Assembly: GCA_030425205.1 (NCBI GenBank)
Contig: JAUIAP010000025.1
Coordinates: forward strand, 1-64,000
DNA: 64,000 nt
Direction: 5' to 3'
From: Anaerolineae bacterium
GTDB taxonomy: Bacteria; Chloroflexota; Anaerolineae; Promineifilales; Promineifilaceae
The stretch's first letter is position 1; each line of letters opens with the position of its first letter. The notes beneath the pieces are model-generated. The model made no database searches. It was not told the origin of the DNA and was given only the letters and a program-made list of their open reading frames with translations. Below are positions 1 to 64,000 of this stretch, piece by piece. The translations under genes were made by a program, and so were the position numbers.

Positions 1-85
1 CATAAGATTTACCTTACGCTGTACTAAATCACCTATTCTATAAGTAAGTCTATTCGATTTAGTACAGCGTAAGGTAAATCTTATG
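1..85. repeat. Perfect 30-bp inverted repeat with 25-bp spacer
   Basis: Positions 1-30 and 56-85 are exact reverse complements (left arm begins CATAAGATTTACC, right arm ends GGTAAATCTTATG). They flank 31-55. The left arm starts at the first base of the window, so the element may extend further out. The size and symmetry fit a small palindromic element or a bidirectional hairpin of an upstream gene. It has no T-run typical of an intrinsic terminator and no coding capacity. A partial echo of the arm (TACGCTGTA) recurs near 167. Confidence 0.9.
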
Positions 86-90
86 GCCAT

Positions 91-155
91 GTCATTCCCG
101 CAGAGGCGGGAATCCAGTCTTAGAAAAGAATGGATACCTGCCTACACAGGTATGA
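91..155. repeat. REP-like double hairpin repeat, copy 1
   Basis: Two adjacent short hairpins: ATTCCCGC (94-101) pairs with GCGGGAAT (106-113), and ATACCTG (134-140) pairs with CAGGTAT (147-153). The first hairpin and its flank (GTCATTCCCGC, GGCGGGAATCCA, TCTTAG) recur inverted near 61426-61468, so this is a dispersed repeat. It lies just upstream of the giant surface-protein gene and contains the in-frame ATG at 130, which is why that ATG was not taken as the start. Confidence 0.75.
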
Positions 156-198
156 CAGAAACGACTGTACGCTGTATTTAGCTATAGGAGATAACAAT

Positions 199-3100
199 AT
201 GTACGTCCAACAGATGAACCCACCCATTCACTGGCGCAGCCTAATCGTTCTTACAACGATTATCGCGGCACTGCTCTGGCTTACAGGCAGCAATTTAACT
301 CCTGCCTTTGAACCAGCTGCCCCCCTGATCAACCAGCAATCAACAATTGCTGCTGATCCAATCTCCGCCAACTCCCACTCCCAAACCTACCTCGTCGGCG
401 AAAATCAATACGAGTCCGTCATCTCACCGATTACGACCCACTACCAAGATAGTCGCGGCGAGTGGCAAGCGTATGATCCGCTTTTCCGCAACACAGGCGA
501 ACACTTCATCGTCAACGGCAATACGATTCGCAGCCGTGCGGGGCAAGACCGCGCATGGGTGTCGGTTGGCGCGGGCGAGGCGGCGATCTACTGGAAAGCC
601 CAGACACTTGGCGTGGTCAGCGCAGACAATGCGTTTACCCCCATCGCGGCCGCAATTGAGGAGAGCAACCGTCAGGCAACGCAAGCTGAAGATGGCAAAA
701 CGCTGCTCTATAACGGAAGCTGGAGCGATGAGCGCATTACCGAAGCCCTCATCAGCGACCGCGATCTGCTGGAACACGTCCTCATCATTAATGAACCACT
801 CTCGTCAATGGATGTTTCGGGAAATCCAATTCCCGAAACACACGCCACTACAACTTTGGAGATGCGGGCGACCCTCCAACTGCTGCCCGGAACGACACTG
901 TGGGCGAATGGCGTTGAGCAGACGAGCGCATTCGCCACCGACGACACGCTCGAAATCCGTGACCGTTACGGCAACGTCGCCATGATTTTCGACCCCGTGC
1001 TTGCATTTGAACAAAATGACCGTGCTGAACAAGTCACGGGTAGCTATCTGCTCGAACCGACGGACGACGGCTGGCTCGTCAAGGTTCGCACACCGTTGGC
1101 ATGGTGGTCGGCGGCCGACCGCGAATATCCCGTCGTGCTTGATCCGACGATGCGCGTCGAGCGTACGAGCGGTGGTTTTGGCAAGGGGATGGCGTGGGTT
1201 GGTACAGACCCCGACAATGGCGACAAGCCGTATCAAGGCGGCGGTATCCGTCTCGGCACGTGGTACGGCTATGGCGGCAGCTTCACCTTTGACCAAAAGA
1301 TCAATAGCCAATATCCGGGCTGGAACTCGCAGTCAGAAGGGTATTTGCAATTTACGGTGTTGCCGGGTCTGTTGGAAAATTCGCCGATGAAGATCAAATC
1401 GGCCGAACTCACCTTCGCCGCCAAAGTGGTCGGCGGCCCCTATTACAAAGGCTCCGTCGATTGGAAAAATAAGACGACGCAGGGCAAAATCGAACTGTTT
1501 GACGTCGGCGCATGTCCCACCGACTGCGGCGGATTCTCGCTGCATGACGACCGTGTGACAGATGAGAATGCATACAATTGGAGCAACCGCCCACTGGGTA
1601 GCAGCATGGGTAAGCAGTTATTGACCAGCCCCGCCGTCATCAATAGCAGTGCCAATCCTGTCGAATTGAACTGGGATGTGACGACGCAGATCGCCAACTG
1701 GTACAACACGCATTACGATGGGGCGGATCGGCCGAAACCAACCTTCCGCATCAAGCTAAACAATCCTGTTTGCGGCTATCCCGGCCCCTACACCGGCGAC
1801 TTCCACCATTTCGTGCATGGCTGTAGCATGTGGGATATTCCCTTCGAGAGTGTCAAACTGCATATCGAATATGAACCGCTCGATCTCAACGTCTATCAAA
1901 ACCTCCTCAACGAACCGGGCATCCCCACCTATGCCGACACCATTCTCGCCGACACCTACCACGAATACCACCTGCAACCGACCGCGCCCAAACGCTGGCG
2001 AGCCGTTGCCGTGCGTGGCGACCACAAATTTGAAGACCCCGCTGTGCCAGCTCGCATTAGCCTCAAACTGACGAGCAACTTCCTTGAGGGCGTCAACCAA
2101 GTGGCTGACGATGAGCTTTCACACGGCGACTATCTGCCGAAGGAAGCCAATCAGACGGCGGTGCTGTTTGTCGATGATCAGGTGTCACAGAACGTCGTCA
2201 ACGACACCGAACTGTGGGCGCGCGTGCAGCCGATGGACGACAACGATTGGCAGCAAGACCCCGACCGCAACTATCGCATCCACTACAGCGAAGCAACCAA
2301 TCTCGTCTGGAACGAACCTGCTGGCGGCATTCCGTATGGGCAGTTGCAGACTGTTTACTACAATTTGCCGTCCAACCAACTGGTGTCCCTGCGCGACTTC
2401 TACGCGGAGGCACAAGATAATGTCACCATCTTTTTTGATGCGCCAGACGGTCTGGATGCCTATTTGCTGCATCCATCAGAGGTCAATTCGCTGACTGAAG
2501 CGGTGTTGAGTCCAAAAAACAAGGACATTGTCGAAGCGATTCCGTTTGACAATGGGTCGTTTAGCTTTAATGGGGAAGTGGCGAAAATCGGCCGATATGG
2601 GATCGCGCTCGTCAACAATGATCGCCCCTTCCCAGACGACGAACGCCCCGACTATCCGGGACAGATCAACGTCGCCGTCAACATTGTGCGCTGCCCCGCC
2701 TACACCGTTTGGACGTTCAAATACCAAGCGTGTCAGCCGATCATCCTGCCACCAAACAGCCCATCGCGGCAAATTTCCGTTCCCGTCGGCGGTGGCACAA
2801 AGACATTGACCATTCACAGCGAAGGCGGCTTTACCAGCAGTGGGGCAGACTGGTGTACGCAAAATGAGCTGCAAGGCACGCCGATTATTGAGCAAGCAGG
2901 CGTGAGTCGTTACATCTATGTGGCACAGGGCAGCATTTGCTATCAAAACGGTGAACTGACGACGAGCGATGATGCGGGTGTCGGCTTGACCGTGCATGTC
3001 GCCAATCTGAACAATCGACGGCGCGGCAAGCACCTGCGCTTCCTATTTGGGGATAGCGGCGAACTAAAGCCCGGCGACAAAGACGGCGAAACGCGCATCT

Positions 3101-6100
3101 TCACGACGCAAGATGTCAATGCGCTGTTTAGCCTCGTCGCGAAAGATGACGGCACATGGGTTCATGTCGATACGGTCTTTGGTCGGTGGGGTGACACCTA
3201 TGTGCCAGATGGCAATCTGGGAATCGACCTGCACACCGTCAAACTGGGCGAGAGCGGACTGCTCGACATGCAGATCACAACCGACGTGGCCCAAGCACCC
3301 TATCCGCGCCAATTTGTCACGTCGTGGGAAACCTATCCAAAAGAGGTCAATGAGTTCAACTATGGGGTCGAGCCAGCGTGGGGATTTGCGGTTTCGGCCG
3401 ATCAAGACAGCCCGCTCCCGCTCGTCCTAACTGACATCGAAGGGGTTGAACTACGCATTCTCAACAACGCCAATCAGCCGACTGGCATATTCGATCATTT
3501 TGATGTGGTCGAGTCATTGACGGCGTTGGCTAGTGTCGATCAGTTCCGCATGGATCGTGGGCGATTAACGGCCGATGCATCGATGGGTGGCGCATCCGTC
3601 GATGCACAATTTGTCCTGATGCCGCCCGGTGACGCCTTGCAGCCGCAAGGCTTAAAAGATTGCGACGACAACGGCACACAGACAACATGCTTTGACATTC
3701 GCCGCGATGACTACGACTGGAACAACGGCAAAGGCAGCGTCGCGCTCTGGAAACTGCCCGACCTACACATTGAGGAAACGGCGCAGACGATGGCCGTCAA
3801 CTCACCCGGTCAGTTAAGCGTCTTTAGCAGTGACCACCCGCGTGCCGCCAACAGCAGCAGCGTCGATCAGTCGTTCAGCTATGACACCTACGGCGCATCT
3901 GTCTCCATCACGCTCGAACCGTGCGTCAACCCCAGCGATCCCGTCGTCACCGTCATCAAGGGGGAGGCGAGCATGATGATGCCCAACGTCAGTGATGAAG
4001 GGGGTGCTGGCTTCAAGATCGCCTTCAAAATCTGTGAAACAGCCCTCGCGCAAGTCTACTTTGAAGCGAGCTTTGAACCGACGGGTATCGTCGTCGGCAG
4101 CACAGGCGTGAAGCTGCAATTTATCAGCATGAACGTGTTGATCGACCCGAATGCGGGCTATGCCGTCATCACCTTCACGCTCAAATTTGATTCGGTAGAC
4201 GGGCAGACGATGCAAGATTTCACTGGCGAAATCACTATCGACACACGCGGGCTCTTCGAGATCGAAGCGTCGGGCAAATTCTTTGCGGGGATGCTCGACC
4301 CCGTGCAATTCCGATTAGCGGTGGCATGGAATCCGTTCGACATGCTGTTTGAAGGGTCGGCGCAATGTTGCGACGGCGGCAACCTGATCAGCGGCGGCAT
4401 CTACCTGCACGCATGGGTTGGGCAGGGGTGGCAAAACAAATACCATTGGTTGCCTAACAACAGCGACTTCCACTTCACGGGCTCCATCTGGGCGCAGATC
4501 AACATCGAATCGGGCATGGTTGTCGATGAGTTCCCATTCATTTTGCCGCCGTTTGATTTCAGCCTGAAGATCACAATTTCGTTCGGTGAATTTTGCACCA
4601 ATGCAAGCTGCACCCAATATGAATGGGGTATTTCGGGTGTGCTAGAGGTGATGGGCTACGGCGTGGGGCTGTACATCAGCGAGAGCGGTGTCGACCTGAT
4701 TCTTGGCTCCAATGACCACATTTTGATCGACCAATATAGCGGCGGCTCGCGTGCCAATGGGTCAACGCGACAGCTACAAGCATTGCCCCAGCCCGTCACG
4801 CCGGGTAATCAGCAGCCGTATCTGATCAATAAGATGGGTAGCTCAGTCGATGATTGGACAACGACCCCTTGGGCAGACAAATGCACCAATCAAGGTGGCG
4901 GTGTCCACACCTGTACCTTCGATGTTTCTCAGGGCAGCGGTCGCGCCATCTTTGTCACCAGTTGGCAAAACGGCACACTAAGTGGGCAACTCACCGCGCC
5001 GGACAACACGGTTATCACGCCGCAAAACGCCGACCAATTTGGTGGGGTCTACTCCACGACGGTCAACAGCAACGTGCGCCAATTCTCGTTTGCGTTCGCT
5101 GCGCCGGCCGACAGCGCGATTCAGGACGGCACATGGACGCTGCAACTGAGTGGTGTGGTCGAACAACCCGACCCGTTCCCCAGCAACTACAACTTGATGT
5201 TTGCGACCGATCCGCCTAAGCCAAGCGTTGAATGGGTCAATCTAGTGGGACAGGTTTCGGCCGATTCCGCCGGCAATATCACCCTACAATGGAACGCCAC
5301 ACAAGGTGGTCAACCGGTCGATCCTGCGCTCAGGATGTCGATCTTTATCGCACCGCTGGCTGAAAAACCGATCACGCCGACGATGGTGACAGGAACGCCG
5401 GTCGCCGTTGCAGTTCCCGCAAACGCAGGAAGCCAAGTCGTCAATTTAGGGGCATTTGGCAGTGGTGAGTATGCTGTCGGGCTAGAAATCGACGATCATC
5501 TCTCTGGCAACGGCGCGGTCGTCGTTTGGGCGGATGGTTCGATTCTCTACAACGACACAACGCCACCGCCCGTGCCAACCATTCTGGGCAGCGGCTATCT
5601 GCAAGATGGTCGTCTCAAAGTGCGCTGGACGTGCGATGATACGACAGTTGATTTAGGCGGCTATCTGGTTGAATATACGATTCCGAATATCGACCCGAAT
5701 GCACAGCCGTTGCAGGAGGATAAGCGGGTTTCGGCCGATTGTTTACGCTTCCAATTCGGACAAATCCCCTTCCCGCTTTGGGAAACGACCAGCATCGTCG
5801 GCTTGAGCAATAGCCAATTGGCCGCGTCGATATTTGAGACTGAGGTGTGTGTGCGCTCTTACGACGCGAGCTTCAACGTGAGTGATTGTGTGCCGTTCAA
5901 TATTCGCTTGGTTGACGACCGCGAAGAGCGACTATCACCGCCCGAACCTGTCATCGCGGAGCAGAGCACCGACAATATTGACGATGCCTTTGTCTATTGG
6001 GACGTGCCACGTGACGGCGAGCCTGATGGTTACATCGTCAGCTACACGCCAATTGGTTGTCTGATTCCCGGTTATGATCCACTGCTCGACCCGCCAACGC

Positions 6101-6912
6101 CTGCCATCACCGATGCGGACACCTTCTTCTATCACTTCGAACGCATGACCATGTGGCAGACGTATCGCTTCGAGGTGCGCGCGTTCACCGAGAGCGGTCA
6201 AATCAGCCCACCCAATTTCGACGACGTGCGTATGATCGATACCCGCGACGAAGATGGTGATGGATTGTGGGACGGTTGGGCAGATTTATATGGTGTGCAA
6301 AACGCCGGCGAAGACCCTGACAAAGACGGATTGACCAACGGGCATGAGCAACAGCTTGGGACAAACCCAATGCACGCCGACAGTGATGGGGATGGCTTCT
6401 ATGATGGCGAAGAAAATGGTTGGGAAACGGATCCCTGCAACCATAACGACAAGCCACCCTATCACGACCGCTCAAAACTGGTTGTCGCAGGTCATGCCAA
6501 ACCAACGTTGGTCGTCCCTGTCAACACGCTCTCAGTGCAGCCCGCGAAATACACGATTTGGAATGGAGGTGCAGGTGAGCTGAACTGGTCATCGCAGTCC
6601 CGCCAACGCTGGATGGTCGTCAATCAAACGGAGAACGGTTTTGAAATCTCGATCAATCCGTCCCTCAGCTATAGTGTTGGCGTGTACGAAGGTGAAGTTG
6701 TGATTACCAACCAACCAACTGGACGCGCCGAGTATGTCGAGGAGGTTGTGATTCCCGTGACGCTAGAGATCATTCCCGCGCAGGATGCTGTGCCAACGGC
6801 CGTAGGAATTAGCGGCCAGACGGCAGCGAGTAGTGGACTTTGGACAGTCTGGGTATTCGTCTTGTTATTCGTATTGACGCTTGGGAAAGCGATCTGGTCC
6901 AAGCAGTCGTAG
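199..6912 (+). CDS. Giant cell-surface protein with FnIII-like and TSP3 repeats
   Basis: About 2237 residues, secreted and probably held at the surface. ATG 199 was chosen because AGGAG lies 8 nt upstream; the in-frame ATG at 130 sits inside a repeat. Residues about 10-35 form a signal anchor. A beta-rich N-terminal half follows, resembling the secreted DNRLRE/RHS-associated type of ectodomain. Two fibronectin-III-like segments lie near residues 1790-1850 and 1915-1955. Thrombospondin-3-type Ca-binding repeats rich in DxDGDG (for example DEDGDGLWDG, DSDGDGFYDG) lie near 2015-2085. The last 25 residues are a membrane segment followed by Lys-Gln-Ser, a possible C-terminal anchor. No catalytic motif was recognised. 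A strong two-way terminator follows. A role in adhesion or sheath structure is inferred. Confidence 0.85.
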   Translation: MYVQQMNPPIHWRSLIVLTTIIAALLWLTGSNLTPAFEPAAPLINQQSTIAADPISANSHSQTYLVGENQYESVISPITTHYQDSRGEWQAYDPLFRNTGEHFIVNGNTIRSRAGQDRAWVSVGAGEAAIYWKAQTLGVVSADNAFTPIAAAIEESNRQATQAEDGKTLLYNGSWSDERITEALISDRDLLEHVLIINEPLSSMDVSGNPIPETHATTTLEMRATLQLLPGTTLWANGVEQTSAFATDDTLEIRDRYGNVAMIFDPVLAFEQNDRAEQVTGSYLLEPTDDGWLVKVRTPLAWWSAADREYPVVLDPTMRVERTSGGFGKGMAWVGTDPDNGDKPYQGGGIRLGTWYGYGGSFTFDQKINSQYPGWNSQSEGYLQFTVLPGLLENSPMKIKSAELTFAAKVVGGPYYKGSVDWKNKTTQGKIELFDVGACPTDCGGFSLHDDRVTDENAYNWSNRPLGSSMGKQLLTSPAVINSSANPVELNWDVTTQIANWYNTHYDGADRPKPTFRIKLNNPVCGYPGPYTGDFHHFVHGCSMWDIPFESVKLHIEYEPLDLNVYQNLLNEPGIPTYADTILADTYHEYHLQPTAPKRWRAVAVRGDHKFEDPAVPARISLKLTSNFLEGVNQVADDELSHGDYLPKEANQTAVLFVDDQVSQNVVNDTELWARVQPMDDNDWQQDPDRNYRIHYSEATNLVWNEPAGGIPYGQLQTVYYNLPSNQLVSLRDFYAEAQDNVTIFFDAPDGLDAYLLHPSEVNSLTEAVLSPKNKDIVEAIPFDNGSFSFNGEVAKIGRYGIALVNNDRPFPDDERPDYPGQINVAVNIVRCPAYTVWTFKYQACQPIILPPNSPSRQISVPVGGGTKTLTIHSEGGFTSSGADWCTQNELQGTPIIEQAGVSRYIYVAQGSICYQNGELTTSDDAGVGLTVHVANLNNRRRGKHLRFLFGDSGELKPGDKDGETRIFTTQDVNALFSLVAKDDGTWVHVDTVFGRWGDTYVPDGNLGIDLHTVKLGESGLLDMQITTDVAQAPYPRQFVTSWETYPKEVNEFNYGVEPAWGFAVSADQDSPLPLVLTDIEGVELRILNNANQPTGIFDHFDVVESLTALASVDQFRMDRGRLTADASMGGASVDAQFVLMPPGDALQPQGLKDCDDNGTQTTCFDIRRDDYDWNNGKGSVALWKLPDLHIEETAQTMAVNSPGQLSVFSSDHPRAANSSSVDQSFSYDTYGASVSITLEPCVNPSDPVVTVIKGEASMMMPNVSDEGGAGFKIAFKICETALAQVYFEASFEPTGIVVGSTGVKLQFISMNVLIDPNAGYAVITFTLKFDSVDGQTMQDFTGEITIDTRGLFEIEASGKFFAGMLDPVQFRLAVAWNPFDMLFEGSAQCCDGGNLISGGIYLHAWVGQGWQNKYHWLPNNSDFHFTGSIWAQINIESGMVVDEFPFILPPFDFSLKITISFGEFCTNASCTQYEWGISGVLEVMGYGVGLYISESGVDLILGSNDHILIDQYSGGSRANGSTRQLQALPQPVTPGNQQPYLINKMGSSVDDWTTTPWADKCTNQGGGVHTCTFDVSQGSGRAIFVTSWQNGTLSGQLTAPDNTVITPQNADQFGGVYSTTVNSNVRQFSFAFAAPADSAIQDGTWTLQLSGVVEQPDPFPSNYNLMFATDPPKPSVEWVNLVGQVSADSAGNITLQWNATQGGQPVDPALRMSIFIAPLAEKPITPTMVTGTPVAVAVPANAGSQVVNLGAFGSGEYAVGLEIDDHLSGNGAVVVWADGSILYNDTTPPPVPTILGSGYLQDGRLKVRWTCDDTTVDLGGYLVEYTIPNIDPNAQPLQEDKRVSADCLRFQFGQIPFPLWETTSIVGLSNSQLAASIFETEVCVRSYDASFNVSDCVPFNIRLVDDREERLSPPEPVIAEQSTDNIDDAFVYWDVPRDGEPDGYIVSYTPIGCLIPGYDPLLDPPTPAITDADTFFYHFERMTMWQTYRFEVRAFTESGQISPPNFDDVRMIDTRDEDGDGLWDGWADLYGVQNAGEDPDKDGLTNGHEQQLGTNPMHADSDGDGFYDGEENGWETDPCNHNDKPPYHDRSKLVVAGHAKPTLVVPVNTLSVQPAKYTIWNGGAGELNWSSQSRQRWMVVNQTENGFEISINPSLSYSVGVYEGEVVITNQPTGRAEYVEEVVIPVTLEIIPAQDAVPTAVGISGQTAASSGLWTVWVFVLLFVLTLGKAIWSKQS

Positions 6913-6958
6913 CGACAATGATGTGTTGGGATTCAACAATCCCGACATGAGCCAAAAA

Positions 6959-6993
6959 AATAAGCGTGTCCAACATTGGACACGCTTATTTCT
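6959..6993. terminator. Bidirectional intrinsic terminator
   Basis: AATAAGCGTGTCCAA (6959-6973) is followed by a 2-nt gap and its exact complement (6976-6990). An A-run lies on the left and TTTC on the right. It separates the surface-protein gene from the convergent peptidase gene and can serve both. Confidence 0.9.
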
Positions 6994-7078
6994 TGCTGTT
7001 GACGCCCTAAGCGCATCATCGGGCATGTTGAAAAATCTCTACGCAATACGCAATATACTCATGCGACTCAAGATCCGT

Positions 7079-8044
7079 TCAATTAAAACTAGTCAAACAA
7101 ATATCCGCACCATTTTCAAAGCCGAGCGTATAGGCATCTGCGCGTTGTTGCGGTGTGCCGTGTGCGCCGTCGGAGTCGGAGGGCGCATAATCGCCAACTT
7201 CATACGCTTGACGCATCCCTTCCTCGGCATCCCCTTCATCAAGCAAGCCGCGCTCATCCAAATTGTTGAGATATGCTCCTGCTAAGCAGTCTGCTTCTAG
7301 TTCAACTTGAATACTGTAGCGACCGTTGTCCAAAAGGCCGAGCATACTCTGAACAGCGTGCCCAAACTCATGTGCCAAGATGTAAACCGGCGCGACGTCG
7401 CCCAAGTCGGCCAGCGCATCGTTCATCAGGCGGATGTCGTAGTAGATGGCATGGCGATAGGAGGTGTAGTAGGCGTTGTAGTCACTGCGCCCGCGTCCTT
7501 GATAGGCGGAAACGCTGCGTGGCGCGGTGTAAGTTAAGTTGCCTTCATCAAATTCTGCTTGCCAGTATGCGTTGAGATCGTTGGTGGCAAAGTTCAGCAA
7601 CGTATTCACGTCATCGGGGCAGCCATCGCCATCAAAGACGTTGTTATAGGTTTCGAGTTCATCTGCACATTGGTCTTCGTCGTTGAGAACGCCGTCGCCA
7701 TCGAGATCATCGGCCGTTGGCTGCACGGTCGCGACTGGTTCGATGGTGTCCCAATACTGCCATCGGCGTCCATTGCGATAGTAGACTTCGCCCGCGTCGT
7801 TGACGATGACGTAGCTGCGACTCCATGCGCCGACGGTGTATTCATCAATTGTGCCGCCATCGGCCGAAATAATTGCCGCACAATCGGCAATGGTTGTTGT
7901 TGAGTGTCGTTGCAACTGGCCCGTATCGTAAAGATAACAGGTTGCAGTGCGCTCTGCTGTTTGGGCAGCCGCTGGTTGCGTGGCGAACCAGAAAATACCG
8001 CTAAACAAGGTGAAGGCCAGACCAAATTTCCAAAAACGTAACAT
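7079..8044 (-). CDS. Secreted neutral zinc metallopeptidase, YpfJ-like
   Basis: 321 residues with a signal peptide (residues 1-28, ending AAAQTA). The mature part has an N-terminal region and two TSP3-like Ca-binding stretches near residue 110-150 (DLDGDGVLND, FDGDGCPDD). The C-terminal domain is of the putative neutral zinc metallopeptidase family (PF04228). HEFGH at 225-229 gives two zinc ligands and the catalytic Glu; Glu248 in VELEADC is the likely third ligand. The family's C-terminal signature HGTPQQRADAYTLGFENG is present. AAGGAG lies about 8 nt before ATG. The Ca-repeat insertion is not usual for this family. Substrate unknown; activity outside the membrane is inferred from the signal peptide. 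Confidence 0.88.
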   Translation of the reverse strand: MLRFWKFGLAFTLFSGIFWFATQPAAAQTAERTATCYLYDTGQLQRHSTTTIADCAAIISADGGTIDEYTVGAWSRSYVIVNDAGEVYYRNGRRWQYWDTIEPVATVQPTADDLDGDGVLNDEDQCADELETYNNVFDGDGCPDDVNTLLNFATNDLNAYWQAEFDEGNLTYTAPRSVSAYQGRGRSDYNAYYTSYRHAIYYDIRLMNDALADLGDVAPVYILAHEFGHAVQSMLGLLDNGRYSIQVELEADCLAGAYLNNLDERGLLDEGDAEEGMRQAYEVGDYAPSDSDGAHGTPQQRADAYTLGFENGADICLTSFN

Positions 8045-8294
8045 GATGTTTGCTCCTTAATTTGCGGACATCATAGACTGAAAAATATACGATTGGAAGG
8101 GTTTGTAAACAGGTGGGGGAAGATTTTACAGAGACATTACAACTGGCGAATTTCTTTACAATTGCATTACAAATCGGATGTTTGAATCACGCAAAATTCG
8201 GCCGATCTCGCGTAAGATACGACGTAGCAACCACGTCAGAACAATCGGTGAAAACCCCCTTTGTGCAATAATCTGCAAGGGCAACAAATTGGGA

Positions 8295-9296
8295 ATGATT
8301 GTAATGATTCGAGCAAAATTGATTTCTGGCGACGCATCTTTTGAACAATTGGCAGCAGATTGGGACAACCTCGCGCAAGGTGGGATGACCGATACACCCT
8401 TTCAGCGGCTAGGCTATCAGCAGGGCTGGTGGCAACATTTGGGGGAAGGGAAGCTATATACCGTTGCAGTTTGTGATAGCTCTGAGCTAATCGGGATTGG
8501 TTGTTTTAATCTGCGTGGGGAGCGGGTTGTCTTCAACGCAAGCAAAGAAGAGACCGATTATTTGGACGTGATCTGTTCGGCCGAAAATGCCGAAACGGTT
8601 TGGAATGCGATCTTTGACTGTCTCTGTAGCGCAGAATTTCCCGCATGGAACTGTTTGGATTTCTACAACATTCCCGCAACATCTCCCTCCCGTGCCATCG
8701 TGGAGGCACAAGCCGCAGATCGCGGCTTTTCTTTTGCCAGCGAACGCGCGGAAGTGTGCCCCATCATTCCCCTGCCAGAAACGTTTGACGACTACCTCGA
8801 CACGCTCGACAAGAAGCAACGGCACGAAATTCGTCGCAAGTTGCGGCGTGCAAATGGGGCAGAGGCCGAACTACATATCGTTGGCGCCGATGACGACTTA
8901 CATGCTGAAGTGGACGCATTTCTTGAGCTATTGGTCAAGTCTACCCCCGAAAAAGGGGAATGGCTCAACGAGGCCCGCACGCAAGCGTTTCATGACATCG
9001 CCCAATTTGCCCAAGATGCGGGCATGTTGCAACTGATGTTTATTGAGGTGGAAGGACAGAAAGCGGCGGCGTTGTTTAACTTTGACTACAACGGTCGCAC
9101 GTGGGTCTATAACAGTGGGCTAGATCCGGACGCATTCGGCCGATTATCGCTCGGTGTTGTCCTCTCCGCACAGGCGATTGAAAAAGCGATCGAATTAGGT
9201 CATGACAGCTTCGATTTCCTGCGCGGCGATGAGAATTATAAATATCGTTTTGGTGCAAAAGATAGCGAAATCTTTCGCCTGCTGATTGAGAAATAG
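8295..9296 (+). CDS. FemAB/CelD-like GNAT acyltransferase
   Basis: About 333 residues, predicted cytoplasmic. The fold is the double-GNAT type (PF13480, Acetyltransf_6). The C-terminal signature DFLRGDENYKYRFGAKD is typical of this family, as is the central DKKQRHEIRRKLRR segment. Related proteins transfer acyl or aminoacyl groups in envelope or polysaccharide biosynthesis; the substrate here is unknown. The frame is open back to 8178, but the family-like sequence begins at the ATG at 8295 or 8304, and no strong ribosome site decides between them. It precedes a GT4 gene by 62 nt on the same strand, so the two may be co-transcribed for glycan work. Confidence 0.8.
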   Translation: MIVMIRAKLISGDASFEQLAADWDNLAQGGMTDTPFQRLGYQQGWWQHLGEGKLYTVAVCDSSELIGIGCFNLRGERVVFNASKEETDYLDVICSAENAETVWNAIFDCLCSAEFPAWNCLDFYNIPATSPSRAIVEAQAADRGFSFASERAEVCPIIPLPETFDDYLDTLDKKQRHEIRRKLRRANGAEAELHIVGADDDLHAEVDAFLELLVKSTPEKGEWLNEARTQAFHDIAQFAQDAGMLQLMFIEVEGQKAAALFNFDYNGRTWVYNSGLDPDAFGRLSLGVVLSAQAIEKAIELGHDSFDFLRGDENYKYRFGAKDSEIFRLLIEK

Positions 9297-9358
9297 AACG
9301 CAATGGGTAATTCGTATAAAGCCAAATTTACGATTTACGCAATTCGGTTTACAAGCAC
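9297..9358 (+). repeat. Degenerate-repeat spacer between acyltransferase and GT4 gene
   Basis: The gap is made of variants of AATTCGTA / ATTTACG / GCGTAAAT in both orientations (AATTCGTATAAA on the left, ATTTACGATTTACGCAATTCGG on the right, given here in parts). It is the weakest member of the hairpin-spacer family described elsewhere in this window. It runs to the ATG at 9359 and leaves no recognisable ribosome site. Confidence 0.45.
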
Positions 9359-10711
9359 ATGGATCTCTTTAAGAAAAAACCAATCAACCGCATCGCTGTA
9401 CTAAGCGTCCACACCTGCCCGCTTGCAATGTTGGGCGGGAAGAAGACGGGTGGCATGAACGTCTACGTGCGCGACTTCTGTTCTGAACTGGCGCGACGCG
9501 GCGTCATGGTGGATGTATTCACCCGTTCACAAGACAGTTGTGTGCCTTCTATCCATGAGTTGGGGGCGACAGGGCGCGTGATTCATATTGCAGCAGGCCC
9601 AGAAGAGCCGTTGCCTGTGCCAGAGGTTGCCAACTATCTTGATGAGTTTGTTAGCGGTGTTGTTGCCTTTGCCGCCCATGAAGGGATCACCTATGACCTG
9701 ATCCATAGTCACTACTGGCTGTCTGGGCTGGTTGCAGGACGCTTACAATCGTTTTGGGATGATTTACCGATTGTCCAAATGTTCCATACGTTAGGACATA
9801 TGAAAAATCAAATCGCCACCAACGATGCGCATCGTGCGCCCCAATCGCGCATTGATGGCGAGATGAAGGTGATTCATGACATTGCCGATGTCGTCATCGC
9901 GGCGACGCCGGCCGAAGAAGCACAGCTAATTGAACTTTACGGAGCTGATCCGCAGCGGATTTCGATTGTGCCGCCCGGCGTTGACTTGCAACGGTTTGCG
10001 ACCATTTCACGCAAGAAGGCAAAACAATGTGTTGGATTGGATAGAGATGGGCAGAACATTTTGTTTGTCGGCCGAATTGAACCCCTCAAGGGAATCGACA
10101 CCCTGCTACAAGCAATTGGTATCTTACGCGAGCGCAGCCCGCATGTCCTCAACGCCGTCTCTGTCACAATCGTCGGTGGCGACCCTAATGCCGACACGCT
10201 TGATGCGGAGATGGCTCGCCTGCAAACGATGCGCGAGGCATTGGGATTACAAGAGCTTGTTACATTTGTTGGCTCAAAAGACCAGATGATGCTGCCGTTC
10301 TACTACGCCGCATCAGAAATTGTCGTCATGCCAAGCCACTATGAGTCGTTTGGACTGGTTGCGCTGGAAGCAATGGCGATGGGAACGCCCGTGATTGCCT
10401 CAGAAGTGGGCGGGTTGGCCCATCTCGTCCGCGACGGCGTGACGGGCTATCACGTGCCTAGCCGTGACCCGTTAGCGATGGCGCAAAAGATGTTTGCGCT
10501 GCTCAACGACTCGGTCGAGCAGTGGCAAATGGGGGCATCGGCACGTGCCTACGCACGCAAATATGCATGGTCACAGATTGTCGATACCTGTTGGGAAATT
10601 TATCAATCGCTGCTTTGGGAACGTACCGAAGATGTTGAACTGCTCCCACACACCTTGTTCATGCCTGAATTCTCCTTCCAGCCACCATCTTCCTTGCCGT
10701 TCGCCGTTTAG
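9359..10711 (+). CDS. GT4 glycosyltransferase, sucrose-phosphate-synthase/MshA-like
   Basis: 450 residues, cytoplasmic, GT-B fold. The N-terminal domain has the glycine-rich acceptor loop (GGKKTGGMNVYVRDF), HSHYWLSG and MFHTLGHMKN, which resemble MshA and bacterial sucrose-phosphate synthase. The C-terminal donor domain has GRIEPLKGIDTLLQA and the EX7E-type nucleotide-sugar site in SHYESFGLVALEAMAMGTP. Retaining transfer from a nucleotide sugar is expected from the family. Whether the acceptor is inositol phosphate, fructose 6-phosphate or a lipid cannot be told. Length is normal for the family. Confidence 0.88.
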   Translation: MDLFKKKPINRIAVLSVHTCPLAMLGGKKTGGMNVYVRDFCSELARRGVMVDVFTRSQDSCVPSIHELGATGRVIHIAAGPEEPLPVPEVANYLDEFVSGVVAFAAHEGITYDLIHSHYWLSGLVAGRLQSFWDDLPIVQMFHTLGHMKNQIATNDAHRAPQSRIDGEMKVIHDIADVVIAATPAEEAQLIELYGADPQRISIVPPGVDLQRFATISRKKAKQCVGLDRDGQNILFVGRIEPLKGIDTLLQAIGILRERSPHVLNAVSVTIVGGDPNADTLDAEMARLQTMREALGLQELVTFVGSKDQMMLPFYYAASEIVVMPSHYESFGLVALEAMAMGTPVIASEVGGLAHLVRDGVTGYHVPSRDPLAMAQKMFALLNDSVEQWQMGASARAYARKYAWSQIVDTCWEIYQSLLWERTEDVELLPHTLFMPEFSFQPPSSLPFAV

Positions 10712-10730
10712 GAGAGTTGTCAGTCGAATT

Positions 10731-11642
10731 CTATAGGCCAAAAATCTGAATAAATGCAACCAGCGTGATTGGGCTGAGCAGTGTTGAGATCACAACCGCC
10801 GTCGTCATTGCTTTGGGGAGTAGATTAAATTCGGTGGCAACAATGATGGTCGCAACGGCGACGGGGGTAGCCATTTCGATGATGCTGACGGAACGTGTTA
10901 GCCCTTCAAAACCAAACAAGATAGTCAACCCAATCGCTACAAGCGGTGCAATGATCAAGCGCAGACCAATGGCAGGCAGCACAATGCGGACATCCCCAAA
11001 GTCGCGCACGTCCGCCATCTGCATTCCCAACACGATAATCATCACTGGAACCGCGCCGCGCCCAGCGATGGTGATGGCCGAGTTTAGCGGCGTTGGCACA
11101 GTGAGTTGAAATGCGGAGACGACAATGGCAGCCACGACCGCGTAGAGGACGGGTAAGCGCGTCAAGCCTTGCAACGAGTTGCGCCATGATTGAGAGCCAT
11201 ACGAGGCGAGAATCACCCCCACCGTATAGATCAACATCCCAGAAACGACCATGAAGGGGCCAGCACGTGCGACACCCTCCATGCCATAACGCAACTCAGT
11301 GAGCGGTAGCCCCATGTTGCCAACATTGCCAAACATGGCGACAAAGATGAGAAAGATGGTGTGCTTGCGGTTTAGGTTGAGAATTCGGCCGATTATCCAC
11401 CCAACCAGCCCCATTGAGCTGATCCCCACAAACGCAAACAGTAATATCTGACCCAACTCGCCCGCCTCGACTGTCGAATTGACTAAGAGATCAAAAAATA
11501 GCGCAGGACTAAACACATAGAACGTCAGCCGCGACACGGTCTGCTTGTCTAACGCCAGCCAGCGGCGTAACGCAAAACCAACCCCCGCTACCAAGAAGAT
11601 AGGGAGGATGTTATTAAAGACGACGTTGAGGATTTCAGACAA
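10731..11642 (-). CDS. AEC family transporter
   Basis: 303 residues with about 8-10 hydrophobic segments in the auxin-efflux-carrier pattern (PF03547). It opens with the typical NILPIFLVAGVGFALRRW and has a VFGNVGNMGLPL-like segment (AMFGNVGNMGLPL) in the family's conserved Asn/Gly-rich position. It would export a small organic anion across the cytoplasmic membrane; substrate unknown. The open frame starts with TTG at 11642 and has no clear ribosome site, so the exact start is uncertain. It is convergent with the GT4 gene, with only 19 nt between them. Confidence 0.85.
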   Translation of the reverse strand: MSEILNVVFNNILPIFLVAGVGFALRRWLALDKQTVSRLTFYVFSPALFFDLLVNSTVEAGELGQILLFAFVGISSMGLVGWIIGRILNLNRKHTIFLIFVAMFGNVGNMGLPLTELRYGMEGVARAGPFMVVSGMLIYTVGVILASYGSQSWRNSLQGLTRLPVLYAVVAAIVVSAFQLTVPTPLNSAITIAGRGAVPVMIIVLGMQMADVRDFGDVRIVLPAIGLRLIIAPLVAIGLTILFGFEGLTRSVSIIEMATPVAVATIIVATEFNLLPKAMTTAVVISTLLSPITLVAFIQIFGL

Positions 11643-11670
11643 GAGTCTTGCGCGTTACGTGACGACCGTT

Positions 11671-12615
11671 CTAATCATTATCAAAATGATCGAAGTCAAT
11701 CTCTTTACTCATCCAGTCCATCTCTTCGATGGCTTCTTCGATCAGCTCTTGCAGATGGTCGAGTTCGGGGTCTTCGAGCATCTCGTTGAGGATGCGTGAG
11801 GCGGTGTTGCCACCCACTTTGGCGAGGGCTGTCACTGCGGCGATCTGAACCGCGCCATCTTCATCATAGGCGAGTTGTGCCAACGTCGTGATCGCCTCAC
11901 TGTCACCAATGCCACCAGCCGCACGGGCAGCCTCTGCACGCATGTCTGCATAGGGGCTTTCCATTTCGTCAAGGACCGTTCCCAGCCAGCGTTCGTCGGC
12001 ACTGTTACCCATTGCAAAGAGCGCACTCACTTGCAAATCATAGTCGCCGCTTTCGTAGGCGGCTTCGATCAACGGTGGCACGCGCTCATCGCCCGACGCG
12101 CCCATTCCCTCAAGTGCGGCACATCGCACAGGTAGGGCGACACGGCTATCGACATGCTGTTCGTGCAGCGCATTGACAACGCGGTCACGCACATAGCTGG
12201 AAATCTGTCCCCATTCGCCAAGCAGGACATAGTGAGCCAATGCTTTGGCGGCGGCGTGGCGCACTTCGAGGCTGTCGTCGCTTTGCATCAGTCTAATAAT
12301 CGTACTGACGACATTGGTATTTTCGGAGTCCCAAAGACCATCGAGCGCAGCAACGCGCACGGCCGCGTTTTCATCTTGCAGGAGATCCGCAAAAACGGGA
12401 CTAAATTCAACCTCAAAGCTCTCTTCACTGAGGTCGGCCAAATGACGGGCGATGATTTCACGCCGCTCTTCAGGCGCACTCTCCCAGCGAGCACGGAACT
12501 CTTCCGCATCATCTGGTTTCATATCTGAGAGACGGAAAAGGTGGGGGATTTCGACGTCGTTTTCCCCAAATAAAGCGTCTAAAATGAACGCGAATTTTGT
12601 TATGTCAGTTGTCAT
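11671..12615 (-). CDS. HEAT-repeat protein
   Basis: About 314 residues, acidic and soluble. From residue about 75 onward it is a series of HEAT/PBS-lyase-type helical repeats (for example AAVRVAALDGLWD, LEVRHAAAKALAHY, ADMRAEAARAAGGIGD, GAVQIAAVTALAKVG). Such scaffolds bind proteins, and no enzymatic motif is present. ATG 12615 is chosen over the earlier start because AAGGA sits about 9 nt upstream. It lies 29 nt upstream of the AEC gene on the same strand. No functional prediction beyond protein-protein interaction is justified. Confidence 0.85.
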   Translation of the reverse strand: MTTDITKFAFILDALFGENDVEIPHLFRLSDMKPDDAEEFRARWESAPEERREIIARHLADLSEESFEVEFSPVFADLLQDENAAVRVAALDGLWDSENTNVVSTIIRLMQSDDSLEVRHAAAKALAHYVLLGEWGQISSYVRDRVVNALHEQHVDSRVALPVRCAALEGMGASGDERVPPLIEAAYESGDYDLQVSALFAMGNSADERWLGTVLDEMESPYADMRAEAARAAGGIGDSEAITTLAQLAYDEDGAVQIAAVTALAKVGGNTASRILNEMLEDPELDHLQELIEEAIEEMDWMSKEIDFDHFDND

Positions 12616-12679
12616 GTTGATGTTCCTTATTCGATGAAGAGTCATGTCATTCGACTCTGCGCACTCGACATCCCATCAA

Positions 12680-12707
12680 TAAAAAACGCGAGTGCGAACA
12701 CTCACGT
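12680..12707 (-). terminator. Intrinsic terminator of the gamma-CA-like gene
   Basis: On the minus strand ACGTGAGTG, loop TTCG, then CACTCGCGT is followed by TTTTTT. The stem is 9 bp with one mismatch and the loop is a stable tetraloop. It lies 51 nt past the stop of the 12758-13282 gene. Confidence 0.85.
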
Positions 12708-12757
12708 CTGTTTGAAAAATTGATTTTAGTCAATAGACGGATGAACGTCGCTAAATC

Positions 12758-13282
12758 TTACGTCAGAGATTGAGCAGCGCGATGAAGGTCGCTGGTGGCG
12801 AGATAGTGTTGGGGGGCTTCTACGAGACGGGCGGCAAGTTCGGCCGAAACTGCCCCCACAATTTTACCCGGCACGCCTGCCACAATCATGCGCGCGGGAA
12901 CCGTAAAGTTTTCGCGCACGACCGTTCCCGCCGCTACCACTGCGCCTGCGCCGACGTGCGCCCCATCAAGCACAGTTGCGTTCATGCCGATCAATACACC
13001 ATCCTCAACGACGCAGCCCTCCAAGACAGCCGCGTGTCCAATTGTCACATCTGCACCGATAACCGTGCTGTGCTGATCGTTACAATGGATGACGACATTA
13101 TCTTGTACACTGGTGCGTGCGCCGATGGTGATAAAGTTGATGTCTCCACGCAGGACAGCCCCATACCAAACGGATGCGCCCGCGTCGATCGTCACATCCC
13201 CCACAACGGTGGCTGTGCTGGCTAGGAACGCATCGGCCGAAATCTGGGGCAATCTGTCGGGTAAAGTCAATATCGTTGTCAT
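12758..13282 (-). CDS. Gamma-carbonic-anhydrase family protein with altered zinc site
   Basis: 174 residues, a left-handed beta-helix of hexapeptide repeats throughout. In gamma-class enzymes three His bind zinc, with spacing 17 and then 5 residues in related short homologues. Here His66 (VVIHCND) and His83 (TIGHAAV) are in place, but the third position is Glu88 (VLEGC where LHGC is usual). The structural parts WYGAVLRGD and the GVPGKIVG end are intact. It may therefore bind a metal differently or act as an acyltransferase-like or structural protein. The start ATG 13282 has no strong ribosome site. It is divergent from the 13357 gene. Confidence 0.85.
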   Translation of the reverse strand: MTTILTLPDRLPQISADAFLASTATVVGDVTIDAGASVWYGAVLRGDINFITIGARTSVQDNVVIHCNDQHSTVIGADVTIGHAAVLEGCVVEDGVLIGMNATVLDGAHVGAGAVVAAGTVVRENFTVPARMIVAGVPGKIVGAVSAELAARLVEAPQHYLATSDLHRAAQSLT

Positions 13283-13356
13283 ATGCCGATTATATGCAAC
13301 TTGGCTTCACAATACCGCGTAATGTGCATAAGACAACCTCTATTGGAGAAAATGCG

Positions 13357-13881
13357 ATGCAAAAAAAATTTAGCAAATTACTCAACGAACAACTTATCTG
13401 GAAGAAGGATGGCATATTTAAAGCAGCCTACACGCTTTATCACGGTGAGCTGCCAATCGCGCATTTTCGACAAGAGTCAGGTCTGCTCAAGTCAGATGTG
13501 TCGATCTATCTGGCGGGTGCAGAAGAGCCGTTGTTTATTTTTCGGCCGAAAGGGATTATCAATAGTAAGCTAGAGGTCGAATCGGATGACATCGACTTTA
13601 TCCCTGCCAAACTCAAACTCCTGCCATGGAACAAAGGGCTCAGCGTTCAATTTGCCAACGGCAACAGCTATATCTGGAAATCCTTCGATTTTTGGGGGCA
13701 AAAGTGGCGGCTTACAACGGCCGATGGCCGGAAAATCGCCAAACTAAAATTGAACAAATGGGGTTCAACTGGGACCATCACGGTCGATTCTGACGATCCA
13801 TCGCCCGCAGAACTCAATCTCTTGATCTTTGCGGGTTGGGCACAATACATGCTTTTGATGCAGGCCGCCGCCGCCGCATAG
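13357..13881 (+). CDS. Unrecognised 174-residue protein
   Basis: I do not recognise this family. It is a soluble, beta-strand-rich and basic protein with alternating hydrophobic residues and many aromatic positions (SYIWKSFDFWGQKWRL), then a terminal hydrophobic stretch LLIFAGWAQYMLLM ending in five alanines. The general look (short strands, Trp-Arg-Leu, LFIFRPKG) could fit a tubby/LURP-one-like barrel, but that is a guess. Start ATG 13357 is fixed by GGAG 8 nt upstream (TTGGAGAAAATGCG); the frame is open further upstream but overlaps the divergent gene there. A hairpin follows the stop. Confidence 0.7.
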   Translation: MQKKFSKLLNEQLIWKKDGIFKAAYTLYHGELPIAHFRQESGLLKSDVSIYLAGAEEPLFIFRPKGIINSKLEVESDDIDFIPAKLKLLPWNKGLSVQFANGNSYIWKSFDFWGQKWRLTTADGRKIAKLKLNKWGSTGTITVDSDDPSPAELNLLIFAGWAQYMLLMQAAAAA

Positions 13882-13882
13882 A

Positions 13883-13950
13883 TTATCAGGATATCAGGTG
13901 GTCATCACATGGCACAATGCTGACCACCTGACTATCTGAATTCCTGACGA
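13883..13950 (+). repeat. Repeat-armed hairpin after the 174-residue gene
   Basis: TCAGGTGGTCA (13894-13904) pairs exactly with TGACCACCTGA (13921-13931). The outer parts of both arms are variants of the same short unit (ATCAGGATATCAGG left, ACTATCTGAATTCCTGA right). It may act as a terminator, although no T-run follows. It belongs to the family of spacer hairpins made of short degenerate repeats. Confidence 0.65.
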
Positions 13951-14132
13951 CGCTCTTGCTGATCGCCTCACGCCCACCGTCCACTCAAACTCAATCCCCG
14001 TCGCGCTGAAAATATTCACGCATTGTTGACATTTAGCCATCCCCCTCTATACTTATCCATAGATTATAGAAGTACCACAATCTAATAGATCGATGCCGCA
14101 AGCAGTTTTTGTGTGCAGCGAAGGATTTTGTC

Positions 14133-14852
14133 ATGTCGCCACTGGATAGCGCAATTGACGTAATCGGTACGCTTGGCGCGTACTTTGTATTGATTTTGAC
14201 CCTCTCTCTGACCGTTGAAATCGTTTTAGACAGTCTTAAAATGAACGCATGGCTCAATAAGAAGGTCAAAAGCCATGAATGGTTGAGCTTTCTCGACGTG
14301 CAGAAAAAGCGCGTTTCCCCCGAACAGTTGATGCACGATATTAGCTATTGGGTTCCCAATCGCTCGCAAGCCGAGCTACAGATTGCCGCACTCAACCAAT
14401 TTTCACAAGGGTTTGGCGTTGCGCTCAACGATTTGACAGAAGGGGTTGATGCGACGATTGCGATGACCAACGACCTCATTTCACTGACAGGCATGACACG
14501 CCATGCTGCCCAAGTTCAGCATAAAATCGCGGCACGCTTAGCGGCCGTGCGCCAATTGTATGACGTTGAAGAGAGTGTACGCATCGCTCGCCTGCGCCGC
14601 ATCTCGGCCGTTTTGGGTATTCTGATTGCCGTTCCGATGCAGCTCAATGCGTTTGCCTATCTCGCGCCACTGCTGGCTCCCGGTGTGCAGGAACAGGTCA
14701 ATAACCCATACATGGCTCTTTGTGGGGCGTTATTGACGGGCTTGGCATCGAGCGCGGGAAGTTCATTTTGGCACGATGTGATCGACCGAATGCGGGCGGT
14801 CAAAGAGTCGGCGCGCGCATTGCAAACGCTGGCGAAGCCAACCCTTTCTTAA
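14133..14852 (+). CDS. Unrecognised membrane protein
   Basis: About 239 residues. One N-terminal membrane segment (residues about 10-32, GTLGAYFVLILTLSL) is followed by a long cytosolic alpha-helical region. Two C-terminal hydrophobic segments follow (AVLGILIAVPMQLNAFAYLAPL and ALCGALLTGLASSAGSSFW, quoted in parts). ATG 14133 is preceded by AAGGA at a good distance; the upstream start at 14109 is less likely. No family recognised. It is convergent with and only 13 nt from the 14866-16383 gene. Confidence 0.7.
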   Translation: MSPLDSAIDVIGTLGAYFVLILTLSLTVEIVLDSLKMNAWLNKKVKSHEWLSFLDVQKKRVSPEQLMHDISYWVPNRSQAELQIAALNQFSQGFGVALNDLTEGVDATIAMTNDLISLTGMTRHAAQVQHKIAARLAAVRQLYDVEESVRIARLRRISAVLGILIAVPMQLNAFAYLAPLLAPGVQEQVNNPYMALCGALLTGLASSAGSSFWHDVIDRMRAVKESARALQTLAKPTLS

Positions 14853-14865
14853 ATTATCGGGGTAT

Positions 14866-16383
14866 TTATTCGTCGTCACGCGAGAAAAACCGCTTGACCG
14901 ATCCCACAATTACGCCAACTTCAATCAGTGAGCCGAGCTGATTTGCCATCCGCCACATGCCGCCATGGTTGGCGCCTTCCATGAAGAGCTCTTCGGGATT
15001 GTTGAGCGGCACATCAGGGTGGGAGGCGGACGCTTCATAAGCGAGATCATTGATGAGAAGGGCGGTCATAATGGCATTGGTTGTTTTCGGCCGAAAAATC
15101 TCCACTCCAAACTGTTCTGCTCCCGCATAACCCGCCATAAACAGCTTGTTTTTTGTCACTGAATAGGTGTACGTTGCCGGTGCGACATTGCACGAAACGA
15201 TATGCCCCTCATCGCGTGCGACGACAGAACGCCAGCGTTGAATGCGCTTTGCCAAGGTGTAATTCGGCCCTTGCTGGGTGACAAGGCTGTTGATGATGCC
15301 ATAGCGTCGCCCCTCTTCACTCAGAACGATACGGCGCACGTTGCGGGCAAACAGACGCGAATTGGAGACGGTGCTAACGAGTGAGCGAATCGGCCGAAAT
15401 GTCGTGGGTTCCGCATAGCGGTCTTGCGCCGCGTCGACGACATCAGACGGAACCGCCATAACATCGGTAGGCGTGAGTAGAAAGGCGAGATTGATCGGAT
15501 GGGTTGCGCGCTCCATCACCGTTTTCACGATGACATCCATCGCCACCGCCACCCGCACAAAGTCGCCACTATCGAGGTAGGCATAACCACCCAACGTCAA
15601 TGGACGATTCAAGCCAACGAGCCATGTGATAATCTCCGGCGCGTCGCTAATCAGATTGGCACCCGCCAAGCCAGCCAATTCACTGTCACTCATATCGGCC
15701 ATGTGCGCTGCTTGCAGCGGGAAGATCAGTGTACCGGCCGATTGGCGCGCCGTGCTGATCAGGCGTTCCCAGACGGCTGCGCGATTGAGATCGACGGCGA
15801 TGACAGTTGCGCCCATTTCCAACAGGGTGCGGTAGGGTCCAATCTCTGCGCCTGCGCCCATCAAGACAAAAGCGGGTAACTCATCGATCCAAGTTGGATT
15901 GTCCATGACGCGCATGACAGCCGCTGCATGACTTTCTTCAACGATCCCGCGTTGTTGCCATTCTTGCAGTTGCGTGCGGAGCGAGTCGCCTGATAACGTT
16001 TTCTTTTTGTAGGGTATCGTCAGCGGTCGCGGACTGCCCGTGCCATGAATGATGCCCGTCTCAAAGAGAGGTTGATCGTAGCGTGACATGGCGGCGGCCA
16101 ACGGTTGGCACTGTCCATCCCGTTCAAACTCAAACAGTCTATAGACGGCTGATAGGCCAGATTGGGCAATTGCGCGGGCATTATCGGCCGATTCCACCCC
16201 CGCTTCCGTCATTCGTTCAAAATATTGCCGATAATTTTTACGCCAATTCGCTTCGTTGCGCGCGCGTTTGGAATCGGCCGAACTCGCTGCCCCCAACGCT
16301 GCCGCAACAATTTCCATCCCTGCACTCGTTGTGCTGCGTTTGCCGTTTTTATCCTTTGGAAAAACTACACCTTGATCTGCCAT
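14866..16383 (-). CDS. Unrecognised 505-residue protein with Rossmann-like core
   Basis: About 505 residues, soluble. I do not recognise the family. Residues about 175-205 contain FVLMGAGAEIGPYRTLLEMG followed by TVIAVDLNRAAVWERL. This glycine-rich loop and acidic strand end are typical of a nucleotide- or SAM-binding Rossmann fold. The C-terminal third has a conserved-looking CNVAPATYTYSVTKNKLF segment and ends in KRFFSRDDE. ATG 16383 is chosen because GGAG lies 7 nt upstream; the longer frame to 16521 lacks support. It is divergent from the TRAP binding-protein gene. A dehydrogenase or methyltransferase is possible. Confidence 0.72.
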   Translation of the reverse strand: MADQGVVFPKDKNGKRSTTSAGMEIVAAALGAASSADSKRARNEANWRKNYRQYFERMTEAGVESADNARAIAQSGLSAVYRLFEFERDGQCQPLAAAMSRYDQPLFETGIIHGTGSPRPLTIPYKKKTLSGDSLRTQLQEWQQRGIVEESHAAAVMRVMDNPTWIDELPAFVLMGAGAEIGPYRTLLEMGATVIAVDLNRAAVWERLISTARQSAGTLIFPLQAAHMADMSDSELAGLAGANLISDAPEIITWLVGLNRPLTLGGYAYLDSGDFVRVAVAMDVIVKTVMERATHPINLAFLLTPTDVMAVPSDVVDAAQDRYAEPTTFRPIRSLVSTVSNSRLFARNVRRIVLSEEGRRYGIINSLVTQQGPNYTLAKRIQRWRSVVARDEGHIVSCNVAPATYTYSVTKNKLFMAGYAGAEQFGVEIFRPKTTNAIMTALLINDLAYEASASHPDVPLNNPEELFMEGANHGGMWRMANQLGSLIEVGVIVGSVKRFFSRDDE

Positions 16384-16616
16384 CTTTGCTCCAATAAGTT
16401 TGTGTTCACTTAGGACTAACACCACCATTGCCCATAAGATGCTGTTGGTCGCCCATTGTGGCGCTATTTCTACCGTGCCATCCGCTATTCTTTCGCCAAA
16501 AACGCCGATTTTGTTGCACACCTAATGAACATCTATACAATTGCTAATGTAAGAATCTTATTGGTTCTGCACACGGTAAGCACCAAGACAACTTCATCTC
16601 AAGGAGAAGATAGCTT

Positions 16617-17774
16617 ATGGAACGTAGAGAGTTTTTGAAAATGGCTGGTCCCGGCGTTGCGGCCGCGACTGCGCTAGGAATTGTCGGCTGCAACACGGCC
16701 GAACCAACCGATAATGCTGTTGTGGCTGATAATTCGGCCGAAATTCAAGCGGAAACGGCGAGCGATTCTGCACTCCCAGAAATCAATTGGGAAATTGCAA
16801 CAAGTTGGCCGCTTTCACTCGACACGATTTTTGGGGGCGCGGAGATTTTCTCCAACCGCCTGAGCCAATTGACACAGGGCAAATTTACCTGTGTCGCACG
16901 CGCCGCAGGTGAGCTAACTGGCGGAACCCAAGTTCTCGACGCTGTTCAGGAAAATTCCGTTCCGATTGGTCACACCGCATCCTATTATTACACTGGCAAA
17001 AGCCCCGCCACCGCCTTTGGCACCGCGCTGCCTTTTGGCTTGACCGCGCGTCAACAAAATGCATGGCTCTATGAAGGCGGCGGTCTGCAATTAATGCAGG
17101 ATTTCTATCGTGACCGCTTTGGCGTGATCCAATTTCCTGCTGGCAATACGGGCGCCCAAATGGGTGGTTGGTACAATAAGGAGATCAACGGCGTCAGCGA
17201 TCTACAGGGCCTTGTGATGCGGATTCCGGGCTTAGGTGGCGAAGTGATGAGCCGACTCGGCTCAACCGTGCAGGTGTTGGCAGGTGGGGAAATCTACCAA
17301 GCGCTCGAAACGGGTGCGATTGATGCGACGGAGTGGGTCGGCCCCTATGATGATCAAAAGATGGGCTTCCATAAAGTCGCTAAGTACTATTACTATCCCG
17401 GCTGGTGGGAACCGGGTCCAACACTTGAAGTCCAAATCAATTTAGAGGAATGGAACAAGTTGCCAGAAGTTTATCAGGCCGCTGTGGCTGCCTCTGCCGT
17501 CGAAGCAAATATGGGCATGTTGGCGCGCTATGATGTGAAGAATGTTGGGGCCTTGGCAACGCTTCGCGCTGAGTCAGATGTTGAGCTGCGCCCCTTCTCA
17601 GATGAAGTGTTGCAGGCGGCAAGCGAAGCATCATTTGCCCTCTACGATGAGTACATCCAATCTGATAGCGATTTTGCCGCTATTTTCCCGGAGTGGAATA
17701 ACTTCCGGCTCGGACTACAAGATTGGCACAGCTTCAACGAGAATCGCTACAATGAGTTTATCAGTAGGACATAG
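16617..17774 (+). CDS. TRAP transporter substrate-binding protein, DctP family
   Basis: 385 residues, exported. The N-terminus ERREFLKMAG is a twin-arginine signal; a Cys follows in GIVGCNTAEP, so it may be a Tat-exported lipoprotein. The mature part is a DctP/TakP-type binding protein (PF03480), with INWEIATSWPLSLDTIF, the ligand-site region around the conserved Arg in MRIPGLGGE, and GAIDATEWVGPYDD, the signature of the TakP branch that binds 2-oxoacids. AAGGAG lies 9 nt before ATG. It would deliver an organic anion to the DctQM permease encoded just downstream on the opposite strand. Confidence 0.92.
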   Translation: MERREFLKMAGPGVAAATALGIVGCNTAEPTDNAVVADNSAEIQAETASDSALPEINWEIATSWPLSLDTIFGGAEIFSNRLSQLTQGKFTCVARAAGELTGGTQVLDAVQENSVPIGHTASYYYTGKSPATAFGTALPFGLTARQQNAWLYEGGGLQLMQDFYRDRFGVIQFPAGNTGAQMGGWYNKEINGVSDLQGLVMRIPGLGGEVMSRLGSTVQVLAGGEIYQALETGAIDATEWVGPYDDQKMGFHKVAKYYYYPGWWEPGPTLEVQINLEEWNKLPEVYQAAVAASAVEANMGMLARYDVKNVGALATLRAESDVELRPFSDEVLQAASEASFALYDEYIQSDSDFAAIFPEWNNFRLGLQDWHSFNENRYNEFISRT

Positions 17775-17852
17775 ACAACTCGCCGCAAGCAGCGGCTCAC
17801 AACTTGGTTTTTAGATTTGCCCGTGCACTTACGGCGCGAAAAATGTTTATCT

Positions 17853-17893
17853 AAAGGGGTCTTATGGCGCAGCCATAAGACCCCTTTAACTAT
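17853..17893. terminator. Bidirectional terminator between TRAP genes
   Basis: AAAGGGGTCTTATGGC (17853-17868) pairs exactly with 17872-17887 across a 3-nt loop. A/T-rich flanks lie on both sides. It separates the binding-protein gene from the convergent dctM. Confidence 0.9.
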
Positions 17894-17925
17894 TTTCATG
17901 CGCTGGTCAAATAGGCTAAAATCAA

Positions 17926-19416
17926 TCAGCCACCACGTAGAACAAGCCATGTCACCGTTGAGGGAAAGAACATCACGATCAGGAGCGCGATCCCTTGCAA
18001 CACCATGAATGGCAGCGCACCTTTGTGTATATCGGCCGTTTCCACTTCGGGCGGCGCGACGCTCTGTAGATAAAAAAGCGAAAACCCGACAGGCGGCGAA
18101 ATAAACGCCATATTCAAATTGATGGCCATCATGACGCTAAACCAGACGAGCATCAGCGATGGCTCGACATGCGTTTGCGTTTCGGCCAATGCGAGTGCGG
18201 AGGGGACAAACAGCGGCATGACGATAAAGCTAATCTCAAGAAATTCGAGATTAATCCCTAACAAAAAGACCGCAATGTTGGCGATGACGATAAATCCCCA
18301 GAATCCACCGGGAATCCCCGTCAGCCACTCTTTGGCGATGCGCTGTCCACCCAACTGATCAAAAACCAAACCGAAGAACGCCGAGCAGAACAGGATTAAC
18401 AGGACGAGCGCGGTGATGTTAGACGTTTGGCGTGCAGCCTGTTTGAGGGTTTTCCAGTTGAGATTGCGATTGAGTGCAGCCAGCAGACATGCACCCGCCG
18501 CGCCAACGGCGCCTGCTTCAGTTGGGGTTGCGAATCCTTGAAAGATGCTGCCCAGCACGGAGAGAATCAAGAAGAGCGGTGGGACAACGGACACGAGCGT
18601 TTTGCGCGCTAAAGCCCAGCCGTGAATGTTGCGAGCCTCTGGGGGGAGGGCGGGAGCATCATTCGGCCGAACGATTGCAACGTAGACGACATAAAGCGCG
18701 TAGAGTGCGCTCAAGATTAGTCCCGGAACGAGTGCGCCCAAGAAGAGATCGCCGACCGATACGCCGACCTGATCGCTCAGGACGACCAGCACCAAACTAG
18801 GCGGCAACAGCTGCGCCATCGTCCCCGATGCGACGATAATGCCCGTCGCCAGCTTATGATCGTACCCGTAGCGTATCATCGTTGGCAGCGACAAAATGCC
18901 CATGACGATGACTGTTGCGGCAACAACCCCTGTCGCCGCTGCCAGCAATGTGCCCACCAGCACCACTGCTAAGGCAAGGCCACCCCGCAACGATCCCAAC
19001 AGCTGCCCGACGGTTGTCAACAACTCTTCGGCCAACCCCGACTTCTCAAAGACGGCACCCATAAAGACGAAAAAGGGAATTGCCAGCAGCGTGAAATCTG
19101 ACATCGAGCCAAACCATTTGTTGTGGAGTAGACCCAACCGCGCCAGAGGGAATAGCCCTGTGCTGATTCCGATGATGCCGAATAGAATCCCTGTTCCCGC
19201 AAAGGAGAATGCGACGGGATAGCCGCTTAATATCAGCACCAAGAAAAAGTCGAACATGATAATTGAATACCAACGTGGATCGACAAAAATGGCGATGATT
19301 GTGGCGACGATGCCAAAGGCTAGGGCTGTATAGTTGAATGACTTTAGCGGTGGAATTTTGAAGCCTTTCCAAAGTATGGGGAAGACCAAGATTGTGGCGA
19401 GTGCAATTAGTTCCAT
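17926..19416 (-). CDS. dctM: TRAP transporter large permease
   Basis: 496 residues with about 12-14 hydrophobic segments, the transport subunit of a TRAP system. The family signature (PF06808) is seen in [20 protein letters not shown] (quoted to 20 residues), [17 protein letters not shown] and MFISPP-type [14 protein letters not shown]. It couples uptake to an ion gradient and works with DctQ and the DctP-type protein. GAGGAGGG precedes ATG. It follows dctQ by 14 nt in one operon. Having the binding-protein gene convergent rather than in the same operon is unusual. Confidence 0.92.
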
Positions 19417-19430
19417 CGTTTCCCTCCTCT

Positions 19431-20033
19431 TTACTCGATGCGCACGGGTGCGTCCGTCTCAACGATTGTTTCTTTGAAAATATCACCTTCGCCACGAATG
19501 ATGGCGATATGTTTAATCAGTTCCGCAATCCCTTGCAGAAGTAGCGATGCAAATGCAACCAGCACCATTGATTTAATTGGCGCACGTGGCAGCCCGTTGG
19601 GATCTGAGGAAACCTCCCATTTTGAGAGGTCGAATGAGCCATCTGGCATTTGCCCCCAAGAAGTTAGAACAGATGGAAAGGTCACATAGAGAGCCAACAG
19701 GCAAAAGGGGATGAGTGCAAAGAGATGGCCGACGACATCAATCCATGCACGGGTTTTCTCGGACTGATCGGCAAACCAAAAATCGACGCGAACGTTGATT
19801 CCATTCTTGGTGATATAGGCAAAGCCAAAAAAGAAGATGAGGGTGTAGAGATACCACTGTGCCTCGATGACGGCGTTGGTGGTGATGGTTCGACCGAGAC
19901 GCTCGCCAGTGTAGCGCAAGACAACATTGACAAAGCCGACGAGAACGGTGATGAGGACGATGTAGGCTGAGAGTTCGCCTAAAAATTCGGAAATACGGTC
20001 TGCAAATTTTGTGAATTTGAGCAGCGGGCGCAT
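19431..20033 (-). CDS. dctQ: TRAP transporter small permease
   Basis: 200 residues with four membrane segments, the small subunit (PF04290). It has the family's RYTGERLGR...[30 protein letters not shown] region near residues 40-95 (quoted in parts), including the conserved E-x-Q-W-Y and NVRVD. AAGGAG is 8 nt before ATG. First gene of the dctQM operon. Confidence 0.9.
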
Positions 20034-20159
20034 CTATTTTCTCCTTCACGGTTTTGTGCCGATGGTGCAAATCGGCCGATTCAAATCATTACATGAGCCA
20101 GTAGTTAAGCTAAATATAACACGATCCCAACGTTTTGCTAACGGATGCGCATGACGAAA

Positions 20160-21131
20160 TTAGCTACGGTGATTGATGCGGAGAATGGCGATTTTTGTCG
20201 AGTGATTGAAGGGGGTAGGGTCGGTGATAAAATCGGCCGAACTTCCCACAAAGTCCAAGCCAACGTCGATTTGACCCTCAATTGCAACATAGCCATCGAC
20301 GCACAATGACTCTAACGCCGTCATGTATGCCGCACCGCTCAAATAGAGCGCATTATTGACCGTCACGATCTGTCCGCCATCTTTTACCAATGGGCGCACC
20401 TTGTTGATCAGCCGCACAACATCTTTTTCTAAATTCAGGCGACCGCCTGCACTCTCAGCAAAGAAGGGGGGGTCGAGAATCACACAATCAAACTGCGCGT
20501 TTTGTCGATTGAGCCGTTTTGTCACAGACCAAAAATCGCCCGTGATAAAGTTTCGCTTGTCAATTGGGAATCCGTTGAGCGTGTGGGACGTCTTACCCAC
20601 GTTGAGAAAGCGTTTGTTGAGGTCCGTCTGCACCACTTGCGACGCACCAGCCGCCATCGCCGCGACGCCTAGACTTCCCGTATAGGCAAACGTGTTCAAT
20701 AGCGACTTGCCTGCCATATTATCCAACAGCCAGCGTCGCAAATTGCGCGTGTCGAGATAAAAGCTGGCGTCGCGATTCATGGTCAAATCGACCGCATACC
20801 AAACACCATGCTCTTGGACTTTGCGCGTCAACTGGGTGCCATAGATCAGCTGACCATTGCGCATCGTATCTGTCGTGCCATGTCGTCGCTTGAGCAATAT
20901 CGCATCGAGCCATGACATTGTGGTGGTCAGCCACTCTCGCGCTGCCACAACGCTCGTCTCATCATCCGACTTCGCGTAGTCATGAATAACGGCAGTCTGA
21001 CCATAGAGATCGATCACGAGTTCAGGATATCCTTCTAGAAAACCGTTGAAGAGGCGAAATGCGGCAGTATGACGCGCATCAAATAAGGACTTGCGGAGGG
21101 TAAGGGCGGCTGCTAACTGTTGGGTAATCAT
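20160..21131 (-). CDS. Class I SAM-dependent rRNA methyltransferase, RlmI/RlmK-like
   Basis: 323 residues. The N-terminal half resembles the substrate-recognition part of the RlmI/K family (FRLFNGFLEGYPELVIDLYG). The SAM domain has LLNTFAYTGSLGVAAMAAGA (motif I), VVQTDLNKRFL (motif II) and CVILDPPFF (the DPP-x-F motif IV of N/C5 base methylation). Expected role: methylation of a base in 23S rRNA. The exact position is not readable, and the protein is shorter than E. coli RlmI because no PUA domain is seen at the start. Confidence 0.85.
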   Translation of the reverse strand: MITQQLAAALTLRKSLFDARHTAAFRLFNGFLEGYPELVIDLYGQTAVIHDYAKSDDETSVVAAREWLTTTMSWLDAILLKRRHGTTDTMRNGQLIYGTQLTRKVQEHGVWYAVDLTMNRDASFYLDTRNLRRWLLDNMAGKSLLNTFAYTGSLGVAAMAAGASQVVQTDLNKRFLNVGKTSHTLNGFPIDKRNFITGDFWSVTKRLNRQNAQFDCVILDPPFFAESAGGRLNLEKDVVRLINKVRPLVKDGGQIVTVNNALYLSGAAYMTALESLCVDGYVAIEGQIDVGLDFVGSSADFITDPTPFNHSTKIAILRINHRS

Positions 21132-21398
21132 AACTGCTGGATCATAGCTGATAATCTACGATGAACCTGTCAAGGTCGCCATTATCATATTTTGCCTTGT
21201 TTTCGGAATGAAAGAAATGCTGCAATATGTTGGTTATATACTTAGCATTGTCACAACAGAGCAATTTCTATATTCAGATTTCCATTATGCACTAGAACGC
21301 TCTAAAAGACGTAGCGTGGAGGCATCCCTCGAAACAGGTGCTATTTGGAAAATGTATTGGTTTGACAGGTTTTGTCTTAAAGGGTAAAGGTAATCAAA

Positions 21399-21689
21399 AT
21401 GGCAAATATAACGGAAGCATTGATCCAAAATGCTGCACAAACACAGCATATCGCCAGGATTGGGTTGAACGGCTATAAGCGTTTCGCACAGAATCCCGTT
21501 CGACAGGAAGGAACATCACGCCTCATTTGGAGCTTCACCGTCTTAGATGGCAATCGCAAAGCATTAAAGCAGTCATGGCTAAATAACCAAGCCATGACGT
21601 TAAAGATACCACAGGGCAATGTGGCTTATGTGCGCGTTGCCGCATTGCCAAGCGATGAGCATAGTTTTGGGCTCTTAGAATTTCTCTAA
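21399..21689 (+). CDS. Unrecognised 96-residue protein
   Basis: A small soluble protein with no signal peptide or membrane segment and no family recognised. It opens MANITEALIQNAAQTQHIAR and ends SFGLLEFL. A weak purine-rich site (TAAAGGTAA) precedes ATG. It has its own upstream gap of 267 nt on the plus strand and is convergent with galE. Coding is supported by a full-length frame between clear neighbours, not by homology. Confidence 0.55.
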   Translation: MANITEALIQNAAQTQHIARIGLNGYKRFAQNPVRQEGTSRLIWSFTVLDGNRKALKQSWLNNQAMTLKIPQGNVAYVRVAALPSDEHSFGLLEFL

Positions 21690-21805
21690 CTGTTTTTCAA
21701 CACAAATGTATGTGTTGCGGGAAATTCAGTTCCCGCAACTGTCCGACTGCATTGCATTTTGCTATTGCAATATTGCTAGACCTGCGAAATCGTCACTTTC
21801 GGCCG

Positions 21806-22786
21806 TTAACTTTGCCCATACCCCTGGGGATTGGCCGACATCCATTCCCATGCATCACTGATGACAGAACGAATATCTGAGTGTCGTGGTTCCCAGCCTA
21901 ATTCTCGGCCGATTTTTTCCGAACTTGCAATCAACGTGGCAGGATCACCTGCGCGGCGCGGGCCTGCAACCGCAGGAATGGGATGCCCTGTCACCTCACG
22001 TGCCGTCTCGATGATCTCCTGCACGGTAAAACCGTTGCCAGTCCCCAAATTGTAGGTGCGACTGCCCTGATCGAGCGCACGCAATGCCAAGATGTGTGCG
22101 CTTGCCAAGTCGAGAACGTGGATATAGTCGCGCACGCATGTGCCGTCGCGGGTCTCATAATCATCCCCAAAAACGGTGATCTGCTCGCGTTGTCCCAATG
22201 CTACTTGCAAGACAATTGGTATCAAGTGGGTTTCGGGATCGTGATCCTCACCCAACCCAAGCCCACAGCCACACGCATTAAAGTAGCGTAGCGCAGCATA
22301 TTTCATCCCTTTCGTCACGTCTAGCCAGTGCAGCATGCGCTCCAGAATTGCCTTGCTCTCGCCATAAGGGCTGCCCGGCACGATTCGTTCCTGCTCATCA
22401 ATCGGCATTCGTTCGGGGTCGTCAAACAAATTGGCGGTTGAGGACAAGACAAATTTGAGTGTGCCATGCGCAACCGCAGTCTCCAACAGATTCAATCCAT
22501 TGACAATATTCTCACGCAAATAAAGAAATGGCTTTTCCATCGATTCGCCGACAAGCGTGTGAGACGCAAAGTGCATGACTGCATCGGGCTTATGCTCGGC
22601 AAATAGCTGATCGAGAAGTGATTTATCGGCCAAATCTCCCTCGATAAACGTTGCGTCAGGATGTACCGCCTCCCGATGACCTTGATACAAATTGTCGAGG
22701 ACAATGACATCATCCCCTTGTCGAATCAACTCGTGCGCGACGTGCGAACCAATAAAACCCGCGCCGCCAGTGACTAATACTTTCAT
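21806..22786 (-). CDS. galE: UDP-glucose 4-epimerase
   Basis: About 326 residues, an extended short-chain dehydrogenase. It interconverts UDP-glucose and UDP-galactose with bound [12 protein letters not shown] at the N-terminus binds NAD. The catalytic Tyr-x3-Lys is in SPYGESK, with SSTAN supplying the Ser/Thr. C-terminal [12 protein letters not shown] and [12 protein letters not shown] are the usual GalE features. ATG 22786 is chosen because it begins the fold and AAAGGA precedes it. Supplies activated galactose for surface glycans. Confidence 0.93.
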
Positions 22787-22910
22787 GTAAATCCTTTGTT
22801 GTGTTACGTCGTTTGTAAGAATCAACCGCGATAATACTCAATTATGAGGGGGTGGTCTAGCAATGGGGCTTACGATTTGCCACCGCTAACCATCCCGCCG
22901 CGTGGGAGCT

Positions 22911-24158
22911 ATGAAAGTATCGTTTATTGTTGTATTGGTATTGGTGCTGCTTGGCTGTACCGGAAAAAGTGGCACGACCACACAGACGCAAATGAATACG
23001 GGGGTAGAGCCGATAAGTTATACCTCCTTCACAGGTGAGACATACCGTCTCGCTGGCAATGCCTTCTTGGAAACGTTTGACGGCACGCCGACGGCACCGC
23101 GAATTTGGGGAAATTCGGCCGATTGGCAAATCGCCGTTCATGCCCGTCAACAGGAAAATTGGTATGAACTGGAGCCGATGGCCGCGCAATATAGCCGCAG
23201 CTGTGACGAACCCCCCAACACACACTCCATCAGTCGATATGATGAAACGGTCTATCAATGTGAGGATCATATCTCAACCGCCATCAGCGCAACTGCCTAT
23301 GGTGTGATCTATCTTACACCCGCCTATCTCGTAGATTTCAGCGAAGAGGCGACTATCCGCTTTGAGCTTTCCACTGCGCGCCAAACGCCGCGCGACTGGG
23401 TTGATCTCTGGATTTCCCCCTATGAAGAGCAACTGGTCTATCCGCTCAACTCATGGCTGCCCGACCTAGCGGGTGAGCCACGAAACGCGATCCACGTGCG
23501 GCTTGATCTAAGCGAAAATTCGCGCTGGTATGCTGAAGTTGTCGATAATTTTGAAGTGACAGAGCTGACTGGCACGGCAAAATCTTGGCAAGGGTATGAG
23601 GAGTTTATTGCACCAGCATTTGACGAGCGGCAGGTGTTTGAGCTGAATATCTCCCCCACACATCTACGTTTTGGCATGCCTGAGTATGATTTCTGGTGGT
23701 ATGATGAAACGATTCCAGAGCTAGATTGGACAAACGGTATCGTCCAATTTGGGCACCACTCCTATAGTCCGGGCGCGGCGTGTGACTTTGATGGCTCATG
23801 CAGTGCGACGACGTGGCATTGGGACAACATCGCCATCGAACCGACCACCCCGTTTACGATAATCCACAGTGAGAGCCGTATTGCTGACGCGGACAATCCG
23901 AGCATGACGTTTGAGCGTTCCGCCCCACGCGGTGCCTATCTGCGCTTCGCTGCAATTGGGGATGAGATCGAGGTCAGTTTTGACGGGGGCGACTCGTGGA
24001 AGTCGGCGAAAGAGCAGACACAAGCCAATGCAAGCGATGATAGGTTCCGTTCATATTGGATGCAAATCCCTGTCGGAACTGACAGCGTTGAATTCCGATC
24101 TAGCGGCTGGTGGGGTGGGGCGTGGCACGTGCGTGACGTGTCACTTTGGCAAAAATAA
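22911..24158 (+). CDS. Unrecognised secreted lipoprotein
   Basis: About 415 residues. A short hydrophobic signal ends in a lipobox (LVLLGCTGKS), so it should be lipid-anchored outside the membrane. The body is rich in Trp, Tyr, Asp and Ser, looks all-beta, and has a concanavalin-like rhythm (FDGTPTAPRIWGNSADW; AIHVRLDL; NGIVQFGHHSYSP). A lectin/glycanase-like jelly roll is possible, but no catalytic motif was recognised. GTG 22902 is a possible earlier start; ATG 22911 was preferred. A strong terminator follows. Confidence 0.75.
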   Translation: MKVSFIVVLVLVLLGCTGKSGTTTQTQMNTGVEPISYTSFTGETYRLAGNAFLETFDGTPTAPRIWGNSADWQIAVHARQQENWYELEPMAAQYSRSCDEPPNTHSISRYDETVYQCEDHISTAISATAYGVIYLTPAYLVDFSEEATIRFELSTARQTPRDWVDLWISPYEEQLVYPLNSWLPDLAGEPRNAIHVRLDLSENSRWYAEVVDNFEVTELTGTAKSWQGYEEFIAPAFDERQVFELNISPTHLRFGMPEYDFWWYDETIPELDWTNGIVQFGHHSYSPGAACDFDGSCSATTWHWDNIAIEPTTPFTIIHSESRIADADNPSMTFERSAPRGAYLRFAAIGDEIEVSFDGGDSWKSAKEQTQANASDDRFRSYWMQIPVGTDSVEFRSSGWWGGAWHVRDVSLWQK

Positions 24159-24477
24159 TTGTCGGGATCGTCGTAAGTTTTGATAGACCATACAACAGAT
24201 AAGTGGGTGATTGTGCAGATTTTGCTCAATCACCCACTTATTTTTTTGCCACACAAACGAGAATCAAGTGATATTATCACACTAAACACCCTCAACCAGA
24301 GACAAAATCATCCTAGCTTAACTGAAACCTTACAAAAAATCGTGAATTAGCGAAAATGTCCCAGTATTGGTACTAAGTTCCTATTTTGTCTCGCGCAACC
24401 GTAAGATTCCAAACAAGTCTCACTACCCATAATCAACGTTATTAACGAGTATAAGTAGCTGTATTGGAGTTAGTAAC
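24159..24477 (+). promoter_or_regulatory. 319-bp gap: terminator, then A/T-rich leader of the metalloprotease
   Basis: The gap holds a terminator (24199-24247) and about 230 nt of A/T-rich DNA with short repeats such as ATTAACGAGT. No open frame or structured RNA was recognised. The promoter of the metalloprotease gene should lie here, but no -35/-10 pair could be chosen with confidence. Confidence 0.4.
24199..24247 (+). terminator. Intrinsic terminator
   Basis: ATAAGTGGGTGATTG (24199-24213) pairs exactly with CAATCACCCACTTAT (24227-24241), and the T-run continues to 24247. It ends the lipoprotein transcript. Confidence 0.92.
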
Positions 24478-24480
24478 GTG

Positions 24481-25764
24481 ATGTATAAATTAGCCGTTTG
24501 GACGTTTTTATTATTGATTTTGATGGCAAGTTTGCAGGGTGCTGGTGCACAATCGGCCGAATGGCTTTCGGCCGATATTGGTTTCTTCCCAGATAGCAAT
24601 GTTGAACAAATTCAGGCGATTTATCTTGCAGATAGCACGGCTGAGGCAATTGACGCTGAGGTTTCGGCCGATATTGTGGCCCATCCCCAACGCATCACAA
24701 ACGACCGTACAACGCAATCCACGCCGCCCGTGCGCGCGACTGGACTAAACAATCTGCTCATCTTGCCGTGCGCCTTTGCTGACCAACCGATTCCGACACT
24801 GCGTGACAACTACTTTAGCGACATGCGAGATGAACTGCGTCTATACTGGCGCGAACTCTCATACGACCAACTCGACATCGGCGAATCGGAAATTACAAAT
24901 TGGTATACGTTGCCGCTGACGCTGGAGGCGTATCAGCAGATGGACATCACGAGCGCATTGACGCTGATCTTTGAGCAATGCACCGCCGCTGCTGATTTAG
25001 AAGTCGATTTTAGCGACATCGCCATGATCAACATCCTGCTCAACGAGTCGCTGGGCGCATCATGGGCAGGGCAACGGCAAGCCAATTTGGATGGTACGTT
25101 TAAGCTGTGGCCGATCACATGGAATATGGATTGGGCATGGGAACGCAGCGGACGTTACACGCTCAAACATGAGATGGGGCATCTATTCGGGATGTCACAC
25201 TCGATGGGCAAGAATGGCAGCGAGTATGGCAACAGTTGGGATACGATGAGCCACTCTCTTTCGCAGCACACAATTGGCTACAACAAGATGCAGTTGGGTT
25301 GGCTGGATTCGGCCGAAATCGCGCAGGTCAACAGTGGAACAACCCAAACCTATACACTCTCCGCGCTCGCGTCACCCGTCGCAGGCGTTAAACTGCTGAC
25401 CGTTCCCGTTGTTGGCAGCGAGACAGACCTCTTTACGGTCGAGTTTCGTCAAATTGGCGGTTATGACAAAATGATTATCGGAACAAGCATCGTCATCCAC
25501 GAAATCGACTACGAAAGAGAAATCATCAACCCGATTAGCCACACACCGCAAATCATTCCCGTGCAGCTCTCTCAATTTACGCAGGAAAGCATTCATAATG
25601 GTGACTCACTTTGGGAGGCTGGCGAAACTTTTATCAGCCCAGAAGGGGTGCAGATACACATCAGCGCAATCGATACTGATTGCGCTGATCTTCTCTGCGG
25701 GACGGCGACTGTTACGGTAACCAATCCCGGCTATACAACTTTTCTACCGACGGTTCGCCGCTAA
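24481..25764 (+). CDS. Secreted M6/M11-like zinc metalloprotease
   Basis: About 427 residues with a signal peptide (residues 1-23, ending GAGAQ). The N-terminal part has the M6-type start LLILPCAFADQPIP and YWRELSYDQLDI. The active site HEMGHLFGMSH is at about 230-240, and its third His makes it the extended metzincin-like HExxHxxGxxH. SWDTMSH follows as a Met-turn-like segment. A C-terminal beta domain ends in PTVRR. It is expected to cleave extracellular protein. GTG 24478, one codon earlier, is nearly as likely a start because GGAG lies 8 nt from it. Confidence 0.85.
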   Translation: MYKLAVWTFLLLILMASLQGAGAQSAEWLSADIGFFPDSNVEQIQAIYLADSTAEAIDAEVSADIVAHPQRITNDRTTQSTPPVRATGLNNLLILPCAFADQPIPTLRDNYFSDMRDELRLYWRELSYDQLDIGESEITNWYTLPLTLEAYQQMDITSALTLIFEQCTAAADLEVDFSDIAMINILLNESLGASWAGQRQANLDGTFKLWPITWNMDWAWERSGRYTLKHEMGHLFGMSHSMGKNGSEYGNSWDTMSHSLSQHTIGYNKMQLGWLDSAEIAQVNSGTTQTYTLSALASPVAGVKLLTVPVVGSETDLFTVEFRQIGGYDKMIIGTSIVIHEIDYEREIINPISHTPQIIPVQLSQFTQESIHNGDSLWEAGETFISPEGVQIHISAIDTDCADLLCGTATVTVTNPGYTTFLPTVRR

Positions 25765-25797
25765 TTGGCCTGAAACACAGTGTGAAAAGAACGCTCT

Positions 25798-27267
25798 CTA
25801 TGGAAATGTCCACGAGGAAGGTGGCACAAAGTCTAACATTTGCCCATATTCATCGAACCAGCCGCAACTGCCCGGACACGCTGCCGGATTATCGGGGGGT
25901 GGGGGAGCTGGTGCAGTAAAGATGATGGGAATGTAGACCTCGTTGGCGAGGTTCTCACGGGGCAGTTGCGTTTCAGAAGCGGTATCGTCCGCTGTTGCAG
26001 TCGCCGCACGCCCTGCATAGCCTTTGCCAACTGCTAGGAGCGGAACCTGTTCCAGATCACCCCCTTGGATGCGCTCAACACGATAGAAAATCGCTTCAGC
26101 CCGATAGGTGTGATTGTAGACTTGCTGTAAGACGGCGCTTGAACAGTTCCCCGCCGTCATACATGGCTGGTAACTCATGCCGGGTGGCAGGAAAAGTTCG
26201 GCCGATTTGATTGAATCAAAGTTTTCATAGATGTTTGCGCCGTGTGGGTAGACAGCTTGGAAGTAGTCTAAAAACTGTTGATTCCCTTGCGTGTCCGCAT
26301 CGCGCCAGTGTCCAAGTCGCGGCAACAGGGCCGCGCTAACATGGTCTGTTGAGGTCCATTCATAGCTGCTCGTATTAAACGCAAAGCGATAGGTTCCGTG
26401 ACTATCGCCCGTGCCGCCATACATGTCATGGGAGGATGTGGGGGATTTGATGAACACATAGTCAGACGAGTTTATGGCGGCCTTCTGTGCTGCGGTCAAG
26501 TCAAACCAGTTGACAATCGGATCATGTCTGAATGGGTAGGTTGACCCCATCTGTGACTGCAAACCAGCTAAGTTACCTGCGGCGCCAACACCGATGTACG
26601 AGTGTACATTCGTATTAACGTGATGATAAACCTTCGTGATGGAGATTTTATCTTGGCGCGGCATTGTGAACACGGCCGTCACGTTTGGCAGGGCGGCATC
26701 GAGCATAAACTTGCAGCCGCGATTGGCTGGTACAACGATAGAGCCGTTTGAAAACTGTACCGTACCATTGACTTTTGGATAGCGCGAGATGGGAGTATTT
26801 GCGCCAGCGTCTGGCTGAATTTGTCCTGCCTGCACATATTCAAATGTACTTTGAATCCGGCTGGTGACATCTGTGCCGTTGCTATAGACGCGCATCGTGG
26901 CAGGTGGCTGCACCGTTCCCGTATGGTCGAGTTGGGGTGATTCCCCCAAGCACCAAACTTCGCGCTTGTTTGTAATGTTATAGTTGACGGTCACGGCAAT
27001 GTTGTCACCGCTGACAACGCCGCTATCGTACTTGACTGTGCCACTACCCGGTATCCAAACAAGCACGGCATCGTGCAGGTCGGACTCAGGAATAAGTCCA
27101 GTCAACGTTGCCAGATTAAGCCCCATTGGCTCTAGCCAATCGGGGGCAATGCGTGTTTGATCTTGGGTTGCATTTTCGGCCGAACTGACGCCGATAAGAA
27201 CTGCTAAGAGCACCAGTAGCACCAGCAGGAATGTGATAGGTCGTTTTGACAATGTGGACGCTGTCAT
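25798..27267 (-). CDS. Unrecognised secreted protein
   Basis: About 489 residues. The signal peptide has a strong hydrophobic core (TFLLVLLVLLAVLIGVSSA). The body is Asn/Thr/Ser-rich and beta-like, has four or more Cys (WCLGES, CKFMLD, CMTAGNCSS), and ends with a Pro-rich stretch (APAPPPPDNPAAC) and a Cys pair. No family was recognised. AGGTGAG precedes ATG 27267. It is convergent with the metalloprotease gene, 33 nt apart. Confidence 0.72.
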   Translation of the reverse strand: MTASTLSKRPITFLLVLLVLLAVLIGVSSAENATQDQTRIAPDWLEPMGLNLATLTGLIPESDLHDAVLVWIPGSGTVKYDSGVVSGDNIAVTVNYNITNKREVWCLGESPQLDHTGTVQPPATMRVYSNGTDVTSRIQSTFEYVQAGQIQPDAGANTPISRYPKVNGTVQFSNGSIVVPANRGCKFMLDAALPNVTAVFTMPRQDKISITKVYHHVNTNVHSYIGVGAAGNLAGLQSQMGSTYPFRHDPIVNWFDLTAAQKAAINSSDYVFIKSPTSSHDMYGGTGDSHGTYRFAFNTSSYEWTSTDHVSAALLPRLGHWRDADTQGNQQFLDYFQAVYPHGANIYENFDSIKSAELFLPPGMSYQPCMTAGNCSSAVLQQVYNHTYRAEAIFYRVERIQGGDLEQVPLLAVGKGYAGRAATATADDTASETQLPRENLANEVYIPIIFTAPAPPPPDNPAACPGSCGWFDEYGQMLDFVPPSSWTFP

Positions 27268-27576
27268 AAGTCTCACCTCATTTGAATTTTGTAAACGTCA
27301 TATAGTACAAAGCTAACTATATATATACAAGCACATCTTAAGGTGAATCGAAAGACATATCAGTTTTTCTATCTTTTTATGCGAATAAAGTGAACATCTT
27401 GCTGGTGATATGGGTGTGTGGGGCTATAAAATATCCAACAAACTTGAAATTTGTTTCAAAAATTTGCGGGTATATTGGGTCTCTACAACTTAACTTCTTG
27501 GCTTGATCGCCCTGTATGCGGCGCAAGAAAATTTCGATAGGGTGTGGTGACGCAGCCAACACACCCTCGTTCAAAA
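27268..27576 (-). other. 309-bp gap with terminator and A/T-rich region
   Basis: It contains the likely terminator of the upstream membrane-protein gene at 27539-27567 and, nearer the secreted-protein gene, an alternating TA stretch (CTATATATATAC near 27317) that may mark a promoter. A short open frame across 27377-27928 overlaps the membrane-protein gene and is not considered real. Confidence 0.5.
27539..27567 (-). terminator. Terminator-like hairpin
   Basis: AGGGTGTG (27539-27546) pairs with CACACCCT (27560-27567) with a 13-nt loop that can pair partly itself. On the minus strand it is followed by ATCGAAATTTTC. It lies 10 nt past the stop of the membrane-protein gene. Confidence 0.65.
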
Positions 27577-28572
27577 TTAGATGAAATCGCCATTGTCGAG
27601 GTCTTCTGGTGACTTCTCGAAGTCGATTTTTGTGACAAGCCCAGTCATCTGGCGATAGGCGAGCGTGAAGCCAGCCGATTGGAATGCCGTCAGCACTGAG
27701 TTGAGGATGGCCGCGATAATCGAAAATGCCAACCCACCGACTGCCAATCCAATCACCGCACTTGTCGAAATGGTGCCTGTTGTAAATAGATCCATGATTG
27801 GATTTGCGGCTAGAAAGGCAAACGGCGCGAGAACGGCCAAAATGATGAAGCCCGTGACCATGGAAATGCCGCCATAAATGAGACCCAGTATGAGACTGTC
27901 GCCCAAGTTTGCGCGGAACAACTTCCAACCGTGTGAGAGACTTTCGCCAATTCCCATCTCACGCAAGACCAAGCCTCGAAACGCATAGGCGTCGGTGTAG
28001 ACAAGTGGGATGATCAGAAGCAGGATGCCACAAATTAGGCCACAGGCCAATAAGCCAATCGCAGCAAATGCCCCGTCATTACCGCCCCCCGCATTAATGG
28101 CAAATGCACCAATTGCCCCGCCGAAAACACCAAGCACGACGAGAAGCGTCCCCCAAAGGGCGATTTTCATGCCGACAATGCGCCAGATAAATTGTCGGCC
28201 GTTACGAAATGCTTCTCCAAAGCTCGATTTGTGACCTTCCTCAAGCCCGCTGACCCCGGTGATAAGCCCCGCACGCGCAACGTTGGCAACAAGCCAGAGA
28301 ATAATCCCGACGACGAACAATAGGCAGACGACCGCAATGGCAATACCTGCCAGTTGGGTCAAGAAAGCAGGATCATTGAAGATGCCGCCATCTTGCAGGA
28401 AGGGGGGAAGTTCGGCCGATTCTGGGTCAAAGTTAAAGCTGTCGGCGTTGAAGTTCCCCCCGCCGCTACCACCACCACCACCCGCAAGCGCGGCGAGAAA
28501 TCCCAATCCCCATAACCATTTATTGTTCCAAGTGATATTCCAAGCGTCGGAAACGATTTTTCCGTGATCCAT
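27577..28572 (-). CDS. Multi-pass membrane protein, Gly-rich N-terminus
   Basis: 331 residues with about six membrane segments. The N-terminus MDHGKIVSDAWNITWNNKWL leads into a Gly-rich stretch (AGGGGGSGGG) and an acidic loop. The segment arrangement (WKLFRANLGDSLILGL; ARAGLITGV) resembles the uncharacterised 'glycerophosphoryl diester phosphodiesterase membrane domain'/DUF4013-like proteins common in Chloroflexota and Actinobacteria. Function unknown. GGAG lies 8 nt before ATG. It is divergent from the Liv operon across a 252-nt gap. Confidence 0.8.
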   Translation of the reverse strand: MDHGKIVSDAWNITWNNKWLWGLGFLAALAGGGGGSGGGNFNADSFNFDPESAELPPFLQDGGIFNDPAFLTQLAGIAIAVVCLLFVVGIILWLVANVARAGLITGVSGLEEGHKSSFGEAFRNGRQFIWRIVGMKIALWGTLLVVLGVFGGAIGAFAINAGGGNDGAFAAIGLLACGLICGILLLIIPLVYTDAYAFRGLVLREMGIGESLSHGWKLFRANLGDSLILGLIYGGISMVTGFIILAVLAPFAFLAANPIMDLFTTGTISTSAVIGLAVGGLAFSIIAAILNSVLTAFQSAGFTLAYRQMTGLVTKIDFEKSPEDLDNGDFI

Positions 28573-28824
28573 GTGTTGTCTCCAGTAAAATTTAAGATTC
28601 GTTGTTTAGACGAGTGAACAAACTGTGTCTTAACAGCCTTGCTTGACTCACAACTTTATTTCTATACGTGCATATTACATTATTCGTTGCATTTGTAAAA
28701 ATTGTGAACCGTTTACGAATATCTTGCGCAACACGGTCGAGGATGGTAAATTTGCGCTTGGGTAATTTTCGCACCAAGAAGAGAAGGAAAGACAGTTTGT
28801 CTGCCCAAAATACGCACACAATTT

Positions 28825-29598
28825 ATGGGAACTACGCCGCTCCTTGCCGTCCAGAATGTCGAACTGAGTTTTGGCAGTAACAAAGTCCTTAAAAACGTTA
28901 GTTTTGACGTAGCAGAAGGGACAATACATTCAATCATAGGGCCAAACGGTGCGGGCAAAACATCGTTGCTTAACTGCATCAGTGCATTCTATCGGCCGCA
29001 ATCAGGCCAAATCCTCTACGACGGCACAACTGATCTTACGAAGACTCCTCCCACCCAAATCGCACCCATGGGTATCGCCCGTACATTTCAAAATATCGCA
29101 CTCTATACGGGTCTTAGCACCGTCGATAACTTAATGGCGGCGCGACACATTCACATGCGCCAAAATAGTTTGGCGAGCATGTTGTATTGGGGCGCAGCCA
29201 AACGGGAAGAGGTTGCACATCGCGCTGTCGTTGAGGAAATCATCGACTTTTTAGAGATCAACGCCATTCGCAAATCACTCGTCGGCGCACTGCCATATGG
29301 CTTGCGCAAGCGAATCGAACTCGGTCGCGCACTCGCACTAGAACCAAAATTAATGCTGCTTGATGAACCGATGGCGGGGATGAACTCTGAAGAGAAAGAG
29401 GATATTGCCCGCTTTATCTTGGACATTCACGAGCGACGCGGCATCACGATTGTGCTGATTGAGCACGATATGGGCGTGGTCATGGATATTTCCAACCATG
29501 TTACCGTGATTGATTTTGGCAAGAAAATTGGTGATGGAACACCCGATGCGGTGAGCGCGAGTCCAGAAGTAATTCGAGCATATTTAGGAGAAGAATGA
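28825..29598 (+). CDS. livG: Branched-chain-amino-acid-type ABC transporter ATPase
   Basis: 257 residues. Walker A GPNGAGKT (39-46), an LivG-type signature motif LPYGLRKRIELGRAL, Walker B LMLLDEP followed by MAGMN, and the switch His in LIEHDMGVVM are all seen. It energises uptake by LivHM together with LivF. First gene of a seven-gene operon to 38795. ATG 28825 has no recognisable ribosome site (ACACAATTTATG). As the operon includes two CoA ligases, the transported substrate may be an aromatic or fatty acid rather than leucine. Confidence 0.93.
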   Translation: MGTTPLLAVQNVELSFGSNKVLKNVSFDVAEGTIHSIIGPNGAGKTSLLNCISAFYRPQSGQILYDGTTDLTKTPPTQIAPMGIARTFQNIALYTGLSTVDNLMAARHIHMRQNSLASMLYWGAAKREEVAHRAVVEEIIDFLEINAIRKSLVGALPYGLRKRIELGRALALEPKLMLLDEPMAGMNSEEKEDIARFILDIHERRGITIVLIEHDMGVVMDISNHVTVIDFGKKIGDGTPDAVSASPEVIRAYLGEE

Positions 29599-29687
29599 CG
29601 GTGAACGCTTGATCAGTGCATAGTCACTCGTGCTTTTTGCGATTGACTGCAATCTGAAACGGTTCACTGCCAACGGTTCACTGACCT
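29599..29687 (+). repeat. Repeat-armed hairpin spacer between livG and the ligase gene
   Basis: The left part (CGGTGAACGCTTGATCAGTG) and the right part (AACGGTTCACTG twice, at about 29659-29682) are imperfect inverted copies of a unit near CAGTGAACCGTT. The spacer runs to the next ATG and leaves no ribosome site. Confidence 0.6.
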
Positions 29688-31598
29688 ATGGCTGAGACAT
29701 TTGCACAGCATTACCTAGAGAAGGCGCAACGCTATGGAGATAGCAAAGTTGCCGTGCGCCAGAAAAAGCATGGGATTTGGCAGGAGTATTCTTGGGCGCA
29801 GTCGTTGGAGCAAGTCAAGCTTTTTGGGATGGGGATGTTGCAACTTGGATTGCTGCGCGGCGAGCAAGTTGCCGCCATTGGCGATAATGACAAGGAGTAT
29901 CTGTGGGGGTATCTAGGCGTTCACGCGATTGGTGGGGCGATGGTGGGGATGTACACCGACGCGAATCCGCAAGAGGCCGCCTATATCATTGACCATTCGG
30001 ACGCCAAATATGTGCTGGCGCAGGATCAAGAGCAGGTCGATAAGATGCTCGATATTCGTGCCGATATTCCGCAGGTTCGCAAAGTTATCTATTGGAATGA
30101 CAGCGGCCTGTGGGGATATGAAAACGATTGGCTGCTCTCCTATCAAGATGTCATTGAGATGGGGCGGGCATTGTTGGCAAAGGAGCCTGATCGTTTTGAG
30201 ACGGAGGTTAAGCTGGGATCGGCCGATGATCTCGCCCTAATCTGCTACACCTCTGGCACAACGGGACTGCCCAAAGGGGCGATGCTTTCGCATAAAAATA
30301 TGCTCGTTGCGGCACGCATGTTTGAAGAGGTCGATCCACGCTATGAAGACGATAATCACGTCAGCTTTTTGCCGATGGGCTGGATCGCCGAACATATTCT
30401 CGGAATCGCAAATCATTGTTACTATGGCATTATTATCAACTTCCCCGAGGAGCCTGAAACGGTACGTCAAAATCTGCGCGAAATTGCGCCAGAGGTCGTC
30501 GTCTATGGATCGCGTCTCTGGGATAATTTGGTGAGCATGATCCAAGTGCGCTTGCTCGATTCATCGTGGCTCAACAAGGCGATGTATAAGGCATGTATGC
30601 CAATTGGCAATCGCATGGCCGAAAAGCGCATGCGAGGCGCGGCGGCTGGTCCGGGTCTGGCGATTTCCTACAAGATAGCGGACATGCTCTTTTTTGGCCC
30701 ACTACGCGATCAACTTGGCATGTCAAATATCCGCACGGCGATTACTGGCGGGGCGGCACTTAGCCCCGATGTGATGCGCTTCTTCCATGCAATTGGGATC
30801 AATTTAAAGCAGGTCTACGGCATGACGGAAGTGGCAACGGCGGGGACGAGTCACTACACAGGCGACATCAAATTTGCCAGCGTGGGCAAGCCAGTGCCGG
30901 GTGCGGATGTGCGCATTGGCGAAAATGACGAAATTCAGCTCTCCTCCCCCACGCTCTTTATGGGCTATTACAAAGATCCTGAAAAAACGGCCGAAGATGT
31001 GCAAGTTGATCCAGATGGTCGCCGTTGGTTCTTGACGGGCGACGCGGGTTATATTGATGAAGATGGGCATTTAATCTACCTCGATCGCGTCAAGGATATG
31101 ATCGAACTGTCGAATGGCGCACGCTTTTCACCGCAGTTTATCGAAGGACGACTCAAGTTTAATCCGAATGTGCGCGAGGTGATGACCGTTGGTGATCCAA
31201 CGCGCGATTTTGTGACGGCACTGATCATTTTTGATTTTGACAACGTGGCACGCTGGGCAGAGAAGAAGGGGATCGGCTTTACAACCTTTGCCGATTTAAG
31301 CCAGAAACCGCCTGTTTTAGAGCTGGTCAAAGGAGCGGTCGAAGAGATCAATTCCAGCTTGCCACCCGATGGAAGGATTAAGGCGTTCGTCTTGATGCCC
31401 AAAGAGTTTGATGCGGATGAGGCAGAGATGACCCGCTCACGCAAGCTCAAACGGCAGGTGTTAGTTGAGAAATACAGCGAGATTATTGATGCACTGTATG
31501 GAAAATCGGCCGATCCCATCACCGTCCGCCAAGAAGTCACCTACCAAGATGGTTCAACTGGTTTTACAGAGAACACGCTGACTGTGGTACGTGTTTGA
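29688..31598 (+). CDS. Long-chain acyl-CoA synthetase / AMP-binding protein
   Basis: 636 residues, a FadD15-like adenylate-forming ligase that converts a carboxylic acid, ATP and CoA to acyl-CoA. The phosphate loop YTSGTTGLPKG lies at about 187-197. QVYGMTE, the ATP site TGDAGYID, and the hinge region DRVKDMIELSNG follow, all in the order usual for the family. Length fits the long-chain branch. It sits between livG and livH, so the imported acid is probably activated at once. Such ABC-plus-ligase operons are known for aromatic and fatty acids. Confidence 0.9.
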   Translation: MAETFAQHYLEKAQRYGDSKVAVRQKKHGIWQEYSWAQSLEQVKLFGMGMLQLGLLRGEQVAAIGDNDKEYLWGYLGVHAIGGAMVGMYTDANPQEAAYIIDHSDAKYVLAQDQEQVDKMLDIRADIPQVRKVIYWNDSGLWGYENDWLLSYQDVIEMGRALLAKEPDRFETEVKLGSADDLALICYTSGTTGLPKGAMLSHKNMLVAARMFEEVDPRYEDDNHVSFLPMGWIAEHILGIANHCYYGIIINFPEEPETVRQNLREIAPEVVVYGSRLWDNLVSMIQVRLLDSSWLNKAMYKACMPIGNRMAEKRMRGAAAGPGLAISYKIADMLFFGPLRDQLGMSNIRTAITGGAALSPDVMRFFHAIGINLKQVYGMTEVATAGTSHYTGDIKFASVGKPVPGADVRIGENDEIQLSSPTLFMGYYKDPEKTAEDVQVDPDGRRWFLTGDAGYIDEDGHLIYLDRVKDMIELSNGARFSPQFIEGRLKFNPNVREVMTVGDPTRDFVTALIIFDFDNVARWAEKKGIGFTTFADLSQKPPVLELVKGAVEEINSSLPPDGRIKAFVLMPKEFDADEAEMTRSRKLKRQVLVEKYSEIIDALYGKSADPITVRQEVTYQDGSTGFTENTLTVVRV

Positions 31599-31608
31599 TA
31601 GTTAAAAT

Positions 31609-32562
31609 ATGAATTGGATTTTAGTTCCACAACAGGTCATTACAGGTCTACTCAACGGCGGCACGCTCGCCCTGATCGCCTTGGGGATTGTGCTTATTTT
31701 TAAGTCGTCTGAGGTGTTCAACTTTGCACATGGGCACATGGTTATGGTGGGGGCGTATGTGACATGGTGGTTTGCTGGCGGGACGTCGCAGGATGGCGAA
31801 ATGCCTGTCGATCTGCCGTTTGCACTGGCCGTGATCGTCGGGATTGTGATTGCGATTTTGGTTGGATTGTTGATCGAGCGGATCGCACTTCGGCCGATGT
31901 CGGGTCAACCACTGCTCGCCATCATGCTGATGACGCTTGGTCTTGCCCAGCTATTTGAAGGGTTGGTCACCGTCCTTTTTGGCACACAGCCCAAAGGGTT
32001 TCCGTCCCCCATCACCTCAAACGAACCGATCACATTTGCCAATCCCTTTGCGCCAGAAGACGCGATGTTGATGTTCAAAACGATTCGCATCGACCCGACG
32101 CGCTTGGCAACCTTTATCGTCGCAATTGTCGTTGCCGTCGGATTCATCTTCTTTTTCAACTATACGAATATCGGACTCTCCATGCGGGCAACTTCGGAGA
32201 ATCACGAATTAGCCCGCAGTGTCGGCATCAAAGTGCCACGTGTCTTTGGCCTCTCATGGGCAATCGCCGGGATCGTGGCGACGCTGGGCGGCATTTTGTT
32301 GGCGATGCTCTCTGGAGTCAGCGTCAACTTGGCAACGGTCGCCCTGGTCGCATTTCCCGCCATTCTGCTCGGTGGCTTAGAATCACTCGGCGGTGCAATC
32401 GTTGGCGGGCTGGCGGTTGGCTTGGTGCAAGCACTCGTGCAGGCATCAAGTGTTGGAGCCATCCGCAACTCAAGCGACATTGCGCCCTACGTATTGTTAC
32501 TCATCGTGCTGGTCATTCGCCCCGAAGGGCTGTTTGGACAGAAGAGAATTGAAAGAATATAA
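31609..32562 (+). CDS. livH: Branched-chain-amino-acid-type ABC permease
   Basis: 317 residues with about eight membrane segments. Typical LivH features are QQVITGLLNGGTLALIALG at the start, FNFAHGHMVMVGAY, MRATSENHELARSVGI (the cytosolic coupling loop) and VLVIRPEGLFG at the end. Ten nt separate it from the ligase gene. Forms the channel with LivM. Confidence 0.93.
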   Translation: MNWILVPQQVITGLLNGGTLALIALGIVLIFKSSEVFNFAHGHMVMVGAYVTWWFAGGTSQDGEMPVDLPFALAVIVGIVIAILVGLLIERIALRPMSGQPLLAIMLMTLGLAQLFEGLVTVLFGTQPKGFPSPITSNEPITFANPFAPEDAMLMFKTIRIDPTRLATFIVAIVVAVGFIFFFNYTNIGLSMRATSENHELARSVGIKVPRVFGLSWAIAGIVATLGGILLAMLSGVSVNLATVALVAFPAILLGGLESLGGAIVGGLAVGLVQALVQASSVGAIRNSSDIAPYVLLLIVLVIRPEGLFGQKRIERI

Positions 32563-32634
32563 GGAGTGATATGCGGCAAGTGATAGGAAGCACGAAGCAG
32601 CTTACCACTTACCACTGATCACTTAACACTTTTT
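32563..32634 (+). repeat. Repeat-armed hairpin spacer between livH and livM
   Basis: Left: GGAGTGATATGCGGCAAGTGATAGG. This is quoted in two parts: GGAGTGATATG and CGGCAAGTGATAGG. Right, 32602-32630: TTACCACTTACCACTGATCA and CTTAACACT. The right side is the degenerate complement of repeated AAGTGAT/AAGTGGT units. It ends at TTTTT directly before ATG, with no ribosome site. Confidence 0.65.
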
Positions 32635-33699
32635 ATGGCCTCCATCCGCACCGCTGGCGATTTTGATCGCAGCTACGAACAAGATCAACGCATTATACGC
32701 AAGCCGCTGCACCTGATTATGACGGTGGTGGCGATTATTTTTGTCTACTTAATGCCGCGTATTTTTGAAAATTCCGCGCCAACGCTCAACCAGTTTGCCT
32801 ACACCATCATTGCCTTGCAAGGGTTAAACATCCTGACGGGTTATGCGGGACAAATTTCACTGGGTCAGGCGGCGTTCATGCTGGTAGGGGGCTATTCATC
32901 CGCGCTGTTGTCAACCCATTGGGGCATGCCAATTTGGATCACGGTGCCACTTTCCGCACTAACGACGGGAACGATTGGGCTGATTTTTGGCCTGCCTTCG
33001 CTACGTGTCAAAGGATTCTATTTGGCGATGGCGACATTAGCGGCCCAGTTCATCATTCCGTGGATCACGCGCAACGTGTGGAGTGACTATTTGGGTGGGA
33101 CGAGTGGCGCGATTCAAGTGCCAGCCGCCCATGTTTTCGGCATCAACATTTCAGAACCACGAGATTACTTCATTTTTTCGTTCACGTTTGTCATCTTATC
33201 AACGATTTTGACCAACAACATTTCGCGCACCAAATTGGGACGTGCATTTGTCTCTGTGCGAGACAATGACTTAGCGGCCGAACTGCTCGGCGTGAACCCG
33301 TTTAGCTATAAGTTGCGGGCATTTTTTATCGCGGCCGCATTGGCAGGTGTCGCGGGTGCGCTCAAGGCGCATTTTGAGCGTGGCATTGGGACGGAGTTTG
33401 GCTATAGTCTCAACGTTTCGATTATCTTTTTGGGCATGCTGGTGATTGGCGGAATGGGGACGCGGTTGGGTCCCTTCTTTGGGGCAATCACGATCATTTT
33501 GCTGGAGGATGTTGCGATTGCATTTGGTGAGTATTTAGCTGTACTATTCCCCAGTCAATCAGCACAGTTGTTGACTAGTTTTCGGCCGATATTTTTCGGC
33601 CTCGTGTTGATGATATTTCTGATTTTTGAACCGCGTGGATTGGCGCATCGCTGGAATTTGATTAAAGCTTCTTGGCGACTGCGACCCTTTGCACGCTAA
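32635..33699 (+). CDS. livM: Branched-chain-amino-acid-type ABC permease
   Basis: 354 residues with about nine membrane segments. LivM hallmarks are GYAGQISLGQAAFMLVGGYS, LRVKGFYLAMATLAAQF, FVSVRDNDLAAELLGVNP (coupling loop) and GMGTRLGPFFGA. It pairs with LivH. A ribosome site is missing because the repeat spacer abuts the ATG. Confidence 0.93.
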   Translation: MASIRTAGDFDRSYEQDQRIIRKPLHLIMTVVAIIFVYLMPRIFENSAPTLNQFAYTIIALQGLNILTGYAGQISLGQAAFMLVGGYSSALLSTHWGMPIWITVPLSALTTGTIGLIFGLPSLRVKGFYLAMATLAAQFIIPWITRNVWSDYLGGTSGAIQVPAAHVFGINISEPRDYFIFSFTFVILSTILTNNISRTKLGRAFVSVRDNDLAAELLGVNPFSYKLRAFFIAAALAGVAGALKAHFERGIGTEFGYSLNVSIIFLGMLVIGGMGTRLGPFFGAITIILLEDVAIAFGEYLAVLFPSQSAQLLTSFRPIFFGLVLMIFLIFEPRGLAHRWNLIKASWRLRPFAR

Positions 33700-33790
33700 A
33701 CGATGTAAATTTACTTATCTATTATGATCGACACTCTGAATGAGAAGGGTCGTCAAATAGAAAATAAACTTAGTTTTTTGGAGAAGAAAC

Positions 33791-36643
33791 ATGAAAAAAA
33801 GCAACTGGATTTTTTACCTACTTGCGCTCATGCTTGCCGTGTTTGTGGTGGCATGTGGGGGTCAGGAAGAAGCTGACCCGACGGCGGTTCCCGACGTAGT
33901 CGAACCGACCGATGTTCCAGAAGTTGTCGATGAACCGACGGAAGAACCGGAAGTGATCGATGAGCCAACCGAAGTGATGTCCGACTTTGAGACAAACATC
34001 GTCGTTTGGGCGGATGAACTGCTATCACCTGTCGTCAACGAAATCAAAGTCGATTTTGAACAAGAGTATGGTATCGGCCTCATCGTTGAGAACGTTACCG
34101 ACCGCTATGACCAATTCCCTGTTGCAGCAGCGGCAGGCGAAGGGCCAGACATCATTCTGTTGGCACATGACCGCATCGGTGGTTACTATGACAGCGGATT
34201 GCTCGCAACGATTGATCTTGCGGGTCGTGAAGACGAATTTGCCTCTGCGGCAATTGATGCCTTTACGTACAATGGCGACTTGGTTGGCTTGCCCTATGCA
34301 ACTGAAAACCTCGCCTTCTTCTACAATGCCGACCTCGTGGATGCGCCTCCCGCAACATGGGAAGAGGCTATGGAGATTGGTGCGGCGTTAGTTGACAGCG
34401 GCGATGCAACCTACGCAATTGCCCTGACTGGCACGACCTATGACTCATTCCCACTGCATACTGCATTCGGAGGCTATGTCTTCGGCAATGACGGCAGCGG
34501 CTATGATCCGAACGATGTTGGGATTGACAGCAGCGGCATGATTGCAGCCGGCGACTTTATCCAAGAGAATGTTGAAGCTGGATTGATCAGCGATAGCACC
34601 GATTGGGATACCGCACATCTGCAATTTGAGACGGGTGAGATTCCCTTCTTGATGGCGGGACCATGGGCATTGGAGCGTCTCCGTGACTCAGGTGTAAACT
34701 ATGTTGTTGCCGACTTCCCAGTGGGGACGCAACAAGGTGAATCATTCTTGGGCGTGCAAGGTTGGTCTGTCAACGCACTGAGCGATAATGTCCTCTTAGC
34801 ACAGACCATTTTGACCGAATATTTTGCAACCGAAGATGTCATGCGTCAGTTCACCGAATTGACAAACCGCCCATCTGCTTACATTTCAACGCCAAATCCC
34901 GATCCCGATTTGGTCGTGTTTGGTGACGTTGCCGTTGGTGGCTTGCCAATGCCTGCGATTCCAGAGATGGGTTCGATTTGGGGTAGCTGGGGTGATGCGT
35001 TTGCACTCATCATCAACGGTGAGCAATCTGCTTCTGACGCATTGACCAACGCTGGCGCACAAATCCGTGACCTAATTGGTGGTTCAATGGATGGTGCAAT
35101 CGTCGCTGTAGGTTCATTCCAAGCAGCGGCTGGCTGTGAAGGCGATTGGGACCCAGCTTGTAATGTGACCCGCCTGAGCGACAACGGTGATGGCACATAT
35201 AGCGGCACGTTCAATTTGCCAGCAGGCGAATATGAAGGGAAAGTCGCCTTTGATGGTGGCTGGACAGAGAACTACGGTTTGGATGGTGCATTGGACGGCG
35301 ACAACATTCCATTTACGGTTGAAGCTGATGGTCCCGTCACAATTACGTTCGATAGTGAAACGAATTTGACGACGTTTGAAGCTGGCGAAGCGATGATGGA
35401 CGACGATGACGCCATGATGGACGACGGCATGATGATGGGCGGCGACTGTAACGGCGTTGATGCAACGGGCGAAGAGTTGGTCATCTATCAGCAAGCTGGT
35501 CGTGAAGGACCGCTAGCTGCCATTCTTGGCGACGGTTTTGCCTTTGCAACAGAAGATGCCGTCAGCTACATCAATGAAAACGGTGGCGTTTGTGGGGCTG
35601 AATTGGTCGTTGAGTTCTGCGAAACGGGCTACAACCCAGAGAATGAAATCGCTTGCTATAACGAGACACGCACGGCTGACCCTGCGCCAATCGTTATCCT
35701 CAGCTACGGTTCGGGTGCAACGATTGCACTGAAAGATCGCGTCGTGGAAGATGAAATTGTCCACATGGTCGCTGGCTTGGAAGCGGAGGCACTCTATAAC
35801 CCAGCCGATGGTTACACGATTGCTGCAATTCCAATCTACACCGATCAGTTTGGTGGCTTCTTGCAATTTGTTGCCGATAACTGGGACGATATCAAGCCAG
35901 AAGGTGCTGGTGACGACATCGTTGTTGGTGTTGTTGGCTGGGCAAACGCTTTTGGTGCAGGTGCAAATACACCTGAAACAGAAGCATTTGCGGAAGAGTT
36001 GGGTATCACATTGTTGCCACTAGAGCAGCAAGAGATCTCACCTGAAGCGGATGTGTCAGGCGTGTTGCAGAACCTTGTTCTCGGTGGCGCGAATGTCATC
36101 TATGCACAGAACTTGTCGTTCGGTGCAACGCAGGTGATTGGCACATTGCGTGCATTGGGTGCATGGGATTCGGTTATCGTCGGTGGTGTCAACTGGACAT
36201 TCAACACTGATGTGTTGGCCTTTTTGGGCGAAAATCAAGCGGCTGCCAATGGTTACTACGGTGTCTTCCCATACTTGTGGTACAACGACGCAGGTAACCC
36301 GACAGTTGATCTCGCAACCCAATTTGCGGAAGAGAATGATCGTGATGCAAATGCAGGTGGTGTGAGCTACCTCACCAGCATCAGCACCTTCCTTTTGCTC
36401 GACCAGATGCTTGAGGATGCAATCGGCCGAAATGGGTTTGAGAACCTAACTGGCGCAACGTTGCTCGACTCCTTGGATGAAACGGGGACATACAGCGACG
36501 GTGTTTTGACGGTTGATGTCCGCGATGGCCGCCGCGCACCCAGCATGGCGCAAATCCGTCAATTCCAATTCAACGGTGAGTCGATTGACTTTACAGTTGT
36601 TGAGGATTGGTTCGAGTTGCCTGACTTGCGTCCGGGACAGTAG
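33791..36643 (+). CDS. Fused binding protein: MalE-type + X25-like + LivJ-type
   Basis: 950 residues, an exported lipoprotein with Cys22 in the lipobox VVAC, then a Pro/Glu/Thr/Val linker (23-62). Residues about 66-430 match family-1 sugar-binding proteins (TNIVVWADELLSP, GEGPDIILLAHDRIGGY, GLPYATENLAFFYN, FLMAGPWALERL). Residues about 436-530 match the pullulanase X25-type carbohydrate module (CEGDWDPACNVTRLSDNGDG, FNLPAGEYEGKVAFDGGWTE). A Met/Asp linker (AMMDDDDAMMDDGMMMGG) follows. Residues about 560-950 match LivJ-type proteins (GREGPLAAILGDGF, FLQFVADNW). Usual LivJ length is near 400. GGAG precedes ATG. The operon position fits the LivJ half; no malF/malG genes are nearby. Gene fusion at the linker or an assembly join could explain it. 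Confidence 0.88.
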   Translation: MKKSNWIFYLLALMLAVFVVACGGQEEADPTAVPDVVEPTDVPEVVDEPTEEPEVIDEPTEVMSDFETNIVVWADELLSPVVNEIKVDFEQEYGIGLIVENVTDRYDQFPVAAAAGEGPDIILLAHDRIGGYYDSGLLATIDLAGREDEFASAAIDAFTYNGDLVGLPYATENLAFFYNADLVDAPPATWEEAMEIGAALVDSGDATYAIALTGTTYDSFPLHTAFGGYVFGNDGSGYDPNDVGIDSSGMIAAGDFIQENVEAGLISDSTDWDTAHLQFETGEIPFLMAGPWALERLRDSGVNYVVADFPVGTQQGESFLGVQGWSVNALSDNVLLAQTILTEYFATEDVMRQFTELTNRPSAYISTPNPDPDLVVFGDVAVGGLPMPAIPEMGSIWGSWGDAFALIINGEQSASDALTNAGAQIRDLIGGSMDGAIVAVGSFQAAAGCEGDWDPACNVTRLSDNGDGTYSGTFNLPAGEYEGKVAFDGGWTENYGLDGALDGDNIPFTVEADGPVTITFDSETNLTTFEAGEAMMDDDDAMMDDGMMMGGDCNGVDATGEELVIYQQAGREGPLAAILGDGFAFATEDAVSYINENGGVCGAELVVEFCETGYNPENEIACYNETRTADPAPIVILSYGSGATIALKDRVVEDEIVHMVAGLEAEALYNPADGYTIAAIPIYTDQFGGFLQFVADNWDDIKPEGAGDDIVVGVVGWANAFGAGANTPETEAFAEELGITLLPLEQQEISPEADVSGVLQNLVLGGANVIYAQNLSFGATQVIGTLRALGAWDSVIVGGVNWTFNTDVLAFLGENQAAANGYYGVFPYLWYNDAGNPTVDLATQFAEENDRDANAGGVSYLTSISTFLLLDQMLEDAIGRNGFENLTGATLLDSLDETGTYSDGVLTVDVRDGRRAPSMAQIRQFQFNGESIDFTVVEDWFELPDLRPGQ

Positions 36644-36737
36644 TTCGTAAACAGTAGGCAGTAAACAGTAGGCTGTAGACAGTGGACAGATTTCTGTTCA
36701 CTGTCTACTGACCACAGTTCACTGTATACATTCACCA
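36644..36737 (+). repeat. Repeat-armed hairpin spacer before livF
   Basis: Left arm 36647-36689 is four or so tandem variants of a 10-12-nt unit (GTAAACAGTAGGCA, GTAAACAGTAGGCT, GTAGACAGTG, GACAG). Right arm 36694-36729 is their degenerate complement (CTGTTCACTGTCTACTGACC, ACAGTTCACTGTATAC). The 94-nt gap runs to the livF ATG with no ribosome site. The unit resembles that at 41185-41253. Confidence 0.8.
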
Positions 36738-37535
36738 ATGCTCAAGGTAAACAATATCGAAGTCGTCTATAGCGATGTGATTCTCGTGCTGCGCGGTGTG
36801 ACGCTTGAAGTAGGAGATGGCAAAATCGTCTCATTGCTGGGCGCAAACGGCGCAGGGAAATCGACGACGCTGAAGGCAATCTCTGGCTTGTTACACTCTC
36901 AACAAGGAGAGGTGACACGCGGTAATGTGGAGTTTGATGGTCAGCAGATCGACAAACTCACACCAGACGAGATTGTTCGCTTGGGCATTGTGCAGGTATT
37001 AGAGGGGCGACCCCTGTTTGGGCATTTGACGGTTGAGGAAAATCTGCGCACGGGCGCACTGTTTCGCGGGGCATCTAATGCCACAGTCAAGAGCGATTTG
37101 GAGCAGGTCTACCACTTTTTCCCGCGTCTACTCGACTTCCGCGACCGCACAAGTGGTTATCTCTCTGGTGGTGAACAGCAGATGGTGGTAATCGGTCGCG
37201 CATTGATGGCAAAGCCCAAATTAATGCTGCTCGACGAACCATCGCTCGGTCTTGCCCCACTCTTGGTGCAGGATATTTTCTCGATTATCAAACAGATTAA
37301 CGAAGAAGCGGGTGTCTCCATCCTGCTCGTCGAGCAAAATGCGAACATCGCACTGCGGACGGCGACAGATGCCTATGTGATGGAGAACGGGCGCATTGTG
37401 TTGGATGGGACAGCCGCAGAACTTTCTAAAAACGCCGACATCAAAGAATTTTATCTCGGCATGGGCGCGGGCGGTGAGCGCAAGAGCTACCGCGATATAA
37501 AACATTATAAACGCCGCAAGCGGTGGGTAGGATAG
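36738..37535 (+). CDS. livF: Branched-chain-amino-acid-type ABC transporter ATPase
   Basis: 265 residues. Walker A GANGAGKS at 35-42, signature LSGGEQQMVVIGRAL, Walker B LMLLDEPSLGLAP, switch His replaced by Gln in LVEQNANIAL as is normal for LivF. It partners LivG. The C-terminus has an extra basic tail (KSYRDIKHYKRRKRWVG) beyond the usual LivF end. A strong terminator lies between it and the PaaK-like gene. Confidence 0.93.
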   Translation: MLKVNNIEVVYSDVILVLRGVTLEVGDGKIVSLLGANGAGKSTTLKAISGLLHSQQGEVTRGNVEFDGQQIDKLTPDEIVRLGIVQVLEGRPLFGHLTVEENLRTGALFRGASNATVKSDLEQVYHFFPRLLDFRDRTSGYLSGGEQQMVVIGRALMAKPKLMLLDEPSLGLAPLLVQDIFSIIKQINEEAGVSILLVEQNANIALRTATDAYVMENGRIVLDGTAAELSKNADIKEFYLGMGAGGERKSYRDIKHYKRRKRWVG

Positions 37536-37538
37536 TGA

Positions 37539-37576
37539 AAAAACGCCGATTTTCAAGCTGAAAATCGGCGTTTTTG
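37539..37576 (+). terminator. Intrinsic terminator after livF
   Basis: AAAAACGCCGATTTTCA (37539-37555) pairs exactly with 37559-37575 across a 3-nt loop, ending in five Ts. It lies inside the gap between two same-strand genes, so the PaaK-like gene may be expressed less than the transporter or have its own promoter. Confidence 0.9.
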
Positions 37577-37595
37577 TTTAGGAGAATCAACAGCG

Positions 37596-38795
37596 ATGAC
37601 AATCAATGAACGCCTTCAAAAACAGATTCAACATGCATACGACAATGCGCCAGCGTTTCGAGAGCGGATGGATTCGGCCGAACTGACCCCTTCCCACATC
37701 CAATCCACCGCCGATTTGGAAAAGTTGCCAGTTATCCCGAAGGATGATGTGGTACAGATGCAGCAAGAAAACCCACCATTTGGCGGACTGCTCGCCGTCC
37801 CGCTTGAGGAACTCAGCCACATCTATTTTTCGCCGGGCCCCCTCTATGAACCAGATGCAGGTAGCGATGACTTTGCTGATGATGCGGTCGGCCACGTCTT
37901 TACCGAAGCGGGTTTTGTGGCAGGCGACATCGTTTTGAACACGCTCTCATACCATCTCGTTCCCGCAGGCATGATGTTGGATCGTGGATTGACGGCGATT
38001 GGTTGCACCGTTATTCCCGGCGGTGTTGGCAATAGTGATCTGCAACTCAAGATGATGCGCGATTTAGGTGTGACGGGTTACGCTGGGACACCCAGCTTTT
38101 TGGCCGCACTAATCGAGAAGGCAGAAGGGATGGGCTTAGACTTCAAGCGCGATTTCAAGGTGACAAAGGCGTTCGTTTCGGCCGAACCGCTCGCCGCATC
38201 GCTGCGTCAAAAACTGGTTGATGAGTACGGCATTTCCGTTGCTAATGGGTATGCAACGGCCGAATTAGGTTTGCTAGCACTCGATTGTGAAGGCAAAATG
38301 CAGATGAAGTTGATGCCTGAACCGATAGTAGAAATTGTTGATTCTGATACGGGAAAATGCGTTGGAGCGGGGGAAGTTGGCGAAGTAGTTGTGACAACGT
38401 TCAATCGCGCTTATCCGTTGATCCGCTTTGGTACGGGGGACATGGCGATTAACATTGACCCTGCGCCGGGCAAGAGTAAACAGGCGGAGCGGGCCATTAC
38501 GCTGGTTGGCCGCAAAGGGGAGGCGGTCAAGGTGCGCGGCATGTTTGTCCATCCTAACCAGTTACGCTTTATCACTGGTCAACTATTGCAAACTGGTGCC
38601 GTACAGGGAATTGTCACGCGTCCTGAAAATCGGGATATGCTGACTGTGCGCGTCGTCTCAGATAAAACAGAGATGGAAGAAGCGTTCAAAGGGGCGTTGC
38701 AGCAAGTTATTCGTGTGAAAGTGGACTCGGTCGAATTTGTGGATGCGCTACCAGATGGAGCCGCGGGGATGGTTGATGAACGCAGTTGGGATTAG
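37596..38795 (+). CDS. Phenylacetate-CoA ligase family protein
   Basis: 399 residues, a PaaK-like adenylate-forming enzyme. It has the PaaK-type N-terminus (IQHAYDNAPAFRERM), ANGYATAELG in the acyl-site position, FGTGDMA for ATP, and GRKGEAVKVRGMFVHPNQL at the hinge to the C-terminal domain. The phosphate-loop region SPGPLYEP is shorter and less Ser/Thr-rich than in FadD, as in PaaK. It is slightly shorter than typical PaaK. Expected to activate an aryl or related acid. AGGAG precedes ATG by about 11 nt. Confidence 0.88.
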   Translation: MTINERLQKQIQHAYDNAPAFRERMDSAELTPSHIQSTADLEKLPVIPKDDVVQMQQENPPFGGLLAVPLEELSHIYFSPGPLYEPDAGSDDFADDAVGHVFTEAGFVAGDIVLNTLSYHLVPAGMMLDRGLTAIGCTVIPGGVGNSDLQLKMMRDLGVTGYAGTPSFLAALIEKAEGMGLDFKRDFKVTKAFVSAEPLAASLRQKLVDEYGISVANGYATAELGLLALDCEGKMQMKLMPEPIVEIVDSDTGKCVGAGEVGEVVVTTFNRAYPLIRFGTGDMAINIDPAPGKSKQAERAITLVGRKGEAVKVRGMFVHPNQLRFITGQLLQTGAVQGIVTRPENRDMLTVRVVSDKTEMEEAFKGALQQVIRVKVDSVEFVDALPDGAAGMVDERSWD

Positions 38796-38807
38796 CTAAT
38801 CAATTGC

Positions 38808-38886
38808 GGCGTTTTCGCCACTTGAAAAGTCGTGGTGCGTGGTGCGTGGTGCGTACTCTGGTCACGCACCACACACCTGAGTCGCG
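38808..38886. repeat. Repeat-armed hairpin between convergent genes
   Basis: A small hairpin GGCG-TTTT-CGCC (38808-38819) is followed by three tandem GTGGTGC-type units (38832-38854). Their complement ACGCACCACACACC is at 38864-38877. It may terminate both the ligase gene and the minus-strand GT4 gene. Confidence 0.7.
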
Positions 38887-38906
38887 AAAACCTAAAGACA
38901 CTAACG

Positions 38907-40193
38907 CTAATTCAAAAACGAATCGAATAGGTCAACAAGCTGGTGCGAAATCAGATCAAGATTGAATGCTTGTGACACTTTGTCGCGCCCATTTTCGCCT
39001 AACGTCACGGCGAAGTCGTGGTCATCAAAGATACGTTCGATGGCGTTGGCGAGTTGTTCGGGATTGCGCTCTTCAACGAGTAGCCCGCTGACGCCATCTT
39101 CAATTAGTTCGGGAACACCGCTCACTGTTGTCGAGATAACAGGCACTTGCATCGCCATTGCCTCCATCAGCGCGACGGGAATGCCGTCGATGTCGCCGTT
39201 CTTGGCGGTAACGCAGGGAAGCACAAACACGTCGGCCTCGTTGAGATAGTCGCGGATCTCTTCTTGCAGATAGCGGCCCGGCGTGCTGACGCGATCCTGC
39301 AAATTGTATTTTGCGATCATGTCTTGCAGCAGGAACCACTGTTCGCCACCACCCGCAATGGTGCAGTGAAAGTGGCGACCGCGATCACGCAGGATACGGC
39401 ACGCCTCGACGAGCATGGGCATTCCCTTGCGTTCAGCCAGGCTGGAAAGATAGACGATGTGCGGTGTTTCAGAGGCTGTTTTCGGCCGATCTGGAACAAA
39501 AGATTTCGGCGAAATTCCACAATGGACGATGCGGAATTTATCGCGCAGATTGGGAATGTCGGGGGCAAAGTTGAGCAGGAAGTTGCGGCTATATTCGGAG
39601 ATAGAGATGATAAAATCGGCCGATTTCAACTTCTCTCTTAATATCAACTGATCGGTGAAAATGTTGTTGTGAACTGTAAAGCTATAGCCAATATCGAGCA
39701 GTCGCGCAATCGCCAAACCGATTGTTGCCGCGTTGACAGAAAAGTGGGCGTGAATGTGTGACACATGCTGTTTTTGTGCCTTGCGCGCCAAAAAGACGCC
39801 GCCCATAAAATGGCCAAAGGTACGCTTGCGATTGTCCCAACTTTCTCCCCGCTGCGTCATCATATTGATCAGCGTGCCAAAATAGCGCAGCGGGTGGCGC
39901 AGCATGAAATAGAGATGGGCAAACAGAAAGGGAACCCATTGCAACGGAAAGACATAGCTGGTGGATGCCATGAGGGGAAGGGATTCGGCCGAAAGGTGCT
40001 TGTCGTCTGGCGTGCGATTGGCCAATGTGACGACATCAAAGCCATGCTCGCGCAATGCCAAGACTTCACGATAAACGAACGTTTCAGTCAGGTAAGGGAA
40101 AAATTGCGTCACATACGCAATGGTCGGTTTGGTTGCCGTTACCGCCTTTACTCTTGGCATTCTTTGGGTATCTTCAACTGTCCAGCTCGTCAC
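38907..40193 (-). CDS. GT4 glycosyltransferase
   Basis: 428 residues, GT-B fold. N-terminal FFPYLTETFVYREVLALREH and HIHAHFSVNAATIGLA resemble colanic-acid-type enzymes. The donor site is in VALMEAMAMQVPVISTTVSG. The start is GTG 40193: its first bases overlap the TGA of the preceding GT2 gene (GTGA), and GGAGG lies 5 nt upstream, so the pair is probably translationally coupled. Last gene of the glycan operon. Confidence 0.9.
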   Translation of the reverse strand: MTSWTVEDTQRMPRVKAVTATKPTIAYVTQFFPYLTETFVYREVLALREHGFDVVTLANRTPDDKHLSAESLPLMASTSYVFPLQWVPFLFAHLYFMLRHPLRYFGTLINMMTQRGESWDNRKRTFGHFMGGVFLARKAQKQHVSHIHAHFSVNAATIGLAIARLLDIGYSFTVHNNIFTDQLILREKLKSADFIISISEYSRNFLLNFAPDIPNLRDKFRIVHCGISPKSFVPDRPKTASETPHIVYLSSLAERKGMPMLVEACRILRDRGRHFHCTIAGGGEQWFLLQDMIAKYNLQDRVSTPGRYLQEEIRDYLNEADVFVLPCVTAKNGDIDGIPVALMEAMAMQVPVISTTVSGVPELIEDGVSGLLVEERNPEQLANAIERIFDDHDFAVTLGENGRDKVSQAFNLDLISHQLVDLFDSFLN

Positions 40194-41176
40194 GCTACCT
40201 CCGCACTTTTATATTCAATCAATTTACTTTCCCGCGTGCGCCAAAAGCGCAACTGTCCCACAAGATTCGCCCATTTGCCGATGATGGTGAAAAGGGCATA
40301 GACGACCGAATCACGCAGCGGGTCGCCAATGCGTCGTCGCCAACGATAGATACGCCATCCTAAAATAGGATACAGCAGCAACACGCCCAAACTCAATCCA
40401 GCGGTAATGGGTATGCCGGCAATCGCAATCAGCGGTATGACAAATGCCCAGAGCCAGATGCTAAGTGATTGGCGCACGTTGTATTTTGCGTCTCCGTGCG
40501 TATAACTACTTTGAGCATAAGCGCTGCCTGCTCGTACGGAACGTGTCCACCACTGCGAAAAGCGCGTCATCGCTGCATCGTGTTGGGTCATTTCCGCATC
40601 AATGCGCCACACTTGCCAACCAAACGCCCGCATCCGAAAACACATTTCTGGCTCCTCTCCTGCCGCAAACGACTCATCAAAGCCATGCACTTCACGCAAC
40701 GCCGTCACGCGCATCAGCGCATCGCCACCACATGCGTCGGCACGCCCAATCGGTGTGTTCCATTCCATATCACATTGCAAATTGTAAATCGTCGCGTTGG
40801 GGAATCGTTCCCGCCGTCGTCCGCAGACAACTGCTATTTTCCCATTCTCTCCCATTTTCGCCAATGCGTGCATCATCCACGACTCATCTAAGGTGCAATC
40901 ACCGTCGATAAATTGGATAAATTGAAGGTGGTTGTAGTGGGTGAGGAGGTGACGATAACCGGCGTTGCGACCCCGTGCAGCGGTGAAGGGACGGTCTGTT
41001 GTTAGTTCAACAACATCGCAACCGAGTGATTGTGCGAGCGCAACACTCTGATCGGCCGAACCTGAATCAACGTACACCACCTGTGCTGCTTGCGGCAACA
41101 CCGATTGAATACACGCACGCAAACGCTCGCCTTCATTTCGGCCGATTATGACCACCCCTGCTTGTTCTACAGACAT
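40190..41176 (-). CDS. GT2 glycosyltransferase
   Basis: About 328 residues. A GT-A domain (VVIIGRNEGERLRACIQSVL, VYVDSGSADQS, and the metal-binding FIDGDCTLDESW) is followed by two membrane segments near residues 240-290. It is likely an inverting enzyme on the cytosolic membrane face. ATG 41176 is preferred over TTG 41182. It overlaps the next gene by 4 nt. A repeat-armed hairpin lies upstream, between it and the sulfotransferase gene. Confidence 0.9.
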   Translation of the reverse strand: MSVEQAGVVIIGRNEGERLRACIQSVLPQAAQVVYVDSGSADQSVALAQSLGCDVVELTTDRPFTAARGRNAGYRHLLTHYNHLQFIQFIDGDCTLDESWMMHALAKMGENGKIAVVCGRRRERFPNATIYNLQCDMEWNTPIGRADACGGDALMRVTALREVHGFDESFAAGEEPEMCFRMRAFGWQVWRIDAEMTQHDAAMTRFSQWWTRSVRAGSAYAQSSYTHGDAKYNVRQSLSIWLWAFVIPLIAIAGIPITAGLSLGVLLLYPILGWRIYRWRRRIGDPLRDSVVYALFTIIGKWANLVGQLRFWRTRESKLIEYKSAEVA

Positions 41177-41184
41177 CGGCAATT

Positions 41185-41253
41185 CAGTAAACAGTGAACC
41201 GGAAACAGTGAACAGCAGTGCGCTGTTTATTGTCTACCGTTTATTGCTTACTG
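41185..41253 (-). repeat. Repeat-armed hairpin between sulfotransferase and GT2 genes
   Basis: Two 32-nt arms (41185-41216 and 41222-41253) pair across 5 nt. Most of the mismatches are transitions, which would form G-U pairs in RNA. Each arm is three tandem variants of about CAGTAAACAGTGAAC. The same unit occurs at 36644-36737 in a different operon. Confidence 0.82.
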
Positions 41254-42120
41254 CTCCTTTTCCCATTCCCACACGCGCTCGCGTGTGACAGACTTAAAGT
41301 TCTGACAGGTTAATTCTACGCCAAGCCAACCACTTAATACAGCTAAATCTGCATCAAAAATTTCTTGAAGTTGTAAGGTGGAATCGGCCGAAAGTTCAGG
41401 TCGTTTCTCCATCCGCCACAGCGTTTTTACCCGTTCACGCATCGTGGGTGGAATCAACCGCCGACGAATCGTACTAAGAATCGGCGCGTTGACCAGTGCA
41501 TCACGGATTGGATTAACGCGCATTCGTTCGCTGCTGACATTGCGCTGCTGGTCGCTGTCATCCCAAACGGGATTTCCAGTGTAGCCTAGAAAGTTGCAAA
41601 TGCGCGCTAGTTCGACTTGTGGATGGGAGCGCAGATGGTCAAAAAAGACAGGCAAGACGCGCGCTTGACCAAACTGTGCGAAATAGGGTTCCAACTGCAT
41701 TGCGTATCTTGAGTAGGCGATCAGTTCAGGGTGGGTGTGAATCGCTTCATCAATCGGCCGATCAATCTCCCGCTCCGTCCACTGATGAATATATTGCGAG
41801 ACCAGTCGATCAATCGGATGGCGCATCACATAGACAAACTTTGCATCTGGCACATGCTCCGCAATCCGCGCAATCGTCTTTGGATATGTCGGCAATTTCG
41901 CATAGTGCGTCGTCGATTCACCGCAGATGTCATCCGCCCGCGCATCTGCAAACAATCCTGCATACCACTCCAGCCCCTTTGCATAGACAGGATCATCGCT
42001 AAAAAAGTATGGCTCCTTCGGTGTACACATGAAAAAGCCATCTTGCTGCGCCAATTGCTCATGCAGGGTACTCGTCGCGCTTTTCATTGCGCCAATAATC
42101 ATGAAGTCGGGTAATCTCAT
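41248..42120 (-). CDS. PAPS-dependent sulfotransferase
   Basis: About 290 residues. The N-terminal IIGAMKSATSTLHEQL is the 5'-phosphosulfate loop of sulfotransferases. FVYVMRHPIDRLVSQYIHQW holds the 3'-phosphate-binding Arg and Ser. CNFLGYTGNP matches the family's mid-region. It would transfer sulfate from PAPS to a sugar or lipid. ATG 42120 overlaps the TGA of the preceding GT2 gene (ATGA), which fixes the start. It lies inside a glycan operon. Confidence 0.88.
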   Translation of the reverse strand: MRLPDFMIIGAMKSATSTLHEQLAQQDGFFMCTPKEPYFFSDDPVYAKGLEWYAGLFADARADDICGESTTHYAKLPTYPKTIARIAEHVPDAKFVYVMRHPIDRLVSQYIHQWTEREIDRPIDEAIHTHPELIAYSRYAMQLEPYFAQFGQARVLPVFFDHLRSHPQVELARICNFLGYTGNPVWDDSDQQRNVSSERMRVNPIRDALVNAPILSTIRRRLIPPTMRERVKTLWRMEKRPELSADSTLQLQEIFDADLAVLSGWLGVELTCQNFKSVTRERVWEWEKEQ

Positions 42121-43064
42121 ATTGTTTTGGTTGTAAGTGGTTCTTGCCAATTTGTCCAGATGTCCCACTCTTCATGGGCGCACGTATGCGGTTGTTTTTT
42201 GCCAATTTTCTCGCGCATGAAGGCGATTAAACGCCCCACTGTCCACGCGATATTTGCTCGGAAAATACCAAAACGTCCCCCATAAAATTTGGCGAAATAG
42301 CGTGTGCGTGCCGCATAAAAGTATTTCGGCCGACGCTTGCGAGTCTTCGTCGCCTCCTTCACCTCAGACGTTCCGCCGCGCAAATGCACCATCCGCGCTG
42401 TCGGCACATGCAAAATATCCCAACCTGCTTCCCGCGCGCGCCGACAAAAATCGACATCTTCAAAATACATGAAATAGCCTTCGTCCATCCAGCCAATTTG
42501 CTCGATGACGGCGCGGCGCACCACACAGGCGGCAAAACTTGTCCACTCAGGCGTTTGCGGCGCATCACTGATAGGGAGGGCAACCTCTCGATGGGGAAAC
42601 AGTTTCGTGATTGGACTCGATTTGGCCGCTTCGAGCAGTTCGCTGATGGGAGTGGGGTAGCGAAAGCACGATATTTGCGGCGTGGCATCCGGCCACTCAA
42701 GGCGTGGACTCACCAACCCAACGTGCGGATTGGCGTCTAGGGCGCGATGTAGCGCGTCTAACACACCGCTCCGAGCGAGCGTGTCACTGTTAATCAGAAA
42801 GTAGGCTTCTGCAGCGACTTGTTGCATCCCAAAATTATTTCCAGCCGAAAAACCGCCGTTGTTTGGCGCAATCGCCAGTTGCGCCCATGCCCAGCCGTTT
42901 TCATCGATAGCCTGTTGAATAAGTTGTGGGGAAGCGTCATTCGAAGCATTATCCGCAATGATGACGCAGTCGCGGTCTGGTTGAATTTCTGCCTCAAATG
43001 ACCGCAGACAATCGATCACCAATTGTGGTGTGCGATAGTTCAAAATGACAATTGCCAAACGCAT
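42117..43064 (-). CDS. GT2 glycosyltransferase, rhamnosyltransferase-like
   Basis: 315 residues. AIVILNYRTPQLVIDCLRSF, FLINSDTLARSG (the DxD-like site), and FMYFEDVDFCRRAREAGWDI are the marks of the WbbL/rhamnosyltransferase branch of GT2. ATG 43064 overlaps the TGA of the acyltransferase gene (TGATG). The C-terminal LYS/Arg-rich part follows a RYFAKFYGG segment. Likely adds a deoxysugar to a lipid-linked glycan. Confidence 0.9.
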   Translation of the reverse strand: MRLAIVILNYRTPQLVIDCLRSFEAEIQPDRDCVIIADNASNDASPQLIQQAIDENGWAWAQLAIAPNNGGFSAGNNFGMQQVAAEAYFLINSDTLARSGVLDALHRALDANPHVGLVSPRLEWPDATPQISCFRYPTPISELLEAAKSSPITKLFPHREVALPISDAPQTPEWTSFAACVVRRAVIEQIGWMDEGYFMYFEDVDFCRRAREAGWDILHVPTARMVHLRGGTSEVKEATKTRKRRPKYFYAARTRYFAKFYGGRFGIFRANIAWTVGRLIAFMREKIGKKQPHTCAHEEWDIWTNWQEPLTTKTI

Positions 43065-44200
43065 CACTGCACAATCGCCTCTGTCTTTTTTTCGATCACA
43101 ACGTCTGGTGGTTGTTTTGCACCAGAGGCAAAGCGTTTTTTGAGACGGATAAATGGTGTCTCGTAAAAACGGAAGCTGATTTCTGCAATGATGTATGTCC
43201 CAATCAGCACAATGACAAACAAAATGAGCGATCCTGAATCTGCTAAGCCGAGTCGCCGTAGGACGGCTGCGCCCACAGCTACCACCAACATGTGAAACAG
43301 ATAGACACCATAGCTGACAATCCCCAAACGCAACAGCGGTTTCCAGCGGAAAACTGGTTCTAGCAGGTGCTGTTCTTGCAAGACAGCCGTTGCTACAAAA
43401 CCTGTCATTGCTAGTTGAATGAGCAGGCGTGTCGTACCAGAAATGTCGGCAATCGGAAGATTAAATAAGACAAGCAACACAGTTGACCACACCAATATCA
43501 TCCACTTTTGCCCGATGGCGTTTTGCAGGCGTTCAAACCACTCACGATTGTGCAGAAGATGGGCTAACCCAACACCAAATAGGATGGGTGTAAACGTTGA
43601 TTGCAAAATCTCCAGTTCATCATGGTAGTGTGCAAACAGAATGCCGTAGTTGATGAGCTGGTTAACGAGGAATAGGCCAATCCAGATTGGGAAGAGGAAG
43701 CGCGATAAAAACTTTTCGATGGGTGGCCAGAAGAGATAGAACTGCTCTTCAGTTGCCAAACTCCATGCAACGGTGAGCAGGGTCAATTCGTCGATAAAGT
43801 TGCTGGTGTAGGTTAGATAATAGGGGAGTGCATCGAAAAAGGGAGCCGCCATATCGCTGCCGCGTGCAACAATCCCAAACAGAACAATAAACAGCAAAAT
43901 GATGCCGTAGTAAAGCGGGAAAATTCGCAGGACGCGGCGCATGTAAAACTTTTTTAGCGAGATAGCGTTGGTGCGATCTTTTTCGCGCAGCAGCAGTGTG
44001 ACGATCAGAAATGCGCTCATCACAAAGAACATATCGACGCCGAGAAAACCACGTCCGCTCATCGGTAGCCAGCCAATGCGTGGTGCCGTATGATGCCAGA
44101 CGACAACCAGGATGGCGAGGCCACGAATACCGTCTAATGAGCCAAAGTAGCGGCGGTTAAGATATGCGCTATGTGCAGAAATAGGATGGACGCGGTTCAT
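43064..44200 (-). CDS. Acyltransferase 3 family (OafA/YrhL-like)
   Basis: About 378 residues with about ten membrane segments. GSLDGIRGLAILVVVWHHT has the catalytic-type His of the family, FFVMSAFLIVTLLLREK is the next hallmark, and FYMRRVLRIFPLYYGI gives the R-x10-R-type motif. It O-acetylates (or otherwise acylates) glycans from the membrane. ATG 44200 is preferred over a TTG ten codons earlier. It is directly coupled to the following GT2 gene. Confidence 0.9.
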   Translation of the reverse strand: MNRVHPISAHSAYLNRRYFGSLDGIRGLAILVVVWHHTAPRIGWLPMSGRGFLGVDMFFVMSAFLIVTLLLREKDRTNAISLKKFYMRRVLRIFPLYYGIILLFIVLFGIVARGSDMAAPFFDALPYYLTYTSNFIDELTLLTVAWSLATEEQFYLFWPPIEKFLSRFLFPIWIGLFLVNQLINYGILFAHYHDELEILQSTFTPILFGVGLAHLLHNREWFERLQNAIGQKWMILVWSTVLLVLFNLPIADISGTTRLLIQLAMTGFVATAVLQEQHLLEPVFRWKPLLRLGIVSYGVYLFHMLVVAVGAAVLRRLGLADSGSLILFVIVLIGTYIIAEISFRFYETPFIRLKKRFASGAKQPPDVVIEKKTEAIVQ

Positions 44201-44206
44201 AGGTGA

Positions 44207-44233
44207 GTATTGCGGGCTTGAAGTCCGCAATAC
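44207..44233 (-). repeat. Short perfect-arm hairpin upstream of acyltransferase gene
   Basis: GTATTGCGGGCTT (44207-44219) and AAGTCCGCAATAC (44221-44233) form a 13-bp stem with one G-U-type mismatch. It fills the gap between the stop of the polymerase-like gene and the ATG at 44200. No T-run. Confidence 0.75.
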
Positions 44234-44235
44234 GT

Positions 44236-45675
44236 TTAATCGGCCGAAACAACCCCTCGCGGAGTCTCGAAATCATCGTTCTTTGGCGGTTTTGCACTTG
44301 GCAACTCTATTGAGGCATCGACTGCTGGCAAGTTGCCATACGCCCCCATCAATGCACCCGCTGTCACCATATAGAGTGGATTGATCATGTTGTTGAGCAA
44401 CCCATCGAGCATATACAAGACCAGAATGACAGAAAAGACGGCGGCCGGCGCAAGTTTTGGATGTGACCACATATTCGCTCGGTAGCGCGAGACAAAGACG
44501 ATGGCTGGTAGCAAAATTGAGAAAACGAGTGCCAAGAATCCAAATGATCCAAACTTGCCAAAGAATGTCACCCACATTGAATCGGCAACGGTGCGATTGC
44601 CCCAGCCAAGGTCGACGTGCTGTCTATCCCAGCCGGCCCAGCCAAAAATAGGTTGTTCACGGGCGCGTTCGGTCAGGTATTCCTCATTGAAGTAACGATA
44701 TTCAAGCGATTGGGCGCGTTCCTCACCGATTAGACCCGTCATAAAGTCAACCGATAGCTCGGTCGGCCACATATTGCTACCTTGTAAAAATGCGTAGAGA
44801 GGGACGATGCAAAATAGTAGTACGATAATCCAGCGCGTCCTGAATATCTGGCTCGCAAACAAGACGGAAAGTCCTGTCAGCATCCATACCCATGCGTTGA
44901 CCGAGACCATCAATATCGTTAATCCGACAAAAAATGCGGCTACATAACCAAACGAAAATGAAAAGTCTCGATTGAAAAGTGAGAATTTAATGCGCTCATA
45001 GGTACCTGATCGCCAGAGCCAAACCGCGATAAGGGCAATCGCCATCACCCAAAAGGCAGCCATTAGACCATGTTGCATAAAGATCATCGGTCGCCACATA
45101 CCAAAGCGTGATGTTTGTTCAAATTTGTGCTGATGGAAGCCGTAGACAAGTCGGTGCAGTTGTGGACTAAAACGCATCTCGAATAGGATAAATGGTGTGT
45201 AGACTGCGCCACCTACCAAAAATCCCGTTGCCAAATCCTTTAAATCATCCCAATTTGTGAAGTAGACACGTCCGAGAAAATAGGGAATTCCCCACAATAC
45301 CAACTGATCGAGGGACTCAGACATTCCATCCCATAATCCGATGCGATTGAAGCCGAAATTAGTGATCGATGAACCAAATGGGACGAGCACCCATAGAATC
45401 ATGGGGATGTCGATCCATTTCGGCCGAATTGTCAACATGCGCTTGAAATCAAACACGAAAACGGCCAAGAGAATACCAAAGCAGGTTGCAAACAACTTTG
45501 AGTAGTCGGGCAACCCCTCTATCTCATAAGTAAAGTTTGGTAAAAAGAGCCATGCACTGATGAAACTATAGAGGAGCGCATGTCGCGGATTTTTTAATAC
45601 GGCGAATAGTGCTAAAAAGCCTATCACGCAGCCAAATAATGCAATTGGCACCAAAATGTTGGCACTACCTTCCAT
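44236..45675 (-). CDS. O-antigen polymerase/ligase-like membrane protein
   Basis: 479 residues with about 12 membrane segments. A large outer loop (residues about 325-385, EYLTERAREQPIFGWAGWDR and following) has the position and His/Trp/Gly/Arg content of Wzy/WaaL-type loops. AGAGGG precedes ATG. It is followed in the operon by acyl-, glycosyl- and sulfotransferases. The call rests on topology and context, so either a polymerase or a ligase role is possible. Confidence 0.72.
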   Translation of the reverse strand: MEGSANILVPIALFGCVIGFLALFAVLKNPRHALLYSFISAWLFLPNFTYEIEGLPDYSKLFATCFGILLAVFVFDFKRMLTIRPKWIDIPMILWVLVPFGSSITNFGFNRIGLWDGMSESLDQLVLWGIPYFLGRVYFTNWDDLKDLATGFLVGGAVYTPFILFEMRFSPQLHRLVYGFHQHKFEQTSRFGMWRPMIFMQHGLMAAFWVMAIALIAVWLWRSGTYERIKFSLFNRDFSFSFGYVAAFFVGLTILMVSVNAWVWMLTGLSVLFASQIFRTRWIIVLLFCIVPLYAFLQGSNMWPTELSVDFMTGLIGEERAQSLEYRYFNEEYLTERAREQPIFGWAGWDRQHVDLGWGNRTVADSMWVTFFGKFGSFGFLALVFSILLPAIVFVSRYRANMWSHPKLAPAAVFSVILVLYMLDGLLNNMINPLYMVTAGALMGAYGNLPAVDASIELPSAKPPKNDDFETPRGVVSAD

Positions 45676-45817
45676 GAGAATCCCTCTTCGGCTAGCAAGC
45701 TAAACCGATACGTTACTGCTCTTTTCTCTCTGTCAATCGACAAGGATTGTAGCAGTCTATCTATCTAAATTGATAATAAGGTGGAAAAATTAAACGGGTC
45801 TTTACCTTGTGAGGAGG

Positions 45818-46795
45818 CTATCTTTTGGCCGCAATGACGCGCACAGAGTCATATTTCTTTGCATCTTCAACAAAGATCGTCTGTGAGAACAGTTTCCACG
45901 CTTGCCATTGACTCTTGCGCTCTGGCAAAATATGACTTTCGCCATTCAGCTTTGCCTTGTAGCGGTCGTAGATTTTTTGCTCATCTCGAATCCAATTGGC
46001 ATCAAACTGACGCGTATACCCGCGATATTCGATACCGACTGGCTCTAGACCCGCTTCACGACAAGCCGCTTGTAAACTCTTAGGCGTGAAAAAGTTGAGA
46101 TGGCGGGGTACATCGAGCCAGCGCCATGTCAATCCTGCCTTTTGAAAACCAAGCGCCTGATGATTGGGAACTTCGATCGTGACTTTGCCATTTTGGGCGA
46201 GCAGATCGGCCGAATTTTTTAACGCTGCGACAGGATCAACACAATGCTCCAAAACGTGCGTAATAAAGATCGCGTCAAACTTTTGCCCGACAACCTCGTC
46301 AGGTAGCTGTTCTGCTGTGCCAGCATAAACTGTCACACCGCGTTCTTCGGCAATTTTGCGTGCATCATTGTCTGGTTCAACACCGACAACGGTGTGCCCC
46401 TTCTCTTTTAGCTCCGCCAACAGTTGTCCGCCGCCACAGCCCAAATCGAGAATGCTGACGGGCGATTCGCCATAATGCGCCGCGAACCAAGTTGGGCCAA
46501 TGTAGACGCTTTGGTCTAACTGCCACGAGACGCGCCCCAACACACGGCCAAACATATTGTCAAATACGCTTGCCGTCTTGCGAAGATCGCGGACGTGGTG
46601 GGTGTAGTAATCGTCAACTTTATAAAATGAGGCGACAGACTCAATCGATGGGCGGGGATACAACATCCCGTACTCGCTCTTGTCGTCCCAGAACAGTTGA
46701 TACGATTCTGCACTTTCCGGCCGACGCCAGTCCACCGGAATCGTCATCCGCAGCCGCATAGGGTGCTGTCCAAATGGCGAGATGGGTTGATTCAT
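45818..46795 (-). CDS. Class I SAM-dependent methyltransferase
   Basis: 325 residues, Methyltransf_23 type. ILDLGCGGGQLLAELKEKG is SAM motif I, TVVGVEPD gives the acidic residue of motif II, and FDAIFITHVLEHCVDPVAAL is the post-motif region. The N-terminal YQLFWDDKSEYGMLYPRP resembles glycan-cluster methyltransferases. It lies upstream of the polymerase-like gene across a 142-nt gap. Substrate unknown, probably a sugar. Confidence 0.88.
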   Translation of the reverse strand: MNQPISPFGQHPMRLRMTIPVDWRRPESAESYQLFWDDKSEYGMLYPRPSIESVASFYKVDDYYTHHVRDLRKTASVFDNMFGRVLGRVSWQLDQSVYIGPTWFAAHYGESPVSILDLGCGGGQLLAELKEKGHTVVGVEPDNDARKIAEERGVTVYAGTAEQLPDEVVGQKFDAIFITHVLEHCVDPVAALKNSADLLAQNGKVTIEVPNHQALGFQKAGLTWRWLDVPRHLNFFTPKSLQAACREAGLEPVGIEYRGYTRQFDANWIRDEQKIYDRYKAKLNGESHILPERKSQWQAWKLFSQTIFVEDAKKYDSVRVIAAKR

Positions 46796-46855
46796 AGCTG
46801 CAAAATTATACCGTTAATACCATGATAAGGATACTGTCTCTAACTTACAAACAAA

Positions 46856-46880
46856 ATTCAGGCCGCGATTGGCCTGAATC
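46856..46880 (-). terminator. Terminator of the FAS1 gene
   Basis: On the minus strand ATTCAGGCC pairs with GGCCTGAAT across 6 nt and is followed by TTTGTTTGT. It lies between the FAS1 gene and the methyltransferase gene. Confidence 0.8.
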
Positions 46881-46937
46881 TTTAACATAATCTTTGTTTC
46901 TTGAAGGGTTGGAAACGATGTTAACAGAAAAACGAAC

Positions 46938-48632
46938 TTACTGTGTAGGGTTCCACGGATTTGCTGGCTGATCGTTAATCGAAACCCACATGCGTCGGCC
47001 GATTGGTAATCCACCATACGCCCAGAACTTCCAACCATCTGTTCCTAGTTGACCAAGCGCACCGTCATGAAATTCTGCCATTCGCCAGCCACCGCCAAAC
47101 GCCTCTCGACACTTGGCATTTGCCTTATCGCGGCTGTTGATCTCATGTCCACTAAAAGGGTAGGTCGTATTCACGTTTGCGCCCGACCAGCCCTGATTGA
47201 AGTAAACACCCATTTGCGAGGTTGGAACTGCATAGCCTTGCACTTTAATGCACAATATTGGCAGGCGATTGTTGCAATTTGTATCCCCACGATACGGGTT
47301 TGATTTATTGTCAACACCAACCTCAACGAGCCCATTGAATTGGCGATGGATGACCCATGTCATGCCACGACATTCTGTGCGTGCAACAGACTGACCTTGC
47401 TCTGGCATCATGTGCAAGCCATAGACAAATGCAGGGTCTTCACCTTGCCAATTAACAGGTGTTGCCCACAAGTTGAGTTCAACTTTCTCTTGTGGCTGAA
47501 TGCTGTTCCATGGGTTGGCCGGCTGATCGTTGTTTGAAACCCAAAAACGTTGTCCCGGCTCAACACCACCATATGCCCAGAAATCCCACCCACTATATTC
47601 ACCAATCGCCACACCGGCCGCACCGTCATGGAACTCAGCCATGCGATATTCGTCACCAAATGTTTGGCGGCAAATGCCGTTGGCTGCGCCGGGAGATGTG
47701 AGTCGTGTGCCGGGTACGGGCATCGTTGCATCAACTCGTCCATACGCCCAGCCTTCACTGTAGTCAGATGAGGGCCAGCCTTCAAAGTTTTGATTAATGC
47801 ACAAGATAGGCAGGGCAGTACCGCATGAGGTATCACCACGCCATGGATTCGTTTGTCGATCGGACCCAATACGAGTCAGGCCGCCACCCTGCTGCAATAA
47901 TGTCCATGTCATGCCCTTACATGTCGAGCTATCCGCCATCACACCTGACCAATATTCCTGATAACCACCGTCGAGAAACGCAGGATTCTCGGTAGGCGCG
48001 TTGATGACGGCCTCGCTTTGCGCTTGTGGTTCAACATAGCCCGGTGGCTTCGTCGGTGTTGGGATGGGCGTTGGTTCGCCGGGCGCGGATGGCGCGCTGC
48101 CAGCATCGCCAGTCGGCGGTGTGGGAGGAGGGGCAGCGATTGGTCCATTGGCTGGATCTAAGACACCGTCAAGAACGTGAATGACGGCGTTAGCAGCTTC
48201 AACGTCGGTAATGATCAATTGGGCGCGGCCATCAACTCGAATGATGGCGTACGGCTCAATCAATATTGATGGCCCGAGTACAGACTTTTCGCTTGAGAGC
48301 CCACGTAACGCTGCACTGCCATGTCGTGCATTTAACAAGTGATAGAGAACGACTTCACGTGCATTATTCGGATTTTCTTTAATTCTGTTTAGCTCGCCAT
48401 CGGGCAAGCTCGCAAATGCCGCATTGGTTGGCACAAGCGCGGTGTAATTGCCTTGTCCGTTGACAAAGCCATCAAGTCCTGCAATGTTGATCAGCTCCAC
48501 AAATGTTGAAGCACTTTCCATCCCTTGCAACGCGCTGCCCAGCATATCGCTATCGGCCGCAGACGCCCCTCGAATGGAGATCGAACTGAAAAGCAGGATG
48601 AAAATAAAACTCAATTTCGTCAGTCGCTGCAT
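46938..48632 (-). CDS. Secreted FAS1 protein with duplicated four-Cys domain
   Basis: 564 residues with a signal peptide (1-25). Residues about 30-162 are one fasciclin domain (YTALVPTNAAFASLP is H1, AVIHVLDGVL is H2). Residues about 165-205 are a Pro-rich linker. Two copies of an unrecognised domain follow (about 236-377 and 419-562). Each has four Cys with matching spacing: 238/270/278/321 and 421/453/461/508. Both share GMTW, RGDT-C, LPILCI, RMAEFHDGA, FWAYGG and NDQPANPW. The copies are strongly but not perfectly alike. Surface adhesion is the family expectation for FAS1. Confidence 0.87.
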   Translation of the reverse strand: MQRLTKLSFIFILLFSSISIRGASAADSDMLGSALQGMESASTFVELINIAGLDGFVNGQGNYTALVPTNAAFASLPDGELNRIKENPNNAREVVLYHLLNARHGSAALRGLSSEKSVLGPSILIEPYAIIRVDGRAQLIITDVEAANAVIHVLDGVLDPANGPIAAPPPTPPTGDAGSAPSAPGEPTPIPTPTKPPGYVEPQAQSEAVINAPTENPAFLDGGYQEYWSGVMADSSTCKGMTWTLLQQGGGLTRIGSDRQTNPWRGDTSCGTALPILCINQNFEGWPSSDYSEGWAYGRVDATMPVPGTRLTSPGAANGICRQTFGDEYRMAEFHDGAAGVAIGEYSGWDFWAYGGVEPGQRFWVSNNDQPANPWNSIQPQEKVELNLWATPVNWQGEDPAFVYGLHMMPEQGQSVARTECRGMTWVIHRQFNGLVEVGVDNKSNPYRGDTNCNNRLPILCIKVQGYAVPTSQMGVYFNQGWSGANVNTTYPFSGHEINSRDKANAKCREAFGGGWRMAEFHDGALGQLGTDGWKFWAYGGLPIGRRMWVSINDQPANPWNPTQ

Positions 48633-49017
48633 AGTAACCTCTTGTCAAAAATCACCGTAATATACATGGGTTTAATGATGTCGTAAATAGTCGAAACGTT
48701 ACAAAATTTAGGCTCAATGATAGTATCTATCCATGTAGACAGAGTGTATACATGCTTTTGAATACCAATCTGATCTTTTCTCTAAAGCTTTTGGACAATG
48801 ATTACGGCTAAATGTCACAATTCACTACTGTTACCGTTAACAGGCAAAATTGTATCACGTTTGTAGCCTGGCAAAAACAAAAAATGACCCACACGCTAAC
48901 GGTGCGAGTCATTTTAACGTTAACTTTCAGCAACGATTTTTAAGTCTAACGCGTAATTATTGGCTTGCGTTGAGTCGAGAATTCGGCCGAAAAGCCGCTT
49001 ATTCCCTACTCATCTAC
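48633..49017 (-). other. 385-bp gap with clpP terminator and FAS1 upstream region
   Basis: The gap holds the clpP terminator at 48879-48917 and, between it and the FAS1 gene, about 240 nt of A/T-rich DNA with no open frame worth keeping. The FAS1 promoter must be here, but no box pair was identifiable with confidence. Confidence 0.45.
48879..48917 (-). terminator. Terminator of the tig-clpP operon
   Basis: AAAATGAC (48881-48888) pairs with GTCATTTT (48908-48915), with the inner part also pairing (CACACGC / GCGxxCGTG-like, imperfect). On the minus strand a T-rich tail follows. Confidence 0.75.
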
Positions 49018-49632
49018 TTAAGCAGTTGGAATGTCGTTTGGATTGTCTAATACTTGATCGATCAAACCGTATTCGACCGCTTCGGCCGCGCTCATGTAGA
49101 TGTCACGATCTGTGTCGTTCTGAATACGCTCCAAATTTTGACCCGTGTGCTTGGACAAAATGCCGTTCAAGCTTGTCCGCAGACGCAAAATCTCTTGTGC
49201 TTGAATCGCAATGTCCGACGCTTGACCTTGTGCCCCGCCGAGTGGCTGGTGCATATGAATCGTCGCGTTTGGCAGTGCATAGCGCATTCCCTTCGCACCA
49301 GCGGTCAAAACGATTGTGCCAAAGCTAGCTGCAAAGCCAACGGCAACTGTCGAAACAGGTGCGCTGATCTGCTGCATCGTGTCGTAAATCGCCATACCGC
49401 TGTACACCTGCCCACCGGGTGAGTTGATGTAAAGGCGAATTGGCTCTTCTGGGTCTTGGCTGTCCAAATAAAGCAACTGCGCAACGATGAGGTTGGCAAC
49501 TTGATCGTTAATGCCTGTCCCCAACAACACGATGCGCTGTTTCAATAGAAGGGAGTAGATGTCGTATGCTCGTTCGCCGCGCCCCGAATTGTCGATAACC
49601 ATTGGCACGACTGATTGTGGTAAGAAATTCAT
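49018..49632 (-). CDS. clpP: ATP-dependent Clp protease proteolytic subunit
   Basis: 204 residues, a ClpP serine peptidase. Catalytic Ser103 is in GFAASFGT and His128 is in IHMHQPLGG. The Asp of the triad lies in the NDTDRD segment near 173-177. [20 protein letters not shown] is the oxyanion/handle region. It degrades proteins with ClpX or ClpC, neither of which is in this window. GGAG lies 9 nt before ATG. It follows tig by 26 nt, the usual order. Confidence 0.97.
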
Positions 49633-49658
49633 GTAATTAACTCCAATATGGCGATGAT

Positions 49659-51077
49659 CTATTCATCGCTGTCTTCTGACTCCGACACGATAGCTTCTAA
49701 CTCTTCCGCAGCCTCTGGCTCATCCGCAACAGCGTCCACTTCTTCGGCTGTATCCGTCAATTCGGGTGCTTCACCTGCGAAGATAGCCGCGATGCGATCA
49801 TAAACTTTGTTTGTCAACAGCTCTTGACGGATCATGGCACCACCTTCACCTTCAAGGTAGGGGCGCATGTACCCACGCATCTCTTCATCAAACGTTTCAA
49901 GACGCTTCTCAACGGCACTATCGATCTCTTCTTGCGAGAGCAACAGTTGTTCCGTCTGGACAAATTTCTGGAATACGAGACGACGCTCGAGACGGTCAAC
50001 CGCACCTTCTTCAAATTCGTCGCGCATCTCTTCTTCAGTCAAGTCACGCGCTTCGAGATAAGCGTCCCAGCTCCAGCCAATTTGCTGGATTTGCTGTTTG
50101 ATGCCATTGAGCATCTCGTCGATTTCGGCCGATAATACCCCTTGCGGATAGACCAACTCTTCGACATTTTCGAGCATCTCGCCGATCATCTCTTCAATGA
50201 GATCGTTCTTCGCTTGCTCTTCCGCTTGTTCTTGAAGCTGCTCTTTACGTTCTGCGCGATAATCTTCGAGTGTTTCAAAGTCGCCAGTTTGATTTTTGGC
50301 AAACTCATCATCCAATTCTGGAACTGTCCGCTCCAGAACCTCTTGCACTTCAACCGTAAACGTCGCGGTCTTACCCGCTAGCGTTTCGTCTTCATATGCA
50401 TCCGGGAAGGTTACGGTAAACGTCTTTTCATCCCCTGCGCTGAGCCCAACAAGCTGTTCGGCAAAATCTGTCTCAGGGAATACGGCATCTGCTTCTAATC
50501 GCACATGGTGATTTTCTTGGTCAAAGATAGGGTCTTCTTCCCCATCCTCATCCTCGGCCGGAACAACACCTTTCCCGTTGATGACTAACTCATCACCGAG
50601 TGCACTTGCACGCTCGACCAATTCTGTCGTCGCCTGTTGTTGGCGTACCAGATCAATAGCTTCGTCAACAGCTTCATCGGAAACCTCAACGGCATCAATC
50701 TCACGGCGCATCTCGCGATAATCCCCTAGCACGACGATCGGTTCAAGCGGAACAGTCATCTTCAAAATGAGGGGATCAAAATCGACATCATCGAGCGTCG
50801 GCTGTGCATATGGCTCAACGTCAATTTGTGCCAAAGTTTCTTCAAAAATCTTGGGCAAAATGTCGTTCAACGCATCTTGACGCAAATTCTCCTCGCCAAC
50901 ATATCCCTTGACAATGCCATAGGGTGCCTTGCCCGGGCGAAATCCTGGAATACGCAATTTACGCGCGTAATCCTTCGCTGCTTTCTGCATCGCTTGGCGC
51001 ACGCGCTTTTCATCAACTTCGACCGTTACGGCCAGTTGCCGCTGATCATCTTCTTGTGTAGATATATTTAGTGTCAC
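49659..51077 (-). CDS. tig: Trigger factor
   Basis: 472 residues, the ribosome-bound folding chaperone and peptidyl-prolyl isomerase. The ribosome-binding signature FRPGKAP ([12 protein letters not shown]) is at about 46-56. A PPIase domain follows ([20 protein letters not shown] ... [21 protein letters not shown], quoted in parts), then the helical C-terminal domain. The end is long and very acidic (residues about 440-472). The start is GTG with AAGG 9 nt upstream. It is slightly longer than E. coli Tig. Confidence 0.95.
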
Positions 51078-51336
51078 GGGTCAATACCTTATCTAGCATC
51101 CGTAAGTTATTTATTGGTTTGAGACGGATGATACGTTTGTGTTGTGTAAAAAATTAGCACTCAACAATGTTGTCTGCTAATTGACAGACAAATTGCTGAA
51201 TGCTGACTGTTGTAAATAACCGATTTTAGCCATCATGCAACGGGGCATTTTAGCTTTATTGTAGGATGTGGGCAATTCTCCCCGCGATGGTCAGAGAATT
51301 CATTGATACTTTTGACGTGACACAAAGAGAAATGCG

Positions 51337-51579
51337 TTAAGGGATGGCTCGTTGTACTGCGCTCAGAATGAATAACAAGACGAGCGGACTAAAATCAAAC
51401 CCACCCATTGGCGGCAATATATTGCGAATAGGGGCGAGCAGGGGTTCTGTCAATTGATGCGTGATCTGATAGATTGAAACGATTGCAGGGTGGCGCGTCG
51501 CTTGAATCACCCATGATAGAATGATACGTGTGAGCAGAATAAGGTAGAAGATTTGAAAAATGATACTTAACAGACCCAT
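51337..51579 (-). CDS. yggT: YggT family membrane protein
   Basis: 80 residues with two membrane segments joined by a short loop (LTRIILSWVIQATRHPAIVS; NILPPMGGFDFSPLVLLFIL). The PIRNILPPMGGFDFSP motif is the family mark (PF02325). AAGGA precedes ATG. It follows yggS by 12 nt, a common pairing. Proposed roles are in osmotic response and cell division. Confidence 0.92.
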   Translation of the reverse strand: MGLLSIIFQIFYLILLTRIILSWVIQATRHPAIVSIYQITHQLTEPLLAPIRNILPPMGGFDFSPLVLLFILSAVQRAIP

Positions 51580-51591
51580 GATATTCCTTTT

Positions 51592-52296
51592 TTAGTATTG
51601 TCGTTCACCGAAGATTGCGCGACCCACACGCACGTGTGTCGCCCCTTCTTCAATGCCGATAGCGTAATCGTTTGTCATGCCCATCGAGAGTGCATCCCAA
51701 GAGATGTCTGGTAGCGTCGAACGCAACCATTCTGCCAATCGGCGCGTGCGAGAAAAAACCTGTCGCACCGTCGCATCATCTGCCACATAGGGAGCCATCG
51801 TCATGAGGCCGTGAATCTCTATACGCGCTAATTCTGAGATGGTTGTAGCGGCTTGCACGAGTGCAGCGCGCTGCGCACCATCGTTCTCCCAGTCAGAACA
51901 GTCAAATCCCCCTTTGCTTGCCTCACCCGACACATTGATTTCCAGTAAAACGGGCAGCGTATGTGTCAATTGATTATTGAGACGGGTGGCAATTTTCGGC
52001 CGATCCACCGCATGAAACAATCCTGCATAATCAGCCACAGGTTGACTTTGCCGTGTCTGCAAATGCCCGATAAAGTGCCAGTTTAGATTGGGAAGTGCTT
52101 GAGCTTTGCTGGCAAGTTCGGCCGATCGGTTCTCGCCAAAATCGCGTAACCCTGCGGAAACTGCATCTTTGATCATTGCCAACGATTTCTGCTTACTAAC
52201 GGCGATAAGGGTGATAGAATCGGCAGATCTCCCACTCCGCCCTGCCGCCTGCGCGACCTTTTCCAGCACCACTTCAACATTATCCTGAATAGCCAT
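51592..52296 (-). CDS. yggS: PLP homeostasis protein, YggS/YlmE family
   Basis: 234 residues with an alanine-racemase-like TIM-barrel. LIAVSKQKS holds the PLP-binding Lys. GENR, NWHFIGHLQTRQSQPV, INVSGEASKGGF, LMTMAPY and LSMGMTNDYAIGIEEGATHV(RVG) are all family marks. It keeps the pyridoxal phosphate and amino acid pools balanced and has no known catalytic activity. Confidence 0.95.
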   Translation of the reverse strand: MAIQDNVEVVLEKVAQAAGRSGRSADSITLIAVSKQKSLAMIKDAVSAGLRDFGENRSAELASKAQALPNLNWHFIGHLQTRQSQPVADYAGLFHAVDRPKIATRLNNQLTHTLPVLLEINVSGEASKGGFDCSDWENDGAQRAALVQAATTISELARIEIHGLMTMAPYVADDATVRQVFSRTRRLAEWLRSTLPDISWDALSMGMTNDYAIGIEEGATHVRVGRAIFGERQY

Positions 52297-52353
52297 ATCC
52301 CAATTGTACGCAATTTCCCCGAAAAATCCGCGCTCACCTGCGCAATCTATGCC

Positions 52354-53334
52354 TTATCTGCCCTCTCCTACAAATCTCTCCCGCAACCTCGCGATATGCT
52401 CTGGCCCTGTCCGACAACAGCCGCCAATAATCGTCGCCCCAGCTTCCCGCCAACGCACGGCCCGTTCCACAAACTGCGCAACCGTCTCATCTCCTCCCTC
52501 AATCCAGCAATTTTCTGCTCCATTCCAAACCTCCCCCGAGTTTGGATAAACCACAATCGGCTTATCCGAAACGCTGCGTATCTCCCTGATCAAACTTTCA
52601 ACAAAAATAGGTTTCGTACAGTTCACGCCAATCGCCGCAACCTTCGGTTCCCCGTCCAACAATTTGGCACACTCTCGAATCGGTGTTCCGTCACTAATTC
52701 GCTCCCCATCCCGACAGCTAAATGAAAACCACACAGGTTTCTGCGCAGCTTTACGCATAAGAATTAGTAGTGCTTGGACTTCTAAAAAGGAGGGCAAGGT
52801 TTCACAAGCCAGAAGATCGACATCCGATTCCATCGCAAGCAGCCAGCGGAGCATATGAAAGCCAGCCAGTTTTGCCTGTGGTGAATGATCTTGAATACTG
52901 TCATCTAAAGTTCTCGGCGGTAATTTGGTGTAATCATAGTCTCCAGTATATTCAGCCCCGTTGGCGAGGATAGCCCCATACGGTCCAATACTTGCAGCCA
53001 CAAGCGGTTTGCTACTATCTGTCCTTTTTTGTTCAGTCTTCCAAAATGAATCTCGTGCAGCAATGGCAATGTCCAGCCCATGCCGAATACTCGGTACAAA
53101 ATCCTGCCATTTGTCGCTCCAGACGACAGGCTCGCGTGTGCCAATTTGATATGTCGGCGCAATGATGATATCAGCTCCCGCTTCCAAATAGGCACGGTGT
53201 ACGTCCACAATCGCCGCTGGATCATCCTTAATCAGCCGAGCCGACCACAATGCGCCGCTCAAATCATGCCCCCGATTCTCTAACTCCGTCGCCAAGCCCC
53301 CATCCAAAATCCAAGCTTTATCATCTGAAAACAT
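52354..53334 (-). CDS. Homocysteine S-methyltransferase family protein
   Basis: About 326 residues, MmuM-like. The N-terminal ILDGGLATELENRG, the zinc Cys in GVNCTKP, and the zinc Cys pair in GGCCRTGPEHI are present. It should methylate homocysteine from S-methylmethionine or a similar donor. ATG 53334 is the start because the family sequence begins there; the frame is open to 53397 through a repeat. No ribosome site is visible. Overlap with the repeat argues against the longer form. Confidence 0.9.
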   Translation of the reverse strand: MFSDDKAWILDGGLATELENRGHDLSGALWSARLIKDDPAAIVDVHRAYLEAGADIIIAPTYQIGTREPVVWSDKWQDFVPSIRHGLDIAIAARDSFWKTEQKRTDSSKPLVAASIGPYGAILANGAEYTGDYDYTKLPPRTLDDSIQDHSPQAKLAGFHMLRWLLAMESDVDLLACETLPSFLEVQALLILMRKAAQKPVWFSFSCRDGERISDGTPIRECAKLLDGEPKVAAIGVNCTKPIFVESLIREIRSVSDKPIVVYPNSGEVWNGAENCWIEGGDETVAQFVERAVRWREAGATIIGGCCRTGPEHIARLRERFVGEGR

Positions 53335-53365
53335 AGCAATATTGTTAGAGACAAGCTGAACGAGC

Positions 53366-53405
53366 ACGTCATGCGACCCGCAACTTGCAACTTGCAACTA
53401 AATAA
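53366..53405. repeat. Short tandem repeat CTTGCAA x3
   Basis: The heptamer CTTGCAA/ACTTGCA repeats three times near 53379-53399 between the divergent homocysteine methyltransferase and MoxR genes. A similar unit (ACTTGCAACT) appears at 58119-58128. No matching arm is nearby. Confidence 0.6.
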
Positions 53406-53516
53406 TTCGTCCCAATCCCTTTACGCACCGCCTCTCACCGTCTACAATCCAAACATCGAACAAACGTTTAGCCTCTATCGTGTGCCACTAAACGTACTGA
53501 TTCTAGTGGAGTCCAC

Positions 53517-54440
53517 ATGTTCAAATCAATTGACGATACAAAAGAAAAACTATCAAATCAGCAATATATTGCGTCCAAAGAGATTGCAACCGTAACCTAT
53601 CTTGCCCAAAGTCTTTGCAAGCCAATTTTAACCGAAGGCCCTCCCGGCGTCGGTAAAACAGAGTTGTCAAAAGCGGTTGCAAAGGCACTCGGCCGACCGC
53701 TCATTCGCCTGCAATGTTATGAAGGGCTTGATGAAAGCAAGGCACTTTACGAATGGGAATACGCCAAGCAAATGCTCTATACACAGCTTTTGCGCGACAC
53801 ATTATCAACCGTTTTAGATGGCGTGACATCGTTAAAAGAGGCGGCCGAGCGATTGGCTGAACAAGACGACATTTTCTTCTCGGATAACTTCCTGCTGCCC
53901 CGACCGCTCCTCACGGCACTAACAAGTGACGAACCTGTCGTCTTGCTGATTGACGAAATTGATCGCGCCGATGTCGAATTTGAGGCGTTCTTGCTCGAAG
54001 TCCTCAGCGACTTTCAAGTCACCGTGCCTGAACTAGGCACGATCAGGGCAAAACACCAGCCAATCGTTGTCCTGACTAGCAACAACACGCGCGAATTGAG
54101 CGAAGCCCTCAAACGTCGTTGTCTCTATCTCCATATCGGCTATCCAACATTCGATGAAGAGTTGGAAATCGTTCATCTTAAAGTTCCCAACATGAAGCCA
54201 GAGTTGGCAAAACAAGCTGTCCAAACAGTGCAGCAAATCCGCAACATGGATTTACGCAAAGTCCCCAGCATCAGCGAAACGCTCGACTGGGCGCGTGCGC
54301 TTGTCACACTCAACGCGACTTCAATCGATCAAGAGACGCTCACAGATACGCTAAATGTCCTGCTCAAATACGAAACCGATGTCTCTAAAGCGCGTCGTAT
54401 GATGCGCCATCAAGGCAGTCGGGGTGAGTGGGAAAGATAA
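53517..54440 (+). CDS. MoxR family AAA+ ATPase
   Basis: 307 residues. Walker A GPPGVGKT at 41-48, Walker B VVLLIDEIDRAD, sensor 1 in VVLTSNNTRELSEALKRRC (with the arginine finger). MoxR proteins are chaperone-like ATPases that act with a VWA protein, for example CoxD with CoxE in assembly of metalloenzymes. GTGGAG precedes ATG. It is followed by the VWA gene across a repeat-armed hairpin. Confidence 0.93.
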   Translation: MFKSIDDTKEKLSNQQYIASKEIATVTYLAQSLCKPILTEGPPGVGKTELSKAVAKALGRPLIRLQCYEGLDESKALYEWEYAKQMLYTQLLRDTLSTVLDGVTSLKEAAERLAEQDDIFFSDNFLLPRPLLTALTSDEPVVLLIDEIDRADVEFEAFLLEVLSDFQVTVPELGTIRAKHQPIVVLTSNNTRELSEALKRRCLYLHIGYPTFDEELEIVHLKVPNMKPELAKQAVQTVQQIRNMDLRKVPSISETLDWARALVTLNATSIDQETLTDTLNVLLKYETDVSKARRMMRHQGSRGEWER

Positions 54441-54516
54441 GTAGTGAGTAGTGGGTAGTGAATAGTGGTAAGTCAAGAACCACTAGCCACTAACCACTAG
54501 CCACTAACCACGAATC
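54441..54516 (+). repeat. Repeat-armed hairpin spacer between MoxR and VWA genes
   Basis: The left arm (54441-54469) is four tandem variants of GTAGTGA/GTAGTGG. The right arm (54479-54510) is ACCACTAGCCACTA, repeated twice. The two pair imperfectly. It runs to 6 nt before the ATG, leaving no ribosome site. Confidence 0.8.
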
Positions 54517-55932
54517 ATGGATGACAGAATAACAGAATTCGTTCGAGGTCTGCGTGCTGCTGGTGTTCGTGTCTCCCTTGCGGAAGGCGTGGATGCTTTC
54601 CGTGCGATTGAAATTCTCGGAATCCAAGAACGCGAAACATTCCGCGAATCCCTACGCACCACGCTGGTCAAAGAGAGCAAAGATTTTCAGATTTTCGACC
54701 GACTCTTTCCACTCTACTTTAGTAGTGGTGAAGCCCCGCTGGAAGATGCAACAAGCGAGCTGGATGACAATGAACTTGACATGCTTAACCAAGCATTGTC
54801 GCAGTTTAATGATCGCACCAAACAGCTGCTTGAATGGTTGACTAGTGGAGACGGCCCTTCTAAAGAAGAGCTTGAAGAGATGGCGCAACAAATGTCAGAG
54901 CGTTGGCGTGACGGCCCGCGCAAGACAATTTACGTTAATCGTGCGATGTTGCGCGAAATGGGCTTCACAAACTTTGAGCAGAATATGCAGAAGTTGATGG
55001 AGACGTTGCAGGAGATGGGACTATCGCAAGATAAGATCGACGCGCTACTTGGCATCACGCGCGAGAACGCTGGCAACTTGCGGGAGCAGGTCGCGCAGAC
55101 GGTCGGCTTAGAAGTCGCACGTGAACGCGCTGAACGGACGGGCAATGGTCGTGGTGCGGACGGTGACGAATTGCACGGTGACGAAAATGACATCACCGAT
55201 CGCCCATTTGAAGCACTCTCTCACACCGACACAGAACAGTTGCGCGTCGAAGTTCGTCGTCTCGTTCAGCAGTTACGCAGCCGCGCAGCACTGCGGCGCA
55301 AGCGTGGCAAAAAGGGCAAGTTCGATCCGAAAAGCACCATTCGTGCGAACATGCAGTATGGTGGTGTTCCCGTTGAACTAAAGTTCCGCCATAAGAAGAT
55401 AAAGCCTAGTCTCGTGTTTTTCGTCGATGTGTCAGGTTCGATGGAACGCATCATTGAATTCTTGCTGCGCTTCGTCCATCAATTGAGCGATCAGGTGTCG
55501 CGCATCACAATCTTCACTTTTTACGGTGAACTCTCTGAGCTTAACCCTAAAGTAGTCGATCTCGTCGCCAACAACGACGTTGAGAGTGCATTCTATGTCA
55601 TTCGCAACGTTCACCCGTACCGCCCATACGCGACCAATTTAGGACGTTCACTTGAAATGTTCTACGACAACCATCTCAATCGCGTCGATCATCGGTCTAC
55701 TGTGGTCTTTTTGGGCGATGGTCGCAACAACTATACTGCACCGCGTTCTGATCTTGTGCAAGATCTAAAGCGGCGCGCGCGTCGTCTTATTTGGCTCAAT
55801 CCTGAACGCGAATATCAATGGGGAACGGGAGACAGCGATATGTTCCAATATCTTCCCCACTGTGACGATGCATTTGTCGTGAGCAACCTAAAACAACTTG
55901 GCTACGCCATAGACAACCTGCTAACAAAGTAA
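54517..55932 (+). CDS. VWA domain protein, CoxE-like
   Basis: 471 residues. The N-terminal helical domain (residues 1-90, DRITEFVRGLRAAGVRVSLA) is typical of CoxE-like proteins. Residues about 240-290 are a basic linker (RAALRRKRGKKGKFDPKS). The VWA domain starts near 298 with the MIDAS motif DVSGS at 304-308 (FFVDVSGSM). It likely acts with the preceding MoxR ATPase in assembly or activation of a metalloenzyme; no such target is in this window. Confidence 0.9.
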   Translation: MDDRITEFVRGLRAAGVRVSLAEGVDAFRAIEILGIQERETFRESLRTTLVKESKDFQIFDRLFPLYFSSGEAPLEDATSELDDNELDMLNQALSQFNDRTKQLLEWLTSGDGPSKEELEEMAQQMSERWRDGPRKTIYVNRAMLREMGFTNFEQNMQKLMETLQEMGLSQDKIDALLGITRENAGNLREQVAQTVGLEVARERAERTGNGRGADGDELHGDENDITDRPFEALSHTDTEQLRVEVRRLVQQLRSRAALRRKRGKKGKFDPKSTIRANMQYGGVPVELKFRHKKIKPSLVFFVDVSGSMERIIEFLLRFVHQLSDQVSRITIFTFYGELSELNPKVVDLVANNDVESAFYVIRNVHPYRPYATNLGRSLEMFYDNHLNRVDHRSTVVFLGDGRNNYTAPRSDLVQDLKRRARRLIWLNPEREYQWGTGDSDMFQYLPHCDDAFVVSNLKQLGYAIDNLLTK

Positions 55933-55960
55933 TAAGACACTTGAGATTACTTAAAATAAA

Positions 55961-55992
55961 AAAACAGCCACCCAAATTTGGGTGGCTGTTTT
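55961..55992. terminator. Bidirectional terminator, VWA gene and tRNA cluster
   Basis: A perfect 32-nt palindrome AAAACAGCCACCCAAA and its complement. A-rich on the left and T-rich on the right. It can end both the VWA gene and the minus-strand tRNA transcript. Confidence 0.92.
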
Positions 55993-55996
55993 CTTG

Positions 55997-56070
55997 TACG
56001 CCCTGAGGGACTCGAACCCCCGACCTTCCGGTTCGTAGCCGGACGCTCTAATCCACTGAGCTAAGGGCGC
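55997..56070 (-). tRNA. tRNA-Arg (anticodon ACG)
   Basis: A complete 74-nt cloverleaf on the minus strand. The acceptor stem GCGCCCT/AGGGCGT has a G-U end pair. The anticodon ACG is at 56034-56036. GGTTCGAGT is the T-loop region. CCA is not encoded. ACG is read as ICG after deamination, so it serves CGU, CGC and CGA. Confidence 0.96.
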
Positions 56071-56111
56071 ATACGGTCGGATAAAAAAGAAATCAAAAGT
56101 TAAAGAAAGAG

Positions 56112-56201
56112 CGGGGAGGATGGGATTCGAACCCATGAATGGCTTTAAAGGCCATTAACCGCTTAGCAGGCGGCCCCAATCGTCCACTCTGGCACCTCCC
56201 C
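56112..56201 (-). tRNA. tRNA-Ser (anticodon GCT)
   Basis: A 90-nt cloverleaf with the long variable arm of serine tRNAs. The acceptor stem is GGGGAGG/CCTCCCC, the anticodon GCT is at 56165-56167, and G is the discriminator. CCA is not encoded. Confidence 0.96.
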
Positions 56202-56237
56202 TCAATTTTTAAACGGACTTTCTTTCATCCGCCTCAG

Positions 56238-56322
56238 CGGAGGAAGAGGGATTCGAACCCCCGGTGACTTGCGCCACAATTGTTTTCAAGACAATCGCCA
56301 TCGTCCACTCGGCCATTCCTCC
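56238..56322 (-). tRNA. tRNA-Ser (anticodon TGA)
   Basis: An 85-nt class II tRNA. The acceptor stem is GGAGGAA/TTCCTCC, the anticodon TGA is at 56286-56288, and G is the discriminator. First of the three tRNAs in transcription order. Confidence 0.96.
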
Positions 56323-56403
56323 AATCTCGAACGGCTCAAAATTATAGCAACGAGGGGTGGGGTTGTCAAAGGGAATTTGAGATTATATGGGATTAAAACG
56401 TAA

Positions 56404-56439
56404 GGCGTGCAGCGTGATGAAGATTCTTTGCTGCACGCC
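56404..56439 (-). terminator. Terminator-like hairpin of the aldehyde dehydrogenase gene
   Basis: GGCGTGCAGC (56404-56413) pairs exactly with GCTGCACGCC (56430-56439). On the minus strand TTACGTTTTA follows. Confidence 0.7.
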
Positions 56440-56528
56440 ATGCTATCAGGTGCGTTGTCTAGGATGAGCGGGCAATGGTAAGTATATTTGCGTTGCACTA
56501 ACCGCTTTCCACGCACTTGCACATACAA

Positions 56529-58049
56529 TTAGCCAAATTCGATGCCCTGCGCGAGCGGCAGTTCGGTTGACCAGTTGATGGTATTTGTTTGGCGGCGCAT
56601 GTAACCCTTCCACGCATCAGAACCCGATTCACGGCCACCGCCAGTATCTTTTTCGCCACCGAATGCGCCGCCGATTTCCGCGCCGCTTGTGCCGATGTTG
56701 ACGTTGGCGATGCCACAGTCTGAGCCTTGGTGAGAGAGGAAGCGTTCGGCCGATCTTACGGAATCTGTAAAGATTGCGCTCGATAAGCCCTGTGCCACGC
56801 TGTTGTGCATCTGGATCGCCTCATCCAACTCATTGTAAGTCATGATGTAGAGGATCGGTGCAAACGTTTCCTCCATCACAATCTCAGTTTGTGCGGGCAT
56901 CTTAATGATGGCTGGTTCGACAAATTGTGGGCCGACATCTGGACGCGGATTGCCCCCGACAAGCAGTTCGCCCCCCTGCGCTTGTGCTTGGTCGATGGCG
57001 TGTTGCATTTGGCGCACAGCGCGTTCTGTCGCCAATGGCCCAACGAGTGTCTTCGCGTCGAGCGGATCACCCATTGGAACTGTTTTGTAGGCGTTGACCA
57101 GACGAGAGGTGAGTGTGTCAGCAACTGATTCATGGGCGATGATGCGGCGCGTGCTCGTGCAGCGTTGTCCCGCCGTGCCAACTGAGCCAAAAACGATCCC
57201 GCGTGTTGCCATATCGAGATCGGCCGATTCCGTCACAATGATTGCGTTGTTGCCACCTAACTCTAAAATCGACCGTCCCAAACGCCCTGCAACCGTTGCC
57301 GCCACCTTGCGACCTGTCGCCGTTGAGCCAGTGAAGGAAACGAGCGGAATGCGAGTGTCTTCAGCCATCAATCGGCCGATATCACCCGCGCCCACCGTCA
57401 AATTAAACACGCCACTTAAGCCATGATCTGCCATAACGCGATTGACTAACTTTTGCGTCGCTACAGATACGAGCGGGGTTAACTCACTTGGCTTCCAAAT
57501 CATCGTGTCACCACAAACGGCCGCGAGCGCGGCGTTCCATGAATAGACCGCGACGGGGAAGTTAAACGCGCTGATGATGCCGATTGGCCCGAGCGGATGC
57601 CACTGCTCATACATGCGATGCTGTGGCCGCTCACTGCCCATCGTCACGCCATAAAGCTGGCGTGAGAGACCCACAGCGAAGTCGCAGATGTCAATCATCT
57701 CCTGCACTTCGCCCAATCCCTCAACTTGAATCTTGCCCATTTCAAGCGCAACTAAGTCGCCGAGCGGCTCTTTATATTCGCGCAAGATGTTCCCGAAATC
57801 GCGCACGACGTCACCGCGCTTGGGTGCGGGAACCATGCGCCACGTCTTGAATGCTGCCTGTGCTGATTCAACGGCACGATTATAGGCGGCAGAATCGGCC
57901 GATTGTACTTTTCCAAGAAGCTCACCCGTCGTCGGATTAAACGACGCGATCATCTCACCAGACGTTTCGAGCCACTCGCCCGCGCCAATCGATGTGCCGC
58001 GATTTTCGGCCGATAGTTCAAATTTTTCCAAAATAGCTTGTGCTGACAT
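56529..58049 (-). CDS. ALDH7-type aldehyde dehydrogenase (aminoadipate semialdehyde type)
   Basis: About 506 residues. Catalytic Cys is in GTAGQRCTSTRR and the base Glu in ILELGGNNA. FTGSTATGRKVA is the NAD site. IGGAFGGEKDTGGGRESGSD and WKGYMRRQTNTINWS are the C-terminal hallmarks of ALDH7 (antiquitin / L-piperidine-6-carboxylate dehydrogenase). It would oxidise alpha-aminoadipate semialdehyde to 2-aminoadipate in lysine breakdown. ATG 58049 is chosen over TTG 58073. It lies downstream of E2, E1-beta, E1-alpha and gcdH on the same strand. Confidence 0.9.
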   Translation of the reverse strand: MSAQAILEKFELSAENRGTSIGAGEWLETSGEMIASFNPTTGELLGKVQSADSAAYNRAVESAQAAFKTWRMVPAPKRGDVVRDFGNILREYKEPLGDLVALEMGKIQVEGLGEVQEMIDICDFAVGLSRQLYGVTMGSERPQHRMYEQWHPLGPIGIISAFNFPVAVYSWNAALAAVCGDTMIWKPSELTPLVSVATQKLVNRVMADHGLSGVFNLTVGAGDIGRLMAEDTRIPLVSFTGSTATGRKVAATVAGRLGRSILELGGNNAIIVTESADLDMATRGIVFGSVGTAGQRCTSTRRIIAHESVADTLTSRLVNAYKTVPMGDPLDAKTLVGPLATERAVRQMQHAIDQAQAQGGELLVGGNPRPDVGPQFVEPAIIKMPAQTEIVMEETFAPILYIMTYNELDEAIQMHNSVAQGLSSAIFTDSVRSAERFLSHQGSDCGIANVNIGTSGAEIGGAFGGEKDTGGGRESGSDAWKGYMRRQTNTINWSTELPLAQGIEFG

Positions 58050-58059
58050 GTTTCCAAAA

Positions 58060-58129
58060 GCTGTAAGGGACAAGGCGCAAGCTGTCAGGTTTTTCTGCCC
58101 TGCAACTTACCAATTGTCACTTGCAACTC
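58060..58129 (-). repeat. Repeat-armed hairpin spacer between E2 and ALDH7 genes
   Basis: Left (58060-58089) AGCTGTAAGGGACAAGGCGC then AAGCTGTCAGG. Right (58099-58129) CCTGCAACTTACCAATTGTC then ACTTGCAACT. The arms are degenerate complements made of about 10-nt units. It fills most of the gap. Confidence 0.6.
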
Positions 58130-58138
58130 ACTAAATTT

Positions 58139-59389
58139 TTACTGCCAATTCTCAATTTTCTCAATCACAGCGCGCAAAAACCGCGCCGACGCACCGCCAT
58201 CCAAAATGCGATGGTCATAGGTGTGCGTCATGTAAACCATCGGCCGAATCACAATCACTTCCTCGCCATCAAGCAGACGTACAACGGGGCGCCGCTCAAT
58301 TTTGCCCAAGCCCAAGATAGCGCATTGGGGTGGGGCGATAATTGGGGTCGCCTGAAGCGTGCCGTTGCTGCCGTAGTTGGTGATGGTGTAGGTCGCGTTG
58401 CGGGTTTGAGCGGCCGATAATGCCCCATCCCTTGCCTGTGCTGCCAACACGCCAATCTCCCGCGCTGCGCCGAGTAATGACAAATCGGCAGCATTTTTAA
58501 CTACAGGCACGATCAAGCCACGCTCACCCAAATCGGTCGCAATGCCGAGATTGACCTGCCTGTGCAGCAAGATCCCGTCATCCGACCACGACGAATTAAC
58601 GATGCGATGTGCTTTCAACGCTTGCGCGACGGCGACGGCAAAATAAGCCATATAGGTCAGCGACACACCATCCTGTGCAAAGCTATCCTTATGCGCCCGA
58701 CGATGTGTCGTGATTTTCTGCAAATCGACTTCAACGACCGCCGTAACGTGCGGGATCGTTTGTTTGCTCAGCGTCATTCGTTTGGCTATCGCCCGCCGCA
58801 TGGATGTCAACGGCAACACGTCCGCGTCCTGTGCGGTCGCTGGGGCGCCCATTTCTGCAACAACTTTGGCAGGCTGGGTCGGGGGGCTTTCCAAGTACGC
58901 CTGCACATCTTTCTTGCGCACACGCCCATTTCTACCCGTTCCCGCGATTTGCTCTAAATCGAGATTGTGATGCGCCGCCATTCGGGCGACAACGGGGGAA
59001 ACGAACATGCCAGATTTGCGGTTGCGCGAGGGTCGTTGTGCGCCATCGGTGTGAGTCGATTGAAGAACTTGCGCGGCAAGAGGCTCTTGATTTGACGTTT
59101 GGGTAGATGGTTGCGACTGTTGCGGGTCTGCTGCGCCATTGAGCTGCTCACCTGCTTCGCCAACCCAACCAACCAATGTTCCAACTTCAATCGTTGCATC
59201 TTGTGGGACGGTGATCTGCAAAAGGATGCCATCGACGGGGCTTTCAATCTCTGTTGTCACTTTGTCGGTATCAACCTCCAACAGTGCATCCCCCGCATGA
59301 ACGGTATCGCCTTCGGACTTAAGCCATTGCACGACCGTTCCCTCAATCACTGACTCACCCAAATCGGGCATAATGATTTTCGTCGCCAT
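58139..59389 (-). CDS. 2-oxoacid dehydrogenase E2 (dihydrolipoamide acyltransferase)
   Basis: About 416 residues. A lipoyl domain (1-80) has Lys43 in EVDTDKVTTE. A linker and a peripheral-subunit-binding domain follow (FVSPVVARMAAHHNLDLEQI, quoted to 20 residues, ending RKKDVQAYL). The acyltransferase domain ends with HTYDHRILDGG, the HxxxDG active site. It carries the acyl group from E1 to CoA. ATG 59389 follows the E1-beta stop by one base. Pyruvate, branched-chain and 2-oxoadipate complexes cannot be told apart by eye. Confidence 0.93.
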   Translation of the reverse strand: MATKIIMPDLGESVIEGTVVQWLKSEGDTVHAGDALLEVDTDKVTTEIESPVDGILLQITVPQDATIEVGTLVGWVGEAGEQLNGAADPQQSQPSTQTSNQEPLAAQVLQSTHTDGAQRPSRNRKSGMFVSPVVARMAAHHNLDLEQIAGTGRNGRVRKKDVQAYLESPPTQPAKVVAEMGAPATAQDADVLPLTSMRRAIAKRMTLSKQTIPHVTAVVEVDLQKITTHRRAHKDSFAQDGVSLTYMAYFAVAVAQALKAHRIVNSSWSDDGILLHRQVNLGIATDLGERGLIVPVVKNAADLSLLGAAREIGVLAAQARDGALSAAQTRNATYTITNYGSNGTLQATPIIAPPQCAILGLGKIERRPVVRLLDGEEVIVIRPMVYMTHTYDHRILDGGASARFLRAVIEKIENWQ

Positions 59390-59390
59390 A

Positions 59391-60377
59391 CTAATACGCC
59401 TCCAGCTTGCGAATCGCATTGGTCAATTTAACAACGTTGGGCAGAACGTAGTCCGCGAGTTGCGGAGCGGCTGGAATTGGCACATCGGCCGCAGTGACCC
59501 GCATGATGGGGCCATCCAAATCCTCGAACGCCTCCTCTGCAATCAACGCTGCCAACTCCGCGCCGAAGCCAGCCGTGCGCGTCGCCTCATGCGCGATGAC
59601 AACCTTGCCCGTTTTTCGTGTAGTGCTAAGGATTGCTGGGATGTCGAGTGGCACAATGGTGCGCAAATCGAGGATTTCGACAGAAATATTGTCGGCCGCG
59701 AGAATTTCGGCCGATTCCAACGCCATCGGAACCATCGCGCCATATGTGATGACGGACACATCCGTACCTTCACGCACAACGTTTGCCTCACCCAATGGCA
59801 CCACATATTTGCCCTGCGGAACGTTGCCCTTGAGATTGTAAAGCCCTTTCTGCTCTAAAAATAGTACTGGATTTTGGTCGTCAATCGCGGCGTGCAACAA
59901 CCCTTTCGCATCATACGGATTGGCGGGAAGGACAACCTTGATGCCCGGATTGTGAGCATACCAAGCTTCGGGAGCTTGTGAATGGAAGGGGCCTGTGCTG
60001 CCAGTGGGCGACAAGATGGCCCCTGCCGGCGCACGAATGACCATCGGAACGGGCGTGCGCGTGCGATAGTGATATTTTGCTGTCATGTTGAACAGCAGGT
60101 CGAGGGCAGGGGTGATAAAGTCGGCAAACTGGATTTCGGCAATCGGCCGCATGCCAACAAGTGCGGCACCATGCGCCGCCCCGATGATGGCAGATTCGGC
60201 AATGGGCGTATCGACAATGCGATTGGGGCCAAACTCTTCCAAAAAGTCACGGGTCACGGCGTAGACACCACCATATTCAACGTCTTCGCCCAAAATAAAG
60301 ACCGATTCATCGGCCCGCATCGCCTCTTGCATCGCTTCACGAATGGCGGCGCGATAGGTCAGATTACGCATAGACAT
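59391..60377 (-). CDS. 2-oxoacid dehydrogenase E1 beta subunit
   Basis: 328 residues. LTYRAAIREAMQEAMRADE, VFILGEDVEYGGVYAVT (TPP-side acidic residue), PIAESAIIGAAHGAALVG and RAPAG are the PDH/BCKDH E1-beta marks. Works as a heterotetramer with E1-alpha. Its start overlaps the end of E1-alpha by 14 nt (or 8 nt if the second ATG at 60371 is used), so the two are coupled. Confidence 0.95.
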   Translation of the reverse strand: MSMRNLTYRAAIREAMQEAMRADESVFILGEDVEYGGVYAVTRDFLEEFGPNRIVDTPIAESAIIGAAHGAALVGMRPIAEIQFADFITPALDLLFNMTAKYHYRTRTPVPMVIRAPAGAILSPTGSTGPFHSQAPEAWYAHNPGIKVVLPANPYDAKGLLHAAIDDQNPVLFLEQKGLYNLKGNVPQGKYVVPLGEANVVREGTDVSVITYGAMVPMALESAEILAADNISVEILDLRTIVPLDIPAILSTTRKTGKVVIAHEATRTAGFGAELAALIAEEAFEDLDGPIMRVTAADVPIPAAPQLADYVLPNVVKLTNAIRKLEAY

Positions 60378-61338
60378 GGGTTAAAGCCTCCTCAGCGGGT
60401 AGGATGGGTGCATTTTCGGCATAGCTGACGGCATCATCGAGTTCTTGTGCGATTTCGGCCGAAATCTTCCCATCAATCTCATCATCCAACAGACCCATCT
60501 CGCGCAACTTGCCGCCCAAACGATCGATCGGATCTTTCTTCGCCCACTCGTCCACCATCTCCTGCGGCAGATATTGCGCCGTGTCGGTCACAGAATGGCC
60601 GCGCATTCGCATCGTCAACGCTTCAATAAAGGTCGGTCCATCCCCGCGTCGCGCACGCTGCACCGCCTCACACGTCGCTGCGAAAACCGCTTCCACATCG
60701 TTGCCATCGACACGCACGCCGGGAATCCCATAGCCCAACGCGCGATCCGCGAGCTTTTCCAGCGCAAACTGTTTACGATTCGGCGTAGACAATGCCCATT
60801 GATTATTGGAACAGACAAACACGACGGGCAGTCTTTGTGCCGCCGCAAAGTTGACCCCTTCATGAAAGTGACCCGTGCTGGTTGACCCATCACCAAAGAA
60901 GGTCATCGCAACACGTGGTTCACCACGCAGCTTAAACGCCAGCGCACACCCCGTTGCAACGGGGATCGACGGCGTGAGGTTGCTGATCATGCTGACCGTC
61001 ACCCCGCGAGCGATGTCTGACAAATGCAGGCCCGAATCCTTGCCATGATTGCTGCTAGCGGTGACGCGCCCCATATATTGAGCGAAAATTTCACGTGCCG
61101 TAATGCCACGTACTAGATGTGCGCCCATGTCGCGGTAGATTGGCGCAACGACGTCATCCGCGCCCAGCGCATACGTCGCACCGACCGAGATGGCTTCTTG
61201 TCCTGTGCCGGTATAAATTCGGCCGACCGTTCGTTTCTCATGATATAGCTCGGTCGCCTTGTCCTCAATCGCCCGCATTCGCCGCATGGTTCGGTAGAGC
61301 GTCAGGAGATCGGCGGGAGCCAGTTGTGTTTCTTGCAT
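60364..61338 (-). CDS. 2-oxoacid dehydrogenase E1 alpha subunit
   Basis: 324 residues. TPP-binding motif GDGSTSTGHFHEGVNFAAAQ ... FVCSNNQWALS (GDGS to NN). It has the acceptor-side TGTGQEAISVG and GHSVTDTAQYL (usual phosphorylation-loop position). Decarboxylates a 2-oxoacid and passes the acyl group to E2 lipoamide. No E3 gene in the window. First gene after the repeat region that follows gcdH. Confidence 0.95.
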   Translation of the reverse strand: MQETQLAPADLLTLYRTMRRMRAIEDKATELYHEKRTVGRIYTGTGQEAISVGATYALGADDVVAPIYRDMGAHLVRGITAREIFAQYMGRVTASSNHGKDSGLHLSDIARGVTVSMISNLTPSIPVATGCALAFKLRGEPRVAMTFFGDGSTSTGHFHEGVNFAAAQRLPVVFVCSNNQWALSTPNRKQFALEKLADRALGYGIPGVRVDGNDVEAVFAATCEAVQRARRGDGPTFIEALTMRMRGHSVTDTAQYLPQEMVDEWAKKDPIDRLGGKLREMGLLDDEIDGKISAEIAQELDDAVSYAENAPILPAEEALTHVYA

Positions 61339-61586
61339 TGATGATAGTGTAGCGTCGGCATTATGGAAGTTCGCTAATTACATCGGTAGTAAGGGATGCG
61401 TGTTTCGGGATTTGGAAATCCCGAAATGACCAGACTAAGAATGGATTCCCGCCTTCGCGGGAATGACACCTTAATTACCGTTTTAATTTCTTAATCTTCA
61501 TCATACCGACGCGCTTATCACGAGGATATATCCTCGCCCTGATAGTTTCTCATCCAAAGCATCGGGCTATTGCCGCGACGCTATGT
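61339..61586. other. 248-bp gap with REP-like repeat
   Basis: The gap between gcdH and E1-alpha contains the second REP-like copy and a small CGAGGATATATCCTCG palindrome near 61531-61546. No open frame of interest. It interrupts the otherwise tight E1-E2 block. Confidence 0.5.
61404..61466. repeat. REP-like double hairpin repeat, copy 2
   Basis: TTCGGGATTT (61404-61413) pairs with AAATCCCGAA (61416-61425), and ATTCCCGC (61445-61452) pairs with GCGGGAAT (61457-61464). The second hairpin and flank are the inverted counterpart of 91-120. Confidence 0.75.
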
Positions 61587-62798
61587 TTAATTTGTGAACG
61601 CCTGAATTCCCGTCTGCGCCCGACCCAAAATCAGCGCATGGATATCGTGCGTCCCCTCGTAGGTGTTGACAGCCTCAAGGTTCATGACGTGACGAATGAC
61701 ATGAAACTCGTCTGAGATGCCGTTGCCACCGTGCATGTCGCGGGAAACTCGGGCAATATCGAGCGATTTACCACAAGAGTTGCGCTTGACGAGCGAAATC
61801 ATTTCAGGGCGTGCCTTGCCTTCGTCGAGCAACCGACCAACGCGCAAAACGCTCTGTAGGCCAATCGAAATCTCGGTTTGCATATCAGCGAGTTTGAGTT
61901 GGATCAGCTGATTGGCGGCAAGCGGTCGGCCGAATTGGATACGGTCGAGCGTGTATTGGCGGGCAGCGTGCCAGCAAAACTCCGCTGCGCCCAACGCACC
62001 CCACGAAATGCCGAAACGGGCCTTGTTCAAACAGCCAAATGGCCCCTTCAAACCTTTAACACCCGGCAGAAGGTTCTCGTCTGGCACGAACACTTCGTCC
62101 ATCACAATTTCACCCGTGATGCTGGCACGCAGACTAAATTTACCTTCCGTCTTGGGCGCAGAAAGTCCCTTCATTCCCTTTTCGAGAACAAAGCCGCGAA
62201 TATCCCCATCTTGTACGCCAATCCCACCATCATCACCCCCATACGCCTTTGCCCAAACGACAAACACATCGGCAATGGGCGAGTTTGTGATCCACATTTT
62301 TGCGCCGTGCAGAATCCAGCCACCATCGACCTTTTTGGCGCGTGTTTCCATGCTGCCCGGATCGCTACCGTGATTTGGCTCTGTTAGTCCAAAGCAGCCA
62401 ACCCATTCACCCGTCGCCAATTTTGGCAGATATTTTTGGCGTTGTGCCTCTGTGCCATAGCTAAAAATCGGATACATGACGAGCGAACTTTGTACGCTCA
62501 TCGTGCTGCGATAGCCACTATCAACGCGCTCGACTTCGCGTGCGATCAGCCCATAACAAACGTGATTGAGACCCGCCGCGCCGTACTCCTCTGGAATCGT
62601 CGCACCCAATAATCCCATCTCGCCCATCTCATAGAAGATGTCACGGTCAAATGTTTCGTGCCGATTGGCTTCCAAGACGCGCGGCATCAATTTATCTTGA
62701 CAATAGTCGTGCGCCGCGTCACGAACCATGCGTTCTTCTTCAGTGAGCTGCTCGTTGAGCAAAAATGGATCATTCCATTGAAAAGTGGGTTTTGCCAT
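61587..62798 (-). CDS. gcdH: Glutaryl-CoA dehydrogenase-like acyl-CoA dehydrogenase
   Basis: 403 residues, an FAD enzyme. [39 protein letters not shown] and [18 protein letters not shown] are GcdH-like. The catalytic Glu381 is in [12 protein letters not shown], and the end RAQTGIQAF is nearly that of human GCDH. It should convert glutaryl-CoA to crotonyl-CoA by dehydrogenation and decarboxylation. GGAG lies about 8 nt before ATG. It is divergent from a GntR gene that probably controls it. Confidence 0.92.
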
Positions 62799-62920
62799 CT
62801 GGTTTCTCCGCTATCTACTCGTAGGAAATAAACGACCTAGCGTTGGGGGGAGATTAACCATTGTTGTTGTTCAATGGTTTACTGCAACGCCTTGCCTCTA
62901 CGGGTGTCTGTTTGCTGTAA

Positions 62921-62930
62921 AGTATACGAT
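62921..62930 (+). promoter_or_regulatory. Putative GntR operator, site 1 (AGTATACGAT)
   Basis: AGTATACGAT contains the GTATAC core of FadR/FCD-type sites. It lies in the gap between the divergent gcdH and GntR genes, and an identical 10-mer lies 63 nt downstream. Binding is inferred. Confidence 0.5.
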
Positions 62931-62983
62931 CTAAATCTTTTCTGACGATATATCACCAATATCGCCATTGGATTGACCGTAAT

Positions 62984-62993
62984 AGTATACGAT
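62984..62993 (+). promoter_or_regulatory. Putative GntR operator, site 2 (AGTATACGAT)
   Basis: Exact copy of the 10-mer at 62921-62930, 14 nt before the regulator ATG. Overlap with its promoter would give autoregulation. Confidence 0.5.
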
Positions 62994-63007
62994 TGTACCA
63001 TTGCTAG

Positions 63008-63649
63008 ATGGGTTATGAAAACAGTTCGCTTAAACGAAGCTCAGGAATGGTCGCGCAGGCATTGCGTGAGGCGATCTTGCGTGGCGAGTTGCAGGGGGGG
63101 CAACAGTTGCCGCAGGATAAGATTGCGACTGAGTACAATGTCAGCAAAATTCCGCTGCGCGAAGCCTTGGTTCAGTTGGAAGGGGATGGCCTCGTCACGT
63201 TTATTCCCAATCGGGGCGCGTTTGTGTCTGAGTTGACGGCGGCAGAGGTGCGTGAGATTTCATTGATACGGGTGGCATTGGAGACGATGGCCTTGCGTCA
63301 GGCGATTCCCTTGATGAATTCGGCCGATTTTCAGCAAGCGCAAGCCATCATGAAGAAAACTGAAAATGTGACAGACCCCTTTCTCTGGAGTGAACTCAAC
63401 TGGCAATTCCACGATGCACTGTACTGCCCCGCCAATCTCCCACGTCTGCGTCGCCAACTGCGCACGCTCTATAACAACGTTTCGCGCTACTTTGTGATTT
63501 ATAAATCGGCCGATTATTCAGGCAAGCCACAGCGCGAACACCAAGAAATTCTCACCGCCTGTGAACGTGGAAGAATTAATCTCGCCTCCGCCCTGCTTGA
63601 AGAACACCTCAACGACGCGGCCAACGTACTCATCCAACACCTGACCTAG
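63008..63649 (+). CDS. GntR family regulator, FCD (FadR) type
   Basis: 213 residues. Winged helix at 10-80 (ALREAILRGELQGGQQLPQD, VSKIPLREALVQLEGDGLV). The effector domain has the FCD metal-binding His pattern (NWQFHDALY, EHQEIL, LLEEHL). It probably binds an organic acid and controls the divergent gcdH. ATG 63008 gives the normal family length. Two GTATAC sites lie upstream. Confidence 0.9.
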   Translation: MGYENSSLKRSSGMVAQALREAILRGELQGGQQLPQDKIATEYNVSKIPLREALVQLEGDGLVTFIPNRGAFVSELTAAEVREISLIRVALETMALRQAIPLMNSADFQQAQAIMKKTENVTDPFLWSELNWQFHDALYCPANLPRLRRQLRTLYNNVSRYFVIYKSADYSGKPQREHQEILTACERGRINLASALLEEHLNDAANVLIQHLT

Positions 63650-63683
63650 CTTAATGCGATAACCTTTGTGTGGATGGAGTCGT

Positions 63684-64000
63684 CTAACCCAATCGCCTAA
63701 ACTCTGGCACAAGCACCGTCTTTCCATTGCGATATAGTGCCGCCCCGCGCACAAATTTTGCATCGATTCCGTCAGGAATATCTGTTGCCGTATGCGGCGC
63801 GGGCAACGTCACAATGTCCACATCTGACTTCGCATAGAACGCAATCGGCGCGACTTTACCGCTGTGCGCGATGACCAGCCGATCTTGTCGCGCTGGATCG
63901 GTGCGCTCGCTGTTGAGACCTAAGCGAGCCGCAAGATCGATTACGGGGATCAACTTGCCACGCCAATTTGTGACGCCATGCAGATAAGCGGGGGCAGCCG
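63684..64000 (-). CDS. CheW-like domain protein, 5' end beyond the window
   Basis: The 3' part of a minus-strand gene; the frame stays open to the right edge. GVTNWRGKLIPVIDLAARLG is the typical CheW signature, followed by a beta-rich end. It is either CheW or a CheW-domain adaptor that links chemoreceptors to a CheA kinase. No other chemotaxis gene is in view. Confidence 0.82.
   Translation of the reverse strand, partial: AAPAYLHGVTNWRGKLIPVIDLAARLGLNSERTDPARQDRLVIAHSGKVAPIAFYAKSDVDIVTLPAPHTATDIPDGIDAKFVRGAALYRNGKTVLVPEFRRLG

Follow-up and report, generated by a model that had tools for sequence, protein, structure and literature searches.

The fused gene and its operon

The window, which is the whole 64,000-nucleotide stretch of an Anaerolineae contig that was analysed, carries an intact operon on its forward strand in the order livG-fadD-livH-livM-[SBP]-livF-paaK, where the slot for the binding protein (SBP) is occupied by a fused gene (33791-36643). 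Upstream lie a livG-type ATPase gene (28825-29598; ABC_tran and BCA_ABC_TP_C), a fadD-like gene for an AMP-forming CoA ligase (29688-31598; AMP-binding, 1.1e-59) and the permease genes livH (31609-32562) and livM (32635-33699), both matching BPD_transp_2. Downstream lie a livF-type ATPase gene (36738-37535; ABC_tran) and a paaK-like CoA ligase gene (37596-38795; AMP-binding). The gap between the fused gene and livF holds a strong inverted-repeat hairpin (36653-36727, forward strand; MFE -39.1 kcal/mol, z -5.15 for 36640-36737), which could set the ratio of SBP to ATPase or could be a repeat element. The first-pass annotation had placed the fused gene inside a livG-H-M-F operon with no malF or malG nearby. 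Both statements hold: livG, livH, livM and livF are present together with two AMP-ligases, and Pfam detected no malF/malG-type gene among the operon genes scanned, the operon permeases being of the BPD_transp_2 type. Two malF-malG-type pairs occur elsewhere in the genome, adjoining the MalE paralogues C88 and C11.

The fused frame begins with ATG and encodes 950 residues with zero internal stops. A signal peptide (33791-33856) ends in the lipobox VVAC (Cys22) and is followed by an acidic leader linker (aa 23-66; 33857-33988), within which identity to the paralogue C88 falls. Next come a MalE-type family-1 binding domain (aa 67-432; 33989-35086), whose core is 88% identical to C88 at the amino acid level, and an X25 starch-binding-type module (aa 437-525; 35099-35365). 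The end of X25 and a low-complexity Met/Asp linker (aa 526-556; 35366-35458, linker core about 35381-35450) lead into a LivJ-type binding domain (aa 557-950; 35459-36640). Three Pfam matches above the gathering cut-offs support this layout: SBP_bac_8 (aa 87-362, 1.9e-33), X25_BaPul_like (PF22058, aa 437-525, 3.2e-27) and Peripla_BP_6 (aa 572-912, 1e-21). The reading frame and these matches confirm the earlier description of one uninterrupted chain with two SBP classes and an X25 module; it is also correct that the usual permeases of the two classes belong to different systems. Pfam detected neither a permease domain nor a signalling domain within the chain, livH and livM being separate genes.

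Scores for all three modules are well above the Pfam cut-offs: SBP_bac_8 and SBP_bac_1 match the MalE half with 116.9 and 87.3 bits (cut-offs 27 and 26), PF22058 matches the X25 module with 94.9 bits (cut-off 27), and Peripla_BP_6 matches the LivJ half with 78.4 bits (cut-off 31.7). The narrower NCBIfam models are not reached, with 239 of 291 bits for the MalE equivalog (NF007011) and 13.8 of 477 bits for the LivJ subfamily (PRK15404), which makes “MalE-type” and “LivJ-type” the appropriate names. Two Trp residues of the X25 module can be seen by eye, in GDWDPAC and GGWTENYG. Modelled alone, the LivJ-type domain has a pLDDT of 94, versus 36 for a single-sequence AlphaFold model of the full 950-residue chain. 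Structures that match the LivJ-type model include 3lkb (Z 44.1, rmsd 2.2, 368 residues aligned), 4n03 (Z 39.6) and 4evs (Z 35.8), whose annotations include amino-acid-, aromatic- and fatty-acid-type SBPs. DNA resembling the Met/Asp linker recurs in other lipoproteins of the same genome, both at the leader and between fasciclin domains. One fasciclin-repeat lipoprotein (L218 718-3024; G000:C98:535511-536329) has the same Met/Asp linker DNA between its repeats.

The same slot in relatives

Comparison of relatives' loci revealed the same gene order family-wide, with an SBP gene in the same slot. In many relatives a plain LivJ stands there, and the linker before it is long and either acidic or coiled. 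The first-pass annotation would have taken two separate genes in relatives as a refutation; each relative instead has one gene, plain or fused. In a genome of another genus (G006) the slot holds MalE-LivJ, split over two contig ends: livG-fadD-livH-livM and the N-terminal part of MalE end contig C30, and the C-terminal part of MalE with LivJ and livF begins contig C108. In genus g22, the slot holds XylF-LivJ in six genomes, with some copies cut by contig ends. LivK-LivJ is found in G003 and fasciclin-LivJ in G012 (L100 2558-4441). In G073 and G075, XylF is followed by a second domain that is cut off, and its first residues suggest a BMP/PnrA-type receptor. The exact MalE-X25-LivJ architecture was seen once, in the single assembly of its species; the congener G001 is without this livM.

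In a tree of LivJ domains, every LivJ fused to another SBP falls in one clade of 11 members (support 99/98), of which a single member, from G008, is plain. None of the 20 remaining members has a second SBP (Fisher 2.5e-7, uncorrected for shared ancestry). A LivJ of the same clade also occurs in G074 behind two TauA-type domains, in a frame of 1131 aa (L095 4707-8099; G074:C57). It is flanked by a divergent regulator and by TauB/TauC-type and Xsc-like genes (regulator and Xsc recognised by eye), and the locus is a taurine-type operon. A set of 50 named loci drawn from GTDB genomes covers Promineifilum, Ardenticatenaceae, Caldilineaceae and unplaced Anaerolineae MAGs; in it, fused forms outside the SBP-fused group are confined to MAG-116. 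The kinship of these loci points to an Anaerolineae (Chloroflexota) lineage as the source of the window.

MAG-116 has a TauA-LivK-SBP_bac_3-LivJ frame of 1444 aa (L171 1854-6185) and a LivK-SBP_bac_3-LivJ frame of 1149 aa (L172 2739-6185). Starting at the LivK border the two share 99.7% identity, and the DNA upstream differs exactly at the domain border. Strain variants, a duplication or misassembly may account for the difference. The four-domain frame was set aside, since two contigs carry the gene and diverge upstream at a domain border.

Origin of the front module

Evidence on the source of the MalE half came from a tree of MalE domains, in which the window's domain groups with those of its own genome (G000), C88 (MalE-X25) and C11 (MalE), with support of 100/100. 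C88 and C11 are each followed by two MalF/MalG-type permease genes. The branch of the window's domain measures 0.062, versus 0.04 and 0.1 for the C88 and C11 copies. Compared with C88, the MalE core has 88% identity with dN 0.07 and dS 1.4, and dN/dS is about 0.05 for the MalE half and 0.14 for X25. The kinship, the low dN/dS and the similar branch length together indicate that the window's MalE is an old in-lineage copy, held under constraint and evolving at a normal rate. Results from a mixed full-length alignment (A2), in which the halves looked misaligned, were excluded.

The first-pass annotation suggested that the fusion arose by recombination between low-complexity linkers. This proposal has gained support, directly from recent events in two relatives. 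G006 has fused MalE fragments with 100% amino acid identity to the MalE of that genome's own mal operon, and the DNA identity ends within Glu-rich linkers on both sides, with a different leader. Given these boundaries and the different leader, what entered the linker of the liv gene was a cassette made up of the MalE core. In G062, the fused XylF is 97% identical in nucleotides to the native XylF of the same genome, with third-position identity of 0.93, versus only 0.65-0.68 to the fused XylF of sister species. The shared block starts in a low-complexity linker and stops at the domain end. A similar disparity is seen in G059, where third-position identity is 0.88 to the genome's own native XylF versus 0.48 to the sister species' fused XylF. 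The pattern in G062 and G059 amounts to gene conversion or repeated cassette exchange. In the window the fusion boundaries also lie at linkers, and the age of the junction prevents exact mapping. These boundaries, together with the similar Met/Asp DNA in other lipoproteins, suggest that the older fusion formed by the same linker mechanism.

A single ancestral MalE-LivJ fusion was considered and rejected for the MalE halves: that of the window joins the paralogues of its own genome, and the fragments in G006 are 100% identical to their own mal-operon copy. The linker context may have a deeper common origin, with later swaps of modules.

Function of the fused chain

The best reading of the fused gene, and on balance a probable one, is that it encodes one lipid-anchored, two-headed lipoprotein receptor with independent heads. 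The C-terminal LivJ head would be the SBP of its own operon's LivHMGF importer, with a ligand of the amino-acid, aromatic or fatty-acid type. The N-terminal MalE-X25 head would retain binding of alpha-glucan or maltodextrin, and would probably deliver sugar in trans to MalF-MalG permeases encoded elsewhere. The two heads would share one anchor and act independently on flexible linkers. Such a receptor would have originated when a MalE-X25 cassette of the genome's own mal-operon lineage was placed, by recombination in acidic linkers, in the linker before LivJ. Architecture, synteny, the kinship and normal rate of MalE, and linker cassette insertion in two relatives are established for the window and its relatives; from sequence, we infer sugar binding by the MalE head, its docking on MalFG, and docking of LivJ on LivHM.

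The ligand residues of the MalE half are consistent with retained binding. Of the contact positions of E. coli MalE (D65, R66, E111, Y155, W230, W340 and W62), the first six are kept in the alignment and W62 is replaced by Leu. Its clustering with mal-operon MalEs, its normal evolutionary rate and these kept residues make it probable that the MalE half still functions as a receptor. The low dN/dS reflects constraint on the fold and says nothing about docking on MalFG. X25-type modules contribute to starch binding in other proteins, and single X25 modules of one starch-binding protein did not bind alone (PMC9112005). For the other half, the LivJ of the fused chain is the one close LivJ found in the genome, so it is very probably the SBP of LivHMGF and appears to be the sole one for that permease. 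The CoA ligases in the operon make an aromatic or fatty acid as likely a ligand as an amino acid.

The strongest alternative is that the N-terminal SBP is a mere anchor or spacer that raises LivJ off the membrane, in which case any stable exported domain would suffice and its ligand binding would be irrelevant. The relatives lend this idea some weight: modules of unrelated ligand classes, even fasciclin, occupy the one slot and fit a spacer role too, where relatives have a plain LivJ a long acidic or coiled linker takes the position of the front module, and the operon itself is without a malFG-type gene. However, nearly all front modules are SBPs, and constraint on the MalE half and X25, with kept sugar contacts, counts against a spacer. 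A further point comes from G016, whose xylG-xylH locus (L159 1-3651; G016:C203) has an unrelated peptidase-like frame upstream where XylF is expected. Searches of that genome found a single XylF, which is fused ahead of MalE on C480; the MAG is 92% complete, so a stand-alone XylF could be unassembled. G016 thus seems to depend on its fused XylF, and is the best natural hint of a fused head serving a permease encoded elsewhere. Tandem substrate-binding domains of GlnPQ, moreover, bind independently (PMC8025302). The hint from G016, the kept sugar contacts and the independence of the GlnPQ domains favour the two-headed receptor, leaving the spacer a possible but less likely account.

A second alternative is that the chain is a precursor cleaved in vivo at the Met/Asp linker, freeing LivJ from an anchored MalE-X25, so that the fusion would serve mainly for co-expression and co-export of two SBPs. 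The long, exposed low-complexity linker is in its favour. However, no known cleavage motif was recognised in the chain, and the freed LivJ would have no anchor in a cell that presumably has a single membrane; cleavage is improbable.

The suggestion of a sensor dedicated to two ligands, or of a receptor that captures amino or aromatic acids in glycosylated form, draws on the presence of both ligand classes in one chain. It fares worse still, and we consider it very unlikely. The module in front is exchangeable among relatives (MalE, XylF, LivK or fasciclin), which means that it is not tailored to what LivJ binds, and the chain lacks a signalling domain. From the earlier two-ligand idea, two independent heads survive; a combined sensor and a receptor for glycosylated compounds are not supported.

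An assembly chimera that joined a LivJ gene to a MalE-X25 gene can be given almost no credence. The MAG does have 108 contigs and 7.7% contamination, in some relatives contigs end within SBP repeats, and one relative has two contigs that share a fused gene and differ upstream of it. But liv genes flank the window's fused gene on both sides, so that a chimera would require two jumps, and base composition is constant across both SBP halves. Exact matches to the paralogues and linker-bearing genes that were compared are no longer than 29 nt, in a stretch inside MalE, and reach 18 nt at the linker. Fusions of several classes occupy the slot in genomes assembled independently of one another, and MalE-LivJ recurs there in another genus, although in that case the gene is divided between two contig ends.

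Comparison with known systems

In standard teaching an importer has a single SBP, or tandem SBP domains that serve it alone. Searches of an open-access library turned up no fusion that joins different SBP classes, the closest system being GlnPQ of Lactococcus lactis, in which two substrate-binding domains of different specificity share one chain with a flexible linker and bind independently (PMC8025302). The GlnPQ domains are alike in kind, form one protein with the permease and both belong to the same importer. In contrast, the fused protein joins SBPs of different classes, is free of permease, has a carbohydrate-binding module between the heads, and has the usual permease of one head encoded elsewhere. 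Its N-terminal half has the same domain order as the family's mal-operon MalE-X25 lipoproteins (e.g. L058, L059, L060), which are encoded by stand-alone genes followed by MalF/MalG-type permease genes and are without LivJ. The C-terminal half has the same slot, the same LivJ domain and an acidic linker after the lipobox in common with the plain LivJ of the Anaerolineae livG-fadD-livHM-SBP-livF-paaK operon, which lacks a second SBP in front. Laboratory MBP fusions, of which there are many PDB entries, likewise place a C-terminal passenger behind MalE. Unlike these, the fused chain is natural and lipid-anchored, and its passenger is another receptor with X25 between.

A chain that joins receptors of different importers, with a front module that varies among close relatives, is a natural experiment. 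It raises two questions: can SBPs act as multivalent antennae, and do SBPs still dock once they are fused? It also shows SBP domains recombining between operons via linkers.

Receptor tandems elsewhere in the family

Tandems of one SBP class are common in this family. The window's own genome has three XylF-type domains in a single 1116-aa frame (L137 8409-11756; G000:C108), and the congener has four in a single 1452-aa frame (L136 7340-11695; G001:C21). Both are directly followed by xylG/xylH-type ABC ATPase and permease genes (named by homology and by eye), and the repeats of the two frames cluster by genome. Two LivJ domains in tandem occur on C20. Doubles make up six of the 27 family-1 SBP frames in the window's genome (search with E up to 1e-8), versus one of 107 in eight genomes from other families of the class (P 2.5e-4). 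Among the matches listed, Peripla_BP_6 falls in frames of at least 700 aa in about 45 of ~150 cases for the family versus about 9 of ~150 for a class sample, a comparison that is indicative only. The fusion is real, and belongs to a wider tendency of the lineage to link receptor domains in series.

A broader proposal, which we put forward tentatively and hold at somewhat less than even chances, is that the family shuffles SBP cassettes between operons via shared acidic linkers, giving combinatorial polyreceptor lipoproteins whose two to four heads, alike or unlike in class, would each serve a permease of their own in trans. If this is true, one anchor would feed several importers. Annotation and short-read assembly of repeated SBP domains will often split or misname such genes.

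Two further loci were noted. G074 has a 1191-aa frame with three Peripla_BP_6 domains (L138; G074:C306). In G061, a native tandem XylF gene is full of frameshifts next to intact xylG/xylH-type neighbours (L160 6470-8690; G061:C237); sequencing error or decay may explain the frameshifts.
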